A DNA stretch of 64,000 nucleotides from Natrinema halophilum (GTDB lineage Archaea > Halobacteriota > Halobacteria > Halobacteriales > Natrialbaceae), in the NCBI RefSeq assembly GCF_013402815.2, contig NZ_CP058601.1, positions 3,906,001 to 3,970,000 on the forward strand. Reading direction: 5' to 3'. A program made the position numbers and the translations under genes. Shown one piece after another: positions 1 through 64,000 of this stretch. Under the pieces are notes generated by a model. The model saw only the letters and a list, made by a program, of their open reading frames with translations, was not told the origin of the DNA and searched no databases. Within the stretch, counting starts at the first letter, position 1, and each line of letters opens with the position of its first letter.

Positions 1-159
1 CCGGACGATCGCCTCGACCGTGAGCCCCTACAGCGCGCCGAACGCGACGGGCTGTACTGTCTCGGCGACTGGGTCGTCGGCGAAGGGCGTATCCACGCGG
101 CGCTTCGCAACGGACTGGATGTCGGGCGGCGAGTCGCCGACACCGATACGGAGCGATAG
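1..159 (+). CDS. FAD/NAD(P)-dependent oxidoreductase, C-terminal end only
   Basis: The open frame runs in from the left edge and stops with TAG at 157-159, giving 52 residues. The stretch GLYCLGDWVVGEGRIHAALR resembles the last FAD-contacting segment of amine-oxidase/renalase-like flavoproteins, where a Gly-Asp pair binds the flavin pyrophosphate and a helix follows. Only the C-terminus is present, so substrate and start are unknown. It converges on trkA, about 40 nt away. Confidence 0.65.
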   Translation, partial: PDDRLDREPLQRAERDGLYCLGDWVVGEGRIHAALRNGLDVGRRVADTDTER

Positions 160-197
160 CGGAACTGTCCGCCGCGGTTGCGACCGGTCGCGGAACC

Positions 198-1538
198 TTA
201 CAGCGCCGAGGTGGCCTCGTCTAACACCTCGGTATCGACGAAGAGGACCACGTGGTCCCCGCGCTCGACGACGGTTTCGCCCCGCGGAGTGATCAGTTCA
301 TCGTCACGGGTGATCGCCCCGATGACGATTCCGGTCGGGAGTTCTGTCATCGCATCGTCGATCCGACTTTCGAACAGTACACTGTCACGGTTGACCTCGA
401 TTTCGAGGACCTCCGCGCGGTCCGACTCGAGCATGGCGACGTTTTCGGTCTCTTGCTCGCGGGTGAAGCGAGTGATCTCTTCGGCAGTGACGAGTCGCGG
501 ATTCACTCCGACGTCGATTCCGACCGTTTCGAAGAGGTCGACGTACTCACCCGCTTCGACGACACCGATGGTGCGACTGACACCGAGTCGCCCGGCCAGC
601 AGAGAGACGAGCAGATTCTTCTCGTCGCTCTCGAGGGCGGCGACGACGAGGTCGGATTCATCGACGTGCTCTCGAACGAGAAAGTCGATGTCAGTCGCAT
701 CGCTTCGCAAAACAAGCGTCTCCGGTAGCATCTCGGCCAGTTTGCGCGCCCGCTTGGGGTCACGTTCGATGAGACGCACATCGACGCCCTTCTCTTCCTC
801 GAAGAGCCGGGCCGTCTGGTAGCCGATTTCGCCGCCACCGACGATGACGACCTCGTCGACGTCTTCGAGGGACAGTTCGGGCGTCAGTGAGGCCGCGAAC
901 GCGCGGACGCTCTCCTCGGAGCCGATCACGACGACGGCGTCACCGACCTCGATGACCGCGTCGCCAGTCGGCACGATGACCTCGTCACCGCGCAAGAGGG
1001 CGGCGAAGGTCAACGATTCGTATCGATCGGCTTCTGCGACTGTTTCGCCGGCGATAGGGCTCTCCATCTCGACCTCGAACTCGGCCATCCGAACGAGTCC
1101 GCCGGCGAAGGTATCGACGTCGTGTGCGCCGGGCAGGCCGGCGATGCGGACGATCGTTTCAGCAGTCTGGAGATCCGTACAGACCATGAAATCGACGCCG
1201 AACGCACCCGCCGAACGTTCCCAGGTCTGCAGGAGATTCGTCTTCTTGACTCGGGCGATCGTAAACGGTGTACCGATGGCTTTTGCCACACCGCAGACGA
1301 CGATATTCGTCTCGTCGCTGTTGGTACTCGCGATGACCAGATCCGCGTTCTCGATACCGGCTTCGGTGAGCGTTTCGATCGACGTCCCGTCGCCTTCCAG
1401 CGCCAGCACGTCGTGGGAGTACGTGATCGACTCGACCTTGACAGGATCGGTATCGACGACGACGACGTTGTGTTTTTCGGCGAGGCCCTCGGCGATGTTC
1501 GAGCCGACTTGTCCAGCACCGACGACGATCACGCGCAC
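198..1538 (-). CDS. trkA: Trk potassium uptake system regulatory subunit TrkA
   Basis: This 446-residue protein is a peripheral, nucleotide-binding gating subunit for TrkH-type K+ channels, central to osmoadaptation in salt-in haloarchaea. It has the duplicated layout of full-length TrkA: a Rossmann TrkA-N domain with GAGQVG at residues 7-12, a TrkA-C domain around 150-215, a second Rossmann domain with GGGEIG at 234-239, and a second TrkA-C domain at the C-terminus. The start is a GTG. No trkH is in view, so its channel partner must lie elsewhere. Confidence 0.93.
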   Translation of the reverse strand: MRVIVVGAGQVGSNIAEGLAEKHNVVVVDTDPVKVESITYSHDVLALEGDGTSIETLTEAGIENADLVIASTNSDETNIVVCGVAKAIGTPFTIARVKKTNLLQTWERSAGAFGVDFMVCTDLQTAETIVRIAGLPGAHDVDTFAGGLVRMAEFEVEMESPIAGETVAEADRYESLTFAALLRGDEVIVPTGDAVIEVGDAVVVIGSEESVRAFAASLTPELSLEDVDEVVIVGGGEIGYQTARLFEEEKGVDVRLIERDPKRARKLAEMLPETLVLRSDATDIDFLVREHVDESDLVVAALESDEKNLLVSLLAGRLGVSRTIGVVEAGEYVDLFETVGIDVGVNPRLVTAEEITRFTREQETENVAMLESDRAEVLEIEVNRDSVLFESRIDDAMTELPTGIVIGAITRDDELITPRGETVVERGDHVVLFVDTEVLDEATSAL

Positions 1539-1844
1539 CGTCGTCTCACCCGCGAGCGATGCGGACTCGAGTCGGCGCAGATGCCACCCATGTCACTGAC
1601 GTGTACTCCGAGCAGCAAGTGGGTTTGGTCTGATTTCTCCGATAGTCATCGCAGTTACGACCGGCGAACCGCGGTCTTTGAACGCTGAACCGACGAACCC
1701 GACGACGACCGGCCACGATCGCACGATCGGGTATCTGCCTGGAGGATTGCCGTCCCGGTACTTGCCTGGAGGAGCGTCATCCGGGAACCAGCACCGACCG
1801 GGGTTCCCACTGGTGAAGCCCTGCCTGTTCCGCCGGGGTGGCTG
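1539..1844. other. Intergenic gap between trkA and the SRPBCC gene
   Basis: Roughly 300 nt with no convincing gene. It contains a direct repeat of tgcctggagga (near 1737 and 1763) but nothing recognisable as a structural RNA. The trkA promoter should lie in its left part. Confidence 0.5.
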
Positions 1845-2366
1845 TCACGGCATTTCGTGAACCGTCAACTCGACATCGCGTCGCCGGCCTTCGATGTCCG
1901 CGACCAGCCGCTCGACGACACGCTCGGCTTCGGAGAGCAGTTTCGGCTCGACTTTCTGTACGACCCAGTCCAGCGAGACGAACCGCGGTAGCGAAACCGC
2001 GTTTTTGTCCGCCGAATGGGGATCGTAGACCGCCTCGAAGTAGATCCGACTCGCCGTCTCTTCGGTCGGCGGTGCAGACTCCGGTTCCGGTTTTACGCGC
2101 CACTCCCCGCGGGCGTCGATGTCCGTGACTAGCTGCCATTCGAGCGACTCGGGAGCGGAAACTTCGATCACCTTCGAGCGAGCGGTGTAACTGAGTTTCC
2201 ACCACGCCAGCTCGAGGTCATAGACCGAGCCGACGGTCCCGTCGCCGTTGACTCGAACGTCTCTCAGGTGGTCCGTGTATCTCGGATAGTCGGCAAAAGA
2301 CCGCACGTACGGAAAGACCTCCTCGGGCGACCGATGGGCGAGCGTGCTGAGAAGAATTCTGTCCAC
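1845..2366 (-). CDS. SRPBCC (START/polyketide-cyclase-like) family protein
   Basis: A 173-residue protein when begun at the GTG at 2364-2366. The open frame extends further upstream, but that part reads as basic, low-complexity non-coding sequence. The pattern HRSPEEVFPYVRSFADYPRY at the start, then WKLSYTARSKVIE and a long C-terminal helix, fits the helix-grip SRPBCC fold that binds hydrophobic ligands, as in coenzyme Q-binding and cyclase-like proteins. The ligand cannot be told from sequence. It stands alone on the minus strand. Confidence 0.7.
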   Translation of the reverse strand: MDRILLSTLAHRSPEEVFPYVRSFADYPRYTDHLRDVRVNGDGTVGSVYDLELAWWKLSYTARSKVIEVSAPESLEWQLVTDIDARGEWRVKPEPESAPPTEETASRIYFEAVYDPHSADKNAVSLPRFVSLDWVVQKVEPKLLSEAERVVERLVADIEGRRRDVELTVHEMP

Positions 2367-2994
2367 GGCTGGCCTACGGTGGGTTCGAACGTAAGGATTA
2401 CTCTCTGTCGGAATCGACGCTGGCGACTCGCGGCGTCGGCGATGCTGCAGGGTCAGTGTACGACACAGCACGTTTTCACGGCTGGGCCTCCGAACCGATC
2501 GTCCGTCGCTGCTCGCGGCTTCTCGCCGATGACGCCGCGTCCGGACTCGATTATCGAGACGATCGGGAGCGTTGCGGTCGCGAAGGGGACGAGCATGACC
2601 GCCCCGAACTCGAGGTCGGTGAGCCCGACCAGTTCCGGGTCAGTCGATCCGACGAGTGTCATCGCCCGGTCCATCAGATCGAGCGCGTCGGTCCCAGAAT
2701 CCCGAGGGTCGGACGGGCAAACTCCCCGTACTGAGCGCGATTGAGACGGTGCGAGCGATCCTCGACGGATGCGTCTTTTGGCTCGACCCGCCTGGCGGAC
2801 GTCCAGACGGTCAGGACCGGCCCGACGATGCGCGTGATTACGAGAGCGAGTGGGGCAATCACAGTCGCACCGTGCGTTTCGCGTTACAATTCACCGTTTG
2901 AAACGACGATAGATCGATACGAATCGTTCGCGAAGGCAACTCGTGCGAGGCTGTCAGCGACGCCCAGCGCCCTGAAAATCGGTTGGCAGCCTGC
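2367..2994. other. Long gap holding a possible broken gene
   Basis: About 630 nt between the SRPBCC gene and the FKBP gene. The only coding-like material is the pair of overlapping minus-strand frames at 2453-2862, described separately. Nothing else is recognisable. Confidence 0.4.
2453..2862 (-). pseudogene. Possible frameshifted small membrane protein gene (or two overlapping small genes)
   Basis: Two minus-strand frames, 2674-2862 (GTG start) and 2453-2674, meet at a TGATG overlap. Frame one encodes a hydrophobic segment (MIAPLALVITRIVGPVLTVW) followed by a polar region. Frame two encodes a second membrane segment (LEFGAVMLVPFATATLPIVS). Frame two remains coding-like upstream of its ATG, reading GTDALDLMDRAM. 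That suggests one two-helix membrane protein broken by a frameshift between about 2674 and 2730. Two translationally coupled small genes remain possible. The family is not recognised. Confidence 0.4.
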
Positions 2995-3516
2995 TCAGGT
3001 GGTCCCGACGCCGTCAGCTGGATCCACCTCGTGGCCTGTAGTGACGGCGTGTGTTTCCAGGACCTTGAGTTCGAATTCGATGCGTTCACCGGCGAGTTCG
3101 TGATTGAAGTCGATCGTCACCGAGTCCTCGGAAACGTCGGTTATCCAGCCGACGGCACCGGACTGACTCTGGACAAGTTCGTCGACCTCGGCGATCGTAT
3201 CGCTACGAGCCTCGATCTCGTCTCGAGGGACCGTTACGATTGCGTTTTCGTCAACGGTTCCGTAGGCCGCTTCGGGTTCGAGGACGAACGTTTTCGTTTC
3301 GCCCTCAGCCATGTCCTGAATAGCCTCGTCGATTCCCGGGAGGACGTGGCCCTCCCCAACGCGGAACTCGAGGGGCTTGAAATCGCGGTGATCATGATAG
3401 ACACCTTCTTCAAGTGCGACGTCGACGTCGGTCGTCTCGAACACCTCTCCCGATTCCGGGCCGTCAACCAGACGACCGGTCAGGTGAACGATTACGATCT
3501 GGCTTGGTCCGATCAT
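2995..3516 (-). CDS. FKBP-type peptidyl-prolyl cis-trans isomerase (SlyD-like)
   Basis: A 173-residue prolyl isomerase/chaperone. It has the FKBP core split by a large flap insert, as in SlyD and archaeal long FKBPs: VIVHLTGRLVDG near the start, then VLPGIDEAIQDMAEGETKTF, AAYG, the insert, and a closing strand ending FELKVLETH. The ATG at 3516 lies 2 nt after the stop of the molybdoenzyme gene, with gaggag as a likely ribosome site, so the two are co-transcribed. It has no signal peptide and is probably cytoplasmic. A folding role for the operon's other products is inference. Confidence 0.85.
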   Translation of the reverse strand: MIGPSQIVIVHLTGRLVDGPESGEVFETTDVDVALEEGVYHDHRDFKPLEFRVGEGHVLPGIDEAIQDMAEGETKTFVLEPEAAYGTVDENAIVTVPRDEIEARSDTIAEVDELVQSQSGAVGWITDVSEDSVTIDFNHELAGERIEFELKVLETHAVTTGHEVDPADGVGTT

Positions 3517-3518
3517 TG

Positions 3519-4970
3519 TCACTCCTCGATGGTGCAGGAAACAGCATGGGGCATGTAGGCATTGTTCCCGTACCCCTTCTGATTCCACGGATACTTGTCG
3601 TCCGCGATAGAGCGGAGTTGTTCGTCTTTGCCGGATATCGCCGCAGGCTGGGTGTATCTGCGTTCGTCGGTGGCTCGCGAGACGAGCGTGTGGTCGCCCG
3701 AAGACGGATTCTCCCAGATGTAGCGGAACTGCCGCCAGCCGGAAGCGCCGTCGACCGGACCGAAGAACTCGGCTTCGCCCCACGAGTCGCCACCGTCCGT
3801 GGATACCTCGACTGTCTGGACAGCGTCGTCTCCGGCCCACGCGACGCCGATGACTTCAACCGTTCCAGCAGGCGACTGGGATACTGTCTGTCCATCTCCC
3901 GGATATCCGATCAGCGATTTTTCTAACTGATCGTACATGTAGGCGTTTTTGATCGCGTCGGTCTGTTCCATCTGTTCGCGCGTGTCGTAAACCGGAATGT
4001 CCTCGTAGTGTTCTGCACCCGAATCCTCTTCGGGCAAGATTCGATAGGAGTACTGCTGCCAGTGCGTGTACGTCCGCTGTCCGTTTTCTGGCGCACCTTC
4101 TTCTTCCCACTCGTTACCGATGACCATCGACTCCATGACGTGCATCCGATTGAGCCACTTGACGTTGTTACAACCGAACCAACCGGGCACGAGCAACCGC
4201 ACCGGGAATCCGTGATCGGGAGACACCGGCGAGCCGTTCATGTTATACGCCAACAGGGTGTCGTCCATGACTTTCTCCATCGGAATCGACCGACAGAACA
4301 CGTCTTCCCCCTCCGGATGTTCGCCACCCATCACGGTGAGGAAGTACCCATCGCTCGTCTCTGCCCCGTACTCCTCTAAGATATCGGAGACCGGAGTTCC
4401 CGTCCAGACGGTGTTTCCGACTGCACCGAAACTCCACTGATTCCCCCCGACTTGCGGGTCGAAGTACGATCGCCCGTTGCCGGCACACTGCATCGTGTGG
4501 GTAACCGACTCCGTGCTGTACGAGTGTTTTATTTCCTCCATCGAGAGGTCGATTTCGCTGTCGACGAGGCCGGTCAACGAAACGGTCCACTCGGACTCGT
4601 CGATGTCGGGAGTCGGGTAGTGATTTCTGATGTAGTGTTCTTCACGCGGGGTGATGTAATCCGCGTACGTCGCTCTGGCGGCGGCCTCCCCGTTTTCCGG
4701 TTCCGGCGAGAGAATTCGGAGCCCCGGATACCGATCCTCGAGCGACGGCTCCGTGTCACCATCGTCGGTGCCGTCTCCGTTACCATTTCCGTTTCCGTCG
4801 CCGGTGCCGTTTCCATTGCCGGTGTCGTCGGAATTCGCTCCGCAGCCAGCGAGAACGCCGACTCCGGCCAGCGATCCCGTTGCCATCAGGAATCGGCGTC
4901 GTTCGATGAACCGATCGCGCAGTGTCCCTCTGTCAGAACCGTGTCTACCGTCCGGTTGTTGGCCAGACAT
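3519..4970 (-). CDS. Sulfite-oxidase-family molybdopterin oxidoreductase, Tat lipoprotein
   Basis: A 483-residue exported molybdoenzyme. The N-terminus has a Tat motif (RRRFL at 24-28) and a lipobox ending at Cys43, then a Gly/Asn/Asp linker (about 50-72). The oxidoreductase molybdopterin-binding domain follows, with the Mo-ligand cysteine in HTMQCAGNGR (Cys162). The C-terminal third is the Mo-cofactor dimerisation beta-sandwich (VEVSTDGGDSWGEAEF). Known members oxidise sulfite or reduce S- and N-oxides. The halocyanin gene 55 nt upstream suggests electrons pass to a blue copper protein; that pairing is inference. No cytochrome b partner is nearby. Confidence 0.88.
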   Translation of the reverse strand: MSGQQPDGRHGSDRGTLRDRFIERRRFLMATGSLAGVGVLAGCGANSDDTGNGNGTGDGNGNGNGDGTDDGDTEPSLEDRYPGLRILSPEPENGEAAARATYADYITPREEHYIRNHYPTPDIDESEWTVSLTGLVDSEIDLSMEEIKHSYSTESVTHTMQCAGNGRSYFDPQVGGNQWSFGAVGNTVWTGTPVSDILEEYGAETSDGYFLTVMGGEHPEGEDVFCRSIPMEKVMDDTLLAYNMNGSPVSPDHGFPVRLLVPGWFGCNNVKWLNRMHVMESMVIGNEWEEEGAPENGQRTYTHWQQYSYRILPEEDSGAEHYEDIPVYDTREQMEQTDAIKNAYMYDQLEKSLIGYPGDGQTVSQSPAGTVEVIGVAWAGDDAVQTVEVSTDGGDSWGEAEFFGPVDGASGWRQFRYIWENPSSGDHTLVSRATDERRYTQPAAISGKDEQLRSIADDKYPWNQKGYGNNAYMPHAVSCTIEE

Positions 4971-5025
4971 GATCTCTATTGTGTTTGTTGGACAATATCA
5001 AACATCGTCTGGTGTACGCCAACCG

Positions 5026-5490
5026 TTATTCGGAAACGATCACCGTCCCGACCATACCTTGCCCTTCGTGAGGAGTACAGACGTAGACGTACTCACCTGG
5101 GACGGTAAATTCGTGTTCGAAGGTCTCGTCGACGTCCATGATGGCAAAGTGATCGTCGCCATCGTACGACGTGAAGGGGTCTGAACCGTCCGGATTTTTG
5201 CACTTCGGTGATGCGTCTGGGTGGCTCGTAACGTTGTGACCCTCACTCCGTGCGATCCACGTGACCGTATCGCCCGTCTCGATTTCTACTTCCTCGGGGT
5301 CGAACCGAAGTCGGCCCTCCGGACCGACATCGATTTCCGTACCACCGCTGCCGGGAGACTCATCGGAACCGCCGTTAGTATTGTCTGTGTCATCCTGCTG
5401 GTCGTCGTTCTGTCCCCCAAAACAACCGGCGAGGCTTGCTCCGATCGCGACAATGCCGACCGACCGAAGGAACGTACGTCGTTCGTTCAT
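5026..5490 (-). CDS. Halocyanin (blue copper, plastocyanin-like), Tat lipoprotein
   Basis: A 154-residue type-1 copper protein that carries single electrons at the outer face of the membrane. I start it at the ATG at 5490, directly before the Tat motif NERRTFL; ten more residues would be added by an upstream start. The lipobox is SLAGC with Cys23. A Gln/Asp/Asn-rich linker leads to one plastocyanin domain with the copper ligands visible: His in SEGHNVTSH, and Cys, His and Met in YVCTPHEGQGM. It leads the halocyanin, molybdoenzyme, FKBP set. Confidence 0.9.
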   Translation of the reverse strand: MNERRTFLRSVGIVAIGASLAGCFGGQNDDQQDDTDNTNGGSDESPGSGGTEIDVGPEGRLRFDPEEVEIETGDTVTWIARSEGHNVTSHPDASPKCKNPDGSDPFTSYDGDDHFAIMDVDETFEHEFTVPGEYVYVCTPHEGQGMVGTVIVSE

Positions 5491-5699
5491 CTTGCACGCC
5501 ATCGCAAGTATTCGGCTCACAAATAACCTGAATTGGCACAGACCAACTCGACCAGTGTCCTGAAATGATACTAACGCTCATCGTACAACCACTCGGAGTC
5601 GCCCCGTCTCTTCGAATCGGCAGCGACTGATCGTCGTATTTATCACATCCGAACGATTGTTCGGGCCGAGTCGAAGATTACGGATATTCAACTCAGGCG

Positions 5700-5711
5700 T
5701 TAAAATATATA
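5700..5711 (+). promoter_or_regulatory. TATA box of the HTH_10 regulator gene
   Basis: The AT run ttaaaatatata is centred about 29 nt before the ATG at 5735, the spacing expected for a leaderless or nearly leaderless archaeal transcript. It lies in the divergent space shared with the halocyanin gene. Confidence 0.65.
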
Positions 5712-5734
5712 CACCTATTTACCACCGTGTGCTA

Positions 5735-6499
5735 ATGGTCAACAATATGCGTGAGCTGACTTTTACGCTCGAGTACGAAGACGGGGTCGATCCCCTGATG
5801 GACACGTTTATCGAGAATCCGACGCTTTCGTCGGAGTCCATCGCCAGTTGTGTCCGCCGGGATCGGTTGTGGTCTCTCGAGCGGTTCTTTGGGTCCTCGT
5901 CAGCACTCGATAGCGTCGAACGCATCCGGTTGGACGACGAAACACCGAGAGAAGAGATGACGAAGTCGAACTGCGGAGCTGTTCGCCAGCACAACATACT
6001 CGAGCGATCGCCGACGACGCTCGCGCTCTATTCGGTTGTCAAACGGCTCCATACCTGCGATTCTGTGATGGCGGTTGCGGCCCGTCACCTCGATCTCGGT
6101 GGCATATTCCAGTCACATCGACGTGGCAACTGTTTCAAGTGGCGCATGCTCATGCCGACCGACGAGAACGTCGACGTGTTCCACGAACAAGTCGAAACGA
6201 ACCTCGACGAAGGGATTCAATTCACCCTCGGTCGCCTCTGTGAAGCCGAACAATTGAACTACGATTCGTTAGCAACGGTTTCGATGCCCCAAGAACAGCG
6301 GAATACGATCAGGGCCGCCATCCAACACGGATACTACGAAACGCCACGAGAAATCACGGTCAGTGAACTCGCGGAAGTCCTCGACGTTCCGCAGTCGACG
6401 GTATCCTATCGTCTCCGCCAGGCCGAAGCACAACTCGCCAAGGGATACCTGCAACGGTCTGACGAGGAGTTCCGTACGCAAGTTAGCCATCACACGTGA
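5735..6499 (+). CDS. HTH_10 (bacterio-opsin activator-type) transcriptional regulator
   Basis: A 254-residue regulator starting at 5735, just behind a good TATA box. The N-terminal two-thirds is the poorly conserved sensor half typical of haloarchaeal Bat/DmsR-like proteins. The C-terminus (about 190-254) is the HTH_10 domain: RAAIQHGYYETPREITVSEL, then a helix-turn-helix with VPQSTVSYRLRQAEAQL. It is divergent from the halocyanin-molybdoenzyme operon over a 244-nt gap, so control of that operon is the natural guess. The effector cannot be told. Confidence 0.82.
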   Translation: MVNNMRELTFTLEYEDGVDPLMDTFIENPTLSSESIASCVRRDRLWSLERFFGSSSALDSVERIRLDDETPREEMTKSNCGAVRQHNILERSPTTLALYSVVKRLHTCDSVMAVAARHLDLGGIFQSHRRGNCFKWRMLMPTDENVDVFHEQVETNLDEGIQFTLGRLCEAEQLNYDSLATVSMPQEQRNTIRAAIQHGYYETPREITVSELAEVLDVPQSTVSYRLRQAEAQLAKGYLQRSDEEFRTQVSHHT

Positions 6500-6606
6500 T
6501 CTGATACGTATTCGGGGCCCTTTCGGTTGGGGCCGACTCCGATTTCCCCTCGAGCACCCCGACGGAGACGATAATCTTCTATACGCGGGCCGAACAACCG
6601 CGGACC

Positions 6607-7344
6607 ATGTACGACGTCTGTATCGTCGGCGGGGGCGTCTCCGGCCTCGCCGCGTCGATCTTCACCGCTCGTGCGGGCCTTGACACCCTCGTCATCGATG
6701 GCGGGGAGTCCATTCTCGCGCGAAACGCAAGCCTCGAGAACTACCCCGGATTCCCCGACGGTGTCGACGCCCGCCAGTATCTGCGTCTCAGCCGCGAACA
6801 GGCCGAAAATGCCGGCGCCGCGTTCGAACTCGGTCGGGTGACGAGTATCGAGCCGGTTACCGAGCGCGACCTCGACGATGGCTTCGTCCTCGAGACAAAA
6901 GGGGGCGAACCGCTCGAGGCGCGACGCGTCGTCGCGGCCTCGTGGTCCGATAGCGACTACCTCGTCCCGCTCGATGTGGGCCGTATCCAACGCGGGAGCA
7001 AACACTTCGTCTCGGTCGACCAGGGCGGGCGAACGGCCGTCGACGGCATCTACGCGGCGGGCCGGCTCGCGGACGAACCCCACCAGGCGATTGTCGCGGC
7101 CGGACACGGCGCCAAAGTCGGGCTCGCGGTGATCCACGACTCGGACGCCAATTTCTATCACGACTGGGTCGCACCCGAAGGCTACTTCACGGGCCGCGGC
7201 CGCGAAGTTCCGCCGTGTTGCGAGGAAATAGACGACGCTGAACGCCGAGAACGCGACGAGCGGGCACGAAAGCGACTGCTCGAGGCCTTCGACGAACCGC
7301 TCGACGAGGAGCCGACGATGCACCCGAGCGTGGAGGGGGACTGA
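6607..7344 (+). CDS. Shortened thioredoxin-reductase-like FAD oxidoreductase
   Basis: A 245-residue flavoprotein with the N-terminal FAD motif (VGGGVSGLAA, residues 7-16) and the C-terminal FAD segment (VDGIYAAGRLADEPHQAIVA) of the TrxB family. The roughly 120-residue NADPH domain with its CxxC disulfide, which in TrxB sits between them, is missing, so it cannot work as a classical thioredoxin reductase. A charged tail of about 50 residues carries a vicinal Cys-Cys (PPCCEE). It lies 80 nt upstream of the IucA/IucC gene on the same strand. The electron partner is unknown. Confidence 0.75.
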   Translation: MYDVCIVGGGVSGLAASIFTARAGLDTLVIDGGESILARNASLENYPGFPDGVDARQYLRLSREQAENAGAAFELGRVTSIEPVTERDLDDGFVLETKGGEPLEARRVVAASWSDSDYLVPLDVGRIQRGSKHFVSVDQGGRTAVDGIYAAGRLADEPHQAIVAAGHGAKVGLAVIHDSDANFYHDWVAPEGYFTGRGREVPPCCEEIDDAERRERDERARKRLLEAFDEPLDEEPTMHPSVEGD

Positions 7345-7424
7345 ACGGTCGTTCGTATTCGCTGTCTCGCTCCCTGTGAATTAACACGGCGCGCGTCGAA
7401 GCTCCGTTCTGGCCCGTTCTACGT

Positions 7425-9560
7425 ATGAAGGGGACGATCCAGCGAAACCGCGATCGCGATACCTTCGAAACGGCGGCGGAACGGAACGCACTCGGCGCTG
7501 CGACCCGGTACGCTCGAACCCACGATCTCGCGACGCCGGCCGAGGCCACCTACCTCGAGGCGCTCGCCGGCGCCCGTAGAGATATTTGCCACCGGTTCGT
7601 CTGCGGCATCCTCCGCGGCGACCCGGACGGACTCCCGGCCTCGCAACCCATCGTTCTCGAACCGCCGCCGACGGCCATCCCGTCCGAACCCGAACCGCTC
7701 TCGGCGCTCGAGTCGGAGCAGTTGCAGTCGATCGTCGACCCAGTCTCCGAAGGGTGTCGCCGGCTCGCACTCGTTCCGTTTCCCGCTTCGAGGAACGTCC
7801 TGATCGCGGAGATCGCAGCGAGACACGGATACGATCGATTCCGACTGGTTGGACCGGTGCGTCGGTGGTCGGCGGACGATCCGTCGGCTACCCTCGTCGA
7901 AAGAGACGTCCATCCGGTCGATCTCGTTCCCGTTCTCGAGTGCGAAGAGGCGTTCAGCGACGGCGAACAGGCCGAACGGATTCGAGCGGAGGTCGCCGAG
8001 AGCGTCGTCAATCTCGCGCTCGCACGGCTCGCTGCGGCCGCCCAGGACCCAGATACAGATGGGGCCGACGAATCGAACGAGTCGCCCCTGGAGTTGGTCG
8101 TAAACGGTGTTCCGGCCGCCGATTCAGCCGCCGCCTTCGAGCGGATCGTCACCGACGGCCATCCCTTTCACCCGAGCGGCAAGATCCGGCGCGGAATGGG
8201 CCCCGCCGAGGGACTCGCGTACGCATCTGAATTCACCGACCGGATCGACCTCCGCTTCGTCGCGATCGACCGGGCGTACGCCCTCGAGACGAGCTCGATG
8301 GACGGTGACCGCATGACCGATCGACTGTACCGAACGTTCGAGGGCCTCGAGAATGCACTCGAGCGGGCGCTTCCCGAGAGCTGCGATCCCGCCGAGTACG
8401 CCGTCGTTCCCGTTCACCCGCTACAGTACCATCGCACGATTCCGGCCCGATTCGCTGACCAGCGCGCCGACGGCCGTGTCATCCCCATTCCGGAGTACGC
8501 ACGGCCGGCGACGCCACAGCTCAACCTTCGGACCGTCGTTCCGTTCGACACCGAAGGCACCGCTGATGGACCGCTACCGCGTTGCAAGCTCGCGATCGGG
8601 GTTCAGACGACGAACGTCGTCCGTACGTTGTCGCCACACGCCGTGACGAACGGGCCACAGGTGACCGACGTCGTGAGAGCGATCGAGAGGCGGGAATCAC
8701 TCGAGACGCTGGGGGTGGTGGCCGAGCCCGCTGCGACGTGTTACGATCGACCAGGCGGTCTCCACCAGGGCGGTGATGCGTTCGACGACGCCCGTCATCT
8801 CTCGGGATTACTCCGGACGTCACCGTCCGCCCACCCGCTCGTTACGGACGACACCGTGCCGGTCGTTGCCGCAAGCCTCGTCGCCGACTCGCCGGCTACC
8901 GGGCAACCGCTCGTCTGCGATCTGATCGAGCGATACGGGGCAAAAACTGACGCGGCGAGCCCCACAGATGCGGCGCTCGCGTTCGTCGATCGCTACGCGG
9001 GTGTCGTCGTCCCCGAACAGCTCCTGTTGCTCTGTCGGTACGGCCTCGCCCTCGAGAGTCACCTCCAGAACAGTCTGGTCGTCTTCGAGAGAGCGACCGG
9101 GCGACCCACTGCGACCCTCGTTCGCGATCTCGGTGGCATACGGGTCCATCGCGGCCGACTGGCCGATCACGGTCTCTCGCTCGATCCGTATCCGGATTCC
9201 GACCTGGACGCCGACAGCGAGGCGGATTGTTACCGAAAGCTGTACTATGCACTCTTCCAGAACCATCTCGCGGAACTCGTCGCGACGATCGGACACGAAC
9301 TGGCCGTCGACGAGCGGGCTTGCTGGGCGCGAATTCGCGGTCACTGCGAGCGTGCGTTCGACCGACTCCGAGCCGAGGGAGCTGATCCGATAGACCGGGT
9401 CCGACGGGACGAGCGCGCACTGTTCGCGGAGCCGGCGACACACAAAGCGTTGACCGCGATGCGACTGCAGGGCAAGCGTCACGAGTACGTGACGAGCGAT
9501 GTGTCGAACCCGCTCTCGTCGGACGGACGGCAGCGGATCGATTCGCCGGAGGGGGAATAA
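7425..9560 (+). CDS. IucA/IucC-family NRPS-independent siderophore synthetase
   Basis: A 711-residue ATP-dependent ligase of the type that couples citrate or its derivatives to amines in siderophore assembly. Family motifs are present: HPFHPSGKIRRGM (246-258), VPVHPLQYHRTIP, CKLAIGVQTTNVVRTLSPH, SGLLRTSP and LVRDLGGIRVH, with a FhuF-like C-terminal region. It is about 100 residues longer than usual, mostly before the first motif. No diaminobutyrate, lysine-hydroxylase or acyltransferase genes lie beside it, unlike typical haloarchaeal iuc clusters, so its substrate is open. Confidence 0.88.
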   Translation: MKGTIQRNRDRDTFETAAERNALGAATRYARTHDLATPAEATYLEALAGARRDICHRFVCGILRGDPDGLPASQPIVLEPPPTAIPSEPEPLSALESEQLQSIVDPVSEGCRRLALVPFPASRNVLIAEIAARHGYDRFRLVGPVRRWSADDPSATLVERDVHPVDLVPVLECEEAFSDGEQAERIRAEVAESVVNLALARLAAAAQDPDTDGADESNESPLELVVNGVPAADSAAAFERIVTDGHPFHPSGKIRRGMGPAEGLAYASEFTDRIDLRFVAIDRAYALETSSMDGDRMTDRLYRTFEGLENALERALPESCDPAEYAVVPVHPLQYHRTIPARFADQRADGRVIPIPEYARPATPQLNLRTVVPFDTEGTADGPLPRCKLAIGVQTTNVVRTLSPHAVTNGPQVTDVVRAIERRESLETLGVVAEPAATCYDRPGGLHQGGDAFDDARHLSGLLRTSPSAHPLVTDDTVPVVAASLVADSPATGQPLVCDLIERYGAKTDAASPTDAALAFVDRYAGVVVPEQLLLLCRYGLALESHLQNSLVVFERATGRPTATLVRDLGGIRVHRGRLADHGLSLDPYPDSDLDADSEADCYRKLYYALFQNHLAELVATIGHELAVDERACWARIRGHCERAFDRLRAEGADPIDRVRRDERALFAEPATHKALTAMRLQGKRHEYVTSDVSNPLSSDGRQRIDSPEGE

Positions 9561-9600
9561 CGGTCCGTTATTCGTCCGTTCGATCCGAAATTATGGGACG

Positions 9601-9782
9601 GTGCACCGGTGAAGGGTGAATCAGTGCATCGGTGAAGGGTGAATCAGTGCACCGGTGAAGGGTGAATCAGTGCACCGGTGAAGGGTGAATCAGTGCACCG
9701 GTGAAGGGTGAATCAGTGTACCGGTGAAGGGTGAATCAGTGTACCGGTGAAGGGTGAATCAGTGTACCGGTGAAAGGGCGAA
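9601..9782. repeat. 23-bp tandem repeat array, about eight units
   Basis: Seven full 23-bp units begin at 9601, 9624, 9647, 9670, 9693, 9716 and 9739, and a partial degenerate one at 9762. Each has an 8-bp core related to the palindrome caccggtg, followed by aagggtgaatca. Units 1 and 3-5 begin gtgcac, unit 2 gtgcat, and units 6-8 gtgtac, so the array changes along its length. The unit is not a multiple of three and carries stops, so it is non-coding. It separates the siderophore gene from the CinA-type gene. Confidence 0.95.
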
Positions 9783-9831
9783 CAGGCGTTCGACCGCAAT
9801 CTTATGTTCGTCGCCTGCGTCGCATCCGACG

Positions 9832-10566
9832 ATGGAGGTCGCCATTCTTACCGTCGGCGACGAAGTGCTCGCGGGGGACATCGCGAACACGAACGCACAG
9901 TGGCTTGCGAGTCGACTGACCGACCGCGGCGCCACCGTCGGTCGTATTCTCACCGTCCCGGACGATCGGGGGCTCATCGAGACGAGGATCCGAACGTGGA
10001 CGGACGCCTTCGACGCTGCGATCGTCACCGGCGGGCTGGGTGGGACACACGACGACGTCACCGTCGACGCAATCGCGGACGCATTCGATCGTGACCTTGC
10101 GGTCTACGAATCAGTCCGAAGGGACGTCATCGAAACCGTCGCGGAGTACCGTGATGCGAACCCCGAAACGGTCGCGGCTCACGAACTCGACATCGACGTC
10201 AACGAGTGGGCAGCGCTGCCCGCCGGCAGTCGGCCGCTCCTGAATCCAGACGGGCTCTGTCCGGGCTGCGTCCTCGAGAACGTCTACGCGTTCCCGGGTG
10301 TTCCGGGAGAGATGCGGGCCCTGTTCGACGGAATCGCCGAGGAATTTAGCGGCGACGCCGTCGCCCGAACGGTGTACACGCCACAGCCGGAGGGATCGAT
10401 GGTCGAGGCGGTCAACGGCGTCCGCGAACGATTCGACGTGACCGTCGGCAGTTATCCGGACAAGAAGGCGCGAAACCGCCTCAAAGTGACCGGAACGGAC
10501 CCAGCGGTCGTCGATGCGGCCGTCACGTGGCTCTCCGATCGGATCGCAATAGCGCCGGACGAGTGA
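9832..10566 (+). CDS. CinA/MoaB-type molybdopterin-binding domain protein
   Basis: A 244-residue single-domain MoCF_biosynth protein, matching the N-terminal domain of CinA without its deamidase half. The start is set at ATG 9832 because MEVAILTVGDEVLAGDIANT matches the family N-terminus, while the frame upstream runs into the tandem repeat. The motif VTGGLGGTHDDVT is the conserved ligand-binding turn. CinA-type domains have been linked to ADP-ribose or NMN salvage; the role here is not shown by the sequence. The coaBC gene follows on the same strand after 116 nt. Confidence 0.85.
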   Translation: MEVAILTVGDEVLAGDIANTNAQWLASRLTDRGATVGRILTVPDDRGLIETRIRTWTDAFDAAIVTGGLGGTHDDVTVDAIADAFDRDLAVYESVRRDVIETVAEYRDANPETVAAHELDIDVNEWAALPAGSRPLLNPDGLCPGCVLENVYAFPGVPGEMRALFDGIAEEFSGDAVARTVYTPQPEGSMVEAVNGVRERFDVTVGSYPDKKARNRLKVTGTDPAVVDAAVTWLSDRIAIAPDE

Positions 10567-10682
10567 GCACCCGCTGGCCCGACAACGAGCGACGATCCGG
10601 AACCGTTCGACTCCGCGGGTGATCACGAACGAGGAGGACGCCGCAGCAAGCTTGAAGCGTTCTCGGGGGAAACTCCAGACGA

Positions 10683-11843
10683 ATGCTCGAGGGAGTCAAC
10701 GTCGCGCTCGGGGTAACGGGGTCGATCGCGGCCGTCAAGACGGTCGAACTGGCCCACGAGTTACGTCGGCACGGAGCCACGGTTCGCGGTGTGATGACCG
10801 ACAGTGCTCGGGGAATTATCCACCCGTGGGCCGTCGAATTCGCCACCGAGAACGACGTCGTCACCGAGATCACCGGCAACGTCGAACACGTCGATCTCTG
10901 TGGCTACGACGGGTGGGCCGACGTCTTTCTCGTCGCGCCCGCGACGGCGAACACCGTCGGAAAGATCGCCGGAGCTGTCGACGACACGCCCGTGACGACG
11001 TGTGCCACGACCGCGCTCGGCGCCGGAACGCCGGTGGTGATCGCGCCTGCGATGCACGAACCGATGTACGATCATCCGGGTGTCCTCGAGGCGATCGACA
11101 CCGTCTCCGAGTGGGGCGTCGACTTCGTCGACCCGCGTATCGAGGAGGGCAAAGCCAAGATCGCGAGCGAGGAAGCGATCGTCTGTGACGTGGCCCGGGC
11201 GGCCGGCGATCGGCCGCTCGAAGACGAGCACATCGTGATCACCGCCGGTGCGACCAGCGAGTCGATCGATCCGGTCCGCATCCTCACGAATCGCTCGTCG
11301 GGCAAGATGGGGCGAGCCGTCGCGAAAGCATGTTACGTCCGCGGTGCTGACGTGACGCTCGTTCAGGACGGTTCCGACGTGCCGTACGCTGCGGTCCGTA
11401 CAGTCGAGAGCGCAGAAGAGATGCTCGCGGCGACGAAGGACGCCTGCGATGACGCGGATACGCTAGTCTCGGCGGCCGCTATCGGCGATTACACCGTCGA
11501 ATCGAGCGACGAAAAGATCCGCTCTGGCCGCGATCTGACGCTCGAACTCGAGTCGACGCCAAAGCTCATCGACCGGATCCGCGACGAGTATCCCGATCTG
11601 CCGATCGTCGGTTTCAAGACCGAAACTTCCGGCGACGAGGCGGCGATGATCGAGAAAGCCAGGACGACCCTCGAACGGACCGACCTCGTTTTCGTCGTCG
11701 CCAACGACGCGAGCGTGATGGGTGCGGAGTCGACGACTGCGTTGCTCGTCCACGCAAACGACGCGGCCCGATACGAAGGGACGAAGGCGGGACTCGGTGG
11801 CGAAATCGCCGACTCAATTGCGGCAGTAGTGGCCGCGGATTAG
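10683..11843 (+). CDS. coaBC: Bifunctional phosphopantothenoylcysteine decarboxylase/phosphopantothenate-cysteine ligase
   Basis: A 386-residue enzyme catalysing two coenzyme A steps: joining cysteine to 4'-phosphopantothenate and decarboxylating the product. The N-terminal FMN decarboxylase domain shows GVTGSIAA, the catalytic His in NVEHVDL, VAPATANTVGKIA and PAMHEPMY. The C-terminal ligase domain shows VITAGATSESIDPVR, NRSSGKMG and the conserved Lys before IRSGRDL. Length is normal for archaeal CoaBC. Confidence 0.95.
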   Translation: MLEGVNVALGVTGSIAAVKTVELAHELRRHGATVRGVMTDSARGIIHPWAVEFATENDVVTEITGNVEHVDLCGYDGWADVFLVAPATANTVGKIAGAVDDTPVTTCATTALGAGTPVVIAPAMHEPMYDHPGVLEAIDTVSEWGVDFVDPRIEEGKAKIASEEAIVCDVARAAGDRPLEDEHIVITAGATSESIDPVRILTNRSSGKMGRAVAKACYVRGADVTLVQDGSDVPYAAVRTVESAEEMLAATKDACDDADTLVSAAAIGDYTVESSDEKIRSGRDLTLELESTPKLIDRIRDEYPDLPIVGFKTETSGDEAAMIEKARTTLERTDLVFVVANDASVMGAESTTALLVHANDAARYEGTKAGLGGEIADSIAAVVAAD

Positions 11844-11920
11844 TCGCCCGATTGAGCGCCGGTGGCCGATCGGGCGAGGACATCGGGCCAAAACGGCGTC
11901 CCGATAGGGCCGTCAGGAGA

Positions 11921-11930
11921 ATTATATAGG
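11921..11930 (+). promoter_or_regulatory. TATA box of the leader-peptide/DUF7344 unit
   Basis: The sequence attatatagg is centred 27 nt before the ATG at 11953, predicting transcription to begin at or next to that ATG rather than near the downstream GTG. Confidence 0.65.
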
Positions 11931-11952
11931 TTCGGTTCATTCGATCGAACGA

Positions 11953-12015
11953 ATGGGTCTACGAACAGAAACGAACGCGCGTGAGTTATTGGGACCGTCC
12001 AGCAACTTGAGGTGA
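11953..12015 (+). CDS. Putative 20-residue leader peptide coupled to the DUF7344-type gene
   Basis: A short frame beginning at an ATG about 27 nt behind a strong TATA box and ending in TGA at 12013-12015. The stop overlaps the GTG start (12012-12014) of the next gene in the form GTGA. The peptide begins MGLRTETNARELL. Position and overlap suggest a leaderless first cistron through which ribosomes reach the downstream gene. The peptide may have no function of its own, and the frame could be chance. Confidence 0.45.
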   Translation: MGLRTETNARELLGPSSNLR

Positions 12016-12653
12016 CCGGCGTGGCGCAACGACACCGACCCGATGATGATCGCGCCGTCGACAGTCCCGATGCAGACGACGCCGATGACGACTCGGACAC
12101 CGACGATTCCCTTTCGAAGGGAGAAGTATTCGAAGTGCTGCGAAACCAGCGGCGTCGGTACGTTCTTCAGTTTCTCAAACAGGACGCCCGGCCGGTCGAA
12201 CTTGGCGATCTGGCCCAACAGATAGCCGCCTGGGAGTACGAGACGACCCTCGAGGACGTCACTCCGGAGCAACGAAAGCGAGTCTATACGACGCTTCAGC
12301 AGACGCATCTTCCGAAAATGGATTCGGTTGGCATCCTCAGCTTCGACTCGGATCGGGGCGTCATCGAGTCGACCGAGCGGACGCGAGACATCAGCGTCTA
12401 TCTCGAGATTGTCCCCGGTCGGGAGTTCGCGTGGCGGGAGCTCTACCTCTCGCTCGGTGCGATCAGCTGCGCGCTGGTCGCCGCGCTGTGGCTGAATATC
12501 TATCCGTTGACGTATCTTTCGAATCTCAGTTGGGCGGCAATCATGGCGGCGACGTTTACGCTCACCGCCGTCATCCATATCTACTACGAGCGAAACATGC
12601 GTCTCGGCCACGGTAATCAGCCACCAGAACTCAACTACAGCATCGAGGAGTGA
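12012..12653 (+). CDS. DUF7344-type winged-helix membrane protein
   Basis: A 213-residue protein with an acidic N-terminus, then an HTH-like region (EVFEVLRNQRRRYVLQFLKQ through TPEQRKRVYTTLQQTHLPKM), a short wing, and two membrane helices near the C-terminus (LYLSLGAISCALVAALWLNI and WAAIMAATFTLTAVIHIYY). This layout is common among haloarchaeal DUF7344 proteins, presumed membrane-anchored DNA-binding regulators. The GTG start overlaps the stop of the upstream leader frame. Target genes are unknown. Confidence 0.75.
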   Translation: MTGVAQRHRPDDDRAVDSPDADDADDDSDTDDSLSKGEVFEVLRNQRRRYVLQFLKQDARPVELGDLAQQIAAWEYETTLEDVTPEQRKRVYTTLQQTHLPKMDSVGILSFDSDRGVIESTERTRDISVYLEIVPGREFAWRELYLSLGAISCALVAALWLNIYPLTYLSNLSWAAIMAATFTLTAVIHIYYERNMRLGHGNQPPELNYSIEE

Positions 12654-12693
12654 CGCTCTGGTCCGACGCGTAGGACACAGATGCAAGAACGTG

Positions 12694-12709
12694 TGGTCAG
12701 TCGTGACCA
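12694..12709. promoter_or_regulatory. Short perfect inverted repeat upstream of hpt
   Basis: The arms TGGTCA and TGACCA flank a 4-nt centre about 90 nt before the hpt ATG. It is operator-sized, but no binding protein can be named. Confidence 0.3.
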
Positions 12710-12796
12710 GCGAGTGGGTATTACCGTTGCCACTCACCAAACGAAAGAACTAGCGCGTATCGTCAACTTTTACTCCGCTTCCGTCCGACCGACGAC

Positions 12797-13366
12797 ATGG
12801 ATCAGCTGAAACAGTCGCTCTTGGAGGCGCCAATCATCGAAAAAAACGGGTATCACTACTTCGTTCATCCGATTAGCGACGGCGTGCCCAAGCTCGATCC
12901 GACGCTGCTGCGCGAAATCGTCATCCGCATCATTCGAAAAGCCGAACTCGAAAACGTCGATCGGATCGTCACTCCCGCAGCCATGGGCATACATATCTCC
13001 ACGGCCGTTTCGCTGATGACGGACATTCCGCTGACGGTCATCCGAAAACGCCAGTACGGCCTCGAAGGTGAGGTCGCTATCTCGCAGCAGACGGGCTACT
13101 CGGAGAACGAAATGTACATCAACGACGTTCGTGCAGGAGAGCGCGTGCTCGTGCTCGACGACGTCCTCTCGACCGGCGGCACGCTCGCATCGGTGCTTGC
13201 GGCGCTCGACGAAATCGGTGCGGAAGTCGTCGATACGGTCGCGGTCATCAAGAAAGTCGGCGGGGAAAACAAGGTCGACGATGCCGACTACGACGTCAAG
13301 ACGTTGATCAATGTCGACGTCGTCGACGGAGAGGTAGTCATCATCGACGAAGATGGTGACCAATAA
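12797..13366 (+). CDS. hpt: Hypoxanthine/guanine phosphoribosyltransferase
   Basis: A 189-residue purine salvage enzyme that transfers ribose phosphate from PRPP to purine bases. It carries the PRPP-binding loop [13 protein letters not shown] and, before it, [19 protein letters not shown]. Archaeal HGPRTases of this type resemble adenine phosphoribosyltransferases, so exact base preference is not certain. It stands alone on the plus strand. Confidence 0.9.
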
Positions 13367-13552
13367 CCGAACCGAGCGACGCCACTACAACCGTCCCGGC
13401 GTTCGCCACCATCACCGAATGTCAGATTCAGCAATAAAAGAGGATTGATATATTTGAGAATTGAATACAATTGATGCCAACATTCGCCATCCCGAACCGG
13501 TCTTTGTTCCGCATCACAAGGAATATGGTGTCAGGATCTGAACCCATCAACA

Positions 13553-15199
13553 ATGGCAGGGAATAGTGTCGGGAGGGATGAACGAAGTCGGGTGGGGCGT
13601 CGTTCGTTCCTGACGCGAGCGGGGGCTGCTGGCATCGCTGGGCTTGCAGGGTGTATCAGCTTTAATGACGTTACGGCTGACGGTCCAGCAGAAGAATTGA
13701 TCCAGAAAGGGTTCGAAGCTACGGACGTCGATCCGCCGTTCGAGACGACAATCGCCATCACACAGGACGAAGAGCGAAAGAGATTCGCCCAACTTCTTCG
13801 GAACGTCCTCAACGACACCGGCTTTTTCGACGTTTCGATCGAACAGCGGGATTTCAGCTCTCAGGTCGATCTGATGCTCGGGGCGGCCGAGTCGAACACG
13901 AACGCCATGTTCGTCGCGAGTTGGACAGGCGGCTGGGATCCAAGCGACTACGTCGGGATGTTATTTCACTCAGACAGCCGGACGCCGAACGGTTTCAACG
14001 TCGGCCACTACAAAAACGAGACGGTCGACGAATACATCGATTCGGGCCTCACAGAGACTGACCTGGACGAGCGGGTCGACATCTATCGAAATCTGCAGGA
14101 AAAACTCGTCGCCGATTCTCCAGCGTCGTTCCTCCGCTTTCGCGAGACGACTCACGTCTGGGACGACGGCGTCGTTGCCGACTGGCAGACGTATCCACTC
14201 CGAACGGGGGCGTATTACGCGGTGTACGCCCCCTGGGCCGGGGTCTATGCCGATCTCGAGGAAGGAACCGAGTTCGTCGGCGACCTCGGTAGCGACGTCG
14301 CCAACTACGATCCCGTCTCGATAAACGGGACCGTCTCCAGCAAAGCGACGGCGCTCATCTACGAGGAACTCGTCGGTGTCGACTTCGACGGTGAGGTCCA
14401 ACCGATGCTCGCGACCGACTGGGAACAACGCGACCCGAAGACATACCGATTTACGCTTCGCGAGGGCGTCACGTTCCACAACGGCGAAGAACTCACCGCA
14501 AAACACGTCACGGGATCGCTCGAACGCTATAAAGGGACGGTCCGAGAAGCAGACGTCTACGACTGGTACGAGACCAGCGAGATCATCGACGACCACACGA
14601 TCGAGATCGTCTGCTCGCAAGAGTACGGTCCGTTCGAAACGGCGCTATTCAACGTCCCGATCGTGCCGATGGCGGCAATCGACGGAACTCACGATCTCGC
14701 GTCGGAACCGATCGGGACTGGACCCTACCGGTTCGTAGAGCACGATAGCGGCAATCACTGGCGGATGCAACGGTTCGACGATCACTGGTTCGACGGAAGT
14801 AAATCGGTCCCGGCGACGGCGCCGATCGAATCCGTAACGCTCGAGATCATCACCGAAAAGTCCTCCAGGCAGGGAGCGCTCGAACGAGGCGATATCGACT
14901 TCAGTTACGGGATTCCTTCGGCGAGCCTTACCGATTTCGAAGGGAACGATGCGTACGGCGTTGGCCGGCACGTAAGCGGCGGATTCGACATGGTTCTGTA
15001 TCCCGCCTATCTGGCACCGTTTTCGGATCGGGCGGTCCGCCGGGGCTGTAACATGTTGATCCCACGCGAGGAAACCCTCGAAACCGTCTACCACGGGGTC
15101 GGCCAACTGGGCTATACGCCAATTTCGCCCCTGCTCGAGAACTACGCCGACGAATCGTTTCAGAACGCAATCGCAAACGAGTACGTCCATCCGAACTAA
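13553..15199 (+). CDS. Dipeptide/oligopeptide ABC transporter substrate-binding protein, circularly permuted
   Basis: A 548-residue Tat lipoprotein (RRSFLTR at 16-22, lipobox LAGC, Cys34) heading an ABC import operon. Its SBP_bac_5 domain is in the wrong order. Residues about 44-225 match the family's C-terminal part: ERKRFAQLLRNVLNDTGFF, then VASWTGGWDPSDY and DERVDIYRNLQEKLVADSPA. Residues about 238-548 match its N-terminal part: VANYDPVS, LIYEELVG, TYRFTLREGVTFHNGEELT and IGTGPYRF. The protein ends at ISPLLENYADESFQNAIANE, the point normally followed by what stands here at residue 44. Length is that of one full protein, so this is a permutation rather than a partial duplication. Confidence 0.88.
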   Translation: MAGNSVGRDERSRVGRRSFLTRAGAAGIAGLAGCISFNDVTADGPAEELIQKGFEATDVDPPFETTIAITQDEERKRFAQLLRNVLNDTGFFDVSIEQRDFSSQVDLMLGAAESNTNAMFVASWTGGWDPSDYVGMLFHSDSRTPNGFNVGHYKNETVDEYIDSGLTETDLDERVDIYRNLQEKLVADSPASFLRFRETTHVWDDGVVADWQTYPLRTGAYYAVYAPWAGVYADLEEGTEFVGDLGSDVANYDPVSINGTVSSKATALIYEELVGVDFDGEVQPMLATDWEQRDPKTYRFTLREGVTFHNGEELTAKHVTGSLERYKGTVREADVYDWYETSEIIDDHTIEIVCSQEYGPFETALFNVPIVPMAAIDGTHDLASEPIGTGPYRFVEHDSGNHWRMQRFDDHWFDGSKSVPATAPIESVTLEIITEKSSRQGALERGDIDFSYGIPSASLTDFEGNDAYGVGRHVSGGFDMVLYPAYLAPFSDRAVRRGCNMLIPREETLETVYHGVGQLGYTPISPLLENYADESFQNAIANEYVHPN

Positions 15200-15222
15200 C
15201 CACGACCCTTACGATTTCACCA

Positions 15223-16170
15223 ATGTCGATCGGACGATACGTCTGCAAACGGGTGTTGATTACTGTACCGGTCCTGATCGGCGTCACCGCGTTGACCTTC
15301 TCGTTCGTCCATCTATTACCGGGAGATGCAGTGGATGCGATTATCGGCTTTCGAGACGTCAGCCCGGCAACAGAGGCGTCGATCCGAGCCGAATACCACC
15401 TCGATGAACCGGTGTGGAAACAGTACCTGCTGTGGCTCGGCGACGTCCTCACCCTCGATTTCGGCCACTCACCGATCACCGGTCGCGACGTAACGGCATC
15501 GATCGGGCACCGACTCCCCGCGACGGTCGCGCTCGGCGGAGCCGCGTGGTTGCTCGCCCTCGTAATCGGGATTCCAGCCGGAATCGTCGCCGCGGTGAAG
15601 CGGGGCGAACCGGCCGACGAACTCAGCCGAGTCGCCGCACTCGCCGGAATCGCCACGCCGAACTTCTGGCTCGGCCTCATTCTCTTGCTCGTGTTCAGCA
15701 TTCGGCTGGGTTGGTTTCGAGTTATCCCACCGGACGCACCGCTCGCGAGCCTCGCGATGGCGAAGTTCATGCTGTTGCCGACGATCACGCTCGGGACGGC
15801 CTCGGCTGCGCTCGTCACGCGACTGCTCCGATCGTCGATGTTGAGTGAACTCGACGCGGCATACGTCCGGACCGCCCGCGCGAAAGGACTTCGTGAGCGG
15901 ACGGTAATCCTGAAACACGTGCTTCGAAACTCTTTGCTTCCGGTCGTGACCGTGGCCGGCCTCCAGCTCGCCTTCCTCGTCGACGGCGCCGTCGTCGTCG
16001 AACAGATCTTCTCCTGGCCGGGCATGGGACGGCTCCTGGTTCGCTCCATCCTCGAACGTAATTATCCCGTCATCCAGGCGACTGTTCTGGTTATCGGCCT
16101 CGCGATCGTCCTCGCGAATCTGCTCGTCGATATCATCTACGCTGTACTGGATCCCCGCATTCGATACTAA
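15223..16170 (+). CDS. dppB: ABC transporter permease, DppB type
   Basis: A 315-residue inner-membrane subunit of a peptide/nickel-type importer. It begins with the typical cytoplasmic helix and first membrane span (VCKRVLITVPVLIGVTALTF) and the conserved FVHLLPGDAVDA. The EAA-loop that docks the ATPase is at ARAKGLRERTVILKHVLRNS. The gene starts 23 nt after the binding-protein gene and ends 3 nt before the second permease. Confidence 0.92.
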   Translation: MSIGRYVCKRVLITVPVLIGVTALTFSFVHLLPGDAVDAIIGFRDVSPATEASIRAEYHLDEPVWKQYLLWLGDVLTLDFGHSPITGRDVTASIGHRLPATVALGGAAWLLALVIGIPAGIVAAVKRGEPADELSRVAALAGIATPNFWLGLILLLVFSIRLGWFRVIPPDAPLASLAMAKFMLLPTITLGTASAALVTRLLRSSMLSELDAAYVRTARAKGLRERTVILKHVLRNSLLPVVTVAGLQLAFLVDGAVVVEQIFSWPGMGRLLVRSILERNYPVIQATVLVIGLAIVLANLLVDIIYAVLDPRIRY

Positions 16171-16173
16171 CCG

Positions 16174-17298
16174 ATGAGCGACCGTCACCCCACCACCGAA
16201 CGCGGCCGTATTCGAATCGTCGGCTTCGACGACGCCGTCTCGAACCAGCACCGGCAGGACGACGAGACGCACGCCGACGGGGTGACGGCGACGGCACCGA
16301 ATACAGATCAAACGGCGGCCACACCGACGGAGAAACGGCAAACCGGATGGGCCGAGCGAACGAGACGTCACCGCCTCGAAGATGCGTGGCGACGGTTTCG
16401 CCGAAACCGCTCGGCTCTGTTCGGCGCGGTCGTTATCGTCACGATGGCGGTACTGGCACTCTTCGCGCGGCCGATCGAGGTGTCAACTGCGGAGGTGACG
16501 GTCACGTTACAGCCGATTTCGCTAGCTCCGTACGATCCATCCGAAACGTTAGTCGGGCCACAGAACGCTCCGCCTTCCCCGGCGCATCCGTTCGGGACCG
16601 ACTGGGCAGGCCGCGACCAGCTCTCGCGCATCCTCGTCGGCGGGCGATACACGCTGAGCATCGGCCTCGTCGCCGTCGTGCTCGCACTCGCCGTCGGCGT
16701 TCCGCTCGGAGCTATCGCGGGCTATTTTGGCGGCTGGATCGACGAGAGTATTATGCGGCTCGTCGACGTGCTGTACGCGTTCCCGTTTCTGGTGCTGGCG
16801 ATCGCAATCGTCCCGATCCTCGAGCCAGTGCCGATCCTCGGAAGCGGGTTCTCTACGGTCGTGCTGGCGCTCGTCGTCACCGGCTGGATCGGCTATGCGA
16901 GGCTGTTGCGGGGTGAAGTGCTTTCGATCCGAGAACGCGAGTACGTAACCGCAGCCAGAGCGCTCGGCGTTCCCGATCGGACCATTATTCGCAGACACGT
17001 CGTCCCGAACGCGATCGCACCCGTCATCGTCCAGGCGACGCTCAACATCGGAACGGTCGTCCTCACTGCGGCGGCGCTTGGCTTTCTCGGTCTCGGTCTC
17101 GAGCCCGGGAGCGCGGAGTGGGGCGCGATGCTCTCGCAGGGCCGAAGTTCGCTCATCAGGGGTGACTGGCACGTAACGATGTTCCCCGGAGCCGCGATTT
17201 TCCTGTTCGTACTCGCGATCAACCTCGTCGGAGACGGCATCAACGACGCGCTCGATCCGCACAGAGACGTGGCGGACGAACGGAGGCGGTTCCGCTGA
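16174..17298 (+). CDS. dppC: ABC transporter permease, DppC type
   Basis: A 374-residue permease, partner of the DppB-type subunit. A polar N-terminal extension of about 70 residues precedes the first span (SALFGAVVIVTMAVLALFA). Family features follow: PAHPFGTDWAGRDQLSRIL, YTLSIGLVAVVLALAVGVPL, and the ATPase-docking loop AARALGVPDRTIIRRHVVPN. Its TGA overlaps the ATG of the next gene (TGATG), indicating tight coupling. Confidence 0.92.
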   Translation: MSDRHPTTERGRIRIVGFDDAVSNQHRQDDETHADGVTATAPNTDQTAATPTEKRQTGWAERTRRHRLEDAWRRFRRNRSALFGAVVIVTMAVLALFARPIEVSTAEVTVTLQPISLAPYDPSETLVGPQNAPPSPAHPFGTDWAGRDQLSRILVGGRYTLSIGLVAVVLALAVGVPLGAIAGYFGGWIDESIMRLVDVLYAFPFLVLAIAIVPILEPVPILGSGFSTVVLALVVTGWIGYARLLRGEVLSIREREYVTAARALGVPDRTIIRRHVVPNAIAPVIVQATLNIGTVVLTAAALGFLGLGLEPGSAEWGAMLSQGRSSLIRGDWHVTMFPGAAIFLFVLAINLVGDGINDALDPHRDVADERRRFR

Positions 17299-18503
17299 TG
17301 GCCCTGCTCGAAGTCGAGGACCTCGTCGTCCAGTTCTACACCGAAGACGGCGTGGTTCGAGCGGTCGACGGCATCAGTTACGAGATCGACGCGGGTGAAA
17401 CGGTCGGACTGGTCGGCGAGAGCGGGGCCGGCAAGAGCGTCGCCAGCCTGTCGCTGCTTCGGCTGATCGAGAGCCCGGGCGAAATCGTCGGCGGCCAAAT
17501 CCGCTTTCGCGGTCGGAATCTCCTCGACCTCCCGGACGACGAGCTCCGGGCGCTTCGCGGGGACGAGATCGCGATGGTGTTTCAGGACGCCGGGGCGGCG
17601 CTCAATCCAGTCTACACCGTCGGCGAGCAGATCGCTGAAGCGATACGCGCCCACGAAGCCGTCTCCGACGCCGAGGCCCGCGACCGGGCCACCGCGCTTC
17701 TCGACCGGGTCGGCATCCCCGATCCGACCGCGCGGTACTCGGACTACCCCCACGAGTTCTCCGGGGGGATGCAACAGCGGGCCGTCATCGCGATGGCACT
17801 GTCCTGCGATCCGTCGGTGCTCATCTGTGACGAGCCGACGACCGGGCTCGACGTCACGGTTCAGGCGGGAATCCTCGAGTTGCTCTCGGACCTCTCGCGG
17901 GAGTCCGAAACGTCGATCCAGCTGGTCACGCACGACCTCGGAGTCGTCGCGGAGCTTTGCGATCGGGTGCTGGTGCAATACGCCGGGCAGATCGTCGAGC
18001 GCGCGCCGATCGAGGAGCTGTACTACGACCCGAAACACCCGTACACCGTCGGCCTGCTCGCCTCGATCCCCCAGCTGGGCGACGAGCGAGACCGTCTCAC
18101 GACTGTTCCCGGTTCGGCCCCCGATCTCGTCGATCCGCCGACCGGCTGTCGATTTCATCCGCGCTGTCCGTACGCCGAGAACGTCTGTGCTCGACGCGAG
18201 CCACCGCTCGTGGAGGCCGATCGCGGGACGCCGACCGACGGCGAGACAGACGGCCACGTCGCCGCCTGCCTCGAGTACACCGGCGACCTTGACGGAGGGC
18301 TGGACTACGAGGTGCACGTCAGGGACGAAGCCGGCGAAAAAGACGTTCGAGGAGGAGACGAAACGGAGAACGAACGAAACGAGGATGAGCGAGGAAGAGA
18401 CGAAACGGAGAACGAACGAAACGAGGGTGAGCGAGGAAGAGACGAAACGGAGCGAGAGAACGACTCCCGACGGGAACACGGACAGCACGGTGAGTCACGA
18501 TGA
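17298..18503 (+). CDS. dppD: ABC transporter ATP-binding protein, DppD type, with repeat tail
   Basis: A 401-residue ATPase: Walker A GESGAGKS (40-47), Q-loop Gln96, signature FSGGM (154-158), Walker B VLICDEP (174-180), switch His212, then the oligopeptide/dipeptide C-terminal motif with GCRFHPRCPYAENVC. From about residue 345 the protein continues into a very charged Arg/Glu/Asn tail not found in standard DppD, built from a 14-residue repeat (see 18357-18482). The stop overlaps the next gene's ATG. Confidence 0.93.
   Translation: MALLEVEDLVVQFYTEDGVVRAVDGISYEIDAGETVGLVGESGAGKSVASLSLLRLIESPGEIVGGQIRFRGRNLLDLPDDELRALRGDEIAMVFQDAGAALNPVYTVGEQIAEAIRAHEAVSDAEARDRATALLDRVGIPDPTARYSDYPHEFSGGMQQRAVIAMALSCDPSVLICDEPTTGLDVTVQAGILELLSDLSRESETSIQLVTHDLGVVAELCDRVLVQYAGQIVERAPIEELYYDPKHPYTVGLLASIPQLGDERDRLTTVPGSAPDLVDPPTGCRFHPRCPYAENVCARREPPLVEADRGTPTDGETDGHVAACLEYTGDLDGGLDYEVHVRDEAGEKDVRGGDETENERNEDERGRDETENERNEGERGRDETERENDSRREHGQHGESR
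18357..18482 (+). repeat. 42-bp in-frame tandem repeat encoding the DppD tail
   Basis: Units start at 18357, 18399 and 18441, exactly 42 bp apart. The first two are nearly identical and the third diverges after about 15 bp. Each encodes 14 residues of the form DETENERNEDERGR. Being a multiple of three, the repeat can change copy number without breaking the gene. Confidence 0.9.
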
Positions 18504-19861
18504 CGAAAGCGGACGACCAGCTATCGTCGACCGCCGACCGACGTCAGCCGACCGACGACCAGCCGCTCATCCGGGCCGAGGGCCTCGAGAAGTCCTATAC
18601 TACCGCTGACGGGTTCCTCGACCGACTCCTCGGGCGAACCGAGACGGTCAAAGCAGTCGACGGTATCGACCTCGAGATTCGACCGGGCGAAACGGTCGGG
18701 CTGGTCGGCGAGAGCGGCTGCGGTAAGACCACCCTCGGCCGGGCGCTCGTTCGTCTGCTCGAGCCGACCGCAGGGTCGATCACCTATCGCGGCGAGGAGA
18801 TTGCCGACTGTTCCGGAACCGACCTCCGAGAGCTGCGAACCGAGATTCAGTACGTCTTTCAGGACCCCGTTGCCAGTTTGAACCCGCAGCTGACCGTCGG
18901 CGACAGCATCGGCGAAGCCCTTGCAGTTCACGACATCGGTCCTGCAAATCGACGCGACGAACGCATCAGGGACCTGCTCGAAACGGTCGGTTTGCAGGCC
19001 GAACACGCGTCGCGTTACCCGCGGGAGCTTTCCGGCGGCCAGCGCCAGCGGATCGGAATCGCTCGCGCACTCGCCGTCGAGCCCGAGTTCATCGTCTGCG
19101 ACGAACCCGTCTCCGCGCTCGACGTATCGGTTCAGGCCGGAATCCTCAACCTGCTGTCCGACTTGCAGAACGAATACGGACTCTCCTTTCTCTTTATCAC
19201 CCACGACCTTTCGGTCGTCGAACACGTCGCCGATCGGGTCGCGGTGATGTATCTCGGCACTCTCGTCGAGACCGGGACGACTGCCGAAGTATTCAACGCA
19301 CCCTCCCATCCGTATACAGAAGCGCTGCTGTCGGCAATCCCCGAACCCGACCCCTGTTGGGACGGCGACCGGATCGTCCTCGAGGGTTCCGTTCCCTCCC
19401 CGACGGACCCGCCGTCGGGCTGCCGGTTTCACACGCGCTGTCCGAAGATTATTCCGCCGGCTGAATACGACCTCGGCGCGGACGTATTTCGAGCAGTCAT
19501 GACGTTGCGAATCCGACTCGCCGAAGCGGAGGGGCAGACCGGCACCGGACTCGAGGCGCTGCTCTCGCGGACCAGAGACGATCCAGAGACCGTACCGACT
19601 GCCCTTCGGAAGGCCTGCGGAATTCCCGACCGACTCTCCGACCCGGACGCCGATGCCGTCCTCGAGGACGCGCTTGAGGCCGCCGCAACCGGTAACCTTG
19701 TCGCCGCCCGGCGTCGGCTCGCCTCGGCGTTCGAGACGCCTTGTGAGACGACCGAACCGCCCCTCGAACCGGGATCGGCCGACCACCCGATAGCCTGCCA
19801 CCGGTTCGACGCTCGATTCGAAGCCGACGCCGAGCCGACCGGTAGATCGTACACCAACTAA
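18500..19861 (+). CDS. dppF: ABC transporter ATP-binding protein, DppF/OppF type, with C-terminal insertion
   Basis: The 453-residue second ATPase of the importer: Walker [10 protein letters not shown] (70-78), Q-loop [11 protein letters not shown], signature LSGGQ (177-181), Walker B IVCDEP (198-203), switch His235. The usual C-terminal module begins at [10 protein letters not shown] (308-316) but is then split by roughly 100 residues, rich in Arg/Ala/Glu, before it resumes at DHPIACHRF (about 428-436). The insertion looks helical. The ATG overlaps the dppD stop by 4 nt. Confidence 0.92.
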
Positions 19862-19879
19862 CGGACCACGAAAGCCAGC

Positions 19880-20014
19880 ATGAACGGACCCGACATCGCG
19901 ACACGAGTCGAATACCCGGGCCTCGAGACGTCGGTCCGAATCACCAATCTCGGACGCGAGACGTCGATCCGGATCGAACACCTCGGACACCACGCTCGAG
20001 GGGATCGACAGTGA
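19880..20014 (+). CDS. Small 44-residue ORF in the dpp operon
   Basis: An ATG frame 18 nt after the dppF stop. Its TGA (20012-20014) overlaps the GTG start (20011-20013) of the next gene. The product contains a near repeat of eleven residues, LETSVRITNLG then RETSIRIEHLG. Codon third positions are GC-rich as in neighbouring genes, and the overlap suggests translational coupling, but no family is recognised. Confidence 0.45.
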   Translation: MNGPDIATRVEYPGLETSVRITNLGRETSIRIEHLGHHARGDRQ

Positions 20015-20541
20015 AGCGAATCTACGAATCCGGTGCGCTCGAGCGGACGGACGACGACCCGTTCACGCCGGACCGTCGTTCGAACGACGAGAAAAGCGGG
20101 CGCGCAGTAAATTGGGCGGCGTTGAGCCACGCGCTCACGCCGACGGCGGTGCGTCGCCGTGCGATCGACGTCACCGTTTCGACCGACAAGCGCCGCTACG
20201 ACCTCGGTGAACCGGTCGAACTCGTGGTCTCGTTTCGGAACCGGTTTCCGTTTCCGATTCGACTCCGTACCGAGTCACCGAACCGCTGGACTTGGGCTGT
20301 CGACGGTCACCGCGAGGCTTCACAGGTGCCTCGTGCGGTTCCCGATCGACCTGCCGCGTTCTCCTTCGACCGGGGTGAATGCAAACGCTTTCGGCGGACG
20401 TGGCCACAACGAATTCGGATCACCGACGACGAATGGAAACCCGTTGCCGCCGGAACCTACACGATCGAGGCAAGCATCACCCGGGAAGACGCGGCTAAAC
20501 GGGGCCTCGGCGATGCCACCGAAATCGAAATCCGAGACTGA
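20011..20541 (+). CDS. Ig-like/BsuPI-type beta-sandwich domain protein
   Basis: A 176-residue protein, last in the dpp operon. After a polar N-terminus, residues about 53-175 form a beta-rich domain: IDVTVSTDKRRYDLGEPVEL, then FRNRFPFPIRL, WTWAVDG, and WKPVAAGTYTIEASI near the end. This spacing resembles the intracellular proteinase inhibitor (BsuPI-like) fold. No signal peptide is visible. Its link to peptide import is suggested only by position. The start is the GTG that overlaps the upstream small ORF. Confidence 0.6.
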   Translation: MKRIYESGALERTDDDPFTPDRRSNDEKSGRAVNWAALSHALTPTAVRRRAIDVTVSTDKRRYDLGEPVELVVSFRNRFPFPIRLRTESPNRWTWAVDGHREASQVPRAVPDRPAAFSFDRGECKRFRRTWPQRIRITDDEWKPVAAGTYTIEASITREDAAKRGLGDATEIEIRD

Positions 20542-20787
20542 GACGCCATCTTCGTCTCTGCCGAAGCCCCGTTTCGCGAATTCGACTCAACGCGTCCTGC
20601 GTTTGTCGTGCTATACTCGCCGCTTGCAAACGTGCTCGCAACAGAATTGTCGCGGAAGGGGAAGTAAACGGCGTCCACGTCGCACCCATTGGTCGCTCGT
20701 GGGGGTTGACATTTACTCGTTGCATTTCGACGGATTCCGAACACATGCCTCGCTGGGCTCTTCGTTCGTCAATGAATCCGTCAGAAG

Positions 20788-20862
20788 TAGCGGGAGGTAG
20801 ATTTGAACTACCGATCTGCGGGTTATGAGCCCGCCGGAATCTCCTGGCTATCCCATCCCGCT
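20788..20862 (-). tRNA. Initiator tRNA-Met (CAT)
   Basis: A 75-nt cloverleaf on the minus strand. The acceptor stem AGCGGGA pairs with TCCCGCT. The anticodon stem GCGGG/CCCGC encloses CTCATAA, and the T arm is GGTAGTTCAAATCTACC. The three G:C pairs next to the anticodon loop and the A1-U72 pair mark it as the archaeal initiator. The CCA end is not encoded. Confidence 0.95.
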
Positions 20863-21083
20863 ACCATCTCGTAACCGAGTGTGCTAGTTAAGGGTTATGA
20901 TTCGACTGCCGTATGCGGATTTCCGTTTTGGGGCCACGGAAAGGCCTCAGGTCCGGGCAGGTCGTGAATCGTACGTGCTCCGGTGAGCTGAAAAATGACG
21001 GCAGTGGCTCAGTCGAAGTGGCGTCGAAGCCGCGACAAAACGAACGAATTCGCTCGCGACGCCGACGCTGATTTCGACCTCGG

Positions 21084-21090
21084 TATTAAT
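21084..21090 (+). promoter_or_regulatory. TATA-like element before the ThDP enzyme gene
   Basis: The element tattaat lies about 28 nt before ATG 21115. This supports that start rather than the upstream ATG at 20995 that leaves the frame open. Confidence 0.5.
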
Positions 21091-21114
21091 GCGAGCGATG
21101 TGGACGAAACGACT

Positions 21115-22698
21115 ATGCAATCCGCATCCGACCTTCTCGTCGCCTGTCTCGAAGCCGAGAGCGTCGACCGCGTGTTCGGCGTTCCTGGTGAGGAAATCGA
21201 GGATGTCCTGTTTTCCCTGCGCGACTCGGAGATTCGTTTCGTTCCGACCCGCCACGAACAGGGAGCGGCGTTCATGGCCGACGTCCACGGCCGACTGACC
21301 GGCGAAGCGGGCGTCTGTTGCTCGACGCTCGGTCCCGGTGCGACGAACCTCATGACCGGCGTCGCCGACGCCCAACTCGACAAGAGCCCGGTCGTCGCGA
21401 TCACCGGTCAGGGCGGTCGCGAACGCTTACACAAGGAGAGTCACCAGGCGCTTGACGTCGTCGACATCTTCGAGCCGATCGTGGCGTGGAACACTCAGAT
21501 CACCGATTCCGAAATCGTCTCGGAGTCGGTGCGCAAGGCGTTCAAACTCGCCGAGTACGAGAAACCGGGAGCCACCCATCTCGAATTCCCCGAGGACGTC
21601 GCCGCCGAGACGGTCGACGCCGCTCCCATCGAAACTCGCGACCCAGTACGCCGCCCGGACCCCGACGACGAATCCGCCGCTCGCGCCGCCCAATTGATCG
21701 AGTCGGCCGAGCGGCCGATCGTTCTCGCGGGCAACGGCGCCGTTCGGACTCGCACGTCGGAGACCATTCGGACTATCGTCGACCGCGTGGACATTCCCGT
21801 CGTCGAGACGTATATGGGGAAGGGAGCGATCTCGGACCGCGAGCAAGCCTCGCTGATGACGCTCGACTCCGGCCCGGAGGAAGAGGCTGCGCGGGCGATC
21901 GAGCGGGCGGATTGCGTCGTCGCGGTCGGCTACGACATCGCCGAACACGATCCGGAAGGGTGGAACCCCACCCTCGAGAAGACCATCGTTCACGTCGACT
22001 ACGAACCAGCGGAGGTCTATCGTCACTACAACCCCGACGTCGAAATCGTCGCCGACGTCGGTGCGGCGCTCACCGCAATCGACGATCGGCTCGCGGACGA
22101 GGCGTGTTCGCTGTGGTGTGACGATCTGCACGATCGCTTGCTCGAGGCGGTGACGGAGCTTCCGGCCGAGGACGATCCGATTACCGTCAGGAACGCCCTG
22201 CCGCTGCTGCGCGAAGCCATGGACGACTCGGACGTCCTCGTTTCGGACGTGGGAAGTCATAAAATGGCCATCGCCCAGACGTTCCCGACGTACGAGCCGA
22301 ACACGTGCGTGATTTCGAACGGCCTGGCGAGTATGGGAATTGCCGTTCCAGGTGCTCTCGCGGCAGACCTGGCCATCGATGCGAACGTCGTCGCCGCCAC
22401 CGGCGACGGCGGCTTCATGATGAATGCGGCCGAACTCGAGACCGCACGCAGGTTGGACTGCGGTTTCACCACAGTCGTGTTCAACGACGACGACTACGGA
22501 TTGATCTCCGAAAAGCAGACCGAACACCGCGGCGAACACACGGGCACCGAGCTGACCAATCCCGATCTCGTGTCGTTCGCGGAAAGCTTCGGAATCGAGG
22601 CCTATCGGCCTGGAGACTGGGGCGCCCTCGAAGCGGCATTCGAGGGGGCGATACCGTCGCACGAACCGGCGTTGATCGAAGTCCGGCTCGAGGGATAG
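21115..22698 (+). CDS. Acetolactate-synthase-like thiamine diphosphate enzyme
   Basis: A 527-residue ThDP-dependent enzyme of the acetohydroxyacid synthase/benzoylformate decarboxylase superfamily. Visible landmarks are the catalytic Glu in TRHEQGAAFMADVHGR, TLGPGATNLMTGVADAQLD, and the ThDP/Mg2+ motif GDGGFMMNAAELETA ending at VVFNDDDYG. The regulatory ilvN partner is absent, and related stand-alone proteins have diverse substrates, so a role in valine/isoleucine synthesis is not certain. A TATA-like element 28 nt upstream supports the start chosen. Confidence 0.82.
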   Translation: MQSASDLLVACLEAESVDRVFGVPGEEIEDVLFSLRDSEIRFVPTRHEQGAAFMADVHGRLTGEAGVCCSTLGPGATNLMTGVADAQLDKSPVVAITGQGGRERLHKESHQALDVVDIFEPIVAWNTQITDSEIVSESVRKAFKLAEYEKPGATHLEFPEDVAAETVDAAPIETRDPVRRPDPDDESAARAAQLIESAERPIVLAGNGAVRTRTSETIRTIVDRVDIPVVETYMGKGAISDREQASLMTLDSGPEEEAARAIERADCVVAVGYDIAEHDPEGWNPTLEKTIVHVDYEPAEVYRHYNPDVEIVADVGAALTAIDDRLADEACSLWCDDLHDRLLEAVTELPAEDDPITVRNALPLLREAMDDSDVLVSDVGSHKMAIAQTFPTYEPNTCVISNGLASMGIAVPGALAADLAIDANVVAATGDGGFMMNAAELETARRLDCGFTTVVFNDDDYGLISEKQTEHRGEHTGTELTNPDLVSFAESFGIEAYRPGDWGALEAAFEGAIPSHEPALIEVRLEG

Positions 22699-22738
22699 CC
22701 CTTCGATCGCGGAAAACGGCAGGAGGCGGTCGTCTCAT

Positions 22739-22836
22739 AGGGAGTAGCGTCGGCGTTCCTCGATTCGGTTGGTCCGAATCGACACACCGTGACCAGCCGG
22801 AGTGGCTTTGACCTCCGGCTGGCTACGCTACTCCCT
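22739..22836. other. Nested inverted repeats forming a potential three-way junction
   Basis: A perfect 12-bp outer stem joins 22739-22750 (agggagtagcgt) to 22825-22836. Inside it are a 9-bp hairpin, 22760-22768 with 22774-22782 (loop ttggt), and a 10-bp hairpin, 22793-22802 with 22813-22822 (10-nt loop). All three stems are perfect Watson-Crick. The element lies between two convergent genes, ending 1 nt from the decarboxylase stop. It could be a bidirectional terminator, a structured RNA or a small palindromic mobile element. Confidence 0.8.
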
Positions 22837-22837
22837 C

Positions 22838-23821
22838 TCAGAAGAGGTGATCGTCTTCGTCGAGCAGACGCGCGGGACCGCCGACGTTCCAGGTCGTCGT
22901 CGAAACGCCGCAGTCGGAGATTTCCGCTTCGACTTCCTCCGCGTATTCGTCGGTGGTGTTGACGTAGACGCTGGCGCCGGTGTCGGTCGAGAAGTAGACC
23001 GGAATGTCTTCCTCCTCGCGGAGCTCGCGCACCCGGTTGAAGATCGCGAGGGTGGCCGGCTGCCAGTAGACCCAGCCCGACGGGCCGGTCATCGTGGTTG
23101 CCGCAAGCGACAGCGAGTCGTGTTCGGCGAGTTCGAACGCGCGTTCGAAGTCGTCGGATCGCAACGCATCGCGCATCTCGGCGATCTGGTCGTGAATGTG
23201 GGCGTTTCGCGCCTGGAACATGTGGCTGTCGGCGGCCTCGCGGTGGGCGTCTTCGGTTTCCTTGTGGTAGGGAACGAGACCGACGATGATCTTCATATTC
23301 TCGTGCAGGTTCGACGGAATTCGTTGGGAGCGACAGTCCTCGTCGTTCAACCCGGTGTGAAGCTGAGAGAATGCGCCGGTGACAGCACGCGCCGCAGAGG
23401 CCGATCCGACGCGAGCGATCGCCGATATTTCCTGCTTCGAGGCGTCGAGTTCGGCCGCTTCCGCTAGTGCCATCGCCGCGGCCGCGAATCCCGACGAAGA
23501 CGAGCCGAGGCCGACGTTCGACGGAAAACTGTTCTCGCTCTCGAGGCGGAGTGGATACACTGTGTGGGCGGCGTCGGACATGGAGCGCGCTTTCTCGACG
23601 ACGGCCTCCACCCGTTCGTACGCGCGCCCTTCGAGCTCTTCGCCATCGACGACGTACGTATCGTCCTCGTAGTCCATCGAGAACTCGACGGTCGTCCTCG
23701 TATGGCTGGGTGCCGTACAGACGCTGATGCTGTCGTGATACGGAAACCGCTCTATTTCGTCGCGCATTCCGTGATATTTGACTAGCCCCTGGATGGGGTG
23801 GGCCATGGCCGTGGCTTTCAT
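22838..23821 (-). CDS. mvaD: Phosphomevalonate decarboxylase (GHMP family)
   Basis: A 327-residue enzyme related to diphosphomevalonate decarboxylase. Haloarchaea use such proteins to decarboxylate mevalonate phosphate to isopentenyl phosphate for lipid side chains. The sequence begins MKATAMAHPIQGLVKYHGMR, has the GHMP ATP loop NVGLGSSSSGFAAAAMA, and SAARAVTGAFSQLH. The start is set at 23821 because 12 upstream residues look non-coding. Substrate assignment, phosphate rather than diphosphate, rests on known haloarchaeal family members. Confidence 0.85.
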   Translation of the reverse strand: MKATAMAHPIQGLVKYHGMRDEIERFPYHDSISVCTAPSHTRTTVEFSMDYEDDTYVVDGEELEGRAYERVEAVVEKARSMSDAAHTVYPLRLESENSFPSNVGLGSSSSGFAAAAMALAEAAELDASKQEISAIARVGSASAARAVTGAFSQLHTGLNDEDCRSQRIPSNLHENMKIIVGLVPYHKETEDAHREAADSHMFQARNAHIHDQIAEMRDALRSDDFERAFELAEHDSLSLAATTMTGPSGWVYWQPATLAIFNRVRELREEEDIPVYFSTDTGASVYVNTTDEYAEEVEAEISDCGVSTTTWNVGGPARLLDEDDHLF

Positions 23822-24007
23822 ACCCAGATAGGTGGATGATGACCGCTTAAAGTTCACGGCATCTCATCAACAGTTCCGCCGCGATGGCGCAACCCGTGAG
23901 GAAGCGTGACGACCGGACGTGGGTTCCCGGACAGACGGGGCGGCTCGAGGCTGAATCCAGCCAAATTGATCGCACAGTCCGTACCGCGAACGAGCCTATC
24001 GCTTCGT

Positions 24008-24652
24008 TCAGTAGCGCCGATAGTTATCGTCGGCGTTCTGTTCGGCTCCCGTCTGGCTGGATTTGCCGGTCCGGGATTCCACTTCCAGTGCGCGCAGTCG
24101 CCGCCTCAGTGCGTCGATATCCGCCTCGTACGTCGCTTGCAGCGATTCGAGATCGTTCTCGAGATTCGACGTAACAGACTGAAAGGCGTCGGCGACCGTT
24201 TGCTCGAGTTCGTTCAGTTCCGCCGCAACGGCGTCGACGTCGGCCGAGCTGCCACCATTGGCCTCTATGTTCTCGAGGGAATTTCGTATGTCGGTAAACT
24301 CCGATCGAAGACCGCGCATTTCGGCCCGGACGCTCGTCAGTTCGTCGTCGAGTTCACTCAAGCGACGCTCGAGGGTGAGAAATCTGGGCTTGATCTGGTT
24401 TTCGATCACCGACTGTCGCTCCGAACCGGCCGCCGATAGCTGATTGACCTCGGACCGGAGCGACATCAACTCGTTCTGGAGGGTTTCGAGTTTCTCTTCG
24501 GTGCCGTTTTCCTCGACATCGAGCGTCCATCGTAAGGCCGCGGCGCGTTCCCCGTCGTCGGCCTCGAGTTCGGCCAGTAGTACGTCCAGGATTCCAGTCG
24601 GCCGTTCGTTTCCCCGCCTCTCAAACTGTGTTTGTTCGTTGTCCCCCGTCAT
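24008..24652 (-). CDS. Coiled-coil protein of unknown function
   Basis: A 214-residue acidic protein with no recognised domain. Residues about 50-185 form long heptad stretches (EEKLETLQNELMSLRSEVNQ; RFLTLERRLSELDDELTSVR; LENDLESLQATYEADIDAL), predicting an extended coiled coil. The tail is polar and disordered. No signal peptide or membrane span is seen. It is divergent from nth across a 159-nt AT-rich gap. Confidence 0.7.
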   Translation of the reverse strand: MTGDNEQTQFERRGNERPTGILDVLLAELEADDGERAAALRWTLDVEENGTEEKLETLQNELMSLRSEVNQLSAAGSERQSVIENQIKPRFLTLERRLSELDDELTSVRAEMRGLRSEFTDIRNSLENIEANGGSSADVDAVAAELNELEQTVADAFQSVTSNLENDLESLQATYEADIDALRRRLRALEVESRTGKSSQTGAEQNADDNYRRY

Positions 24653-24811
24653 TGTCGAACCTCCATCCCGACGTCTCGTTTTTCATACTACTAGTGCCAT
24701 AGATAATAATAGTGTCCCTAAATACGAATTCTGTGTCGATACGCACGCGGCGAACGCGGAGTACCGACTCGAATCGAACGGCTCAAATGTACGGTCTCGC
24801 AACGGGTTTCC

Positions 24812-25495
24812 ATGGGAACTTCCCTCGAGAGCCGCGCCGAACAGGCCGAAGAGATCGTCGACCGCCTCGAGGATACGTATCCGGATTCGACGATCTCGCT
24901 ACGATACTCGAGCCGACTCGAGTTGCTGATTGCGGTAATCCTCTCAGCCCAGTGTACGGACGAGCGGGTCAACGAGGAGACGAAGGACCTCTTCAAGACG
25001 TACGATGGCCCGGAAGAGTACGCCAACGCGTCACAGGAGGAACTGGCGGAGGCCCTGAATTCGATCACCTACTACAACAACAAGGCGAAGTATATCCGCA
25101 GCGCCTGTGAGACGATCGTCGAGGAACACGATGGCGAGGTTCCGGATACGATGGACGAATTGACGGAACTCTCGGGCGTCGGTCGAAAGACGGCGAACGT
25201 CGTCCTCCAGCACGGACACGACGTCGTCGAGGGAATCGTCGTCGACACACACGTCCAGCGGCTCTCGCGTCGGCTTGGGCTGACTGAAGCGGAACGGCCC
25301 GAACGAATCGAAGCGGAATTGATGGAGATCGTTCCCGAAGTGCACTGGCAACAGTTCACCCACCTCTGTATCGATCACGGGCGAGCGGTCTGTACGGCGA
25401 GATCACCCGACTGTTCCGACTGCGTTCTCGCGGACATCTGTCCCTCGGAACGCGGTGACAGCGAGATCGACCTCGCCTCTGGAAATTCCTGGTAA
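24812..25495 (+). CDS. nth: Endonuclease III (base-excision DNA glycosylase/AP lyase)
   Basis: A 227-residue HhH-GPD glycosylase that removes oxidised pyrimidines and nicks the resulting abasic site. The hairpin motif LSGVGRKTANVV carries the catalytic Lys, and VDTHVQRLSRRLGL carries the catalytic Asp. The C-terminal iron-sulfur loop has the canonical spacing C-x6-C-x2-C-x5-C (CTARSPDCSDCVLADIC). Length is normal for the family. Confidence 0.95.
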   Translation: MGTSLESRAEQAEEIVDRLEDTYPDSTISLRYSSRLELLIAVILSAQCTDERVNEETKDLFKTYDGPEEYANASQEELAEALNSITYYNNKAKYIRSACETIVEEHDGEVPDTMDELTELSGVGRKTANVVLQHGHDVVEGIVVDTHVQRLSRRLGLTEAERPERIEAELMEIVPEVHWQQFTHLCIDHGRAVCTARSPDCSDCVLADICPSERGDSEIDLASGNSW

Positions 25496-25614
25496 CTGGA
25501 ACCCGTTGCGAGCACGCTTCCTTCTTCGACTCACCCCCTCTCTTCACTCGACGTCCCGACCTTCGCAAGCCCAATGCCTTTTCACTGATCTCGGTTAGTC
25601 ACGGCCGGAGAACA

Positions 25615-25875
25615 ATGTCCGACGACACAGATCAGCGTGACAACACCGGGAAAGAAGAACACGGGCGAGACGTCGAACTCGCAAAAGAGAAAACCGATCC
25701 AGCGGAGGCAGAAGACGAGGAGGGACTCACCGAGGAGGAAAAGGAGGCCCGCGAGCGACAGGATGAAGAACAGCGACGACAGGACATCGAACACAAATCC
25801 GTCGACCGGGAAGACGACGCACTCGAGAACACGAATCCGGACAATCACCGGGACGAAGAGCCGTACAACAGTTGA
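25615..25875 (+). CDS. Small, highly charged hypothetical protein
   Basis: An 86-residue protein dominated by Asp, Glu, Lys and Arg with almost no hydrophobic residues (for example EEGLTEEEKEARERQDEEQ). It is expected to be disordered or a single charged helix. Similar small proteins are common and uncharacterised in haloarchaea. It stands alone between nth and the NAD-kinase-like gene. Confidence 0.55.
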   Translation: MSDDTDQRDNTGKEEHGRDVELAKEKTDPAEAEDEEGLTEEEKEARERQDEEQRRQDIEHKSVDREDDALENTNPDNHRDEEPYNS

Positions 25876-25945
25876 GCGAATCAACTACTGATTTTCGGTC
25901 GCATCCCGTTCGTCTCGCAGTGTTTCAGTCTCGAGCCGATCTCGA

Positions 25946-26791
25946 TTACCGCTCCTCGTGTCCCTCGTCTGGAACGACCAGCGTCGGGAGCGTTCCGGTC
26001 GCCGCGACGGTCACACGGGAGTCGACGCTGACTGCACCGACCGCATGGCCGTCGACGACGAGAGTGACGTCACCTTCCTCGCGTTCGATCGTCAATGCGA
26101 GGTCGTCCTCAGGCAGCACCCACCGACGAGTCTGGGTGATGAACGGGCCGATCGGGGCGACCGTGAGCGCGTCGATGGCCGTTGAGAGCTGTGGAGCATC
26201 GATGTCGCTCGCGTAGCCGTGGCTTCCGGCCGGGGTCGCCGCCACGACGCCATCAGCGCGGAAGGTCGCGACGGACGATCCCCGACTGTGAACGCCGTAT
26301 TCCGAGATTCGAGCCGGTTCATCGGTGACGAGTGTGACGTCAAATAGCGCTCGCTCGCAGCCGCTGCCGTCGTCGCTCTCGGTCCCGCGTTCAGTTTTCG
26401 GCCCGGCGGTACGCGTGACGCTCAGAACGGGTCGAGTGCGGCGGATGGCGTGTCCATCGAGCACTTCTCTGAGAGCGTCGGACACCCGATCACGATCGAC
26501 CGACTCGATGCCCGTGATAGAGCCGACCGGGAGAACTGGCGTCTCGACGCCAGCACGTGCAGCGGCCGATACCCCCTCTTCGCCGGCTATTACGAGTACC
26601 GACGACCCGGCAGCGAGGACCTCGTTTCGGCTGCCACGAACGATCGTCGCGTCTGTAAGCGTCGATTCGAGGGAATCGTCGATCTGGACGGCATCGCCTG
26701 CGTCTCTCCCGCGGTCGACGACGCCGACAACGGGCTCCTCGTCTGCACTCCACGCGACGTCCATGCCGGTCATTTCACGCGGCCCGCTCAA
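25946..26791 (-). CDS. NAD kinase-like protein with altered catalytic motif
   Basis: A 281-residue protein whose C-terminal half matches the ATP-NAD kinase beta-sandwich: VVAATPAGSHGYASDI, corresponding to the family's TPTGSTAY motif, and LTVAPIGPF, corresponding to TPICPH. The N-terminal half lacks a recognisable GGDGT motif, which binds phosphate and supplies the catalytic Asp; the equivalent area reads LPVGSITGIES. It may therefore be inactive or bind another nucleotide. It lies 60 nt downstream of the M28 peptidase gene on the same strand. Confidence 0.7.
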   Translation of the reverse strand: MSGPREMTGMDVAWSADEEPVVGVVDRGRDAGDAVQIDDSLESTLTDATIVRGSRNEVLAAGSSVLVIAGEEGVSAAARAGVETPVLPVGSITGIESVDRDRVSDALREVLDGHAIRRTRPVLSVTRTAGPKTERGTESDDGSGCERALFDVTLVTDEPARISEYGVHSRGSSVATFRADGVVAATPAGSHGYASDIDAPQLSTAIDALTVAPIGPFITQTRRWVLPEDDLALTIEREEGDVTLVVDGHAVGAVSVDSRVTVAATGTLPTLVVPDEGHEER

Positions 26792-26851
26792 AAGCGTACG
26801 GTTGTCGCCCGTCGACCGGACGCCGTCTAACGGTCTCCCGGATTCGTCCTC

Positions 26852-28162
26852 CTACTCGTCGTAGGGCCAGTCGCCCGTCGTACGCATTCCTTCGGCGAGT
26901 CCCTGTGATTCGAGATCTGCCGCGATGTCGGCGGGGTCCCTGTGCTCGACCGTCACCCCGTGGCGGGCGAGTTCGACGACGTACGCGGTCAGGAGAATCG
27001 CCTGTTCGGACAGATTGCGGCGCTCGAGCTTATCGATGGTATCCGCGACGGTGTGACCCCAGCCGCGGCCGGCGTTGTCGGACTTCGATTTGACGTGACA
27101 CCCGGGCACACCCCACCTGGTGAACGACCAGTGATCGCTGTGGGGGCCGACTTTTGGCACCGTTCCGATCGGGTGACCGTACCGGTCCCCAACGTCGGTT
27201 GCGGTTTCCTCGAGCGCGTCGAATCCGTGCGTAACGATCGAGAGCGTCCGATCGCGGACGACGCCGTCGTTGTTGATCACCGCCTTGATCGCATCGCGGT
27301 CGGCTTTCTCGGCGTAGCGCGTCGATCCGAGAAGTCCGACCTCTTCCGCGCCGAAGGCGACGAACTCGACGCAGGTCTCGAGGTCGTCTTCGCGCTCCGC
27401 CAGCGCAGTCGCGATCTCGACCACCATCGCGGTTCCAGCACCGTTGTCCATCGCTCCCTCAGATATATCGTGAGCGTCGACGTGGCTCGTCACGAGAACG
27501 CGCTCGTCCGTATCCGGCCCGATTTCGGCGCGGACGTTGTAACTTTCAGCGGGGTGAATGTCGGCCTCGACGGAGATCGTGATCGATTCACCGTCGAATC
27601 GGCGGGCCAGACGGGCACCGACCTCTTTCGAGACACCGAGGGCGGGGATCGGACCGATCGGGTCCTCGTTCCAGCCGACGCTTCCTGTCGGCGGAAGACA
27701 GCCCTCGACGTGATTCCGGTAGAGAAAGCCCACTGCACCGTGTTCGACGGCGTGATGGTACTTTTCTCGACGATGGATGTATCGGTCGGAGTAGTTCGGG
27801 ACGTCGCTACGGACCATGACGATCGCGTTTGCAACGTCGGTCTCCTCGAAGTCTTCGGGGAGGCCATAGCCGAGATCGACCAGCGGTGCAATGACGCGTT
27901 CCGACGGACTGCGCGGCAGAGCGATGCAGTCCTGCGTCGTCTCACCGGCCGTGATCGCGCTGTCACCGCGCGTCCACCCCTGTATCTCGAAGGGTTCGAG
28001 GCGGGGGTTTCGTAATCCGGCGTCGGCGAGTGCATCCCGTGTCAATTCGGCAGCCTCGCGCTCACCCTCGCTGCCGGCCATCCGGTTATCGAGGTCGACC
28101 AGTCGTTCGAGGTGGGTCCAGCCCGCGTCGCTTTCGAAGACGGATCCGATCCAGTCGGACAT
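26852..28162 (-). CDS. M28-family zinc aminopeptidase
   Basis: A 436-residue metallopeptidase with the two-zinc M28 site: His and Asp in VTSHVDAHDIS, the bridging Asp in MDNGAGTAMV, the Glu pair in FGAEEVGLLGS, and a late His in KVGPHSDHWSFTRWG. A PA-like insert seems present around FLYRNHVEGCLPPTGS. No signal peptide is seen, so it is probably cytoplasmic. It could share a transcript with the NAD-kinase-like gene downstream. Confidence 0.85.
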   Translation of the reverse strand: MSDWIGSVFESDAGWTHLERLVDLDNRMAGSEGEREAAELTRDALADAGLRNPRLEPFEIQGWTRGDSAITAGETTQDCIALPRSPSERVIAPLVDLGYGLPEDFEETDVANAIVMVRSDVPNYSDRYIHRREKYHHAVEHGAVGFLYRNHVEGCLPPTGSVGWNEDPIGPIPALGVSKEVGARLARRFDGESITISVEADIHPAESYNVRAEIGPDTDERVLVTSHVDAHDISEGAMDNGAGTAMVVEIATALAEREDDLETCVEFVAFGAEEVGLLGSTRYAEKADRDAIKAVINNDGVVRDRTLSIVTHGFDALEETATDVGDRYGHPIGTVPKVGPHSDHWSFTRWGVPGCHVKSKSDNAGRGWGHTVADTIDKLERRNLSEQAILLTAYVVELARHGVTVEHRDPADIAADLESQGLAEGMRTTGDWPYDE

Positions 28163-28268
28163 GGCGGACTCGTCACGATACGATCGTGTAATTGTATCGC
28201 CTGCTCGAGTCGGATGTCGCCTGTATGAGTGGTATTATCACTGTTCATTGGCAAGATAAACTACGAAT

Positions 28269-28277
28269 CTTTTTTAC
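28269..28277 (+). promoter_or_regulatory. T-rich basal promoter element before the prenyl synthase
   Basis: The run cttttttac is about 27 nt before ATG 28300, favouring that start over ATG codons further upstream in the same frame. Confidence 0.45.
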
Positions 28278-28299
28278 GCCGCTCCAACTCGTCACGGAT

Positions 28300-29364
28300 A
28301 TGCGGGAGACGCTTGCCGACTGGCAGCCGGCGATCGACGAGGCGATCGCCACCCTGATTCCACGCGATATCGACGCCGACTACCTCGAGTCCTTCTTCGG
28401 TTCTCCGACCTACGCGTACGATCCCGACGGTATCCAGCATGCGTTAGCGACGCCGCTGTGGGACCTGCTCGATCGTGGCGGGAAACGGTGGCGTGCGATA
28501 CTCTTTCTCGTCTTCGTGGAGGGCTTTGGCGAGGATCCCACCGAATACTTACCCTATGCCTGTATTCCGGAAATTCTGCACAACGGAACAATCATCGTCG
28601 ACGACGTCGAAGACGGTGCCACGATCCGACGGGGCGAACCGGCGTTGCACCGCATCTACGGCCGCGATGTCGCGCTCAACGCCGGCAATGCGATGTACTT
28701 TCTCCCCCTGAAGATCCTCACCCGAAATCCCGCCGACCTCCCGGCCGATCGACGACTGGCCGCCTACGAGATGCTCATGCACGAACTCAACCGGACCCAC
28801 CTCGGCCAGGGGATGGACATCTGCTGGCACAACGAGCGCCAGGTCCGGATCGGCATCGACGAGTACCTCGAAATGTGTGCGTGCAAAACCGGCTGTCTCG
28901 GCCGGATCGTTGCTCGACTGGCCGCGATTATCACCGACCAGCCTTCCGAGGTCGAGCGAGCCGTCGCCGAATACGCGGAACTGACCGCGGTCGCCTTCCA
29001 GATCGGCGACGACATCCTTGACGTCGAGCATTCGTTGGGACAGGCCGGCGAATTCGGCAAGGAGTTCGGCAATGACATCCTCGAAGGCAAGAAGACTCTG
29101 CTTGTCATTCACGCGCTACAGAAAAGCGAACCCGACCGTGCGCGGCGACTTCAGGAGATTCTCGAATCCGACAACAACACCGACGACGAGATCCTCGAGG
29201 CCCTCGAGATTCTCGAAGATGCGGGCAGCATCGATTACGCCCGCGAGCGGGCGCTGGAACTGGCCGCGGAGGCGCGTGCGGCCATCGACGGGCTGGATTT
29301 CGACGACGAGACGACTCGCAAGCTAGAGGAGTTCACGGAGTTCGTCATCGAGCGCGACGTGTAA
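28300..29364 (+). CDS. Polyprenyl (geranylgeranyl/farnesyl) diphosphate synthase
   Basis: A 354-residue trans-prenyltransferase that condenses allylic diphosphates with isopentenyl diphosphate, giving C15-C20 or longer chains for archaeal lipids. Motifs in order: GGKRWRA, the first Asp-rich motif in IIVDDVEDGATIRRGEPALH, then QIGDDILDVE as the second Asp-rich motif, and GKEFGNDILEGKKTL. Chain length cannot be read reliably from sequence. I take ATG 28300 because of the promoter-like T run 27 nt upstream. Confidence 0.85.
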   Translation: MRETLADWQPAIDEAIATLIPRDIDADYLESFFGSPTYAYDPDGIQHALATPLWDLLDRGGKRWRAILFLVFVEGFGEDPTEYLPYACIPEILHNGTIIVDDVEDGATIRRGEPALHRIYGRDVALNAGNAMYFLPLKILTRNPADLPADRRLAAYEMLMHELNRTHLGQGMDICWHNERQVRIGIDEYLEMCACKTGCLGRIVARLAAIITDQPSEVERAVAEYAELTAVAFQIGDDILDVEHSLGQAGEFGKEFGNDILEGKKTLLVIHALQKSEPDRARRLQEILESDNNTDDEILEALEILEDAGSIDYARERALELAAEARAAIDGLDFDDETTRKLEEFTEFVIERDV

Positions 29365-29388
29365 CGATCGATCCGTCGCGAGCTGATC

Positions 29389-30096
29389 TCACTGCTTCCA
29401 CCTCCCGGATTCGTCCCCGTGGAACTCGCCTTTCGCCTCTCGCTGGAGTGGCCAGAGGGTGATTACGGTCACGACGAGGAAGAACGCGACGACGACGACC
29501 GCGACGATCGCCCCCGAAATACCGGGGACGGAAGCGGTCTTCGTCCACGTCTCTCCGGGCTCGTAGAGCGTGATTCGAAACAGCCACGCGACCCCCAACA
29601 GCAAGTAGAGCGGGTAGTAAATGCGTTGCAATCGACGCGAAAGGGCCTCCCAGTAGGATACTTTAATTGTCGGCGCTCGGAGGTCATTGCCGAGCTCCGC
29701 GCGCCAGTTCTCGAGCCGCGTGCCGGTCGGTTCGAGCGCGTTCGCGAACAAGTTTTCCTCAAGGAGTCGAATCCTGGCACGACTCGCGTCGTAGGCTCGG
29801 TACCGCCGGACGTCGAACAGGAGAAACAGCGAGACGCCGACGATTCCGATCAACAGCAGGTATGCGGAGGCGTCGCCACCCTGGAAGGCGAGCGCCAGAA
29901 CGGCCGTGACCGTGACGATGGCCCAGTCTGTGGTGAGGTCGAGTCGGGAGAGGAGGTTTCCCGACTGTGACATCTCGCCGCGGTAGTAGTGGGGCAACAG
30001 CGAGAGGAACTCTTCCTGATCGGTCGCCGCCGCGGTCGCGACGTTGCGCTCGTCGGGGTTCGTCGAATCGAAGTTTTCGGGGATCGGTTCCGCCAT
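29389..30096 (-). CDS. DUF2270 membrane protein
   Basis: A 235-residue protein starting at ATG 30096. It has an acidic N-terminus with the family signature LSLLPHYYRGEMSQ, two central spans (TDWAIVTVTAVLALAFQ and ASAYLLLIGIVGVSLFLLF), the motif RYRAYDASRARIRLLEENLF, and two C-terminal spans (YYPLYLLLGVAWLFRITLY and GAIVAVVVVAFFLVVTVI). The frame is open further upstream, but that part is basic and lacks family similarity. Function is unknown. Confidence 0.8.
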   Translation of the reverse strand: MAEPIPENFDSTNPDERNVATAAATDQEEFLSLLPHYYRGEMSQSGNLLSRLDLTTDWAIVTVTAVLALAFQGGDASAYLLLIGIVGVSLFLLFDVRRYRAYDASRARIRLLEENLFANALEPTGTRLENWRAELGNDLRAPTIKVSYWEALSRRLQRIYYPLYLLLGVAWLFRITLYEPGETWTKTASVPGISGAIVAVVVVAFFLVVTVITLWPLQREAKGEFHGDESGRWKQ

Positions 30097-30417
30097 TATC
30101 GGCTGCCTCCGGCTTCCGGAAGTCGCGACAGCACCCGACGGTGGGTCGGGCGGGGACGATACCCTTCGAGCGCCGTTCCTCGAGCTGTCGAGCGACATGC
30201 GGTACCACAAGTTGGTGAGGGAACGTCGGAGAGCGGACCCGGAACGCCGAGCGGGTGATCTATCGAAATCATACTCCTCGTAGTCGTGGAACGACGAAGA
30301 CCCTTCCGTCGCTGGCGGACCGTCGTTCCCAATTCGAGTCACCGGTCATAGCTCGTGACTGTCACGGGACCCGATCTGTGGGGCCAGATACTACGCCCTC
30401 GACGTAGAAGGACCGCT
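30097..30417. other. Divergent gap between the DUF2270 gene and a small membrane gene
   Basis: About 320 nt holding the two divergent promoters. An open frame continues through most of it on the minus strand as an apparent N-terminal extension of DUF2270, but it has no family match and I regard it as non-coding. No RNA gene is seen. Confidence 0.4.
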
Positions 30418-30795
30418 ATGGCCGATCACTCGACACCGGGCGAGCGGACCGACGCCGCGAGACCGTGGCCAATGCTCGTGGCTCTCGGACTCGCGGCCTC
30501 GGAGGTCGGTATCGTCGTCGACTTCGGTCCCATCGCCGTCGGCGGACTCGTCGTCTTCGCCGCGAGCGTCGCCGGCATCCTCTCTGACGCAGCGTACGTC
30601 GAGCGCCCCGCAGAGTTCGCGGCAACGTTCGGCGGGGTGTTCGTGTTCGTCGGCGCCGTGCTCGCTGCCCAGGGAACCGGGACGCTTTCGATCGCCCCGC
30701 TGGAGCCCCTCTCAGGTCTGGCCAGTCGCGGCATCGCGCTCGTCGTCGCCGGCTTCCTTACGATCCTGGGCGCGGGGATCGTTCGGATACGATGA
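30418..30795 (+). CDS. Small four-helix membrane protein (DUF7541-like)
   Basis: A 125-residue, strongly hydrophobic protein with about four spans (PMLVALGLAASEVGIVVDFG; VGGLVVFAASVAGILSD; FAATFGGVFVFVGAVLAAQ; GIALVVAGFLTILGAGIV). Comparable small proteins accompany terminal cytochrome oxidase genes in other haloarchaea, but no oxidase subunit is in this window. The family name is from memory of gene order and is tentative. It is first of three small plus-strand membrane genes. Confidence 0.65.
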   Translation: MADHSTPGERTDAARPWPMLVALGLAASEVGIVVDFGPIAVGGLVVFAASVAGILSDAAYVERPAEFAATFGGVFVFVGAVLAAQGTGTLSIAPLEPLSGLASRGIALVVAGFLTILGAGIVRIR

Positions 30796-30898
30796 GTTTC
30801 AATGGTCCCATCCGACCCAGGTGCGGGCACGAACGACGAATTGGATCGCGTGCCGTCCCGAGCGCCCGAAAACAGCCATCAATCAAGTATCCCTATCA

Positions 30899-31150
30899 AT
30901 GAGCCGACGTGCATTCGACACCGAAATCGCACTCGACCTTGCGGTCAACCTGATACCGTTCGCGATCATCGCGTTCTTCGTCGCGGTCTTCGCCGCGTTC
31001 AACCCCTGGGGCTTCGATCCGCTGCAGTCGACACTCCAGTTTACCATTTTACTGTCGACGATGCTCTTGCTCGCGATCGCGACCTACATCGCGGCTCGAG
31101 CGATCGAAACCGACGACCGCACGCGTTACGACGTATCCGAGTTCCGATGA
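30899..31150 (+). CDS. Small two-helix membrane protein (DUF6684-like)
   Basis: An 83-residue protein starting at ATG 30899. Two spans (LAVNLIPFAIIAFFVAVFAA and FTILLSTMLLLAIATYIAA) flank the loop FNPWGFDPLQSTLQ. The tail is acidic. Small proteins of this pattern occur beside haloarchaeal cytochrome oxidase genes. Function is unknown. Confidence 0.65.
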   Translation: MSRRAFDTEIALDLAVNLIPFAIIAFFVAVFAAFNPWGFDPLQSTLQFTILLSTMLLLAIATYIAARAIETDDRTRYDVSEFR

Positions 31151-31175
31151 CCGTTCGCTGGGGAATCTCGTCGGA

Positions 31176-31262
31176 TCAGTTGACGATGAGGACGAACCCG
31201 GTCACCGCCATGAGGGCCGCTATTCCGACGAGGAGGAGCAAGAACAATTCCTTCTCCTGCAT
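31176..31262 (-). CDS. 28-residue single-span membrane peptide
   Basis: A very small minus-strand gene starting MQEKELFLLLLVGIAALMAV and ending shortly after one hydrophobic helix. The charged N-terminus followed by a clean span looks like a genuine small membrane protein rather than chance. A longer frame upstream reads as basic non-coding sequence. Confidence 0.5.
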   Translation of the reverse strand: MQEKELFLLLLVGIAALMAVTGFVLIVN

Positions 31263-31306
31263 ACCTGCCCCGTCACCGCCTGCGCGGAAAAATCCACGTC
31301 CGAAAC

Positions 31307-31588
31307 GTGGCTGGGGGAACCGTGGTCGGTGATCGGACGATCGGCGGCCGAACCACCGTCGCCAGTCTCGGCCTCGCACTCATCGTCGCGACGGCCGCCT
31401 TCGGGGCGCTTCTGGGGGCGACGTTGCCGAATTTCCGTAGCGTCGACGAAATTTCCCTGTTGGTGATCACGGCTCCCATCTCGCCGCTCACACTCGCCGT
31501 CTACGGAGCCGTCGCGATGGGGTCTTTCCTGGTGGCGCTCGGGTACGTCGTCCAGATTCTGTCGCGGTTCGACGATGATGCGGTGTAA
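31307..31588 (+). CDS. Small two-helix membrane protein (DUF7520-like)
   Basis: A 93-residue protein with a GTG start, two hydrophobic segments (TVASLGLALIVATAAFGALL and LTLAVYGAVAMGSFLVALGY) and an acidic C-terminus. Gene order with the two previous small membrane genes matches a set often found near haloarchaeal cytochrome oxidases. It is probably an accessory membrane protein, exact role unknown. Confidence 0.55.
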   Translation: MAGGTVVGDRTIGGRTTVASLGLALIVATAAFGALLGATLPNFRSVDEISLLVITAPISPLTLAVYGAVAMGSFLVALGYVVQILSRFDDDAV

Positions 31589-31721
31589 CCGAAACCGGCA
31601 CCCTCTCAAGCGAGAGCAGCCACAGAGACGAAACTGACCTGAACGCCGGCGGTCGTCGTCCCTGCCGGTCCACTATCGAAGACCGCGGGTGCACGTGACT
31701 GGATCGGCCGAGTCGCCGTGT

Positions 31722-32552
31722 CTACGCAGCGTCCTCATCCTCGTCGCCGCCGTCGGACTGAAGCCGCTTCGTCGTCTGAACCAGCGGGTGGCGCGCGTAA
31801 TCGACGACTTCGATATCGTCGATCTGCTCGAGGTCTTCTTTCGCTGCAGTACGAGCCATGCCGAGATCGACTTCGTGATCGACGACGATGACGTAGGCGT
31901 CCATCTCGTCGATCCCCAATCTATCTGCCGCGAGAACGCGGTGGTGGCCGTCCGCAAGGAGAAGCGTCCCGTCATTGTCGATAACCACCAGCGGCTCGGC
32001 TAGCCCGCGCTCGAGTTCGTATCGCCGTCCCTCGAGTTCGTCCGCGTACACCCGCCCCTGTGTCGGGGTAAGTTCCTCGAGCGGGACGGTCCGGCGTCCC
32101 TCGCGAAGATCGATCTCGTGAATCTGCTCTAGGGTTCGCATTAGCTTGCCGACCTTCTCCGGGGTTGCGCGTTCGATCTGACTGCGGATGACGTCGGCGT
32201 TGGAAATTATTCCGACGAGATTTCCCGCGTCGTCGACGACGGGAAGCTTCTGAATCCCCGATCGCAGGATGACCCGCGCAGCGTCGTTTACTTTCATGTC
32301 GGGGTGGGCGACCAATAGATCAGTCGCCATGACCTTGAAGATCGGATCACCATCGTCGGCGAGTAGCAGGTCACGGGCGCTGACGAAGCCCTCGACGCGG
32401 CGTCGATCGGTGACAGGAAAGCCACTGTGCTCTTCGCTTTCGGCGATGCGCATCGCCACATCACCGACGGTTTCGTCCGGTGAGACCGTCGCTACGTCGC
32501 GCGTCATGTAGTCTTTGACCCGGGGCTTCGTCCGGTCCGATACGACCTCCAT
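31722..32552 (-). CDS. CBS-pair protein fused to a ParB-like domain
   Basis: A 276-residue protein. Residues about 10-130 are two CBS motifs (VKDYMTRDVATVSPDETVGD; QKLPVVDDAGNLVGIISNAD), which bind adenosine nucleotides. Residues about 155-230 resemble the ParB/sulfiredoxin fold: VPLEELTPTQGRVY, PLVVIDNDGTLLLADGHHRV and LAADRLG. In this superfamily the GxHR-type motif can bind nucleotide. The combination suggests a nucleotide-sensing cytoplasmic protein; its target is unknown. The DHH phosphoesterase gene lies upstream on the same strand. Confidence 0.78.
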   Translation of the reverse strand: MEVVSDRTKPRVKDYMTRDVATVSPDETVGDVAMRIAESEEHSGFPVTDRRRVEGFVSARDLLLADDGDPIFKVMATDLLVAHPDMKVNDAARVILRSGIQKLPVVDDAGNLVGIISNADVIRSQIERATPEKVGKLMRTLEQIHEIDLREGRRTVPLEELTPTQGRVYADELEGRRYELERGLAEPLVVIDNDGTLLLADGHHRVLAADRLGIDEMDAYVIVVDHEVDLGMARTAAKEDLEQIDDIEVVDYARHPLVQTTKRLQSDGGDEDEDAA

Positions 32553-32639
32553 GCGTCACCGTATGACTGCCGCGCGCAAAAGTACTGTTATGACCACAGC
32601 CTCCGTAAGACACCACGCTAGCCCCCAGCGTCACGGAAC

Positions 32640-34139
32640 TTAGACTGATTCGCTGTCGTCTTCCCCACCACGTTGAGTGAAGAGCCACTCGCTCGTCTGT
32701 GTATATGACCCGATCTGCGCCCCCGGCCGCGTCTCGATCGCCTCGAAGAACCGATTCGTTATGACCTCCTCGACGACGCTGACGATCGACTCGACCTCTT
32801 CTTCGTCGTCCGCGCTGCCAAGGATACCGATTTCGAGTTGTGCACCGGCCATGTCGGCGTGACCGCCGGCGCTGCCGATCCGGTCGAACGCATCCCGGAG
32901 GGTCTCCCCGAGGTCCACGTCAGCGGCCCGCGACCGGGCCGACAGGTATACCATCTCGTCGTTAAACCCGAACACGAGCGTGGTCTCGACGCCCTCCATC
33001 GCGAGCAACTGATCGGCGGCCTGTGGCAACGCGTCGCGGTCGCCGACCCGGCCGACGCTGGCAACTGCTACCGAACCGCGCTGCATCCGGTTTTTGATCG
33101 CCTGCGCGATCGTCTCGAGGGTCTCTCCCTCGAGTGAAGGGTGTTCGATCTGGCGCAAGATCGAGGTGTCGACGTGGGGCCACAGCAGCGACGCAGCCTC
33201 GAAATCCGCGGGCGAAACTTCCCGTGTAAAGTCGTTCGTATCGACCCGGATGCCGTACAGCAACGCCGTTGCGGTCGCCGGATGGAACGCGAGGCCGAAT
33301 CGGTCGACGTACTCGGTAAGGACGGTGCTGGTCGCACCCGCCTGCTGGCGCAGATCGACGAATTCTCCCGGAACCGGACCGCGAGGAGGGTGGTGGTCAA
33401 TGACGATGTCGACGTGGCGGTCCTCCGGGAGCTGGTCGTTGACTCCGGGTCGGGAGTGGTCTACCAGTGCGACGGCTGCGTACTCGTCGAGCGGATCGTC
33501 ACGCCCCATATTCCGAAGATCGAGATCGAGTAGATTGACCATCGCCCGGTTTTCCTGGTGAGAGATGTCGCCGAAATAGCAGGCGTCGGCGCTGAGGCCG
33601 ACCGACTCGGCGATGTCGACCAGTGCGACCGCGCTGGCGATTGCATCCGGGTCCGGGTTATCGTGTGTCACGACTGCAAGCCGGCCGTCGATCGCCGACA
33701 GCCGTTCCCGGAGTTCGATCGCGGTTTCGGCCGCTGGTCGCGTCGTTTGCTCAAGCACCCGACCCGCCATGGCGTCCGTCGGATCGACAGTGTGGTCGGC
33801 GAGTTCCTCGAACGCATCGCGATCAGCTTGCGTCGCGTTCCCGCCCATGTAGGCCACGATCGACGCGTCGGGAAAGCGATCACGCGCAGTCTCGAGCGTG
33901 GCTCGGTTGACGTCGGTGCGATCACCGGCGACGAAAATCACGTCCGGCGGGTCGATGGTCGCGATGGTAGCGTGGTCGGTCGGGTCGGCGCGTCGGGCCG
34001 GGACGCTCTCGTCGCGCAACGTTTCGACGACGCTCTCATCGTCGGTAATTACGAGTAACCGCCCGCCGTCGCGCTCGGATAACTCCTCCGTGATCTGCCA
34101 ACAGATAGTCCCGCAACCGAGCACGAGCCGAAAAACCAT
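32640..34139 (-). CDS. TrkA-N/DHH-DHHA1 phosphoesterase
   Basis: A 499-residue fusion. Residues 1-140 form a TrkA-N Rossmann domain (VLGCGTICWQITEEL) whose glycine motif is imperfect. Residues about 155-330 are a DHH phosphoesterase domain with VTHDNPDPDAIASAVALV, LVDHSRPG and DIVIDHHPPRG supplying metal ligands. The C-terminus is DHHA1 (IGSAGGHADMAGAQLEIG). Relatives hydrolyse short oligonucleotides or cyclic dinucleotides. The nucleotide-binding domain probably senses a ligand. It neighbours the CBS-ParB gene. Confidence 0.85.
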   Translation of the reverse strand: MVFRLVLGCGTICWQITEELSERDGGRLLVITDDESVVETLRDESVPARRADPTDHATIATIDPPDVIFVAGDRTDVNRATLETARDRFPDASIVAYMGGNATQADRDAFEELADHTVDPTDAMAGRVLEQTTRPAAETAIELRERLSAIDGRLAVVTHDNPDPDAIASAVALVDIAESVGLSADACYFGDISHQENRAMVNLLDLDLRNMGRDDPLDEYAAVALVDHSRPGVNDQLPEDRHVDIVIDHHPPRGPVPGEFVDLRQQAGATSTVLTEYVDRFGLAFHPATATALLYGIRVDTNDFTREVSPADFEAASLLWPHVDTSILRQIEHPSLEGETLETIAQAIKNRMQRGSVAVASVGRVGDRDALPQAADQLLAMEGVETTLVFGFNDEMVYLSARSRAADVDLGETLRDAFDRIGSAGGHADMAGAQLEIGILGSADDEEEVESIVSVVEEVITNRFFEAIETRPGAQIGSYTQTSEWLFTQRGGEDDSESV

Positions 34140-34184
34140 GTATCGCGGGTTGCGACCGCGACGGGTAAAAGGTACCGGGTCTCC

Positions 34185-35711
34185 TCAGGCGATGACGGCG
34201 GCTGCCGCCTCGAGTGCGGCGTTGGCGATCGGATCGAACGCCGGTAGGATGAGGACCGTCATGACGGCGGCTACGATTACCGCTGCGTAGAGACCAGTCG
34301 GCTGGGCGAGTCGATCTCGGTCGATGACCGGGTCCTCGATCCAGAGCGCCTTGACCAGCCGCGAGTAGTAGAACAGCGAGAGCGCGCTATTGACGACGAG
34401 CGAAGCGGCGACGACGAGCAGTACCGCATTATCGGCGGCTGCCTCGATCGTCGCGGTGTACAGCAGGTACTTGCTCCAGAAGCCGCCGAAGAGGGGAATG
34501 CCCGCGAGGCTGAACATGAAGACGGCCATCGCGGCGCAGGCGACCGGCGCCTGTTTGGCGAGACCGTTGTAATCTTCGAACGTTCGACCGACGCCCCAGT
34601 ACTCTGCCAGCGCCACGAACAGGAACGCACCCGTGTTCATGAAGCCGTAGACCAGCAGGTGCATCATAGCCGCGCCCATGACGAAATCGGCTGCTCCGGT
34701 CGAGAGGCCCGCCAGCCCGATCAGTACGTACCCGGCGTGGCCGATCGAGGAGTACGCGAGCATCCGCTTTACGTTCTCCTGGGTCGCCGCCGCGAAGTTC
34801 CCGACCGTCATCGTGACGATCGCGAGAATCACGAACGCCCACGTCCACTCGACGCCGATGACGTCCGTCGTCGCCTCGAGCGGGAACGCCGTCGTGAACA
34901 CACGGAACGCGAGCACGAAACCGGCGGCTTTCGAGGCCGACGAGAGGAATGCTGAGATCGGTGCCGGTGCGCCTTCGTAGGCCTCCGGAGCCCAGAAGTG
35001 GAAGGGGACGCTCGCAGTCTTGAACGCGATCCCGCCGATCAGCATCAGGATTCCCAACCCGAGCAGACCGCCCATCTCGCCTGCGTTGCCGAGACCGGAC
35101 GCGACGGCATCGAGCTGCAGTGAACCGGTCGCGCCGTAGACGAGGCTGACCCCGTAGACGAAAATCGCCGAGGACAGCGCCCCGATCAGGAAGTACTTTA
35201 GCCCGGCTTCGACGCTGCCCCGGTTGTCCTTCAGGATCGCGACCAGCGCGTACGATGGCAGGCTCGTCAGCTCGAGGGCGATGAAGATGGTCACGAGGCT
35301 GTTGGCCGCGGCCATCATCGACATGCCCGTCGCCGCGAGGATCACCAGCGAGTAGTACTCGGCCTGGTAGGTGTGATCGCGCAAGTAGTCGTGACTCGCG
35401 ACCGTAACGAGGGCGGTGACGACCGCGATAATGCTCATGAAGTACAGGGCCAGTTGGTCGACGACGAACTGGTCGCCCATGATCTCGATGACGCCGTAGT
35501 TTTCAATTCCCGTCGCGCCGACGCCGGCGGCGGTAAACCAGACGGCGACGGCCAGCGACGAAAGCGAGCCGACGACGGCGGTGCCGGCGAGCAGCGTTCG
35601 ATTCGTCGAGTACGGGTTGATGCTGTCTAGCAGGAACAAGACGAGCGCCGTTCCCGCCAGGATCAGTGCCGGTGCAAGTGCTGCCCACTCGGGGAGTTGT
35701 ACGAACGCCAT
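34185..35711 (-). CDS. nuoN: NADH-quinone oxidoreductase subunit N
   Basis: A 508-residue antiporter-like membrane subunit of complex I. It has the central lysine segment GSVEAGLKYFLIGALSSAIF and about 14 spans, ending in a hydrophobic helix. Its ATG overlaps the nuoM stop (TGATG). It is last in the nuo operon, 45 nt before the convergently read DHH gene's upstream edge. Confidence 0.93.
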   Translation of the reverse strand: MAFVQLPEWAALAPALILAGTALVLFLLDSINPYSTNRTLLAGTAVVGSLSSLAVAVWFTAAGVGATGIENYGVIEIMGDQFVVDQLALYFMSIIAVVTALVTVASHDYLRDHTYQAEYYSLVILAATGMSMMAAANSLVTIFIALELTSLPSYALVAILKDNRGSVEAGLKYFLIGALSSAIFVYGVSLVYGATGSLQLDAVASGLGNAGEMGGLLGLGILMLIGGIAFKTASVPFHFWAPEAYEGAPAPISAFLSSASKAAGFVLAFRVFTTAFPLEATTDVIGVEWTWAFVILAIVTMTVGNFAAATQENVKRMLAYSSIGHAGYVLIGLAGLSTGAADFVMGAAMMHLLVYGFMNTGAFLFVALAEYWGVGRTFEDYNGLAKQAPVACAAMAVFMFSLAGIPLFGGFWSKYLLYTATIEAAADNAVLLVVAASLVVNSALSLFYYSRLVKALWIEDPVIDRDRLAQPTGLYAAVIVAAVMTVLILPAFDPIANAALEAAAAVIA

Positions 35712-37234
35712 CAGAGGTCACCTCCCTGGAGAATCGGATCGACTGCGTCGGTTATCATGTCGAATATCAGGTCCGGGGCCACTCCGAGGACGATGATCAG
35801 TCCCAGTAACACGACCATCGACGCGACGTCGTGGACGGGTGCACGGCCCACGTCGTAGTCGGTCTCGAGTCGATACGGTCCGAACACCGTCCGCTGCATC
35901 GCAAACAGCAGGTAGCCCGCGACGATGACGATGCCAAACATGGCCAGCCCGGTAAACAACGGCGAGTACTCGAGCAGGTCGGAGCCGAACGCGCCGAAGA
36001 AGATGAAGTATTCCGCGGCGAATCCGCTCATAAGCGGGAGTCCCATGTAACCGAACGCGCCGGCGACCAGCACCCCCACCGCGATCGGCATCCGGTCGGC
36101 CAGCCCGGACATGTCAGTGACCATCCGTGTGTGGGTAGCGTTGTAGATGACGCCGACGGCCATGAACATCAGCCCCGAAATGAGGCCGTGGGAGACCATC
36201 TGGAACGTCGCGCCACCGACGCCGAACTGGGTGTAGGCGACGAGTCCGAGGATGACGTAGCCCATCGACGAAACTGACGAGTAAGCGACGATCCGCTTCA
36301 GGTCAGTCTGGGCGAGCGCCAGCATCGCGCCGTAGATGACGCTGATGACGGCGATCGCTGCGATCGGAATCGCGTATGCCTCGACCTGCTCGGGGAACAT
36401 CGTGAAGTTAAACCGCAATAGGGCGTAGGTTCCCATCTTCAGCAAGACGCCCGCGAGCAACACCGAGGCCGGCGTCGGCGCTTCGACGTGGGCGTCCGGC
36501 AACCACGTGTGGAACGGAACGACGGGTACCTTCACCGCGAAGCCGAGGAACATCGCGACGAAGACCGCGGACGCGAACGCCGTCCCGCTGAGGCCAAAGA
36601 GGCCGTCGGGACCGCCCTCGAGCATCGCCGTCGTGATTTCCGGCAGCGCAAAGGACGTGACGTCGCCGAGGCCGAAGACCAGCGCGATGAACGCGCCGAA
36701 CATCACGAGCGATGCCACGTTCGTGTAGACGAAGAACTTGATCGCGGCGTACTTTCTGCGCGGGCCGCCCCAGATGCCGATCAACAGGTACATCGGGATC
36801 AGGACAGCCTCCCAGAAGACGAACCAGAGGAAGAAATCGAGCGCGGTAAAGACGCCGATCAGGTTGGCTTCGATGAACAGGATGAGACCGTAGAACTGCG
36901 ACTCGCGCTCGTCGATCGGCGTCCACGAGCTGACGATCGCTAGCGTACAGAGGATCGTCGTCAGGACCACCAGCGGGAGGCTAATCCCGTCCAGACCGAC
37001 GAACCACGAGATCGTGTAGTCACCGAGTTCGATCCACGGTACCCGCGATTCGAACGCCAACTCGCCGTCGAGCAAGGCGTTGCCGCTGCCGTCGAAGGCG
37101 GCGAACAGCCAGAGGCTCAGCGCCGCCGGAACGAGGCTAATCGCAAAGGCCAGTTTGCCAGCGATTCGATTTGGCGCGACGAACGTTACCAGCGCGCCCA
37201 CCAGTGTCACCGCGATCAGTATTTCGATCATCAT
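35711..37234 (-). CDS. nuoM: NADH-quinone oxidoreductase subunit M
   Basis: A 507-residue proton-pumping subunit. It shows FFLWFVFWEAVLIPMYLLIG, YAAIKFFVYTNVASLVMFGA and HTWLPDAHVEAPTPASVLLA. The start chosen is ATG 37234, whose ATGA overlaps the nuoL stop. A GTG three codons earlier and an ATG one codon later are alternatives. Confidence 0.93.
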   Translation of the reverse strand: MMIEILIAVTLVGALVTFVAPNRIAGKLAFAISLVPAALSLWLFAAFDGSGNALLDGELAFESRVPWIELGDYTISWFVGLDGISLPLVVLTTILCTLAIVSSWTPIDERESQFYGLILFIEANLIGVFTALDFFLWFVFWEAVLIPMYLLIGIWGGPRRKYAAIKFFVYTNVASLVMFGAFIALVFGLGDVTSFALPEITTAMLEGGPDGLFGLSGTAFASAVFVAMFLGFAVKVPVVPFHTWLPDAHVEAPTPASVLLAGVLLKMGTYALLRFNFTMFPEQVEAYAIPIAAIAVISVIYGAMLALAQTDLKRIVAYSSVSSMGYVILGLVAYTQFGVGGATFQMVSHGLISGLMFMAVGVIYNATHTRMVTDMSGLADRMPIAVGVLVAGAFGYMGLPLMSGFAAEYFIFFGAFGSDLLEYSPLFTGLAMFGIVIVAGYLLFAMQRTVFGPYRLETDYDVGRAPVHDVASMVVLLGLIIVLGVAPDLIFDMITDAVDPILQGGDL

Positions 37235-39279
37235 ACGAACCACCCTCCGAGAGCGCCGAGAATCAACAGCAAGCCGATGAATCCCGCCACTAGCAACGCC
37301 GCGTAGTTAGTCACGATACCGGTTTGCAGTCGTTTCATCCAGTTACTACCGAAGAGGCTGATCGTCGACGTCCCGTTGACGACCCCGTCGACGACGGTCT
37401 GGTCGAACCGATCCGCGGCTCGAGAAAGCGGGAGCGTCAGTCCCTCTGCGAGCCACACCTGATACTCGTCCTGATAGTAGTTACTCCGCAGGACGTGGTA
37501 CGCACCGCCGAGCTTTTCGGTGTGGCGGGACGGTTCGGGCACGTTGTACAGCGTGTGAGCCGCGAACGCGCCGGCCAGCGCCAACCCGAGCGACAGGCCC
37601 GCACTGAGCAGCATGGTCGTGGTTGCGGACCCGATCGCGCCCTCCTCGAAGGCCACCGTCTCGTGGTACTCGTGGTAGGTCAGTCCCTCGACGTAGCCGT
37701 ACTCGCCGTCGAGCCAGAACTCGAGGAACGTGATGTCTGCGTGGAGCAATTCGGCGACGGGGGCGAGGTTGACGAACCCGGCGACCGTCGCGAGGAGTCC
37801 GAGGACGACTAGCGGCACCTTGATCGAGAGACCGACCGGGTGCGGATCTTCGGCCGTTTCCGTCCGGGGGTCGCCGTGGAAGGTCAGGAAGACCATCCGG
37901 AAGGTGTAGAAGCCGGTGAAAAACACCGCGATCAGTCCCATCGCGTAGGCCGCGAGGATGACGGGTTGCTCCAACCCGACCGCGAGGGCGTCAAACAGGA
38001 CCTCGTCTTTCGACCAGAAGCCGGCGAAGGGGACGATCCCCGCGAGCGCGAGTGCCCCTGCGAGAAACGTGTAGTACGTGACCGGCGCTTTGTCCTTCAG
38101 GCCGCCCATCTCCCACATGTCCTGTTCGTGGTGCATGAGGATGATGACGGCACCAGCGCCGAGGAACAATAGCGCCTTGAAGAAGGCGTGGTTCATGAGG
38201 TGGAAGACCCCGGCGACGTAGCCGCCGACGCCGAGACCGAGCATCATGTAGCCGTACTGGCTGATCGTCGAGTACGCCAGCACCTGCTTGATGTCGTCTT
38301 TGACGACGGCCATCGAAGCGGCAAAGAGCGCGGTAAAGCCCCCCACGAAGGCGATGATCGCCAGTGCGGTCGGCGACAGCGCGTAGTAGCCGAACATTCG
38401 TGCGACCAGGTAGACGCCGGCCGCCACCATCGTCGCTGCGTGGATGAGCGCCGAAACGGTCGTCGGGCCTTCCATAGCGTCGGGCAGCCACGTGTGGAAG
38501 GGGAACTGCGCGGACTTGCCCAAGACCCCGCCGAGGACGAGAAGCCCGGTGATCGTCACCCACGTCTGGGCGTCGAATCCGAACAGCGTCATGCCGTCGT
38601 CGATGGCCGTTCCGGCGGCGGTCACGAACGATTCCTCGCCGGCGAAGCCGACTGTGCCGAACGTCGCCGCGATGGCGACGACCCCGATCAGGAAGAAGTA
38701 ATCGCCGAACCGGGTTACAAGAAACGCCTTCTTGGCGGCCGACGGGGCCGATTCGGTGCGGAACCAGAACCCGATCAGCAGGTACGAACAAAGCCCGACG
38801 AGTTCGAAGAACATGAACGCCATCAACAGGTTGTCCGCGAAGACGAACGCGAGCATGCTGAACGTAAAGAGGCCGAGTTCGGCGTAGTACCGCGGCAGCC
38901 CCGTTTCACCCTCGGCGTTCATGTATCCGAGGCTGAAAACGTGGACGAGCAAGGCGACGAGCGAGACGATCACCAGCATGAGCGCCGATAGGGGATCGAT
39001 CAGGACCCCAAACGAGAACGCGACACTGTCGACACCCGTTTCGCTGGCGGCAGTGCCGGCGGTCCACTCGTATAACGTCGTGTGGTGTGCGTTGCCGCCC
39101 GCGACGGCCGCGAACATCACAAGCGAAATCAGGAGCGACCCTGCCGTCGCGACGATCCCCGGAATCGCGCCCTTCTTCGGCAGGTACGTGCCGAAGAGAA
39201 GCGTGACCGCGAAGGCCACGAGCGGGAGCACTGCGATCGCCGGTGCGAATCCAAACGGTCCTGTTGCTGTTGCAGCCAT
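37231..39279 (-). CDS. nuoL: NADH-quinone oxidoreductase subunit L
   Basis: The 682-residue largest antiporter-like subunit with the long lateral helix at its C-terminus. Conserved stretches are FFELVGLCSYLLIGFWF, FPFHTWLPDAMEGPTTVSAL, and LFAASMAVVKDDIKQVLAYS. It begins 1 nt downstream of the nuoK stop. Confidence 0.95.
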   Translation of the reverse strand: MAATATGPFGFAPAIAVLPLVAFAVTLLFGTYLPKKGAIPGIVATAGSLLISLVMFAAVAGGNAHHTTLYEWTAGTAASETGVDSVAFSFGVLIDPLSALMLVIVSLVALLVHVFSLGYMNAEGETGLPRYYAELGLFTFSMLAFVFADNLLMAFMFFELVGLCSYLLIGFWFRTESAPSAAKKAFLVTRFGDYFFLIGVVAIAATFGTVGFAGEESFVTAAGTAIDDGMTLFGFDAQTWVTITGLLVLGGVLGKSAQFPFHTWLPDAMEGPTTVSALIHAATMVAAGVYLVARMFGYYALSPTALAIIAFVGGFTALFAASMAVVKDDIKQVLAYSTISQYGYMMLGLGVGGYVAGVFHLMNHAFFKALLFLGAGAVIILMHHEQDMWEMGGLKDKAPVTYYTFLAGALALAGIVPFAGFWSKDEVLFDALAVGLEQPVILAAYAMGLIAVFFTGFYTFRMVFLTFHGDPRTETAEDPHPVGLSIKVPLVVLGLLATVAGFVNLAPVAELLHADITFLEFWLDGEYGYVEGLTYHEYHETVAFEEGAIGSATTTMLLSAGLSLGLALAGAFAAHTLYNVPEPSRHTEKLGGAYHVLRSNYYQDEYQVWLAEGLTLPLSRAADRFDQTVVDGVVNGTSTISLFGSNWMKRLQTGIVTNYAALLVAGFIGLLLILGALGGWFV

Positions 39280-39280
39280 C

Positions 39281-39586
39281 TTACCACCTCATCGTCGTTG
39301 GAACCGTGACGTCGACGTCACGGAAGTTACGGTACAGCACTAGAATGATCCCGAGTCCGACGGCCACCTCCGCGGCAGCCAGCGCCATCGTAAACAGCGC
39401 GAACAACTGCCCCGTCAGGTTACCGTGATAGAACGCGAACGCGATCAGGTTGATGTTTGCCGCGTTCAACATCAGTTCGACGGACATCAGGAACAACAGT
39501 GCGTTGCGACGCGTTAGCAAACCGAACAGTCCGATACAGAACACCGCCATCGACAGCAGCACGTAATACTGCACGTCGACGGTCAT
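39281..39586 (-). CDS. nuoK: NADH-quinone oxidoreductase subunit K
   Basis: A 101-residue three-helix subunit of the membrane arm. The conserved glutamates lie in FLMSVELMLNAANINLI and MALAAAEVAVGLGI. Its ATG overlaps the stop of the upstream nuoJ2. Confidence 0.94.
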   Translation of the reverse strand: MTVDVQYYVLLSMAVFCIGLFGLLTRRNALLFLMSVELMLNAANINLIAFAFYHGNLTGQLFALFTMALAAAEVAVGLGIILVLYRNFRDVDVTVPTTMRW

Positions 39587-40029
39587 CGGAACTCACCTCC
39601 GGCGTCCGCGGACCCGGTGTCGCTGCCGTCGTTGGATTTCGTTCCGCCGTCCGCGACGGTCGGCGTCGATCCCTCGCTGCTCGAGGCCTCACCGGTGCTC
39701 GAGAGTGCAGCGACGGGTTCGCCACCTTCCTCGCGTTTGGCGAGAACGAGCGACGCGTCGAGTGCGGCGTCGAGTGCGACGGCGACGAGCAAGACGGCGG
39801 CGAGGAACGGTTCTGTGCCGCCGATCTGCTGCAGTTCGTGGAAGCCGAACAGCGCGTAGCCGAGTTCGGCCGTGATCGAGACGCCGTCCGGGAAGCCCGC
39901 TCCCGCGGCCGCGGTCATCGGCTCGAACGTCGTGTTCAGCGTGATGAGTGCCATCACACCGAACAGACCGACGGCGAGCAATCCCGGAACGAGCGTCCGG
40001 CCGAGTCGGAGTTTCGGGCCGGTCGTCAT
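39583..40029 (-). CDS. nuoJ2: NADH-quinone oxidoreductase subunit J, C-terminal part, with hydrophilic tail
   Basis: A 148-residue protein holding the later membrane helices of NuoJ (LVPGLLAVGLFGVMALITL; PFLAAVLLVAVALDAALDA). About 45 Ser/Gly/Asp/Glu-rich residues follow at the C-terminus. NuoJ is encoded by two genes here, as is usual in haloarchaea. The ATG overlaps the nuoJ1 stop. Confidence 0.85.
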   Translation of the reverse strand: MTTGPKLRLGRTLVPGLLAVGLFGVMALITLNTTFEPMTAAAGAGFPDGVSITAELGYALFGFHELQQIGGTEPFLAAVLLVAVALDAALDASLVLAKREEGGEPVAALSSTGEASSSEGSTPTVADGGTKSNDGSDTGSADAGGEFR

Positions 40030-40304
40030 GCCTGTACCACCTCGTCTGCGTCGGCGTCGGATTCGTCGCGCTGGGTCAGCATAACGGCGAACGTGATGAG
40101 CACGAGAACCCCGCCAACGTAGACGAGGACCTGCATCATGGCGACGAATTCGGCCGCCAGCATCACGTAGTGGGCCGCCACGCTCAGCAGCGCCACACCC
40201 AGCAGGAGCGCCGAATGCCACGGATCCTGCACGAGTACGACACCCACCGCGCTGGAAAGCGTGACGAACGCGAACAGCGCGAACGCGATCAGCTCGTAGT
40301 TCAT
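40026..40304 (-). CDS. nuoJ1: NADH-quinone oxidoreductase subunit J, N-terminal part
   Basis: A 92-residue protein with the first three NuoJ helices, including the conserved AAEFVAMMQVLVYVGGVLVL segment, whose pi-bulge helix moves during turnover. An acidic tail follows. It starts 39 nt after nuoI and overlaps nuoJ2 by 4 nt. Confidence 0.9.
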   Translation of the reverse strand: MNYELIAFALFAFVTLSSAVGVVLVQDPWHSALLLGVALLSVAAHYVMLAAEFVAMMQVLVYVGGVLVLITFAVMLTQRDESDADADEVVQA

Positions 40305-40343
40305 AGTTGTTGGTAGTGCCCGTTTGCGGGACGGGCGGACCCG

Positions 40344-40805
40344 TTACTGATAATCGACCTCCCCGTCACCCTCGCCGACCCACGCACCTCGGTCCGGTTC
40401 GCGGGAGGCGAGCGGATCGATGTCCTTGTACCACGGTACCGCCTTCAGTTGCTCCTTGTTGTACACGAAATCGTGTTTCGTGTCAGCCGTGAACTCGAAG
40501 TTCTCCGTTAACAAGATGGCGTCGACGGGACAGACTTCCTCGCACAGTCGGCAGTAGATGCACTGTCCGATGTGAAGGTTGTACTGTTCGCCGTTTCGCT
40601 GCTCGTCCATAACGATCTGGATCGTGTCGTTCGGACAGACGTTCTCGCACTGGCGACACCAGATACACCGCTCCTGGCTGAACTTATGGACGCCGCGGAA
40701 TCGCGGCGAGACGTCGGGTGCGGTCTCCGGATACTCCACCGTGAAGGTAGAGCCGTCTAGCGCGTGCTTCATCGTCGTTGCCATCGATTTGAGTATGCCG
40801 ATCAT
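40344..40805 (-). CDS. nuoI: NADH-quinone oxidoreductase subunit I (2x[4Fe-4S])
   Basis: A 153-residue ferredoxin-like subunit with two four-cysteine motifs, CIWCRQCENVCP and CIYCRLCEEVCP, binding the clusters that feed the terminal N2 centre. The start is ATG 40805, overlapping the nuoH stop; the open frame upstream lies within nuoH and is not used. Confidence 0.95.
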   Translation of the reverse strand: MIGILKSMATTMKHALDGSTFTVEYPETAPDVSPRFRGVHKFSQERCIWCRQCENVCPNDTIQIVMDEQRNGEQYNLHIGQCIYCRLCEEVCPVDAILLTENFEFTADTKHDFVYNKEQLKAVPWYKDIDPLASREPDRGAWVGEGDGEVDYQ

Positions 40806-41881
40806 GCTATCAGCCCCACAACCGCCGCGGTCAAGACGAGATTGGCGAACGCGAGGACGAGCAGTCCCTTCCAGCCGATCTCGATCAGTTGGTCGATCCG
40901 CACACGGGGAACCGCCGAGCGCAGCCACTGCGTCGCGAAGAACACCGCCCAGATTTTGATGAGGAACCAGACGATGCCCGGGAGGATCGGCCCGGCGGGT
41001 CCGCCGAGGAATATCGTCGCGATGATCGCACCGCCGAGGAAGATGTGGAGGAACTCCCCGAGGTAAATCAATACGAAGTAGACCGAGGAGTACTCGGTCT
41101 GGTAGCCCGCGACGATCTCTGTCGGTGCCTCCGGTGTATCGAAGGGATTGCGGCCGACCTCCGCGAAGTTCGCGACGAGAAACAGGACGAACGCGAAGGG
41201 GTTGACCAGCGCGTACCACGTCGGTATCGAAACGCCGGCGATCTCGATCAGCGTCTCGTGTTGTGCCGCGACGATTTCACCCATCTGCAGCGTGCCGGCG
41301 AAGATTACGACCGACATCCCGGTAACGACCAGCGGAATCTCGTAGGCGATGTTCTGTGCCACAGCACGAAGCCCCCCGATCAGCGAATACTTGTTAGACG
41401 ACGCGTAGCCGGCCATCACCAGGCCGATACTTGCGATACCCGAAACCGCGAAAACGTACGCGAGTCCGACCTCGGGATCTGCGAGGTGGATCCCGCTCCC
41501 CATCGGTATAACCGCGAATCCGAGCAGTGCCGACCCTGCGACGACGATCGGCGCGAGGTCGTAGGCCGGTCGGTCCGCGTTCTCGGGAACGATTAATTCC
41601 TTCGACAAGAGCCTGACAGCGTCGGCGACGATGATACCGATTCCGGCCGGACCGAGCCGGTTGACTGCGATCCGATCGGTGAACGCGGCCGTGATCTTTC
41701 GCTTGGCCCACGGCCCCGCAACGCCAGTCATCGCGAGCATCAGGGTCCCGACGAACGCTGCCGCGAGAAATGCTGCAACCAGTTCACCGGCAAATCCGAA
41801 CTGGTCGAGCCCGGTCAACTCTCCGAGTCGCTCCGGAAGCAAGACGGTGTCTTGCAGCGGAACGGGTGTCAGTCCGGTCAT
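40802..41881 (-). CDS. nuoH: NADH-quinone oxidoreductase subunit H
   Basis: A 359-residue membrane subunit forming the quinone-entry region. Typical segments are VNRLGPAGIGIIVADAVRLL, RNPFDTPEAPTEIVAGYQTE and VPRVRIDQLIEIGWK. It begins 1 nt after the nuoCD stop and overlaps nuoI by 4 nt. Confidence 0.95.
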   Translation of the reverse strand: MTGLTPVPLQDTVLLPERLGELTGLDQFGFAGELVAAFLAAAFVGTLMLAMTGVAGPWAKRKITAAFTDRIAVNRLGPAGIGIIVADAVRLLSKELIVPENADRPAYDLAPIVVAGSALLGFAVIPMGSGIHLADPEVGLAYVFAVSGIASIGLVMAGYASSNKYSLIGGLRAVAQNIAYEIPLVVTGMSVVIFAGTLQMGEIVAAQHETLIEIAGVSIPTWYALVNPFAFVLFLVANFAEVGRNPFDTPEAPTEIVAGYQTEYSSVYFVLIYLGEFLHIFLGGAIIATIFLGGPAGPILPGIVWFLIKIWAVFFATQWLRSAVPRVRIDQLIEIGWKGLLVLAFANLVLTAAVVGLIA

Positions 41882-41882
41882 C

Positions 41883-43544
41883 CTAGCGGTCCACCTCCCC
41901 GAGCACGATATCCAGACTGCCGAGCGACGCGATCAGATCCGGGACGTACTCTCCCGTGGACATCTCGGGTAGTGCCGAGAGGTTGTGGAAACACGGGCTT
42001 CGGATCTTGAAGCGACCCGGCTTGTCCGTTCCGTCGGATCGGATATAGATCCCGAGTTCACCTTTCGCGGCTTCGACGCTTCGGTAGATCTCCGTGTCTG
42101 CGTCCGGTTTCAGCGTCCGCGGCACGTTGCTCTGGACCGTCCGCTCGTCTTCGGGCCAGTCCTCGAGCAAGTCGAGACACTGCTCGATGATCTTCGCGGA
42201 TTCCTCGACTTCCTGCATGCGAACGAGGACGCGACTGTAGTTGTCACAGCCGTCTCCGGTGACGACGTCCCACTCGAGGTTCTCGTAGTAGCCGTACGGG
42301 TCGTCGCGGCGGAGGTCGTAGTCGATTCCGGAGCCGCGAGCGACGGGACCGGTGCAGCCGTACTGTTTGGCGGTCTCGGGTTCTAAGATGCCGGTTCCGT
42401 GTGTTCGGATTTGGAAGATTTCGTTGCTGGTCAACAGGTCGTGGTACTCGTCGACCTTCGCTGGAAGGCCGTCGAGGAAGTCACGGGTCTTTTCGATGAA
42501 TTCCTCACGGGGTTCTGGCAGGTCCCAGGCGACCCCGCCGAGCCGGAAGTAGTTGAACATGAGCCGCTGGCCGGTCAGATCCTCCAGAATGTCCTGTACC
42601 ACTTCGCGGTCGCGCATGCCATACTGGAAAATAGCGGTGAAGTCACCGTAGACGTCGAGCGCGAACGTGGCCAGCGCGAGCATATGGGATGCGATCCGGC
42701 AGAGTTCTGCACCCATCGTTCGGATGATCTGGGCGTAGTCGGGCACGTCGATGTCGGCCAGGTCCTCGGCCGCGCGTGCGTAGGCCCACTCGTTTAGCAG
42801 GCCGGCGGAGACGTAGTCCCAGCGGTCCGGATAGGGCATGATCTGGTGTCGATAGGTCCCCTGCTGGCACATCTGCTCCTCACAGCGGTGGAGATAGCCG
42901 ATGTCGGGGTCGACGTCGACTACCGTCTCGCCGTCGAGAACCGTCTCGATGTGGAGCACACCGTGAGTCGCCGGATGGTGTGGGCCGATGTTCAGGAACA
43001 TCGTGTCCGACTCGTCGTCGTGGTGATCCGGCTGGATCGGGTTCGCATGTTCCGTGAGGGTGACGAGCTGGGGCTTTTCTTGATCGTAGCCCCGTGAAAG
43101 CGGATGCCCCTGCCAGGTTTCGGGGAGCAAGATCCGGCGCGGGTCCGGGTGGCCCTCGTAGTCGATACCGACGAGGTCGAACGCTTCGCGCTCGTGCCAG
43201 TCCGCGGTTCGGAAGACCGGTTCGGCCGTCTCGCTGACCGGATCGTCGGTCGTCGTCGGGACGACGATCGAAACCTCCTGGGTCGGATCGGCGTACTTTC
43301 GGAGATGGTAGATCGACTCGTACCGGTCCGGGTACTCCTGGGCGGTGAGACAGGCGAGGTGATCGAACCCCGCTTCGTCTCGAAGATCCGAGAGAACGTC
43401 CTGGACGTCGTCCGGTCGGATGACGAACCCGGGCGCGTTCAGATGATCGTCGCGCGTGAGCGCGCGGTCACCGACGATCGCTTCGAGTTCGTCCTCCGTG
43501 ACGTCGACGGGCGGCCGCTGATTTTGCTCGAGCCCCGTGCTCAT
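41883..43544 (-). CDS. nuoCD: NADH-quinone oxidoreductase fused subunits C and D
   Basis: A 553-residue fusion. Residues about 1-160 are NuoC (30-kDa type, ending ADWHEREAFDLVGIDYEGHP). Residues about 175-553 are NuoD (49-kDa type, with GPHHPATHGVLHIETVLDGE and GYLHRCEEQMCQQGTYRHQI). The C-D fusion is widespread in haloarchaea. Its ATG overlaps the nuoB stop. Confidence 0.95.
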   Translation of the reverse strand: MSTGLEQNQRPPVDVTEDELEAIVGDRALTRDDHLNAPGFVIRPDDVQDVLSDLRDEAGFDHLACLTAQEYPDRYESIYHLRKYADPTQEVSIVVPTTTDDPVSETAEPVFRTADWHEREAFDLVGIDYEGHPDPRRILLPETWQGHPLSRGYDQEKPQLVTLTEHANPIQPDHHDDESDTMFLNIGPHHPATHGVLHIETVLDGETVVDVDPDIGYLHRCEEQMCQQGTYRHQIMPYPDRWDYVSAGLLNEWAYARAAEDLADIDVPDYAQIIRTMGAELCRIASHMLALATFALDVYGDFTAIFQYGMRDREVVQDILEDLTGQRLMFNYFRLGGVAWDLPEPREEFIEKTRDFLDGLPAKVDEYHDLLTSNEIFQIRTHGTGILEPETAKQYGCTGPVARGSGIDYDLRRDDPYGYYENLEWDVVTGDGCDNYSRVLVRMQEVEESAKIIEQCLDLLEDWPEDERTVQSNVPRTLKPDADTEIYRSVEAAKGELGIYIRSDGTDKPGRFKIRSPCFHNLSALPEMSTGEYVPDLIASLGSLDIVLGEVDR

Positions 43545-44248
43545 GGCGAATCAGCCCAGTTGTACCGCATGACGAGGTCGTCTTCGTCGATGTCGTCTGC
43601 GAGTTTCTGGACGAGTTCGTCTTTCGGCAGATCGCCGAACTTCTCGAGTTCGTACGGTTTGACGACGACGGGCGTCGACTCGCCGTTTCGGATCCGCTCT
43701 TGCAGTTTGGCGATCCCGTAGACGAGCGCTTCCGGTCGCGGCGGGCATCCGGGGACGTGGATGTCGATCGGAATGATCTCTTCGGCACCCTTGACGACGT
43801 TGTATCCCTCCTGGAAGGGACCGCCCGAAATGGTGCACGAACCCATGCCGACGACGAACTTGGGTTCGGGCATCTGATCGTAGACCCGCTTCATGCGGGG
43901 GCCGAACTTCGAAACGATCGTCCCCGGAACGATCATGACGTCGGCCTGGCGGGGCGAGGCACGGGGAACGCCGGCCCCGAAGCGGTCGAGGTCGTGTTTG
44001 ATCGCGTACGTGTGCATCATCTCGATGCTGCAGCATGCGATCCCGAACTGCAGCATGAACATCGAGTTGCCGCGGACCCAGTTCATGAACTTGTCGAACT
44101 TCGTGAGGATGAACGGGGTGGAGCCGAAGGCCTCTCGAAGCTTGGAGTTGAAGCGGTCGTCGGCACCCTCACCGATTCGCGAGTCTCGAGTGTCCGTCGA
44201 TGGTACGGTACTGCCGTGAATCGATTCGCGTGGTTGGTCGCTACTCAT
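43541..44248 (-). CDS. nuoB: NADH-quinone oxidoreductase subunit B
   Basis: A 235-residue subunit holding cluster N2. The ligands are the tandem cysteines in FGIACCSIEMMHT and the cysteines in GMGSCTISGG and HVPGCPPRPEAL. An N-terminal extension of about 40 polar residues precedes the conserved core. The start is 2 nt after the nuoA stop. Confidence 0.95.
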   Translation of the reverse strand: MSSDQPRESIHGSTVPSTDTRDSRIGEGADDRFNSKLREAFGSTPFILTKFDKFMNWVRGNSMFMLQFGIACCSIEMMHTYAIKHDLDRFGAGVPRASPRQADVMIVPGTIVSKFGPRMKRVYDQMPEPKFVVGMGSCTISGGPFQEGYNVVKGAEEIIPIDIHVPGCPPRPEALVYGIAKLQERIRNGESTPVVVKPYELEKFGDLPKDELVQKLADDIDEDDLVMRYNWADSP

Positions 44249-44250
44249 GA

Positions 44251-44649
44251 TCAGTCAGCCTCCAGTTGGCGGGACGTCCGTGCCCACTGTACCGCGCCGT
44301 TTCGCCACGCCCACGCAAGCCCGACGAGCAGGATGCCGACGAACAACAGCATCGGCCCGAGCGCGCGGACGAGCGGGATATCCGCAGCGAGCGCATCGCG
44401 ATAAACGACCGCCCACGGGAACAACAGGACGGTCTCGATATCGAAAACGACGAACAGAAGCGCAACCATGTAATACTGGATGTTAAACCGGATGCGCGTG
44501 CCGCCGGTCGGAATCTCGCCACTTTCGTAGGTGGCGCGTTTGCTCGTTTCGGGCACGGTGGGTCGCAGGAGATACGATACCGCCATCATACTGAGCGGTA
44601 TCAGCATCCCGACGAGCGCCAGCGCCCCGATGGCGATCCAATCATTCAT
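44251..44649 (-). CDS. nuoA: NADH-quinone oxidoreductase subunit A
   Basis: A 132-residue three-helix subunit with YESGEIPTGGTRIRFNIQYY and the acidic span LFVVFDIETVLLFPWAVVY. It is first in the nuo operon. ATG 44649 is preferred over in-frame upstream starts because homologous sequence begins there and a TATA-like box lies about 50 nt upstream. Confidence 0.93.
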   Translation of the reverse strand: MNDWIAIGALALVGMLIPLSMMAVSYLLRPTVPETSKRATYESGEIPTGGTRIRFNIQYYMVALLFVVFDIETVLLFPWAVVYRDALAADIPLVRALGPMLLFVGILLVGLAWAWRNGAVQWARTSRQLEAD

Positions 44650-44966
44650 CTCGGTAACGTTCGAGGCTTCAAACCGCACACACATAAGGGTTGATTCTTT
44701 ATTTTTCGGCAAATCACGGGCCGTGCGGCGACTTCAGCCGTCACCAACTCCGATGAATAATCACCTAAGACTATCTGTAGTTGTGCGGCGGGTGAACGAA
44801 CCGGTAATCCGGTATTACTAGCGTTTGCGGCCGACGGAACGCCGTAGAGCACAGGTGATTGCTATCGACAAATATCCCACATCAGTCAGAGTAAACAGGC
44901 CGTAGCTATACAAACGGCTATCTCACCACTGTCCGTCGTCGAGGCCGGTATGAGAACGTCGAAGTA
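44650..44966. other. Gap between nuoA and purE
   Basis: About 317 nt carrying the nuo promoter at its left end. No gene or RNA is recognisable in the rest. Confidence 0.45.
44697..44706 (-). promoter_or_regulatory. TATA-like box of the nuo operon
   Basis: On the minus strand aaaaataaag lies about 50 nt before the nuoA ATG, predicting a 5' leader of about 25 nt. It is the only clear AT-rich element in the upstream gap close enough to serve. Confidence 0.45.
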
Positions 44967-45602
44967 TCAGCCCCGGTCCTGAAACAGCGGCGTACCGCCG
45001 TCGTGGAGTTCCTGAGAAACGGTTCCGACGGATTCCCGAAGTTCTTCGTGATACTCGACCAGTCTGTCGCGAATCGCGTCGTGCTGACGGGCGAGAATTT
45101 GGGCAGCCGATAGTGCCGCGTTAAACGACTTGCCGGCATCGACGGCGACGAGGGGCGCGCCCGTCGGCATTCCGATGACGCTGTCGACGGATTTTTCCTG
45201 GACGGGGACGCCGATGACCGGAAGCGGATACGCGATCGATGCGGTCATATTCGGGAGGTCCGCCGACTTTCCTCCGGCACCGGCGATGATGACTTCGAGA
45301 CCGCGTTCCTCTGCCGTGTCGGCATAAGCCGTCATTAAGTCGGGCGTTCGGTGAGCGGAGGTCACGTACGTCTCGAACGTGAACCGTTCGTCGGGCGAAT
45401 CCCGGTAGTTCGTTTGCTCGGCGAAGTCGAGTTCATGCACGAAGGCGTCGTAGGCGCCCCGGCGCTCTCCGCCGGTCATCATCGTCTCGAGGTCGGAGTC
45501 GCTCCCCATCACGATTCCGACGTCAGGGGTTTCTTCGTCCGGGTGGTCCAGAGCCGCTTCCTCGTGCAGGCGGTCGATCAGATCCGCAACGCTGTCGGAC
45601 AT
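44967..45602 (-). CDS. purE: 5-(carboxyamino)imidazole ribonucleotide mutase
   Basis: A 211-residue class I PurE, which moves the carboxyl group of N5-CAIR to give CAIR in purine synthesis. Family landmarks are VGIVMGSDSDLETM, the active-site VTSAHRTPDLM, AGAGGKSADLPNM and PVIGVPVQ. An insertion of about 18 residues lies between MGSDSD and SAHRTP compared with bacterial PurE. It is 25 nt downstream of purK, with which it forms an operon. Confidence 0.94.
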   Translation of the reverse strand: MSDSVADLIDRLHEEAALDHPDEETPDVGIVMGSDSDLETMMTGGERRGAYDAFVHELDFAEQTNYRDSPDERFTFETYVTSAHRTPDLMTAYADTAEERGLEVIIAGAGGKSADLPNMTASIAYPLPVIGVPVQEKSVDSVIGMPTGAPLVAVDAGKSFNAALSAAQILARQHDAIRDRLVEYHEELRESVGTVSQELHDGGTPLFQDRG

Positions 45603-45627
45603 GGCTGTATCTCGTCGGTCCGTCCCT

Positions 45628-46842
45628 TTAGTTCGTCCTGAACGTGACGCCCTCTTCGAGGTCGCGTGCAACCTCCAGCAGGTCGTCGACGGATGCGTCC
45701 TCGTCGCGACCCGAGAGTGTCACGTGCCCCATCTTCCGTAACGGACGGGCCTGGCGCTTGCCGTACCAGTGGAGGCTCGCGCCGACCGTCTCGAGAATTC
45801 GATCGACTCCGTTCAACCGCGCGGGTTGTTCTTCTCGTACGTCCCCGAGCAGATTCTTCGTGACGGTCGCCGACCGGAGGTCGGTCGACCCCAGCGGCCA
45901 GCCGAGGACGGCGCGGACGTGCTGTTCGAACTGTGAACTCTGTGCGCCTTCGATCGTCCAATGTCCGGAGTTGTGCGGTCGCGGCGCGATCTCGTTGAGC
46001 AGAATCTCGCCGTCCCCTCGCGGGCGCTGTCCGCTCGCGTCGTCCGAGGCGCGTGGCGCCTCGCGCGTTTCGAACAGCTCGATCCCGTAGACGCCCCGGC
46101 CGTCCATGACCTCGAGTACGTCTCGCGCAACCCCGTGAGCGCGCTCGGTGACGACGTCGGACGAGCGGGCGGGGACGATCGTTTCCCGAAGGATCTCCGC
46201 TTCGTGTACGTTCTCGCCGAGGGGAAACGTCGCGATCTCGTCGTCGCCCTTGACCGCGATAACGGACACTTCACGCTCGAAGTCGACGAACGACTCGACC
46301 ATCGCAGGGCCAGCGACGGACTCGAGAGCGTCCTCGGCGTCGGCTTTCGATTCGACCGGAACGTTACCGCGTCCGTCGTACCCCCCGGTCCGCGCCTTGA
46401 GCATCACCGGCGCGCCGTAGTCGTCGATCGCGTCGCGAACGTCCGCAGCGTCCTCGACCTCTCGAAACGGCGGGACCGGAACGCCGGCGTCGCGCAACTG
46501 CCGCTTCTGTACGAGTTTGTCGTGGATCGTCTCCAACGTCTCAGGCTTCGGGTGAACGGGAGTGCCGGTCTCCTCACTAATCCGCTCTAACACGTTCTGA
46601 TCTGCGAGTTCGATTTCGAACGTGAGGCCATCGGCGCGTTCAGCGAGGTCACGGATCCCCGCCTCGTCGTCGAACTCGGCGACGATCTGGTCGCGAGCCA
46701 CCAGCGCGGCGGGACAGTCCGGCGTCGGGTCGAGGACGATCACCTCGACGCCGAGCGGCGCGGCCGCCTCGGCGAGCATCCGTCCGAGTTGTCCTCCCCC
46801 GACTACGCCGATCGTCGGTCCCGGCGTCCGTAGCGTCGTCAT
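45628..46842 (-). CDS. purK: 5-(carboxyamino)imidazole ribonucleotide synthase
   Basis: A 404-residue ATP-grasp enzyme that carboxylates AIR with bicarbonate, supplying PurE. It has GVVGGGQLGRMLAEAAAPLG at the N-terminus, the ATP-grasp core with VMLKARTGGYDGRGN, and NEIAPRPHNSGHWTIEGAQS near the C-terminus. Length is slightly above average owing to a polar insert around EAPRASDDASGQRP. Confidence 0.94.
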   Translation of the reverse strand: MTTLRTPGPTIGVVGGGQLGRMLAEAAAPLGVEVIVLDPTPDCPAALVARDQIVAEFDDEAGIRDLAERADGLTFEIELADQNVLERISEETGTPVHPKPETLETIHDKLVQKRQLRDAGVPVPPFREVEDAADVRDAIDDYGAPVMLKARTGGYDGRGNVPVESKADAEDALESVAGPAMVESFVDFEREVSVIAVKGDDEIATFPLGENVHEAEILRETIVPARSSDVVTERAHGVARDVLEVMDGRGVYGIELFETREAPRASDDASGQRPRGDGEILLNEIAPRPHNSGHWTIEGAQSSQFEQHVRAVLGWPLGSTDLRSATVTKNLLGDVREEQPARLNGVDRILETVGASLHWYGKRQARPLRKMGHVTLSGRDEDASVDDLLEVARDLEEGVTFRTN

Positions 46843-47096
46843 TGCGCCCTGGTTGACGGCGACCGCGCTTAAGAATTCTCAAACTGGCCGCCCGAACGGT
46901 GTCGAACTGTCCGTACGGAGGCATCGTCGAACCACTCGTTCGAACGATACTCGCCGTCAGCCTCCACCAGTGCGCTCCGCCTCCCTTCCGGCCGCCTTCG
47001 ATCGGCGATATTCTAGTATAAAAAACGTCGGGGAAAGCACCTCGCCCGGAAACTGAGTAGTATTACATTTCCGGACTGGCCCACATAGAGACAGGT

Positions 47097-47924
47097 ATGA
47101 AAAGAGGTATTTCGAGACGCCAAATCCTCGCCGGTGGAGGGATCGGGGCGCTCGCGTCGCTTGCGGGCTGTCTCGCGACCGGCAGAGGGGAAACGGAGAC
47201 TGTGACGAAAACGTACCGGATCGACGACCTCGAGACGCTCTCGCTCGCTGCGCAAAACGGTTCGGTTACCGTCGAGGGAAATCAGGGGGATGCGATAGAG
47301 ATCCGTGGCCACAAGGCCGCGCCGACCGAAAGCTCCCTCGAGTCGCTGACGATCGAAACCAGCCGGAACGATGGCCATCTCACGGTCGAAACGCAGCGGG
47401 ACGACACTCCGTTCCTGTTCGGCCCCGATCCAATACTGGATCTCGAGGTAACTGTTCCGGAGGGGGTCCGACTCGCCCGCGCGAAGACCGTAAACGGCGA
47501 CGTCGAGGTACGGAACGTGGTCGGTGAATTGATGGCCGAGACGACGAACGGACAGATCGACGTCGAGGGCGTCGACGGGACCCTCGTCAGCGAGAGTACC
47601 AACGGCTCGATTCGCGCCGCGGACGTTCGGAGTGATGTAAGCGTGAATACGACCAACGGGAGTATCGACGTCACCCTCGCGGCCGACGGCGGTGACCTGA
47701 CTGCCGAAAGTACCAACGGCGAAATTACGGTCACCGCACCGGCGTCGCTCGATGCCGCTATCAATGCCGCGGCGACGAACGGTGAGATTTCGATCGAGGG
47801 ATTCGACGAGTCTGACGTGTCAGGACGCGGCTCGGTCTCGGTGACGCTGGACGAGGGCACTCGGCGCGTTCGGCTCGATACGACGAACGGCGATATCTCC
47901 GTGCGAAGCGAAACTGTGGCGTAA
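47097..47924 (+). CDS. DUF4097 beta-repeat Tat lipoprotein
   Basis: A 275-residue exported lipoprotein: Tat motif SRRQILAGGG and lipobox SLAGC near residue 25. The mature part is a regular series of short beta strands spaced about 18-22 residues apart, each marked by TNG followed by I-x-V (TTNGQIDVEG, STNGSIRAAD, TTNGSIDVTL, STNGEITVTA, ATNGEISIEG, TTNGDISVRS). This is the DUF4097 adhesin-like beta-solenoid pattern. It probably sits on the outer membrane face; the ligand is unknown. Confidence 0.82.
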   Translation: MKRGISRRQILAGGGIGALASLAGCLATGRGETETVTKTYRIDDLETLSLAAQNGSVTVEGNQGDAIEIRGHKAAPTESSLESLTIETSRNDGHLTVETQRDDTPFLFGPDPILDLEVTVPEGVRLARAKTVNGDVEVRNVVGELMAETTNGQIDVEGVDGTLVSESTNGSIRAADVRSDVSVNTTNGSIDVTLAADGGDLTAESTNGEITVTAPASLDAAINAAATNGEISIEGFDESDVSGRGSVSVTLDEGTRRVRLDTTNGDISVRSETVA

Positions 47925-48050
47925 CGCTGCTTCGTCGGCGTTACTGAGAGAGACCGGTGGATCGAACGAGCATTCGATACGTCGCGATCCGCCGACGCGC
48001 GGTCGCCGGAGAACGGTACCTCTTTTACCCGCCCTCTCCACCGCTCGCCT

Positions 48051-48488
48051 ATGACCACGCTCGGACTGGTGGTCGCGGACTTCAACCGGCCGATCACCGA
48101 GCAAATGGAGCAGGACGCACTCGAGGCGGTCACCGCCGCGGGCGCAGAGGTGTACGAGACGGTCCACGTCCCCGGGGTGTACGACGCGCCGCTGGCAGCC
48201 GACCGACTTGCTCGCCTCGATGACGTCGACGCGGTGGCCGTCGTCGGAACCGTCATCACGGGTGATACGGATCACGACCAGGTGATCACCGACGCCACCG
48301 CACAGCGGCTCTCCGACGTGAGTCTCGAGCGCGACACTCCCGTGACCCTCGGCGTAACTGGCCCCGGAATGTCCGCAGCCGAAGCACGCGAACGCGTCGA
48401 GAACGCGGCGAACGCCGTCGACGGCGCACTCAAACTCGTCTCCGAACTCCCAGCACCCAGTCTCGCTACCGATTCCGATCCACAATGA
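48051..48488 (+). CDS. ribH: 6,7-dimethyl-8-ribityllumazine synthase
   Basis: A 145-residue enzyme of riboflavin synthesis, joining the butanone phosphate and the ribityl pyrimidine. It shows GLVVADFNRPITEQM, VPGVYDAPLAADRL, VVGTVITGDTDHDQVI with the active-site His, and TLGVTGPGMSAAEA. The ATGA overlap with the aminotransferase gene points to co-translation. Confidence 0.92.
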   Translation: MTTLGLVVADFNRPITEQMEQDALEAVTAAGAEVYETVHVPGVYDAPLAADRLARLDDVDAVAVVGTVITGDTDHDQVITDATAQRLSDVSLERDTPVTLGVTGPGMSAAEARERVENAANAVDGALKLVSELPAPSLATDSDPQ

Positions 48489-49630
48489 CGATGGAATTCA
48501 CCGACCGCGTTAGCCGAGTCGAACCGTCCGCCACGCTTGCCATCTCCGCACTCGCAACCGAACTCGAGGCCGAGGGCGCAGATGTCGTCGACCTGAGCGT
48601 CGGCGAACCCGACTTCCCCACGCCCGACAACATCGTTCAGGCGGGCAAGGACGCGATGGATGCCGGCCACACCGGCTACACGACGTCGGCCGGCATCCTC
48701 GAATTGCGCGAGGCGATCGCCGACAAACTGGCCGACGACGGCCTCGATCACGGCCCCGAAAACGTCATCGTCACGCCCGGCGCGAAGCAGGCGCTTTACG
48801 AGATCGTTCAGGCGCTCGTCGAAGACGGCGACGAGGTCGTCCTGCTCGATCCCGCGTGGGTCTCCTACGAGGCGATGGTCAAGATGGCCGGCGGCGACCT
48901 CTCACGGGTCGACCTCTCACCCCACGACTTCCAGCTCGAGCCCGCGCTCGACGACCTCGAAGCGGCGGTCTCGGACGACACCGAACTGCTGATCGTCAAC
49001 TCGCCGTCGAACCCCACCGGCGCGGTTTACTCCGATGCGGCCCTCGAAGGCGTCCGCGACCTCGCCGTCGAACACGACATCACCGTAATTTCAGACGAGA
49101 TCTACAAGGAGATCACCTACGGCGTCGAACCGACGAGTCTCGGCACCCTCGAGGGGATGGCCGACCGCACCGTGACCGTCAACGGCTTCTCGAAAGCCTA
49201 CTCGATGACCGGCTGGCGACTCGGTTACTTCGCCGGCCCCGAAGCGCTTGTCGACCAGGCCGGCAAACTTCACAGTCACTCCGTCTCGTCGGCCGTCAAT
49301 TTCGTCCAGCACGCCGGCCTCGAGGCGCTCGAAACCGAAACGGCAGTCACGGAGATGGTCGACGCGTTCGAAGAGCGCCGCGACCTGGTCGTCGACTTGC
49401 TTGACGACCACGGCGTCGACGTCGCCGTGCCCGAGGGCGCGTTCTACATGATGCTACCCGTCGACGACGACGATCAGGCCTGGTGTGAGGGCGCGATCGA
49501 AGACGCCCACGTCGCGACGGTTCCCGGCAGCGCGTTCGGAACGCCCGGATACGCGCGGATCTCGTACGCTGCCAGTGAGGAGCGACTCGAAGAAGGGATC
49601 GAGCGGCTCGCTGAGGAAGGGTATCTGTAA
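48485..49630 (+). CDS. Class I/II pyridoxal-phosphate aminotransferase
   Basis: A 381-residue fold-type I aminotransferase of the aspartate/aromatic group. Motifs: LSVGEPDFPTPDNI, VNSPSNPTGAVYSD, the PLP lysine in VNGFSKAYSMTGWRLGYFAG, and GYARISYA near the end. Amino-donor preference cannot be determined. It overlaps ribH by 4 nt and is followed by a hairpin with a T tract. Confidence 0.92.
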   Translation: MTMEFTDRVSRVEPSATLAISALATELEAEGADVVDLSVGEPDFPTPDNIVQAGKDAMDAGHTGYTTSAGILELREAIADKLADDGLDHGPENVIVTPGAKQALYEIVQALVEDGDEVVLLDPAWVSYEAMVKMAGGDLSRVDLSPHDFQLEPALDDLEAAVSDDTELLIVNSPSNPTGAVYSDAALEGVRDLAVEHDITVISDEIYKEITYGVEPTSLGTLEGMADRTVTVNGFSKAYSMTGWRLGYFAGPEALVDQAGKLHSHSVSSAVNFVQHAGLEALETETAVTEMVDAFEERRDLVVDLLDDHGVDVAVPEGAFYMMLPVDDDDQAWCEGAIEDAHVATVPGSAFGTPGYARISYAASEERLEEGIERLAEEGYL

Positions 49631-49680
49631 TCTGTTTTTCACGGTTTCCGACTTCGAGACAGTCGCTAGCGGTTAGCCAG

Positions 49681-49697
49681 CTCCCAATCGGGAGTTT
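49681..49697 (+). terminator. Hairpin plus T tract after the aminotransferase gene
   Basis: CTCCC and GGGAG form a 5-bp stem around a 4-nt loop at 49681-49694, followed directly by TTT. It is about 50 nt after the stop codon. Confidence 0.45.
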
Positions 49698-49746
49698 CTC
49701 TGGGTGGCCGTTCGTGAATCGCTGACATGGTTCTGGTCGGCCTCGA

Positions 49747-49756
49747 GTTTATATAG
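49747..49756 (+). promoter_or_regulatory. TATA box of the HNH nuclease gene
   Basis: The sequence tttatata is centred about 26 nt before ATG 49778, fitting a leaderless transcript. Confidence 0.65.
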
Positions 49757-49777
49757 GAACGCGGGGCCAACCCGGTC

Positions 49778-50509
49778 ATGGATTGCCCAACGTGTGGCAA
49801 AGCACTGACTTGCCGGCGAGGCATGCGACAGCATCATACGAAAGTACACGACGACCCCCTTCCGAATCGGACGTGTAGCGGCTGTGAGGACGACTTTTAC
49901 GATCCAAAGGCTCGGCGCGAATACTGCGATGAGTGTAATCCGAATGGGAGCGAACACAACGGTAACTGGAAAGGTGGGAAGAAAACCACATCGTGTGATC
50001 GCTGCGGATCACCATTCAAATACTATCCGTCCGACAAACCGGGTGTCTACTGCTCAAATTGTGTTGAGAACGCCGACGTGTTTCTTGGCACACCCTATTA
50101 CGAATATCACGATATTGAACGTGTGAAGAAAGTGTGTGAATGGTGTGGACGAATTTCGACTGTTCTCAAGTCTAAAGCGGAACGAGACCCGGTTCGATTT
50201 TGTAGTCGTAATTGCCTCAATCACTGGTTATCTGCTCAGTGGGAAGAATCCGAAAACGCCTACAATGGTCGTTGGAGAACAGTGAGAAGAAACGCATTGA
50301 AGCGAGATAATCACACATGCCAACACTGTGGCATCACTCGTGACGAAATTGGACACGAACCGGATGTCCACCACATCGTACCAGTACGAAAGTTCAATGA
50401 TCCGCAACTTGCTCATACTCTTGACAACGTCGTTTGTCTCTGCCGAAGTTGTCATCGATATGCCGAGATCAAATTGGTCGACGAACTCTCACCTTCGTCG
50501 TCTCGGTGA
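49778..50509 (+). CDS. HNH endonuclease with multiple zinc knuckles
   Basis: A 243-residue nuclease, very rich in Cys and His. Order: a C2H2 finger (C3-C6-H20-H24), three four-cysteine knuckles (C33/36/50/53, C73/76/92/95, C120/123/142/146), then the HNH domain with C181/C184, VHHIVPV (198-204), the LDN asparagine (217) and CxxCH (222-226). Codons are more AT-rich than in the neighbours. It ends about 50 nt before tRNA-Gln. Such proteins are often carried by mobile elements or viruses; no transposase or integrase accompanies it. Confidence 0.85.
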   Translation: MDCPTCGKALTCRRGMRQHHTKVHDDPLPNRTCSGCEDDFYDPKARREYCDECNPNGSEHNGNWKGGKKTTSCDRCGSPFKYYPSDKPGVYCSNCVENADVFLGTPYYEYHDIERVKKVCEWCGRISTVLKSKAERDPVRFCSRNCLNHWLSAQWEESENAYNGRWRTVRRNALKRDNHTCQHCGITRDEIGHEPDVHHIVPVRKFNDPQLAHTLDNVVCLCRSCHRYAEIKLVDELSPSSSR

Positions 50510-50557
50510 AAATAATAAGCCATAAGCCATTCTGCGGATAACGTGGTACTGCGACCA

Positions 50558-50630
50558 AGTCCCGTGGTGTAGTGGCCAATCATCTGAGCCTTTGGAGCTC
50601 AGGACGGCAGTTCGAATCTGCCCGGGACTA
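50558..50630 (+). tRNA. tRNA-Gln (TTG)
   Basis: A 73-nt cloverleaf. AGTCCCG pairs with CGGGACT, the anticodon arm is TGAGC-CTTTGGA-GCTCA with anticodon TTG, and the T arm is GGCAGTTCGAATCTGCC. The discriminator is A and CCA is not encoded. Decodes CAA. Confidence 0.95.
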
Positions 50631-50637
50631 TAAGTAA

Positions 50638-50653
50638 TATTTTTCACATTTTT
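50638..50653 (+). terminator. T-rich terminator after tRNA-Gln
   Basis: Two runs of five T begin about 10 and 19 nt after the tRNA end, the usual archaeal intrinsic terminator pattern. Confidence 0.5.
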
Positions 50654-50820
50654 CACTCGCCGCCACGTACGGCAAATCGGTTCAGTTGCAAGCTACCGAC
50701 CACTTCCGGTCGAATGGACGGTGTTCGAGTCGATCTCCGACTCGAGTGAGGCGACATTTCTCCGGGCCCTGGCAGAGACGCGGACGGAGGGAAATAGTTC
50801 TCGACGGATTCGATTCGTAC

Positions 50821-50830
50821 TCTTTTTAGT
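50821..50830 (+). promoter_or_regulatory. Basal promoter of the small lipoprotein/beta-helix unit
   Basis: The element tttttag is centred 27 nt before ATG 50853. This points to a leaderless transcript beginning with the small lipoprotein gene. Confidence 0.5.
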
Positions 50831-50852
50831 GGCAACAACAACCACTGTCGGT

Positions 50853-50993
50853 ATGGATAGTTCAGGGCTACGGCGACGGGATGTCCTCGTTGCGGTCTCG
50901 GGGAGTAGCAGTATACTCGCGGGATGTTCGGACGGTACGTCCTCGCAATCCAGTTACGGAACCGCGTACGGTCAGCGATACGGAACTGAGTAG
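50853..50993 (+). CDS. Short Tat lipoprotein (signal peptide plus tail)
   Basis: A 46-residue product consisting of a Tat signal (LRRRDVLVAV), a lipobox ending ILAGC, and only about 23 further residues rich in Ser, Tyr and Gly. It stops 2 nt before the ATG of a beta-helix protein that itself lacks a signal peptide, in a different frame. It may be a real tiny lipoprotein or the detached export signal of that neighbour. Starts further upstream lack promoter support. Confidence 0.55.
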   Translation: MDSSGLRRRDVLVAVSGSSSILAGCSDGTSSQSSYGTAYGQRYGTE

Positions 50994-50995
50994 GC

Positions 50996-52495
50996 ATGGC
51001 TGACCAAACACCGCGACTCGGACTGGGAACGTACGATCAGGGCGACGAATGGGACCACACCGACACGGTCGAGGCGGTCGACGAACACGCGATCGTTCGC
51101 GGGCCGATCGCCGAGCGACCGGCGACGGGCGAATACGACGATGAGTTGTACCACGCGACCGACCAGGGGATCACCTGGCGCTGGGATGCCGCGAGCGAAG
51201 ACTGGACCTATTTCAGCGGCAATGGGTGTTCCGGCCAACCGGTCCCTGGTACGAGTCACTTCGAAACTGCAGAATTCGTCCAGGCGCGTACCGAGGAAAC
51301 ACCCGTATGGAACGTCGAGGCCCACGGGGTCGAGGGCGACGGGACGACCGAGGTCGGGCACGCCATCCACGACCTACTCGAAACGGTCGAGCAGGCGGGT
51401 GGTGGGATCGTGTACTTCCCGCCCGGGCGGTATTTGCTCGAGCGGACGCCGCTAGTGGGTGACGACACGATCGTCATGGGTGCCGGTCACTCGACCATCC
51501 TCGAGGGAATCCGCCCGGCCGGTGAGGAAGGGAAGGCGCTCATCTCCAACAGGGGCTACGACGTGACGGGATACGATGGCGCATCGAACTGGGGAATTTG
51601 TAACATCCGAATCGATACGCCGGAGACGACCGGGATCATGCCCGCGCACGCGAAAAACGTCCGACTGGAGAATATCTACGGCGACTACACCTACAATCAC
51701 CATATCGACATCGTCTCGTCCAAAAACGTCGTAGTCGACGGCTACTGGGCGACTCGAGGCGGAGAAAGCGGGTCGGACGCGCCGGTGCAGTTCGACGCTC
51801 AGTATTCGGGAGCATCTTGGAACGGCGTGTGGGACGGCAGTGAGTACAGCCTCGTCACGGACGACGACACACCGACCAGGAGTTGTACCCTCACAAACTT
51901 CGTGATTGATCCGTCGAACGGCCCCGAGCACGGGGTCCACCTCCACCACGGCGGTAACGAGTCGATCACGGTCACGAACGGCTATATCACCGGTTGCGAG
52001 TATACGGCGATCAGAGCCGACCCCAACGAGGTGGTCACAGATCTGACGATCAACGACGTCTCATGTATCAACAACGCGAGAGGGATCACGTTAGGCCAGA
52101 TCAAAAGCGGACGGCGAGAACTCACAGTCAGTAATACAACGATCAGGACCGACGATAGCGATCAGGCCGCCGGATCAGGGTTGTATGCTGCCGGATTCGA
52201 CGGTGCTGCCATCTCGAACGTGAGCGTCGACGGTGCGTTTACGAACGCGATCATCTTCGACCACATGGACGATCTGAAAATGTGCAATATAACCGCAAAA
52301 GGAGCGGACGATCAGGCGTTCCGATTCCGAGAGAACGTCGACGTGACACTCACGACTGCTCGAGCAGCGGACTGCGGTACCGTCGGCATCTACTCAGGAC
52401 CCGGCAGCAGCGTCGCCTATGGCGGCGTTACATTTGACAACGTTGAAAGCCGGGTAGAAGTTGACGGCGAGATTCGAGAGTGGAATTCGTCTTAA
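50996..52495 (+). CDS. Right-handed beta-helix (pectate-lyase-like) protein without signal peptide
   Basis: A 499-residue protein. After an unusual N-terminal domain of about 100 residues (with ATDQGITWRWDAASEDWTYF), the pectate-lyase-3 entry motif appears: VWNVEAHGVEGDGTTEVG, followed by VYFPPGRYLL. A long series of beta-helix coils follows (KNVRLENIYGDY, NGYITGCEYTAIRA, TAKGADDQAFRFRE). Such folds cleave or bind acidic polysaccharides, and the catalytic residues cannot be assigned. Lacking a signal peptide, it would remain inside unless joined to the upstream lipoprotein. Confidence 0.75.
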   Translation: MADQTPRLGLGTYDQGDEWDHTDTVEAVDEHAIVRGPIAERPATGEYDDELYHATDQGITWRWDAASEDWTYFSGNGCSGQPVPGTSHFETAEFVQARTEETPVWNVEAHGVEGDGTTEVGHAIHDLLETVEQAGGGIVYFPPGRYLLERTPLVGDDTIVMGAGHSTILEGIRPAGEEGKALISNRGYDVTGYDGASNWGICNIRIDTPETTGIMPAHAKNVRLENIYGDYTYNHHIDIVSSKNVVVDGYWATRGGESGSDAPVQFDAQYSGASWNGVWDGSEYSLVTDDDTPTRSCTLTNFVIDPSNGPEHGVHLHHGGNESITVTNGYITGCEYTAIRADPNEVVTDLTINDVSCINNARGITLGQIKSGRRELTVSNTTIRTDDSDQAAGSGLYAAGFDGAAISNVSVDGAFTNAIIFDHMDDLKMCNITAKGADDQAFRFRENVDVTLTTARAADCGTVGIYSGPGSSVAYGGVTFDNVESRVEVDGEIREWNSS

Positions 52496-53528
52496 GTATC
52501 TCGCGCTTTTTCACCGTACTACATTCCAGTGTTAAAACATAAAGGCCATTTTTCGATGTAGCATAATTCTCGAACTAAGAATCAAAGAGCGCCCTTCTGT
52601 GAGGCTACACAAAACAGCGATGCATGACGTGGCGACACCATTGAATCCTGCACCCCCGTTCGGTTACAGGGGTAACCGGGTCGCAATCTTCCGGCTTTTC
52701 CAGAAGATGGTCAATCAGAACAACCTGGATGAAGATCCTGTTAACAACTGACCGGATCGAGTCGGCACCATTTCGCAAAAATCATCGCCTGTGAAAAGAT
52801 GGAAGATGTTCCTTTAACAGCACAGCCGACAGAAAAATAGCTAGTGCCTTTCTCTCGAGTTCTATCACTATCTTGTCCGGGATGCCGATCACCCGGAACC
52901 TTGCACTCCGTATACATGAACAGCGTTGTCCGGTTTCCATTGAACGCTGCTCAAAATCCATCTGTCCGAGGATTGCTGCAAACTTCATTCATCGTGTCAT
53001 CAACTGCAGTTTCTAGCTCTGTGATTGCAAATTACGATCTTGCATACACTACATAAACGATGGCAGAATTCGACCATGTCGGACAGCGAAGCGCTTTCCC
53101 GATTTCTGAAACCGTTTTTACGGCTGCATTCGTGGAGCGGAGAGTCTCGATTACTGCGGAGACTACCAGAAGCGCTGGAGTAGCTCAGGCTGGCAACGAA
53201 ACTGGGATACAGGGGGAAATATCGATTGCTTTTGATCGGCATTGAAATCACCGATACCAACAGGTACACCACTTCTGCCAACTGCTTTCACAAGCTGAGT
53301 GCTCCTTCATTTCCGCTGAGAGGATATCTTTAGGTGTCTAAAAAATCGCTCTCGTCTCTGTCCTGGGCCTGTATTCTGGACTGAGTGACGTATTTAATGC
53401 ATAGATAATGAAGTGTTCTTTCATCCTCTCCGAAGGTAGATACGTGGTGCAACGAACGATGCCGCTGCTTCGATCTTTCAGTAGCGGTCGAACGGGAATA
53501 CTGGCTGTAAACGAAATTCAATGAAACG
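52496..53528. other. Long AT-rich gap without recognisable genes
   Basis: About 1 kb between the beta-helix and phosphodiesterase genes. All frames are short and show no haloarchaeal codon bias or family match. Small hairpins occur, for example CGGTTAC/GTAACCG in the first 200 nt. It may be a decayed insertion or a remnant of a lost gene, but no terminal repeats were found. Confidence 0.45.
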
Positions 53529-55214
53529 ATGACTCGGACGTTTCGCCGTGAGGAGGCTGCATTGACTGGGAGTGACGCGAGCGAATCAATCGATCTAGAG
53601 ACGCTGCTTATCGGTATCGATGCGGGCTGTTTGCCGGTCTTCGAGCGGTTGATCGAGGCCGATCGGATTCCGACCATCGAACGGCTCTGTTCTGAAGGTG
53701 TCTCGGCACCACTCGAGTCACAGATCCCACCGTGGACACCGAGTGCCTGGCCGTCGGTCTACACCGGGGTAAACCCAGGAAAACACGGTGTAGTCGGCTT
53801 CGTCGGTTACGATGGGTACGACTGGCACGTGACGAGCAATGACGACGTTCACGAACACCCATTGTGGTCGCTTTTGGATCGACACGACCGCTCGAGCGTC
53901 GTCGTCAACGCGCCGGTTACACATCCTCCAGACGAGTTCGACGGGGCGGTGCTTCCCGGATTCCTCGGTCCGGAGGATCCGACATGCCACCCGGAGGGAT
54001 TACTGGACGACGTTCGCGACGCGATCGGAGAATATCGCGTCTATCCCCGGTATACGCGCGACGACGATTCGCTCGCTGACGATGCGAAAATAGACGAGTA
54101 CCTGAACCTGATTCGGATGCGTGGCGAGGCATTTCGTTATCTCACCGCCCACTTCGAGCCGGATTTCGGGTTCGTCCAGTTTCAGAAAACGGACACGGTT
54201 TTCCACGAATTCGAGGGAAACGAAGAATACGTCGAACGGGTCTACGAGGGAACAGATGCGCAAATCGAAGCGATTCTCGAGGCGTGCGATCCGGACCGCG
54301 TCTTCATCGTAAGCGACCACGGAATGGGTCCCTACGACGGCTACGAATTCAGAATCAACGAGTTTCTTCGTGATGAGGGATATCTGGAGTCGACGACCGG
54401 CGGCAAGGGAATGCCGTCCTGGACACCGATGCGGAGGCGGCTTCGCGAGGGCGAAGAGGCAGAAACGTGGGAGCCGGGGACGGTCGCACGCGCAGCGTCA
54501 GTGGCCGCACGGTTTGGCCTTACCGCTCGTCGAATCAGGGCCGTTCTCGAGCGGGTTGGGATGGCCGAGCTCGCAACGAAGTACGCGCCGGGTGGCGTTA
54601 CCCGGACAGCAAACGAACAGGTAGATTTCGCCAAATCGGAGGCCTACGTCCGCGCCAGAACGGAGCTCGGAGTTCGGATAAACCTCGAGGGGCGAGATCC
54701 ACAGGGCATCGTTCGTCAAGATGCATATGAACAGCTTCGCGAGGATCTCATTCGCCGGCTACAGGCCGTCGAAACGCCCGACGGCGAACCACTCTTCGAG
54801 ACCGTCGCGCCGCGGGAGCAGTACTTCCACGGCAACGAAATTGATGAGACCGTCGACATCGTCACGATTCCCGCCGATTTCGAACACGGTCTCTCTGAGC
54901 AGCTAGGCGACGGCGATTACTTCGCTCCGGCCGAGCCCTGGAATCACAAACTCGACGGCGTCTTCGTGGCAGCGGGCGAAGGAATCGACGAAGACGCCCC
55001 ACTCGAGCGAGCACATCTCTTCGACGTTGCACCGACGATCATGGCAGCGATGGGACTTCCCTATAGCGACCGGATGGACGGAAGCGTCGTTCCCGTTGTC
55101 GACCCGGTTGAACCGACTACCTATCCAGCATACGACGATCAGAGTACGGAACGACGCCGGGAAACCGACGATTCGGTAACCGATCGGTTGGCCGATTTGG
55201 GGTATATGAACTGA
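53529..55214 (+). CDS. Alkaline-phosphatase-superfamily phosphodiesterase (type I nucleotide pyrophosphatase-like)
   Basis: A 561-residue metalloenzyme. The N-terminal metal Asp is in LLIGIDAGC (Asp31), the probable nucleophile Thr in PPWTPSAWPSVYTG (Thr70), and later ligands in FIVSDHGMGPYDG and around LDGVFVAAGEG...HLFDVAPTIMAAMGLP. Haloarchaeal homologues commonly sit in surface-glycan gene regions and may act on sugar-phosphate or nucleotide linkages; the substrate here is unknown. There is no signal peptide. Confidence 0.8.
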   Translation: MTRTFRREEAALTGSDASESIDLETLLIGIDAGCLPVFERLIEADRIPTIERLCSEGVSAPLESQIPPWTPSAWPSVYTGVNPGKHGVVGFVGYDGYDWHVTSNDDVHEHPLWSLLDRHDRSSVVVNAPVTHPPDEFDGAVLPGFLGPEDPTCHPEGLLDDVRDAIGEYRVYPRYTRDDDSLADDAKIDEYLNLIRMRGEAFRYLTAHFEPDFGFVQFQKTDTVFHEFEGNEEYVERVYEGTDAQIEAILEACDPDRVFIVSDHGMGPYDGYEFRINEFLRDEGYLESTTGGKGMPSWTPMRRRLREGEEAETWEPGTVARAASVAARFGLTARRIRAVLERVGMAELATKYAPGGVTRTANEQVDFAKSEAYVRARTELGVRINLEGRDPQGIVRQDAYEQLREDLIRRLQAVETPDGEPLFETVAPREQYFHGNEIDETVDIVTIPADFEHGLSEQLGDGDYFAPAEPWNHKLDGVFVAAGEGIDEDAPLERAHLFDVAPTIMAAMGLPYSDRMDGSVVPVVDPVEPTTYPAYDDQSTERRRETDDSVTDRLADLGYMN

Positions 55215-55266
55215 GGTTGTCAACCAATTGGATCGTTCGAGTCAGGACAATCGTCGTTTATCCTCG

Positions 55267-55275
55267 CTATAAGTA
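55267..55275 (+). promoter_or_regulatory. TATA box of the second HTH_10 regulator
   Basis: The sequence tataagtat lies about 40 nt before ATG 55312, giving a predicted leader of roughly 15 nt. Confidence 0.5.
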
Positions 55276-55311
55276 TAGAAACCAACCGTCGCATTACGAC
55301 ACCGACACCGT

Positions 55312-55974
55312 ATGGGATTTATCGCTGAGATCCACCTCGCTCACGACGAACTGCCGTTGGCACCCACGATAGAACGGTGCGGTAGCGTAACGCTCAGATA
55401 CGAGTACGAGACGACGAGCGATACTCGACGTATCCAGTTCGTTTCCGCCTTCGAAGACGAGTCCACGGCTCTCGTAGAGTCGATGGCTACCGACCCGACC
55501 GTTTCGAACCCGGAGTGCATCGCAACGTTCGAGAATCGATCGATCTATCGCATCGTCGTCGATACTGACTTCGTGATCGTTCCGGATCGGTGTGCCGAGT
55601 ACGGATTGTACGTATTTACGATCACAAGCGGCGATAATGGGTGGGTCATCCGGGCACATCTTCCGGACCGCGATGCACTGACCGCGTTCCGGAAGTGGTG
55701 TCGCGACCGCGAGATTTCCTTCCATGTGAATCAGTTGTACGACTCCTCAGTATCGGACGATCGATCGTACTTTTTAACCGAACGCCAACACGAGATACTC
55801 ACGATCGCGTACTATGCTGGTTACTTTGAGGTTCCACGAGGCGTCACACAAGATGCCCTCGCCGAACGGCTCGGCATTTCGGATTCAGCGGTTTCTCAGC
55901 GGCTTCGGCGCGCCATTTCTGAACTGATTACCGCAACACTCGAGAATAATTGTACACCTGCTGATTACAGCTGA
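55312..55974 (+). CDS. HTH_10 (bacterio-opsin activator-type) regulator
   Basis: A 220-residue regulator. The N-terminal 150 residues form the Bat-like sensor domain (MGFIAEIHLAHDELPLAPTI). The C-terminal HTH_10 domain begins FLTERQHEILTIAYYAGYFE and holds RLGISDSAVSQRLRRAISEL. It lies between the phosphodiesterase and the second beta-helix gene and is a candidate regulator of the surface-glycan genes; no target site is proved. Confidence 0.82.
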   Translation: MGFIAEIHLAHDELPLAPTIERCGSVTLRYEYETTSDTRRIQFVSAFEDESTALVESMATDPTVSNPECIATFENRSIYRIVVDTDFVIVPDRCAEYGLYVFTITSGDNGWVIRAHLPDRDALTAFRKWCRDREISFHVNQLYDSSVSDDRSYFLTERQHEILTIAYYAGYFEVPRGVTQDALAERLGISDSAVSQRLRRAISELITATLENNCTPADYS

Positions 55975-56030
55975 GTCTAGTTGGCGAATTACGTACACTT
56001 CTTGCCAGTACTCCTGCCCGTCGTGCCAAC

Positions 56031-56047
56031 GGGTTTGGACCAAACCC
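56031..56047. promoter_or_regulatory. 17-bp perfect palindrome, possible operator
   Basis: GGGTTTGG and CCAAACCC flank a single central base. It lies 57 nt after the HTH_10 stop and 200 nt before the Tat beta-helix gene. The compact symmetry suits a dimeric regulator, though no factor is identified. Confidence 0.4.
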
Positions 56048-56246
56048 ATGGACGGAAGTGACCGTCGTCAACGAATACCTCGATTCGAGTGGATTACGGC
56101 TACTCGCTCCCTTTAAATCAGATAATATTCATTTCTCGCGAATAAATTATGTCATGATTGTAACCGTCTGTGGGCTAACTTAAAGACTTGCTATCCGAAC
56201 CCCTAGCTACTGGTCCCATTCATTACTCACAATAAACTGACTTTCA

Positions 56247-57896
56247 ATGTCGGAACGAAGTGGAATGCGGCGTTCAAATGGTGACGGTTCTGGCCGTGAT
56301 ATGTCGACTGGCAGGGGTGATCGTCGGCAGTCAGTCGCGGAATCGACTTCACAGCAGCAATCGAGGCGGGCGGTTTTGAGGGGGACCGCGGCCGCGTGCG
56401 CTGCCACGGTCGGATTAGCATCGACAGCAAGCGCATCATCGGATCCGTTCGGACAGTACTACGACGACTATCGGACCGTCGTTGACGTTACAGATGTCGG
56501 AGCCGACGACACCGGGAACGAATCGATTACGCCTGTTCTCGAGGAACTTCGGGGGGACGACAGGCTGCTCGTGTTTCCTGAGGGACGGTACCGCATGGAC
56601 GAGCAATTTCGGTTTACCGGTTTTGATAACTTCGGACTCGTCGGACAAAACGCGACACTTGTTCCGGCGAACTACTACAATTTCGCTGGCCCGCAATATC
56701 GATTATTCCGTCTCGGACTCTCTGATCGCCCAGGAAAGCGCATCCGATTTGAGGGATTTGATATCGACCAGTCAGCATCTAACACCGGCATCAGGACGAT
56801 CGAAGCGTTCGCATCCGACCGGTTAGAGGTCCGAAATATAACGATCCTCGGACAGCACGACAGTGGTACGTGGGGTCCTGGACGATTCAACCTTACCGAT
56901 TCTAGTAGCACAGGAATCGTCGATCAGTTTTGGGCGCCCGACGGCGGTGCATGGATCAACGATACGCCGTCTGCGGGAGACCGCTGGCGCGGCCCAACTG
57001 GCATCGTCGCCAATCAGAATCGGGGAACGCTCAAATTCAAGCACTGCTGGCTCGGCGCGTTTCCGGACAACGGACTCTATGCGACGAGTAACAGTGGCAA
57101 AATCATCGTTCATGGGGGGCTCTACCGGAATTGCAACGGAGCCAACGTTCGCATCGGTGGCCAGAACAGTGAGATTCGGTGGCCGACCGTCGAAGTCGAT
57201 TCGATGCGGCCGGAGGACCGGTCCCAGCGGGGTATCCGAATCGAAAACGGAAGCGGCTTCGAGATTTACGGTGCTGCGATCACGAACACGGCTCCGGAGC
57301 CAACGAGTCACGCGATTTCGGTGATGAACACGTGCCAAAGCGCGAGGATCGAAAACACTCAAATCGAAGTGCGGGGGTCAGAAATCAACCACGGAGTCGT
57401 CCTTTCTCCGAATTGTGGGGAGACGACCCTGGTTGACACGACGATTACTCACGAAACCGCAGGTGGACACCCACTCTGGATTCAGGACACCGATCGGACT
57501 GATCCGATACTCGCGGAGCACCTGACGATTAGGGGTGAAGCTGGAGATGCAAGCGGTTTTCGTGATAGTATTCGCTGCGAACGGGATAATTGTCGGTTCA
57601 ACAACATAGACGTCAAACAAACTGGCAGGAACGGTGCGAACCGAAACGCCGTGGTCAATACGGGAAGCAATTTCACGGTCTACAAGAGCGAACTGCGTGC
57701 CGATCGATATCCCTACATAGACATCGGTTCCGACGCGCTCGTTCGCGATTCGTACCTCGAGTCGTCGGGAAGCCACGAAGCAGTGTGTCTGTACTCCTCG
57801 TCGCAAAACCCATCTTTCAAGAAAAACCAGTTAATCGACGGAATTCGTGATTACGGTGCGAATTATGTCACGACCTGGTCGAACAGCTACAACTAG
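56247..57896 (+). CDS. Tat-exported right-handed beta-helix protein
   Basis: A 549-residue secreted protein. A polar stretch of about 38 residues precedes the Tat motif SRRAVLRG (39-46) and a cleavage-like AxA near 63. The mature part is a parallel beta-helix: VDVTDVGADDTGNESI and LLVFPEGRYRMDEQFRF at the entry, then coils such as SGKIIVHGGLYRNCNGANV and ARIENTQIEVRG. It resembles pectate-lyase-like surface proteins that bind or cut polysaccharide. There is no lipobox. Confidence 0.78.
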   Translation: MSERSGMRRSNGDGSGRDMSTGRGDRRQSVAESTSQQQSRRAVLRGTAAACAATVGLASTASASSDPFGQYYDDYRTVVDVTDVGADDTGNESITPVLEELRGDDRLLVFPEGRYRMDEQFRFTGFDNFGLVGQNATLVPANYYNFAGPQYRLFRLGLSDRPGKRIRFEGFDIDQSASNTGIRTIEAFASDRLEVRNITILGQHDSGTWGPGRFNLTDSSSTGIVDQFWAPDGGAWINDTPSAGDRWRGPTGIVANQNRGTLKFKHCWLGAFPDNGLYATSNSGKIIVHGGLYRNCNGANVRIGGQNSEIRWPTVEVDSMRPEDRSQRGIRIENGSGFEIYGAAITNTAPEPTSHAISVMNTCQSARIENTQIEVRGSEINHGVVLSPNCGETTLVDTTITHETAGGHPLWIQDTDRTDPILAEHLTIRGEAGDASGFRDSIRCERDNCRFNNIDVKQTGRNGANRNAVVNTGSNFTVYKSELRADRYPYIDIGSDALVRDSYLESSGSHEAVCLYSSSQNPSFKKNQLIDGIRDYGANYVTTWSNSYN

Positions 57897-58046
57897 TTGG
57901 ATACTCGCCTATTCTGGAGCGCCCCTCTGAGGAGACTGGGCCCAGTAGCTTCCCACGGTCGTTTAACCGCCGTATAATAACCCCTGTCGTTGCCATCCGA
58001 TTAGTATAGTGAGCCCGTCGGATGATGAGTGTATGTCGGCAAGGGT

Positions 58047-58076
58047 GGCTGTCAACTGGCAGCCTGAGTCTCTCAG
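58047..58076 (+). promoter_or_regulatory. Two adjacent hairpins just upstream of the flippase start
   Basis: A 7-bp stem (GGCTGTC with GGCAGCC, one G-U) is followed at once by a 5-bp stem (CTGAG with CTCAG, 3-nt loop). The pair ends 9 nt before ATG 58086 and would lie in the mRNA leader. Confidence 0.35.
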
Positions 58077-58085
58077 AGTGAAACT

Positions 58086-59723
58086 ATGAACAGAAGCCTG
58101 GCAAGCGGTGTCTTCTCAGTCGTTAGTGCAAAAATCATCGTTCTCTTTGTTACTGCACTCTCAACGCCGCTCCTATACAGATTCCTTGGCGCATCGGCAT
58201 TCGGGGAATATGCAATTTTGCTCTCAGTTTTCGCGATTTACATGATCTTCATTAGCTCAGGAATCACTGATGGTGTCAGAAAATTCCTTGCCGAAGACCG
58301 CGGCGTAGCTAATTGGAGCGAACATGTCGTCGGATTTTACTTTCGATTAGCGGTTCTCCTTTCCGTCCTCGGCGCCCTGTTGCTGGTTATTGCGACCAGA
58401 TTCGGCCTCGTCTCCGCCGCATTTGGATCTGAATTATCAGTGTATTTTTATGTCCTGGCCGCGCTCGTCGTTTCCGCACAGTTTCGCGACTACGCTCGAA
58501 AGACGCTCATGGGATTCGGTCTCGAGCGGTATTCTGAGCCGCTGAAAATCCTTGATAAAGTCGGTTTCGTCGTGATCGCGATTCCATTGACGTACGCCGG
58601 TGTCGGGGTGATGGGGGCACTCGCGGGACATCTGATCGCGAGCCTCCTGGTCGCCGCAGTAGGACTGACACTCGTTCACCGCCAGGTCCCGTTGTCGTGC
58701 GTGTTCAGCAGTCCTCCGGAACGATTCCCCCGAAAGAAAATGCTGACGTTCAATTCGATGAGCATCGCGTTGATATTCCTACTGATGTCGCTCTATCACA
58801 TCGACATCATGATGCTCCACAGATTCCGCGAAAGTGCAGCGGTTGGGAACTACAAGGCGGCGCTCACAATAGCGGAATTTCTCTGGTTCGTTCCGATGGC
58901 GATTCAGACGGTATTCGTCCACTCGACGTCGGAACTATGGTCGCAGAACCGCCTTCGAGAGATCTCCGAACTGGCATCTCGGACGACGCGCTATACGTTT
59001 CTGGTGACGGCCGTCATGGCCGTCGGACTAGCGGCATTGGCGGATGTCGCAGTGCCGCTTTACTTCGGTGTCGAAGCCATGCCTGCGATCACGCCCCTAT
59101 TGTTGTTGCTCCCGGGCGCACTCGGATTCGCGCTTGCTCGTCCGATCCTTGCGATTTCGCAAGGGGAGGGGACGCTTCGGTATCCGGTCGCGGCCACCGG
59201 TGGTGCAGCGATGATTAATTTCGTACTCAACGCCGTCCTTATTCCTCCTTTCGGGATGGAAGGTGCGGCTATCGCGACCAGTATTGGGTACGGTTCGATG
59301 TTCCTGTTTCACTGCTGGAGCGCCCGCCATGTCGGCTTCGATCCGCTCGCAGATGCACGCCTCGTTCGGGCAACGCTGACTGCCGTTCTCGCGGCTGGTC
59401 CGATCCTCGCCCTCTCGACGGTGATCACGAATCCGTGGATCGCACTCGCAGTCGTTCCGCCCGTCGGGTTGCTGATATTCGTCACGTTTGCGTTACTGGT
59501 CGGTGCACTGGACCCGGCCGAGCCGTTCGAGGTGCTTTCGGCCTTTCCCGATCCGATCGGCGCGAAGGCCGATGAGGTCTACAGGTGGCTCGTAGGCGGC
59601 GAGAGTACCGAGGCGTCCCCTAACTGGTTGCAGAGCCTGCTATTCGTCGCCGGACTCTCGCTGTTACTCTCCGGTCTCGCGTTCGGAATTCTCGAACCAG
59701 GGATACAGACCGTGGCACCGTAA
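58086..59723 (+). CDS. Wzx-like polysaccharide/lipid-linked oligosaccharide flippase
   Basis: A 545-residue membrane protein with about 14 spans, of the MATE/MVF (polysaccharide biosynthesis, RfbX-like) type. The N-terminus reads LLYRFLGASAFGEYAILLSV, and the C-terminal half has AITPLLLLLPGALGFALARP. Such proteins move lipid-linked glycans across the membrane for S-layer glycosylation or exopolysaccharide. A charged loop and a last span (SLLFVAGLSLLLSGLAFGI) end it. Neighbouring glycosyltransferase and glycan-active proteins support the role. Confidence 0.87.
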   Translation: MNRSLASGVFSVVSAKIIVLFVTALSTPLLYRFLGASAFGEYAILLSVFAIYMIFISSGITDGVRKFLAEDRGVANWSEHVVGFYFRLAVLLSVLGALLLVIATRFGLVSAAFGSELSVYFYVLAALVVSAQFRDYARKTLMGFGLERYSEPLKILDKVGFVVIAIPLTYAGVGVMGALAGHLIASLLVAAVGLTLVHRQVPLSCVFSSPPERFPRKKMLTFNSMSIALIFLLMSLYHIDIMMLHRFRESAAVGNYKAALTIAEFLWFVPMAIQTVFVHSTSELWSQNRLREISELASRTTRYTFLVTAVMAVGLAALADVAVPLYFGVEAMPAITPLLLLLPGALGFALARPILAISQGEGTLRYPVAATGGAAMINFVLNAVLIPPFGMEGAAIATSIGYGSMFLFHCWSARHVGFDPLADARLVRATLTAVLAAGPILALSTVITNPWIALAVVPPVGLLIFVTFALLVGALDPAEPFEVLSAFPDPIGAKADEVYRWLVGGESTEASPNWLQSLLFVAGLSLLLSGLAFGILEPGIQTVAP

Positions 59724-59819
59724 CGGAGCGAGGGACGAGGTTCGCGTTTCAATGCCCGTTCCACACGGCTTTGCGATTGAACGCTTCGTTCAGGTTCGGA
59801 TACTGCACGGTGAGTCGAC

Positions 59820-59835
59820 CCGAGTATCTACTCGG
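59820..59835. repeat. 16-bp inverted repeat in a convergent gap
   Basis: CCGAGTA and TACTCGG flank a 2-nt centre between the convergent flippase and deacetylase-like genes. It may help termination. No other signal is seen in this 233-nt gap. Confidence 0.35.
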
Positions 59836-59956
59836 CACAGAACCAGTGGTATTGCGGAAGCAAGAAATCTACCGACGAAAACTGTCGACAGCGGACAGTA
59901 CTTCGAAGCGACTCCGCGGTCGGCGGTGATGCGTATCGAATCACTGTCTGCCCACG

Positions 59957-61213
59957 TTACGATTCTAACAACTCGGTTGCGCTTACGACCTCGACGTCCT
60001 TTCCGTCGATGTACTCGAGGACGTTTTTGAACGCATCTCCACTGATGCCGTCTTCGGTATCGATGTACGTGAACTGTAATACCGCGAGCTGGCCGTAGTT
60101 GGCAGCGTAGTCGACGTACCGTTTCGTCTCTTCGCCGGCAGCGCCGGAGAAGAACCCGACGTTGTACGGGTCGGTAAGCGGTAATGCGTTCGGAGCGCCT
60201 CCGAATCGAAACGCCTGCTCGTGATACTCTTCGACGAGGTCGCGAGCGGTTGGACTGAGTATGTTTCGTGGCGTAATAAAGTGCTTTGCACCGTCCTCGA
60301 ACCCGAGTTTCTCGAGATGCTTCTTCGTCCGTTCGATCTTCCCCTTCTGCATATCGGGAGAAAACTCGTGGAGGAACTTCGATCCGGTCCGCGGACGGGC
60401 CGCCATGTCCCAGCCTGCGTCATTCAGTTCCTCGAGTTTGTCGATCGTGAGTCTGCCATCTTCGCCGATGGCTGCGGGAATGACTGACTCGACGCCCGGG
60501 AATTCGTAGCCTTTCATCTTCTCGTATGCGTTCGTGTAGTGGCTTTCGAGAATCCCGTCGAACAGGAGCATTACTTTCCCGGTCTGTGGCCGATCGACGA
60601 CGCGAAGATCGTCGACCTGACAATCTATTGGACCGGATTGATCGTTACGTCTGCGAGCGGCCAGCCTAATCTGACGAACGTCCGCCAGATCGGGTTGCGT
60701 TTCGATCCGGCCGATACCGAAGTCCACCCGAACCCATCGGTCAGACGGCCCGATGAGCGTTCGTTGCAGCACGTGGGCGTTGCGCGAGTTCGGAGCGAAC
60801 AGTTCGAGCGTGAGGCGAAGTTGTCTGCGGCCGGTAAATTTCACGGCCACAGAAACGTTCTTTCCGCTCAGGTCCATCCCATCGGGAATGCTCTTGTAGA
60901 TGGACGCTGCTTCGGTCCCTTCGCTTGCCGTGAGGTGGGCCGACTGCGACCCAGCATACGGATCATCGGTTCGAGCCTCTAGCGTTCCGGCGTCGATCAT
61001 AGCCGACCACTCGTCGAGTGACTCGAACCCATCGATCGATTCTCCGGGTAGTTTCGACCCATTGTCGCTCGGTTCCTTTGGATCTTTGTTCGATGGATTT
61101 TGGGACCCATTTCCGCCACGCCACTCTTCTAACTGGGAAAGGCAACCGGCAAGACCGAGCGTTCCAGTCGCTGCAACAGTACTTACGAACGATCGTCGGT
61201 TTCGGTTCGTCAT
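59957..61213 (-). CDS. Polysaccharide-deacetylase-like Tat lipoprotein with degenerate active site
   Basis: A 418-residue exported lipoprotein (RRSFVSTVAA, lipobox LAGC with Cys24) with a polar linker. Residues about 60-207 look like a jelly-roll carbohydrate-binding module. Residues about 212-418 have the NodB/CE4 deacetylase outline: VMLLFDGILESHY, RLTIDKLEELNDAGWDMA, RTKKHLEKLGF. The usual catalytic FDDG is FDG, and the metal-binding SHxxxH motif reads AARPRTG, so deacetylase activity is unlikely. It may bind glycan instead. Confidence 0.78.
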   Translation of the reverse strand: MTNRNRRSFVSTVAATGTLGLAGCLSQLEEWRGGNGSQNPSNKDPKEPSDNGSKLPGESIDGFESLDEWSAMIDAGTLEARTDDPYAGSQSAHLTASEGTEAASIYKSIPDGMDLSGKNVSVAVKFTGRRQLRLTLELFAPNSRNAHVLQRTLIGPSDRWVRVDFGIGRIETQPDLADVRQIRLAARRRNDQSGPIDCQVDDLRVVDRPQTGKVMLLFDGILESHYTNAYEKMKGYEFPGVESVIPAAIGEDGRLTIDKLEELNDAGWDMAARPRTGSKFLHEFSPDMQKGKIERTKKHLEKLGFEDGAKHFITPRNILSPTARDLVEEYHEQAFRFGGAPNALPLTDPYNVGFFSGAAGEETKRYVDYAANYGQLAVLQFTYIDTEDGISGDAFKNVLEYIDGKDVEVVSATELLES

Positions 61214-61240
61214 CGAACGCGTTGATGAACCGTTTACCCT

Positions 61241-61250
61241 TTCTTATATG
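61241..61250 (-). promoter_or_regulatory. TATA box of the deacetylase-like gene
   Basis: On the minus strand catataagaa is about 33 nt before the start at 61213, in the divergent gap shared with the glycosyltransferase gene. Confidence 0.5.
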
Positions 61251-61439
61251 GTCATTAGTTTGTCCTGTCGGCTGTACACCGCCAGTTGCTTTGCCTACAG
61301 GAAGTCGGCTGTTTGATTCGCGAAAAGTGGACTGATGGCCGTCGCCGAAGTCGCGTCACTCAGCACGTCGACAGCGAACTCGGGTAACGTGCTTTATCTA
61401 CGTGATAATAATCCGAGTTCGAGCGGAATCATACATTAA

Positions 61440-62444
61440 ATGACTCGCGTCAGTGTTGTTATCCCTACGTATAACAGAGCAGCAACGCTTCCCGATGCAA
61501 TCGACAGCGCGCTCAATCAGACGATCGACGACCTCGAGGTAATCGTCGTCGACGACGGGTCGACCGACGACACCGAGTCCGTGTTCGCCGAGTACGATGA
61601 CCCGCGCGTACGGCCGGTGGTTCACGCGACCAACCTTGGTGCAAACGTCGCAAGGAACACCGGTATCGACCATGCACGCGGTGAGTACGTCGCTTTCCTC
61701 GATTCAGATGATCGATGGCATCCCCAGAAACTCGAGCGCCAACTCGCAACGCTCGAAGAACGCTCGAGTGACTGGGTCGGCGTCTACTGTGACACAGCGT
61801 ACGAACTCGCGGGGACGAACGGCTGGATTCGAGGTGTTGCTGCATCCGTCCTCGCACGCGCTGACGAAGTGCCGACGCGAGAGGGTGGCCAAGAACTCAT
61901 CGGCGAGATCCTTGCGGGCAATGTCCACCCAAGTGCAGGATCGACGCTGCTCGTTCGAACGGAGGTTGCCAACGAAGTCAACGGGTTCGACGAGACGCTC
62001 GACCGGTTTCAGGATCCAGAGTTCTGCCTGCGTATCCTCAAGCAAGGAAAAATCGCGTACGTCGACGACGCGCTTGTTCGATGTGAAGAGACCGGCCATC
62101 CACCCGCTGACGTAATCGAGAACGCCAGTAAGGAATACCTGTCGTCGTATGAGGACGAAGTGGAGCGCTTCGAGGACAAAGGGTACGAGATCCGCTCGAC
62201 CCATGCTCTAATACTCGCAAAGCGGTACTTCTCGGAAGGACGATTTCTGCGTGGTGCATTGCATCTCCGTAAGGCAACGGTCTCTCCACGAACGTACCCT
62301 GGCGTTTGCTGGGTTGCCGGAGTAGGAATTCGACGGCGACCACTTCCGGCTGTGGTGACGCTTGCTGTTCTGGTGATCGCTACTATCTTCGGTCGGCGTA
62401 TGCTTTCTTCAGGCTTCTCTGCCCTTCTTGCTGATCGTTTCTGA
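61440..62444 (+). CDS. Family 2 glycosyltransferase
   Basis: A 334-residue GT-A enzyme that transfers a sugar from a nucleotide-sugar donor. It shows VSVVIPTYNRAATLPDAIDS, the nucleotide-binding VVDDGSTDDT (37-46) and the metal-binding DSDD (88-91), followed by RFQDPEFCLRILKQGKIAYV. A hydrophobic stretch near the C-terminus (LPAVVTLAVLVIATIF) could anchor it in the membrane. The acceptor is probably a surface glycan, by context. Confidence 0.9.
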   Translation: MTRVSVVIPTYNRAATLPDAIDSALNQTIDDLEVIVVDDGSTDDTESVFAEYDDPRVRPVVHATNLGANVARNTGIDHARGEYVAFLDSDDRWHPQKLERQLATLEERSSDWVGVYCDTAYELAGTNGWIRGVAASVLARADEVPTREGGQELIGEILAGNVHPSAGSTLLVRTEVANEVNGFDETLDRFQDPEFCLRILKQGKIAYVDDALVRCEETGHPPADVIENASKEYLSSYEDEVERFEDKGYEIRSTHALILAKRYFSEGRFLRGALHLRKATVSPRTYPGVCWVAGVGIRRRPLPAVVTLAVLVIATIFGRRMLSSGFSALLADRF

Positions 62445-62458
62445 TCTGGAACTATCTG

Positions 62459-62487
62459 TGGTGCCTGTTTTTTATTCACAGGCACCA
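62459..62487 (+). terminator. 10-bp perfect hairpin after the glycosyltransferase gene
   Basis: TGGTGCCTGT pairs with ACAGGCACCA around a T-rich 9-nt loop, starting 15 nt after the stop codon. The T run lies in the loop rather than after the stem, which is atypical. Confidence 0.55.
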
Positions 62488-62530
62488 ATCCATATGTGAA
62501 ACAGTACTGTTTCTTCAGATTATCTCATCT

Positions 62531-62540
62531 GTATTTAAAC
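62531..62540 (+). promoter_or_regulatory. TATA box of the aspartoacylase-like gene
   Basis: The sequence gtatttaaac is centred about 30 nt before ATG 62566, consistent with a leaderless or very short-leader transcript. Confidence 0.55.
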
Positions 62541-62565
62541 GGGTCCCTATCCATCAAATGGACGG

Positions 62566-63750
62566 ATGAGACCCGAATCACTTCCAGATACACTCCCACG
62601 ACGATCAGTATTAGCTATGACAGGCGGATGTGCAGTTGCGAGCGCCAGTGTCGCCGGCGTTGCCAGCGCTACGGCCCAAAGCGATGAGGATTCCGTTTCG
62701 CGAGAATCATTCGCCATTCGTGAGGGAACGGCCGAGGAGACGACGGTGTACGTGACGACGTCAGACCCTAGCGGGCCGACGGGCTTCGTTATCGGCGGAA
62801 TGCACGGGAACGAAGTCGCCGGCTACAAAGCTGCCGGAAAGATCGCCGACTGGGCGATCGGAACGGGAACACTCGTCACGATTCCCGAGGCAAATGCCGT
62901 CGCTATCGAACGTGGGACCAGAAACGACGAACACGGACACAATCTCAACCGTGAGTTCCCAGAGTGGGGGACACCCGGTACAAAACTCGCACGAGCTATC
63001 TGGGACGTCGTCACGAAGTACGAACCCGACGTAGTTATCGACCTCCACGAGTCGACCGGTATCTACGGTGGAAATGCATCGAACGGCGTTGGACAGGCAA
63101 TTTTTACGGGCGAGGGTTCCAATGAAGCCGCTCGGGTTACTGACTACGTCAACCGGAATTACGTAGATGACCCTGATCTCGCGTTTCAAGTCGGCGGTTT
63201 CTCGTCACCAAATGCCAGACCACAAGATCTACTCGTCCACAAGGCATCCCGCGATCTAGGTGCCCAAGCGTTCCTCGCGGAAACCTACTCTGGTGTCTCT
63301 CTCGAAAAACGTGTCCAGTGGCACACGGCGGTCGTGGAGCGACTCCTCACCGAAGAGTTGTCTCCCAACGGGACGGTAAACGAATCAGAACCCAGCGCCC
63401 AGACGCAGTCCCAGTCCCAGCCCCAGTCCCAATCGACGGACACGACGACCGAAAGCACCGGGTCAACAAGTAGCAAACCGGCCGCGAAAATCACGCCTTT
63501 GCCGACGTGGACTTCCGTATCGTCGCTCGATCGAGGGCAAACGATCACGCTCGACGCCTCCCAATCGAAAGTACCCAGCAACAACCTCGATTGCTACGAG
63601 TGGAAGGTCGGTTCCGGCGGGAGTTTCAAGGAAGCCGGCGAGAAAATCGATGTAACGGTCGACCAGAATAACTATCCGGTCGCGTTGCGCGTTGTTGCTG
63701 AGAACGGATCGACTGACACCGACAGAGTGACCCTCTCACTCGGCTGTTGA
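62566..63750 (+). CDS. Exported M14/aspartoacylase-like zinc hydrolase with PKD-like tail
   Basis: A 394-residue Tat-secreted protein (PRRSVLAMTG at 11-20). The catalytic domain resembles succinylglutamate desuccinylase/aspartoacylase: zinc ligands in GGMHGNEVAG (His80, Glu83), the Asn-Arg pair in NLNREFPE, a later His in DLHEST, and the catalytic Glu in FLAETYS. A Gln/Ser/Thr-rich linker (about 265-305) leads to an Ig/PKD-like domain with ITLDASQSK and DCYEWKVGSGG. It probably hydrolyses an amide at the cell surface; the substrate is unknown. Confidence 0.78.
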   Translation: MRPESLPDTLPRRSVLAMTGGCAVASASVAGVASATAQSDEDSVSRESFAIREGTAEETTVYVTTSDPSGPTGFVIGGMHGNEVAGYKAAGKIADWAIGTGTLVTIPEANAVAIERGTRNDEHGHNLNREFPEWGTPGTKLARAIWDVVTKYEPDVVIDLHESTGIYGGNASNGVGQAIFTGEGSNEAARVTDYVNRNYVDDPDLAFQVGGFSSPNARPQDLLVHKASRDLGAQAFLAETYSGVSLEKRVQWHTAVVERLLTEELSPNGTVNESEPSAQTQSQSQPQSQSTDTTTESTGSTSSKPAAKITPLPTWTSVSSLDRGQTITLDASQSKVPSNNLDCYEWKVGSGGSFKEAGEKIDVTVDQNNYPVALRVVAENGSTDTDRVTLSLGC

Positions 63751-64000
63751 CATGCTCGCCTTCAGGTCCCTGCTTATCCAGTCGCGGTTAGAGCGTAGAA
63801 TACTACTACCTCCGCAACTACGATCGAGTGTATCGTTGATTTCTGTGCAGGCGTTCGCTTTTACACCAAAATTCGTTTCAGCTCCGTCGATGGGCGTCGA
63901 GAACATGACCCGTAGTGCTCGGTAACAGGTTACGACTAGATCAGGCGATTACTGCGATAACTCAGCTGTTGCTCGTCCGTAGCTTCCATAGGTCGTCAAA
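63751..64000. other. Right-edge region without a supported gene
   Basis: The last 250 nt hold no convincing reading frame. A short minus-strand frame entering from the right edge ends after about a dozen codons and is too short to judge. Confidence 0.4.

Follow-up and report, generated by a model that had tools for sequence, protein, structure and literature searches.

The gene at 13553–15199 (forward strand) of the window, by which we mean the whole 64,000-nucleotide stretch of the Natrinema halophilum genome analyzed here, raises the question of whether a DppA-type substrate-binding protein can carry its two parts in swapped order and still work, and how often such proteins have arisen. Proteins of the DppA/OppA type enclose their substrate between lobes and pass it to the DppBC permease. 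A preliminary description had proposed that the window protein is a circularly permuted member of this family, with a Tat lipoprotein signal followed by blocks at residues 44–225 and 238–548 and a linker at 226–238. The gene is one open reading frame of 548 amino acids. Its first stretch (13553–13654, +) contains the motif RRSFL, with the twin arginines at R16-R17, and ends in the lipobox LAGC at Cys34, a combination that reads as an export and anchor signal of the Tat lipoprotein type. The twin arginines and the lipobox cysteine also precede the first block in the orthologues tested from the window protein's own group (termed group A below).

To read the order of the parts, we used a profile of 504 positions derived from 12 unpermuted haloarchaeal relatives only. 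In its native order, the window protein yielded two matches whose arrangement was not collinear: profile positions 314–501, the ancestral C-terminal part, fell on residues 45–232 (13685–14248, +; 188.3 bits, iE 2e-57), while positions 1–309, the ancestral N-terminal part, fell on residues 240–546 (14270–15190, +; 366.7 bits, iE 2e-111). When the mature chain was rotated stepwise and the best single profile match was scored, rotation at residue 236–239 merged the two matches into one, which spanned positions 1–501 of 504 with 562.3 bits and left about four profile positions, all in loops, uncovered. E. coli GsiB, run as a control through the same scan, scored best in its native order. The swap, the Tat lipoprotein signal ahead of the first block and the full length of both parts (profile positions 1–309 and 314–501 of 504) were thus as proposed, and the proposed borders held to within about seven residues, with the old C-terminal part reaching to about residue 232 and the join between the old C-terminus and the old N-terminus lying at about residues 233–239 (14249–14269, +).

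Searches against general collections gave a similar picture. Pfam model PF00496 matched the window protein with 187.8 bits (curated cut-off 32.4), its best stretch being profile positions 1–261 at residues 281–538. In the PDB, residues 247–531 aligned to the N-terminal part of 5u4o (residues 52–336), and residues 62–189 aligned to the C-terminal part of the same structure (residues 362–484; 31 bits, E 9e-7). The protein terminates just before a conserved 'DPEKAxELL' helix, which is now found after the lipobox. By its profile, Pfam and PDB matches, the window protein is thus a member of SBP_bac_5 (PF00496, DppA/OppA-type) in circularly permuted order. Because the canonical N-to-C order of the family is swapped in this protein, we filed it as a permuted variant of SBP_bac_5 and not as a canonical member.

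The binding-protein gene is followed on the same strand by genes for a DppB-type permease (15223–16170; PF00528, PF19300; 55–89% identical in other operons), a DppC-type permease (16174–17298; PF00528 and PF12911 OppC_N), a DppD-type ATPase (17298–18503; PF00005, PF08352) and a DppF-type ATPase (18500–19861; PF00005, PF08352). Two permeases and two oligo_HPY ATPases make up the predicted architecture of a Dpp/Opp-type importer. The intact dppBCDF operon of the preliminary description was therefore borne out as far as its architecture is concerned. None of the NCBIfam equivalogs came near its cut-off with the window binding protein, and no NCBIfam model spanning the permuted order was matched. 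At 19400–19861, the DppF-type ATPase carries a C-terminal extension of more than 100 residues past oligo_HPY, much of which is kept in near relatives. Upstream of the binding-protein gene, on the same strand and separated by a gap of 186 bases, lies a gene for an archaeal purine phosphoribosyltransferase (12797–13366; HPT_Archaea, above the curated cut-off), which is probably not part of the dpp operon.

The closest unpermuted relatives of the window protein (L034–L037, L055 and L056) are found in another haloarchaeal family (f4) and share 45–50% identity with it in the N part and 35–41% in the C part. They have the canonical order, yet they sit in the same operon where this was looked at: the gene order B-C-D-F is the same behind permuted and unpermuted orthologues, and DppB is 55–63% identical beside unpermuted binding proteins, compared with 83–89% in near relatives. 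The operon is orthologous in both kinds. The change of order thus took place within a transport operon that was itself conserved, with no need for a different type of transporter.

The preliminary description had also suggested a search for haloarchaeal orthologues in the same order. Among 291 other genomes of a class sample, 24 contained a full-length permuted orthologue. Eleven of these belonged to the same genus (64–77% identical), while orthologues from other genera and from another family shared 42–52% identity in the search and, for the most distant ones, 38–42% by tblastn. A further orthologue with 82% identity is encoded on the complete chromosome of Natrinema gelatinilyticum, so that the full-length permuted orthologues overall cover a range of 38–82%. 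One more copy in the sample, in the draft genome G164 (L141, about 2083–2103), is interrupted by a Nextera mosaic end (CTGTCTCTTATACACAT) together with an N; a reading of this split copy as a two-gene version or a frameshift was rejected in favor of an adapter scar in the draft assembly. An error of assembly or annotation in the window's genome, as the scar in the draft relative might suggest, is a practically negligible explanation of the swap: nothing comparable occurs in the window, and the 24 other genomes, several of them with the gene in a single large contig, as well as the complete chromosome of N. gelatinilyticum show the same order, which also disposes of the assembly join considered in the preliminary description. 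The same source had raised the possibility of a second, unpermuted copy; the orthologues are permuted alike, and no close unpermuted copy was found in the window's genome, where the PF00496 protein closest to it shares 28% identity.

Genes that have been rearranged frequently turn out to be pseudogenes, and on this general ground the window gene might be a decaying or non-functional rearrangement. The dN/dS values between relatives ranged from 0.07 to 0.35 in both halves, and the gene appears to be under purifying selection. Nearly all profile positions as well as the signal and the lipobox are kept. In addition, an AlphaFold2 prediction of the mature permuted chain, with 34 permuted sequences as input, reached a mean pLDDT of 94.3 and a pTM of 0.90. 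Residues 204–515 of the model superposed on residues 3–308 of E. coli YliB/GsiB (1uqw) with a Z score of 25.3 and an rmsd of 2.1 Å over 298 residues. As the structure aligners depend on chain order, this superposition covers one part of the model, and the assignment of the C-terminal half rests on sequence, namely the match to 5u4o and the 35–41% identity to unpermuted orthologues. Selection on both halves, the kept positions and signal and the confident predicted fold all argue against decay, which we consider very improbable, in agreement with the functional permutation favored in the preliminary description. It is highly probable that the gene encodes a working lipid-anchored binding protein of the Dpp/Opp type with a naturally permuted family 5 fold.

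Block profiles were then applied to read the part order in each fetched locus; with these, the controls E. coli OppA, DppA and GsiB were all read as having normal order. Three permuted groups emerged: group A, to which the window protein belongs, group B, and group C with proteins of about 650–700 amino acids. The genome of the window itself has two neighboring group B genes, on contig C1 at about 5.7–10.5 kb, so that 3 of the 8 PF00496 genes of this genome are permuted. The group B frames on C1 (about 5739–10489; L065, L004, L142) measure 609 and 684 amino acids. Structure prediction for a group B protein was likewise confident, with a pLDDT of 90.2 and a pTM of 0.87.

In order to trace these groups, we calculated a maximum-likelihood tree in which the two parts of every protein were restored to one order (74 sequences, 484 columns). 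Four order changes were needed on this tree, and its starred branches forced at least three, while shuffled labels needed 24. In principle, a single gain with two losses could also account for three changes. Group C was nested within successive unpermuted branches with starred support, and constraining groups A and C to one clade changed the log-likelihood by –479 units (p-AU 3e-81). Uniting the two permuted sets of group A in one clade gave a p-AU of 0.10, and group A may stem from one event or from two, with a loss or a second gain inside it. A larger tree that included bacteria, calculated in a quick version, agreed.

The groups also differ in the place where the chain was opened. In group A the opening lies immediately ahead of the conserved DPEKAKELLKEAG helix, which in these proteins directly follows the lipobox, whereas groups B and C were opened after the helix, about 18 residues further on. 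The C-terminal ends resemble '...LEEAGYTWDDDGRLHYPEE' in group B and '...ERAEELLEQVAADN' in group C. When superposed on E. coli DppA (1dpp), the group A model ends at residue 327 and the group B model reaches about residue 345. The join in group C, 'APQDEQIMWVDREN...SEGGTLR', is composed of the old C-terminal tail and part of the old spacer behind the lipobox; the unpermuted L085 has 'SPQDERIAWIDE' and '...LVEGGTLR' for comparison. Such a remnant would be expected if a canonical gene had been duplicated in tandem, fused and trimmed, and the permuted genes may have originated by this route. No double-length or tandem fused intermediates were detected among the fetched loci. Three open reading frames of 866–1244 amino acids (L047, L048 and L083) were examined as candidate fusions and rejected, as each contains one copy in normal order and its frame runs on upstream.

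Alternatively, a single ancient permutation could underlie all three groups, with the intervening unpermuted clades being reversions. Such a scenario would accommodate the nearly identical cut place of groups B and C and the p-AU of 0.10, by which the two permuted sets within group A could be one clade. It conflicts with the nesting of group C in unpermuted branches and the likelihood cost of a clade of A and C, and with the cut of group A on the opposite side of the helix. Moreover, to revert, a gene would have had to be permuted once more in the opposite sense, with both old ends recovered. We therefore regard a single event as improbable and assume that, besides group A, at least group C and most likely both B and C arose by a permutation of their own.

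Concerning the distribution of these separately permuted groups, group C proteins in permuted order were found in 27 of the 284 haloarchaeal genomes, and the profile matches of related unpermuted copies were confined to the old N-terminal part. Group B is common in haloarchaea: with its profile in permuted order, 115 of the 284 genomes gave a match with an E value of 1e-60 or lower; the listed matches span most of the profile, and some of them are group A proteins. In the same phylum outside the haloarchaea, nearly all listed matches covered the N part only and were thus unpermuted. Three permuted members were found there among the matches listed, all of them in one family (f15). The f15 protein L143 (genome G450, reverse strand, 588 amino acids) is permuted, has a Sec-like signal and ends in a 'TPGFG...RRRR' tail; this tail is PGF-CTERM-like, and anchoring would be at the new C-terminus. 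Among bacteria, where the spread is drawn from plasmids only, group B proteins read as permuted are encoded on alphaproteobacterial plasmids of Nitratireductor (WP_113156578.1, L095), Ketogulonicigenium (WP_013385786.1, L096), Roseomonas (WP_237182973.1, L100), Maritalea (WP_117397031.1, L127) and Neorhizobium (L128). Transporter genes follow in the four annotated alphaproteobacterial copies.

What the permutation might mean for the protein can be sketched as follows. The old C-terminal segment (about residues 45–232) comes first after the Tat lipoprotein signal, a short linker (about residues 233–239) joins the old C- and N-termini, and the new C-terminus lies just before the conserved surface helix. 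The protein would close on its substrate and deliver it to the DppBC permease like DppA. The main physical difference would concern the lipid anchor at the N-terminal cysteine, which would pull at the place where the chain was opened, on domain III and not, as in DppA, on domain I. The permutation could then be adaptive, with the moved anchor changing the presentation of the substrate to the permease or the facing of the surface layer. Consistent with this idea, the chain was opened within one small region in separate events, most permuted members carry an N-terminal lipobox, and one non-halobacterial member has the PGF-CTERM-like C-terminal tail instead. Anchoring was also suggested as a possible reason for the permutation of the Treponema binding protein TpMglB-2 by the authors of its structure (PMC4990184). 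On the other hand, in the same operon orthologous permeases are also paired with unpermuted orthologues, so that no new partner was needed, and the recurrence of the cut site might reflect no more than a permissive loop at the surface. An adaptive role of the anchor is therefore possible, though rather doubtful, and the sequence would fit an advantageous shift as well as one that is simply tolerated. The wider proposal that family 5 was permuted at least three times independently, in archaea and bacteria and in the same helix region, because the anchor shift aids delivery, is put forward as a tentative one.

Compared with known systems, the window protein is homologous to SBP_bac_5 of cluster C (DppA, OppA, GsiB/YliB, NikA; PF00496) over 501 of 504 positions. 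It resembles this cluster in the predicted fold of its old N-terminal part (1uqw, Z 25), the BCDF operon and the lipoprotein signal, but differs in the swapped order of its two parts. No solved structure in permuted order was found among the PDB sequence matches listed. TpMglB-2 (Tp0684) from Treponema pallidum, assigned to 'Type Ic / cluster Bc', is a natural permutation that was crystallized and shown to bind its ligand (PMC4990184, PubMed 27536942). It is likewise a naturally permuted ABC substrate-binding lipoprotein, but has the Type I (cluster B) sugar-binding fold, belongs to another branch of the superfamily, is cut elsewhere and represents a separate event; the window protein lacks the features of Type Ic / cluster Bc and matches PF00496 and cluster C structures. 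Groups B and C share both the family and the swap with the window protein and differ from it in the cut behind the helix, and group B also occurs in Alphaproteobacteria. As stated in the preliminary description, no published permutation in SBP_bac_5/family 5 was found, here within the open-licence literature. We are thus dealing with a recurrent change of chain order in a familiar family, for which no prior description was found.

Circular permutations are seldom seen in nature, and their independent recurrence at almost the same site, with unpermuted relatives in an equivalent operon setting, is rarer still. Permuted and unpermuted proteins form natural matched pairs in which the effects of chain order and anchor position on folding, on Tat export and on delivery of the substrate could be compared. 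Binding proteins often serve as scaffolds for biosensors, an application in which a cut site that is permissive by nature would be directly useful. Finally, permuted members of this very large and routinely annotated family are named as ordinary ones: the best Pfam stretch amounts to no more than a truncated match, and the annotated plasmid copies looked at were all named 'ABC transporter substrate-binding protein'.

Follow-up and report, generated by a model that had tools for sequence, protein, structure and literature searches.

An inverted-repeat element between convergent genes of Natrinema halophilum is very probably a copy of a gene-less miniature transposon family

The window analysed here is a stretch of 64,000 nucleotides of Natrinema halophilum DNA (contig NZ_CP058601.1, positions 3,906,001 to 3,970,000), in which a gene for a thiamine-diphosphate (ThDP) enzyme and mvaD, encoding diphosphomevalonate decarboxylase, converge on a short gap. 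The original prediction placed perfect nested stems of 12, 9 and 10 bp at 22739-22836 in this gap. The same sequence and the same pairing were recovered in our analysis, and the identities of both convergent neighbours were borne out (Table 1). As RNA, the 98-nt stretch folds strongly on either strand (z of -7.0 on the plus and -9.4 on the minus strand), and none of 200 dinucleotide shuffles folded equally well on either of them. No Rfam 15 model matched the locus at its gathering score; elsewhere in the window Rfam recognises just two tRNA genes, at 20788-20862 on the minus and 50558-50630 on the plus strand. Between 22400 and 23200 we found neither a T-run nor a terminator-like site, and no GC-rich stem followed by a T-run as in an intrinsic terminator. 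Promoter-like sites of the types scanned were also absent near the element, the scan model being one of bacterial promoters and the host an archaeon.

Table 1. Features at the mvaD locus, in window coordinates, and sites of the related families B and C, in the coordinates of the named loci
Feature	Position	Strand	Remarks
ThDP enzyme gene	20995-22698	+	
Left target-duplication copy, TCA, 3 bp	22735..22737	.	
Family A miniature transposon, T-AGGGAGTAGCGT...ACGCTACTCCCT-C	22738..22837	+	100 nt; covariance-model match 86.2 bits; boundaries from aligned flanks
Left inverted end TAGGGAGTAGCGT	22738..22750	+	two departures from the family end, both mirrored on the opposite arm
Outer stem arms	22739-22750 / 22825-22836		12/12 paired
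Inner hairpin 1, 9 bp	22760-22768 / 22774-22782 (span 22760..22782)		9/9 paired; strong in the window copy, not a family trait
Inner hairpin 2, 10 bp	22793-22802 / 22813-22822 (span 22793..22822)		10/10 paired; strong in the window copy, not a family trait
Right inverted end	22825..22837	-	12/13 complementary to the left end
Right target-duplication copy, TCA	22838..22840	-	mvaD stop codon TGA
mvaD	22838-23857	-	diphosphomevalonate decarboxylase
Family B dense sites	L069:1454-1539; L174:6567-6652; G079 stretches L286-L325		
Family C copies	G079:C1:268943-269050 (in L299); L320-L321 region of G079b (offset 298370-298477)		

A search with the 98 nt, the check for further copies in the same genome that had been proposed, revealed a second full-length copy 2.4 Mb distant and 78% identical, in which an outer-stem pair is altered on both sides; these two are the only clear copies in this genome. 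Using blastn against 125 genomes of the same taxonomic family, four further copies were obtained, all from Natronosalvus amylolyticus. A covariance model (R1) built from these six copies detected the family, which we call family A, in at least 37 of the 125 genomes (E<=0.1) and at least 27 times in the richest of them, a few matches being the second strand of a copy already counted. The matches taken into the later counts are the subset for which loci or sequence were retrieved. An exact 18-letter pattern, comprising the duplication described below and the adjoining end, occurred in 60 stretches of the genome collection, with a second end within about 110 nt in 51 of them. Its hosts include Natrarchaeobius, Natrialba, Natronosalvus, Natronorubrum, Salinadaptatus and Halalkalirubrum, and further Haloferax larsenii, Haloferax elongans, Halegenticoccus, Haloarcula salina, Halorussus ruber and Halapricum. 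Seven of the 60 loci (L214, L228, L241, L242, L244, L248 and L265), six with bacterial titles and one from Thermoplasmatota, none of them with a partner end, were omitted from the duplication count. The family is thus multicopy, with a unit of about 96-101 nt, which is below the size needed to encode a transposase. In one genome (G079) the copies share a mean identity of 97%, as against 74.5% between genomes, a similarity that would fit a recent burst.

The limits of the unit were read from an alignment of the flanks of 115 oriented copies, one of which was dropped afterwards for its length. The family ends read TAGGGATTATCGT...ACGATAATCCCTA and the consensus unit is T-AGGGATTATCGT...ACGATAATCCCT-A, standing in the context C-TSA-unit-TSA-G or, more rarely, C-AST-unit-AST-G (S = C or G). 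Left and right 3-mers match exactly in 70 of the 115 copies, against a mean of 28.6 and a maximum of 42 on random re-pairing (1000 trials). They likewise match in 47/53 copies of the named-collection set, in which one 3-mer belonged to the search pattern and the other was free, and in 98 of the 147 unique copies overall; we take the 49 copies without an identical 3-mer to be decayed or imprecise. The terminal inverted repeats are 13 bp long, and the two arms differ by one mismatch or none in 84/144 copies. Beyond the duplication the flanks pair no better than shuffles, and insertion into palindromes in general was rejected on this ground. Boundaries of the IS200/IS605 type (TTCAT/TCAG) were dropped once the 115 aligned flanks showed a 3-bp duplication; so was a likeness to the REP-type GTAG motif, since this tetramer forms part of the terminal repeat and the target is duplicated. 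At the mvaD locus the stems of 22739-22836 stand as predicted, but the limits of the unit do not: the element takes in one more base at either end (22738-22837), and a TCA adjoins it left and right.

Sites empty of the element were sought by local blastn with both flanks of all 147 copies against all the DNA retrieved. The copy L046 has an empty counterpart in Natronosalvus hydrolyticus (L263; 96% and 87% identity), and L032, which interrupts a gene whose product presumably resembles an ADP-ribosylglycohydrolase, has two (L207 and L307). In each of these the left and right flanks have exactly 3 nt in common, and the empty sites of both copies keep exactly one TSA. A further case with this 3-nt overlap, L069 against L321, is derived from a repeat. 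Turning to the mvaD locus, the mvaD query is present in 29/29 genomes of the genus, our own included, and the ThDP gene adjoins it in our own genome and in two congeners. Both of these congeners lack the element and carry a single TCA; their gaps between the two genes measure 43 and 57 nt as against 139 nt here, where 36 nt would be expected after subtracting the element and one duplication. The congener gaps are too diverged to fix the exact junction, and insertion at this locus is a simpler reading than loss.

Family A is rarely found in coding sequence: only 2 of the 147 copies lie inside coding-like frames as called by a frame finder that is a rough heuristic, and L032 does interrupt a gene. 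As at mvaD, the duplication is itself a stop codon in 30 copies, which abut the gene end directly, and the distance from element to stop codon has a spike at 0 (30/116 sides). On the Natronosalvus amylolyticus plasmid NZ_CP101160.1, for example, an annotated chemotaxis gene ends at 256955 and the element starts at 256956. Of 122 TGA-type duplications, 57 close an open frame of 100 codons or more, against 67/488 in the other frames. This excess of stop codons persists against bare TSA sites (p 1.7e-11) but is gone once the CTSAG target and the exclusion of coding sequence are allowed for (stop to intergenic 30:115, or 30/145, against 43:243, or 43/286, for background CTSAG outside coding frames; p=0.17). 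Special targeting of stop codons was therefore rejected, and the abutment is treated as a by-product.

We then considered which part of the structure belongs to the family. Identical paired changes in the two arms number 41 in 138 copies (9 of the 147, with more than five changes in an arm, were omitted), against 11.4 in shuffles with a maximum of 21 among 2000, a figure that is inflated by related copies. Since the alignments hold such related copies, the shuffle controls are not to be read as probabilities. The two arms thus covary. The inner region, trimmed of 14 nt at each end and analysed in 144 copies (3 of the 147 left out), has a mean fold z of 0.0 on one strand and 0.1 on the other, which is shuffle level. 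No other of the 144 deviates as far as the window copy (z of -4.9 and -7.2); the other copy in its own genome ranks fourth (z of -2.5). The 12-bp outer stem is thus the pair of inverted ends of a transposon, and having perfect inner hairpins is peculiar to the lineage of the window copy. The suggestion of selection for structure is accordingly compatible with the paired changes in the terminal arms, but does not hold for the two inner hairpins as a feature of the family. Mobility does not explain why these hairpins are unusually strong in the window copy. If one arm were repaired from the other during replication, inner hairpins would result and the ends would be coupled as well, and we infer that the hairpins arose by such local correction of palindromes, or by drift, and have no regulatory role; a local role for them, or local selection, may nevertheless exist.

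Since its copies are dispersed, carry 3-bp duplications and have empty sites, family A is best regarded as a mobile element, and 22738-22837 is very probably one copy of a non-autonomous miniature inverted-repeat transposon whose enzyme would be supplied in trans. Of the three options offered originally, these data support the palindromic mobile element with terminal repeats of 12 bp. That the hairpin was selected as a bidirectional terminator for the two convergent genes would agree with its position and with its strong fold on both strands; it is very unlikely, given that no terminator-like site or T-run accompanies it, that structure in the family is confined to the terminal arms, that family A occurs in either orientation (75:70 on the fetched strands, 2 undecided) and also inside a gene, and that two congeners keep the same convergent pair without it. 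A structured RNA with one or both mRNAs as its target would account for the strong fold of the window copy, inner region included, and for the paired changes in the arms. The absence of an Rfam match, the lack of conserved inner structure across the 144 copies, the near-even orientations and the scattered positions with target duplications make this extremely unlikely.

A third alternative is that the element is PATE- or REP-like and is moved as a single-stranded hairpin by a Y1 transposase of the IS200/IS605 or RAYT type. The element is small and palindromic, and PATEs have been described in haloarchaea (PMC3119063); like family A, they are gene-less. In the passages of that paper dealing with them, PATEs lack terminal inverted repeats and target duplication, both of which family A has, and the 3-bp duplication argues against membership in the REP/REPIN elements mobilised by RAYT (Y1) enzymes. 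We consider this alternative quite unlikely. In the relevant passages of three other papers, PMC10544981 deals with a PATE, PMC11431627 only mentions HqIRS55, and in PMC3733652 archaea appear, for the words looked up, in the reference list alone.

Under the miniature-transposon reading, an enzyme acting in trans would recognise the inverted ends of 13-15 bp (TAGGGATTATCGT...) and would cut a CTSAG-like target with a stagger of 3 nt, so that insertion duplicates TSA. In the window the target would have been the CTCAG that holds the stop codon of mvaD. Since the duplicated TCA falls in that stop codon, mvaD would be left intact and the element would come to lie in the short gap between the convergent genes. 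The fixed 3-bp duplication together with inverted ends suggests that the enzyme is of the DDE type.

An autonomous partner bearing the ends of family A was not found among the eight unpaired end matches retrieved; four of these are short copies that have diverged or been interrupted (two enclosing a second short element), two are truncated relatives and two, from genome G095, could not be assigned. Neither did a long element with these ends appear at 30 scanned PF01609 loci (out of 78 matches in 4 genomes) or in 1.2 Mb made up of three 400-kb stretches of two element-rich genomes. A pair of ends 3.6 kb apart in L164 was rejected as a long element, the ends belonging to two separate 80-bp elements. 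The PIF-type domain PF13359 was absent from 6/6 element-rich genomes, and a search for PF13586 in 6 genomes gave one weak match.

These results bear on how family A relates to systems already described. IS5/PIF-Harbinger-type elements make a 3-bp TNA duplication within a CTNAG-like target; their ends differ from those of family A, and the PIF-type domain is absent from the six element-rich genomes searched. Family A resembles a MITE in being short, gene-less and multicopy, with inverted ends and a target duplication of fixed length (3 bp), and differs in that a partner sharing its ends was not met in the unpaired ends, the 30 PF01609 loci and the 1.2 Mb. The closest parallels are the small mobile repeats (SMRs) of Haloquadratum walsbyi, namely SMR-A (HqIRS42/43/55) and SMR-B (HqIRS40/41), for which the relevant passages of PMC3119063 report inverted ends, a length of 80-110 bp, the lack of a transposon partner and of a target duplication, a preference of SMR-A for near-terminal palindromes of IS605/PATE, and a mobilisation that is called enigmatic. 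Family A shares with them the size range of 80-110 bp, the absence of genes, tens of copies, a haloarchaeal host range and inverted ends unrelated to a known transposon, the last for family A as far as the unpaired ends, the 30 PF01609 loci and the 1.2 Mb go. It is set apart by its clear 3-bp duplications, a difference from the SMRs as described in those passages, and may differ from SMR-A in its targets too, its flanks showing no general palindrome. Because the SMRs are said to make no target duplication, we do not file family A among them; it works like a MITE whose partner has not been found. A search of the open-licence literature, end sequences included, returned no description of family A.

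Two further families came to light in the same genomes. Family B, first revealed by nested copies, is a palindromic element of about 80 bp with ends TACGGTTTACTGT, a TSA duplication and an internal sequence unlike that of A. The flanking 3-mers are identical in 46/60 candidates from the 1.2 Mb, and in G079 there are 79 exact ends in 800 kb as against 3 for the reversed motif. It occurs also on plasmids of Natrinema, Natronorubrum, Haloterrigena, Natrialba and Halomicrobium. On the Halomicrobium mukohataei plasmid NZ_CP039376.1 a perfect family B palindrome (L161:2999-3085) overlaps the end of a CDS annotated as a hypothetical protein (2849-3049), and this gene call may include the element. Family C, found by scanning, is a palindromic element of 108 bp with ends TACTGYCGGACAGAAC and a TSA duplication; its end was matched in 45 of the 125 genomes, and the reversed control gave no match. 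Family B is nested in family A at L129:3330-3560 and L131:3530-3740, and family A in family B at L072:1535-1740. Ends of family B lie within 60 nt of 18/147 family A copies, against 3/147 at 500-560 nt.

Despite their different interiors, the three families agree in having a 5'-TA end, C-TSA-G as the target and a duplication of 3 bp. It is conceivable, and we propose it tentatively, that A (about 98 bp, ends TAGGGATTATCG), B and C form a haloarchaeal superfamily that is moved by one undescribed trans-acting system with no known IS link, which could also explain the mobility of the Haloquadratum SMRs. The striking structure beside mvaD is explained as mobile DNA, which counsels caution before hairpins at the gene ends of haloarchaea are called terminators or RNAs. 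With a defined end, target and duplication for gene-less elements that occur across the class, the search for their mobiliser becomes concrete.
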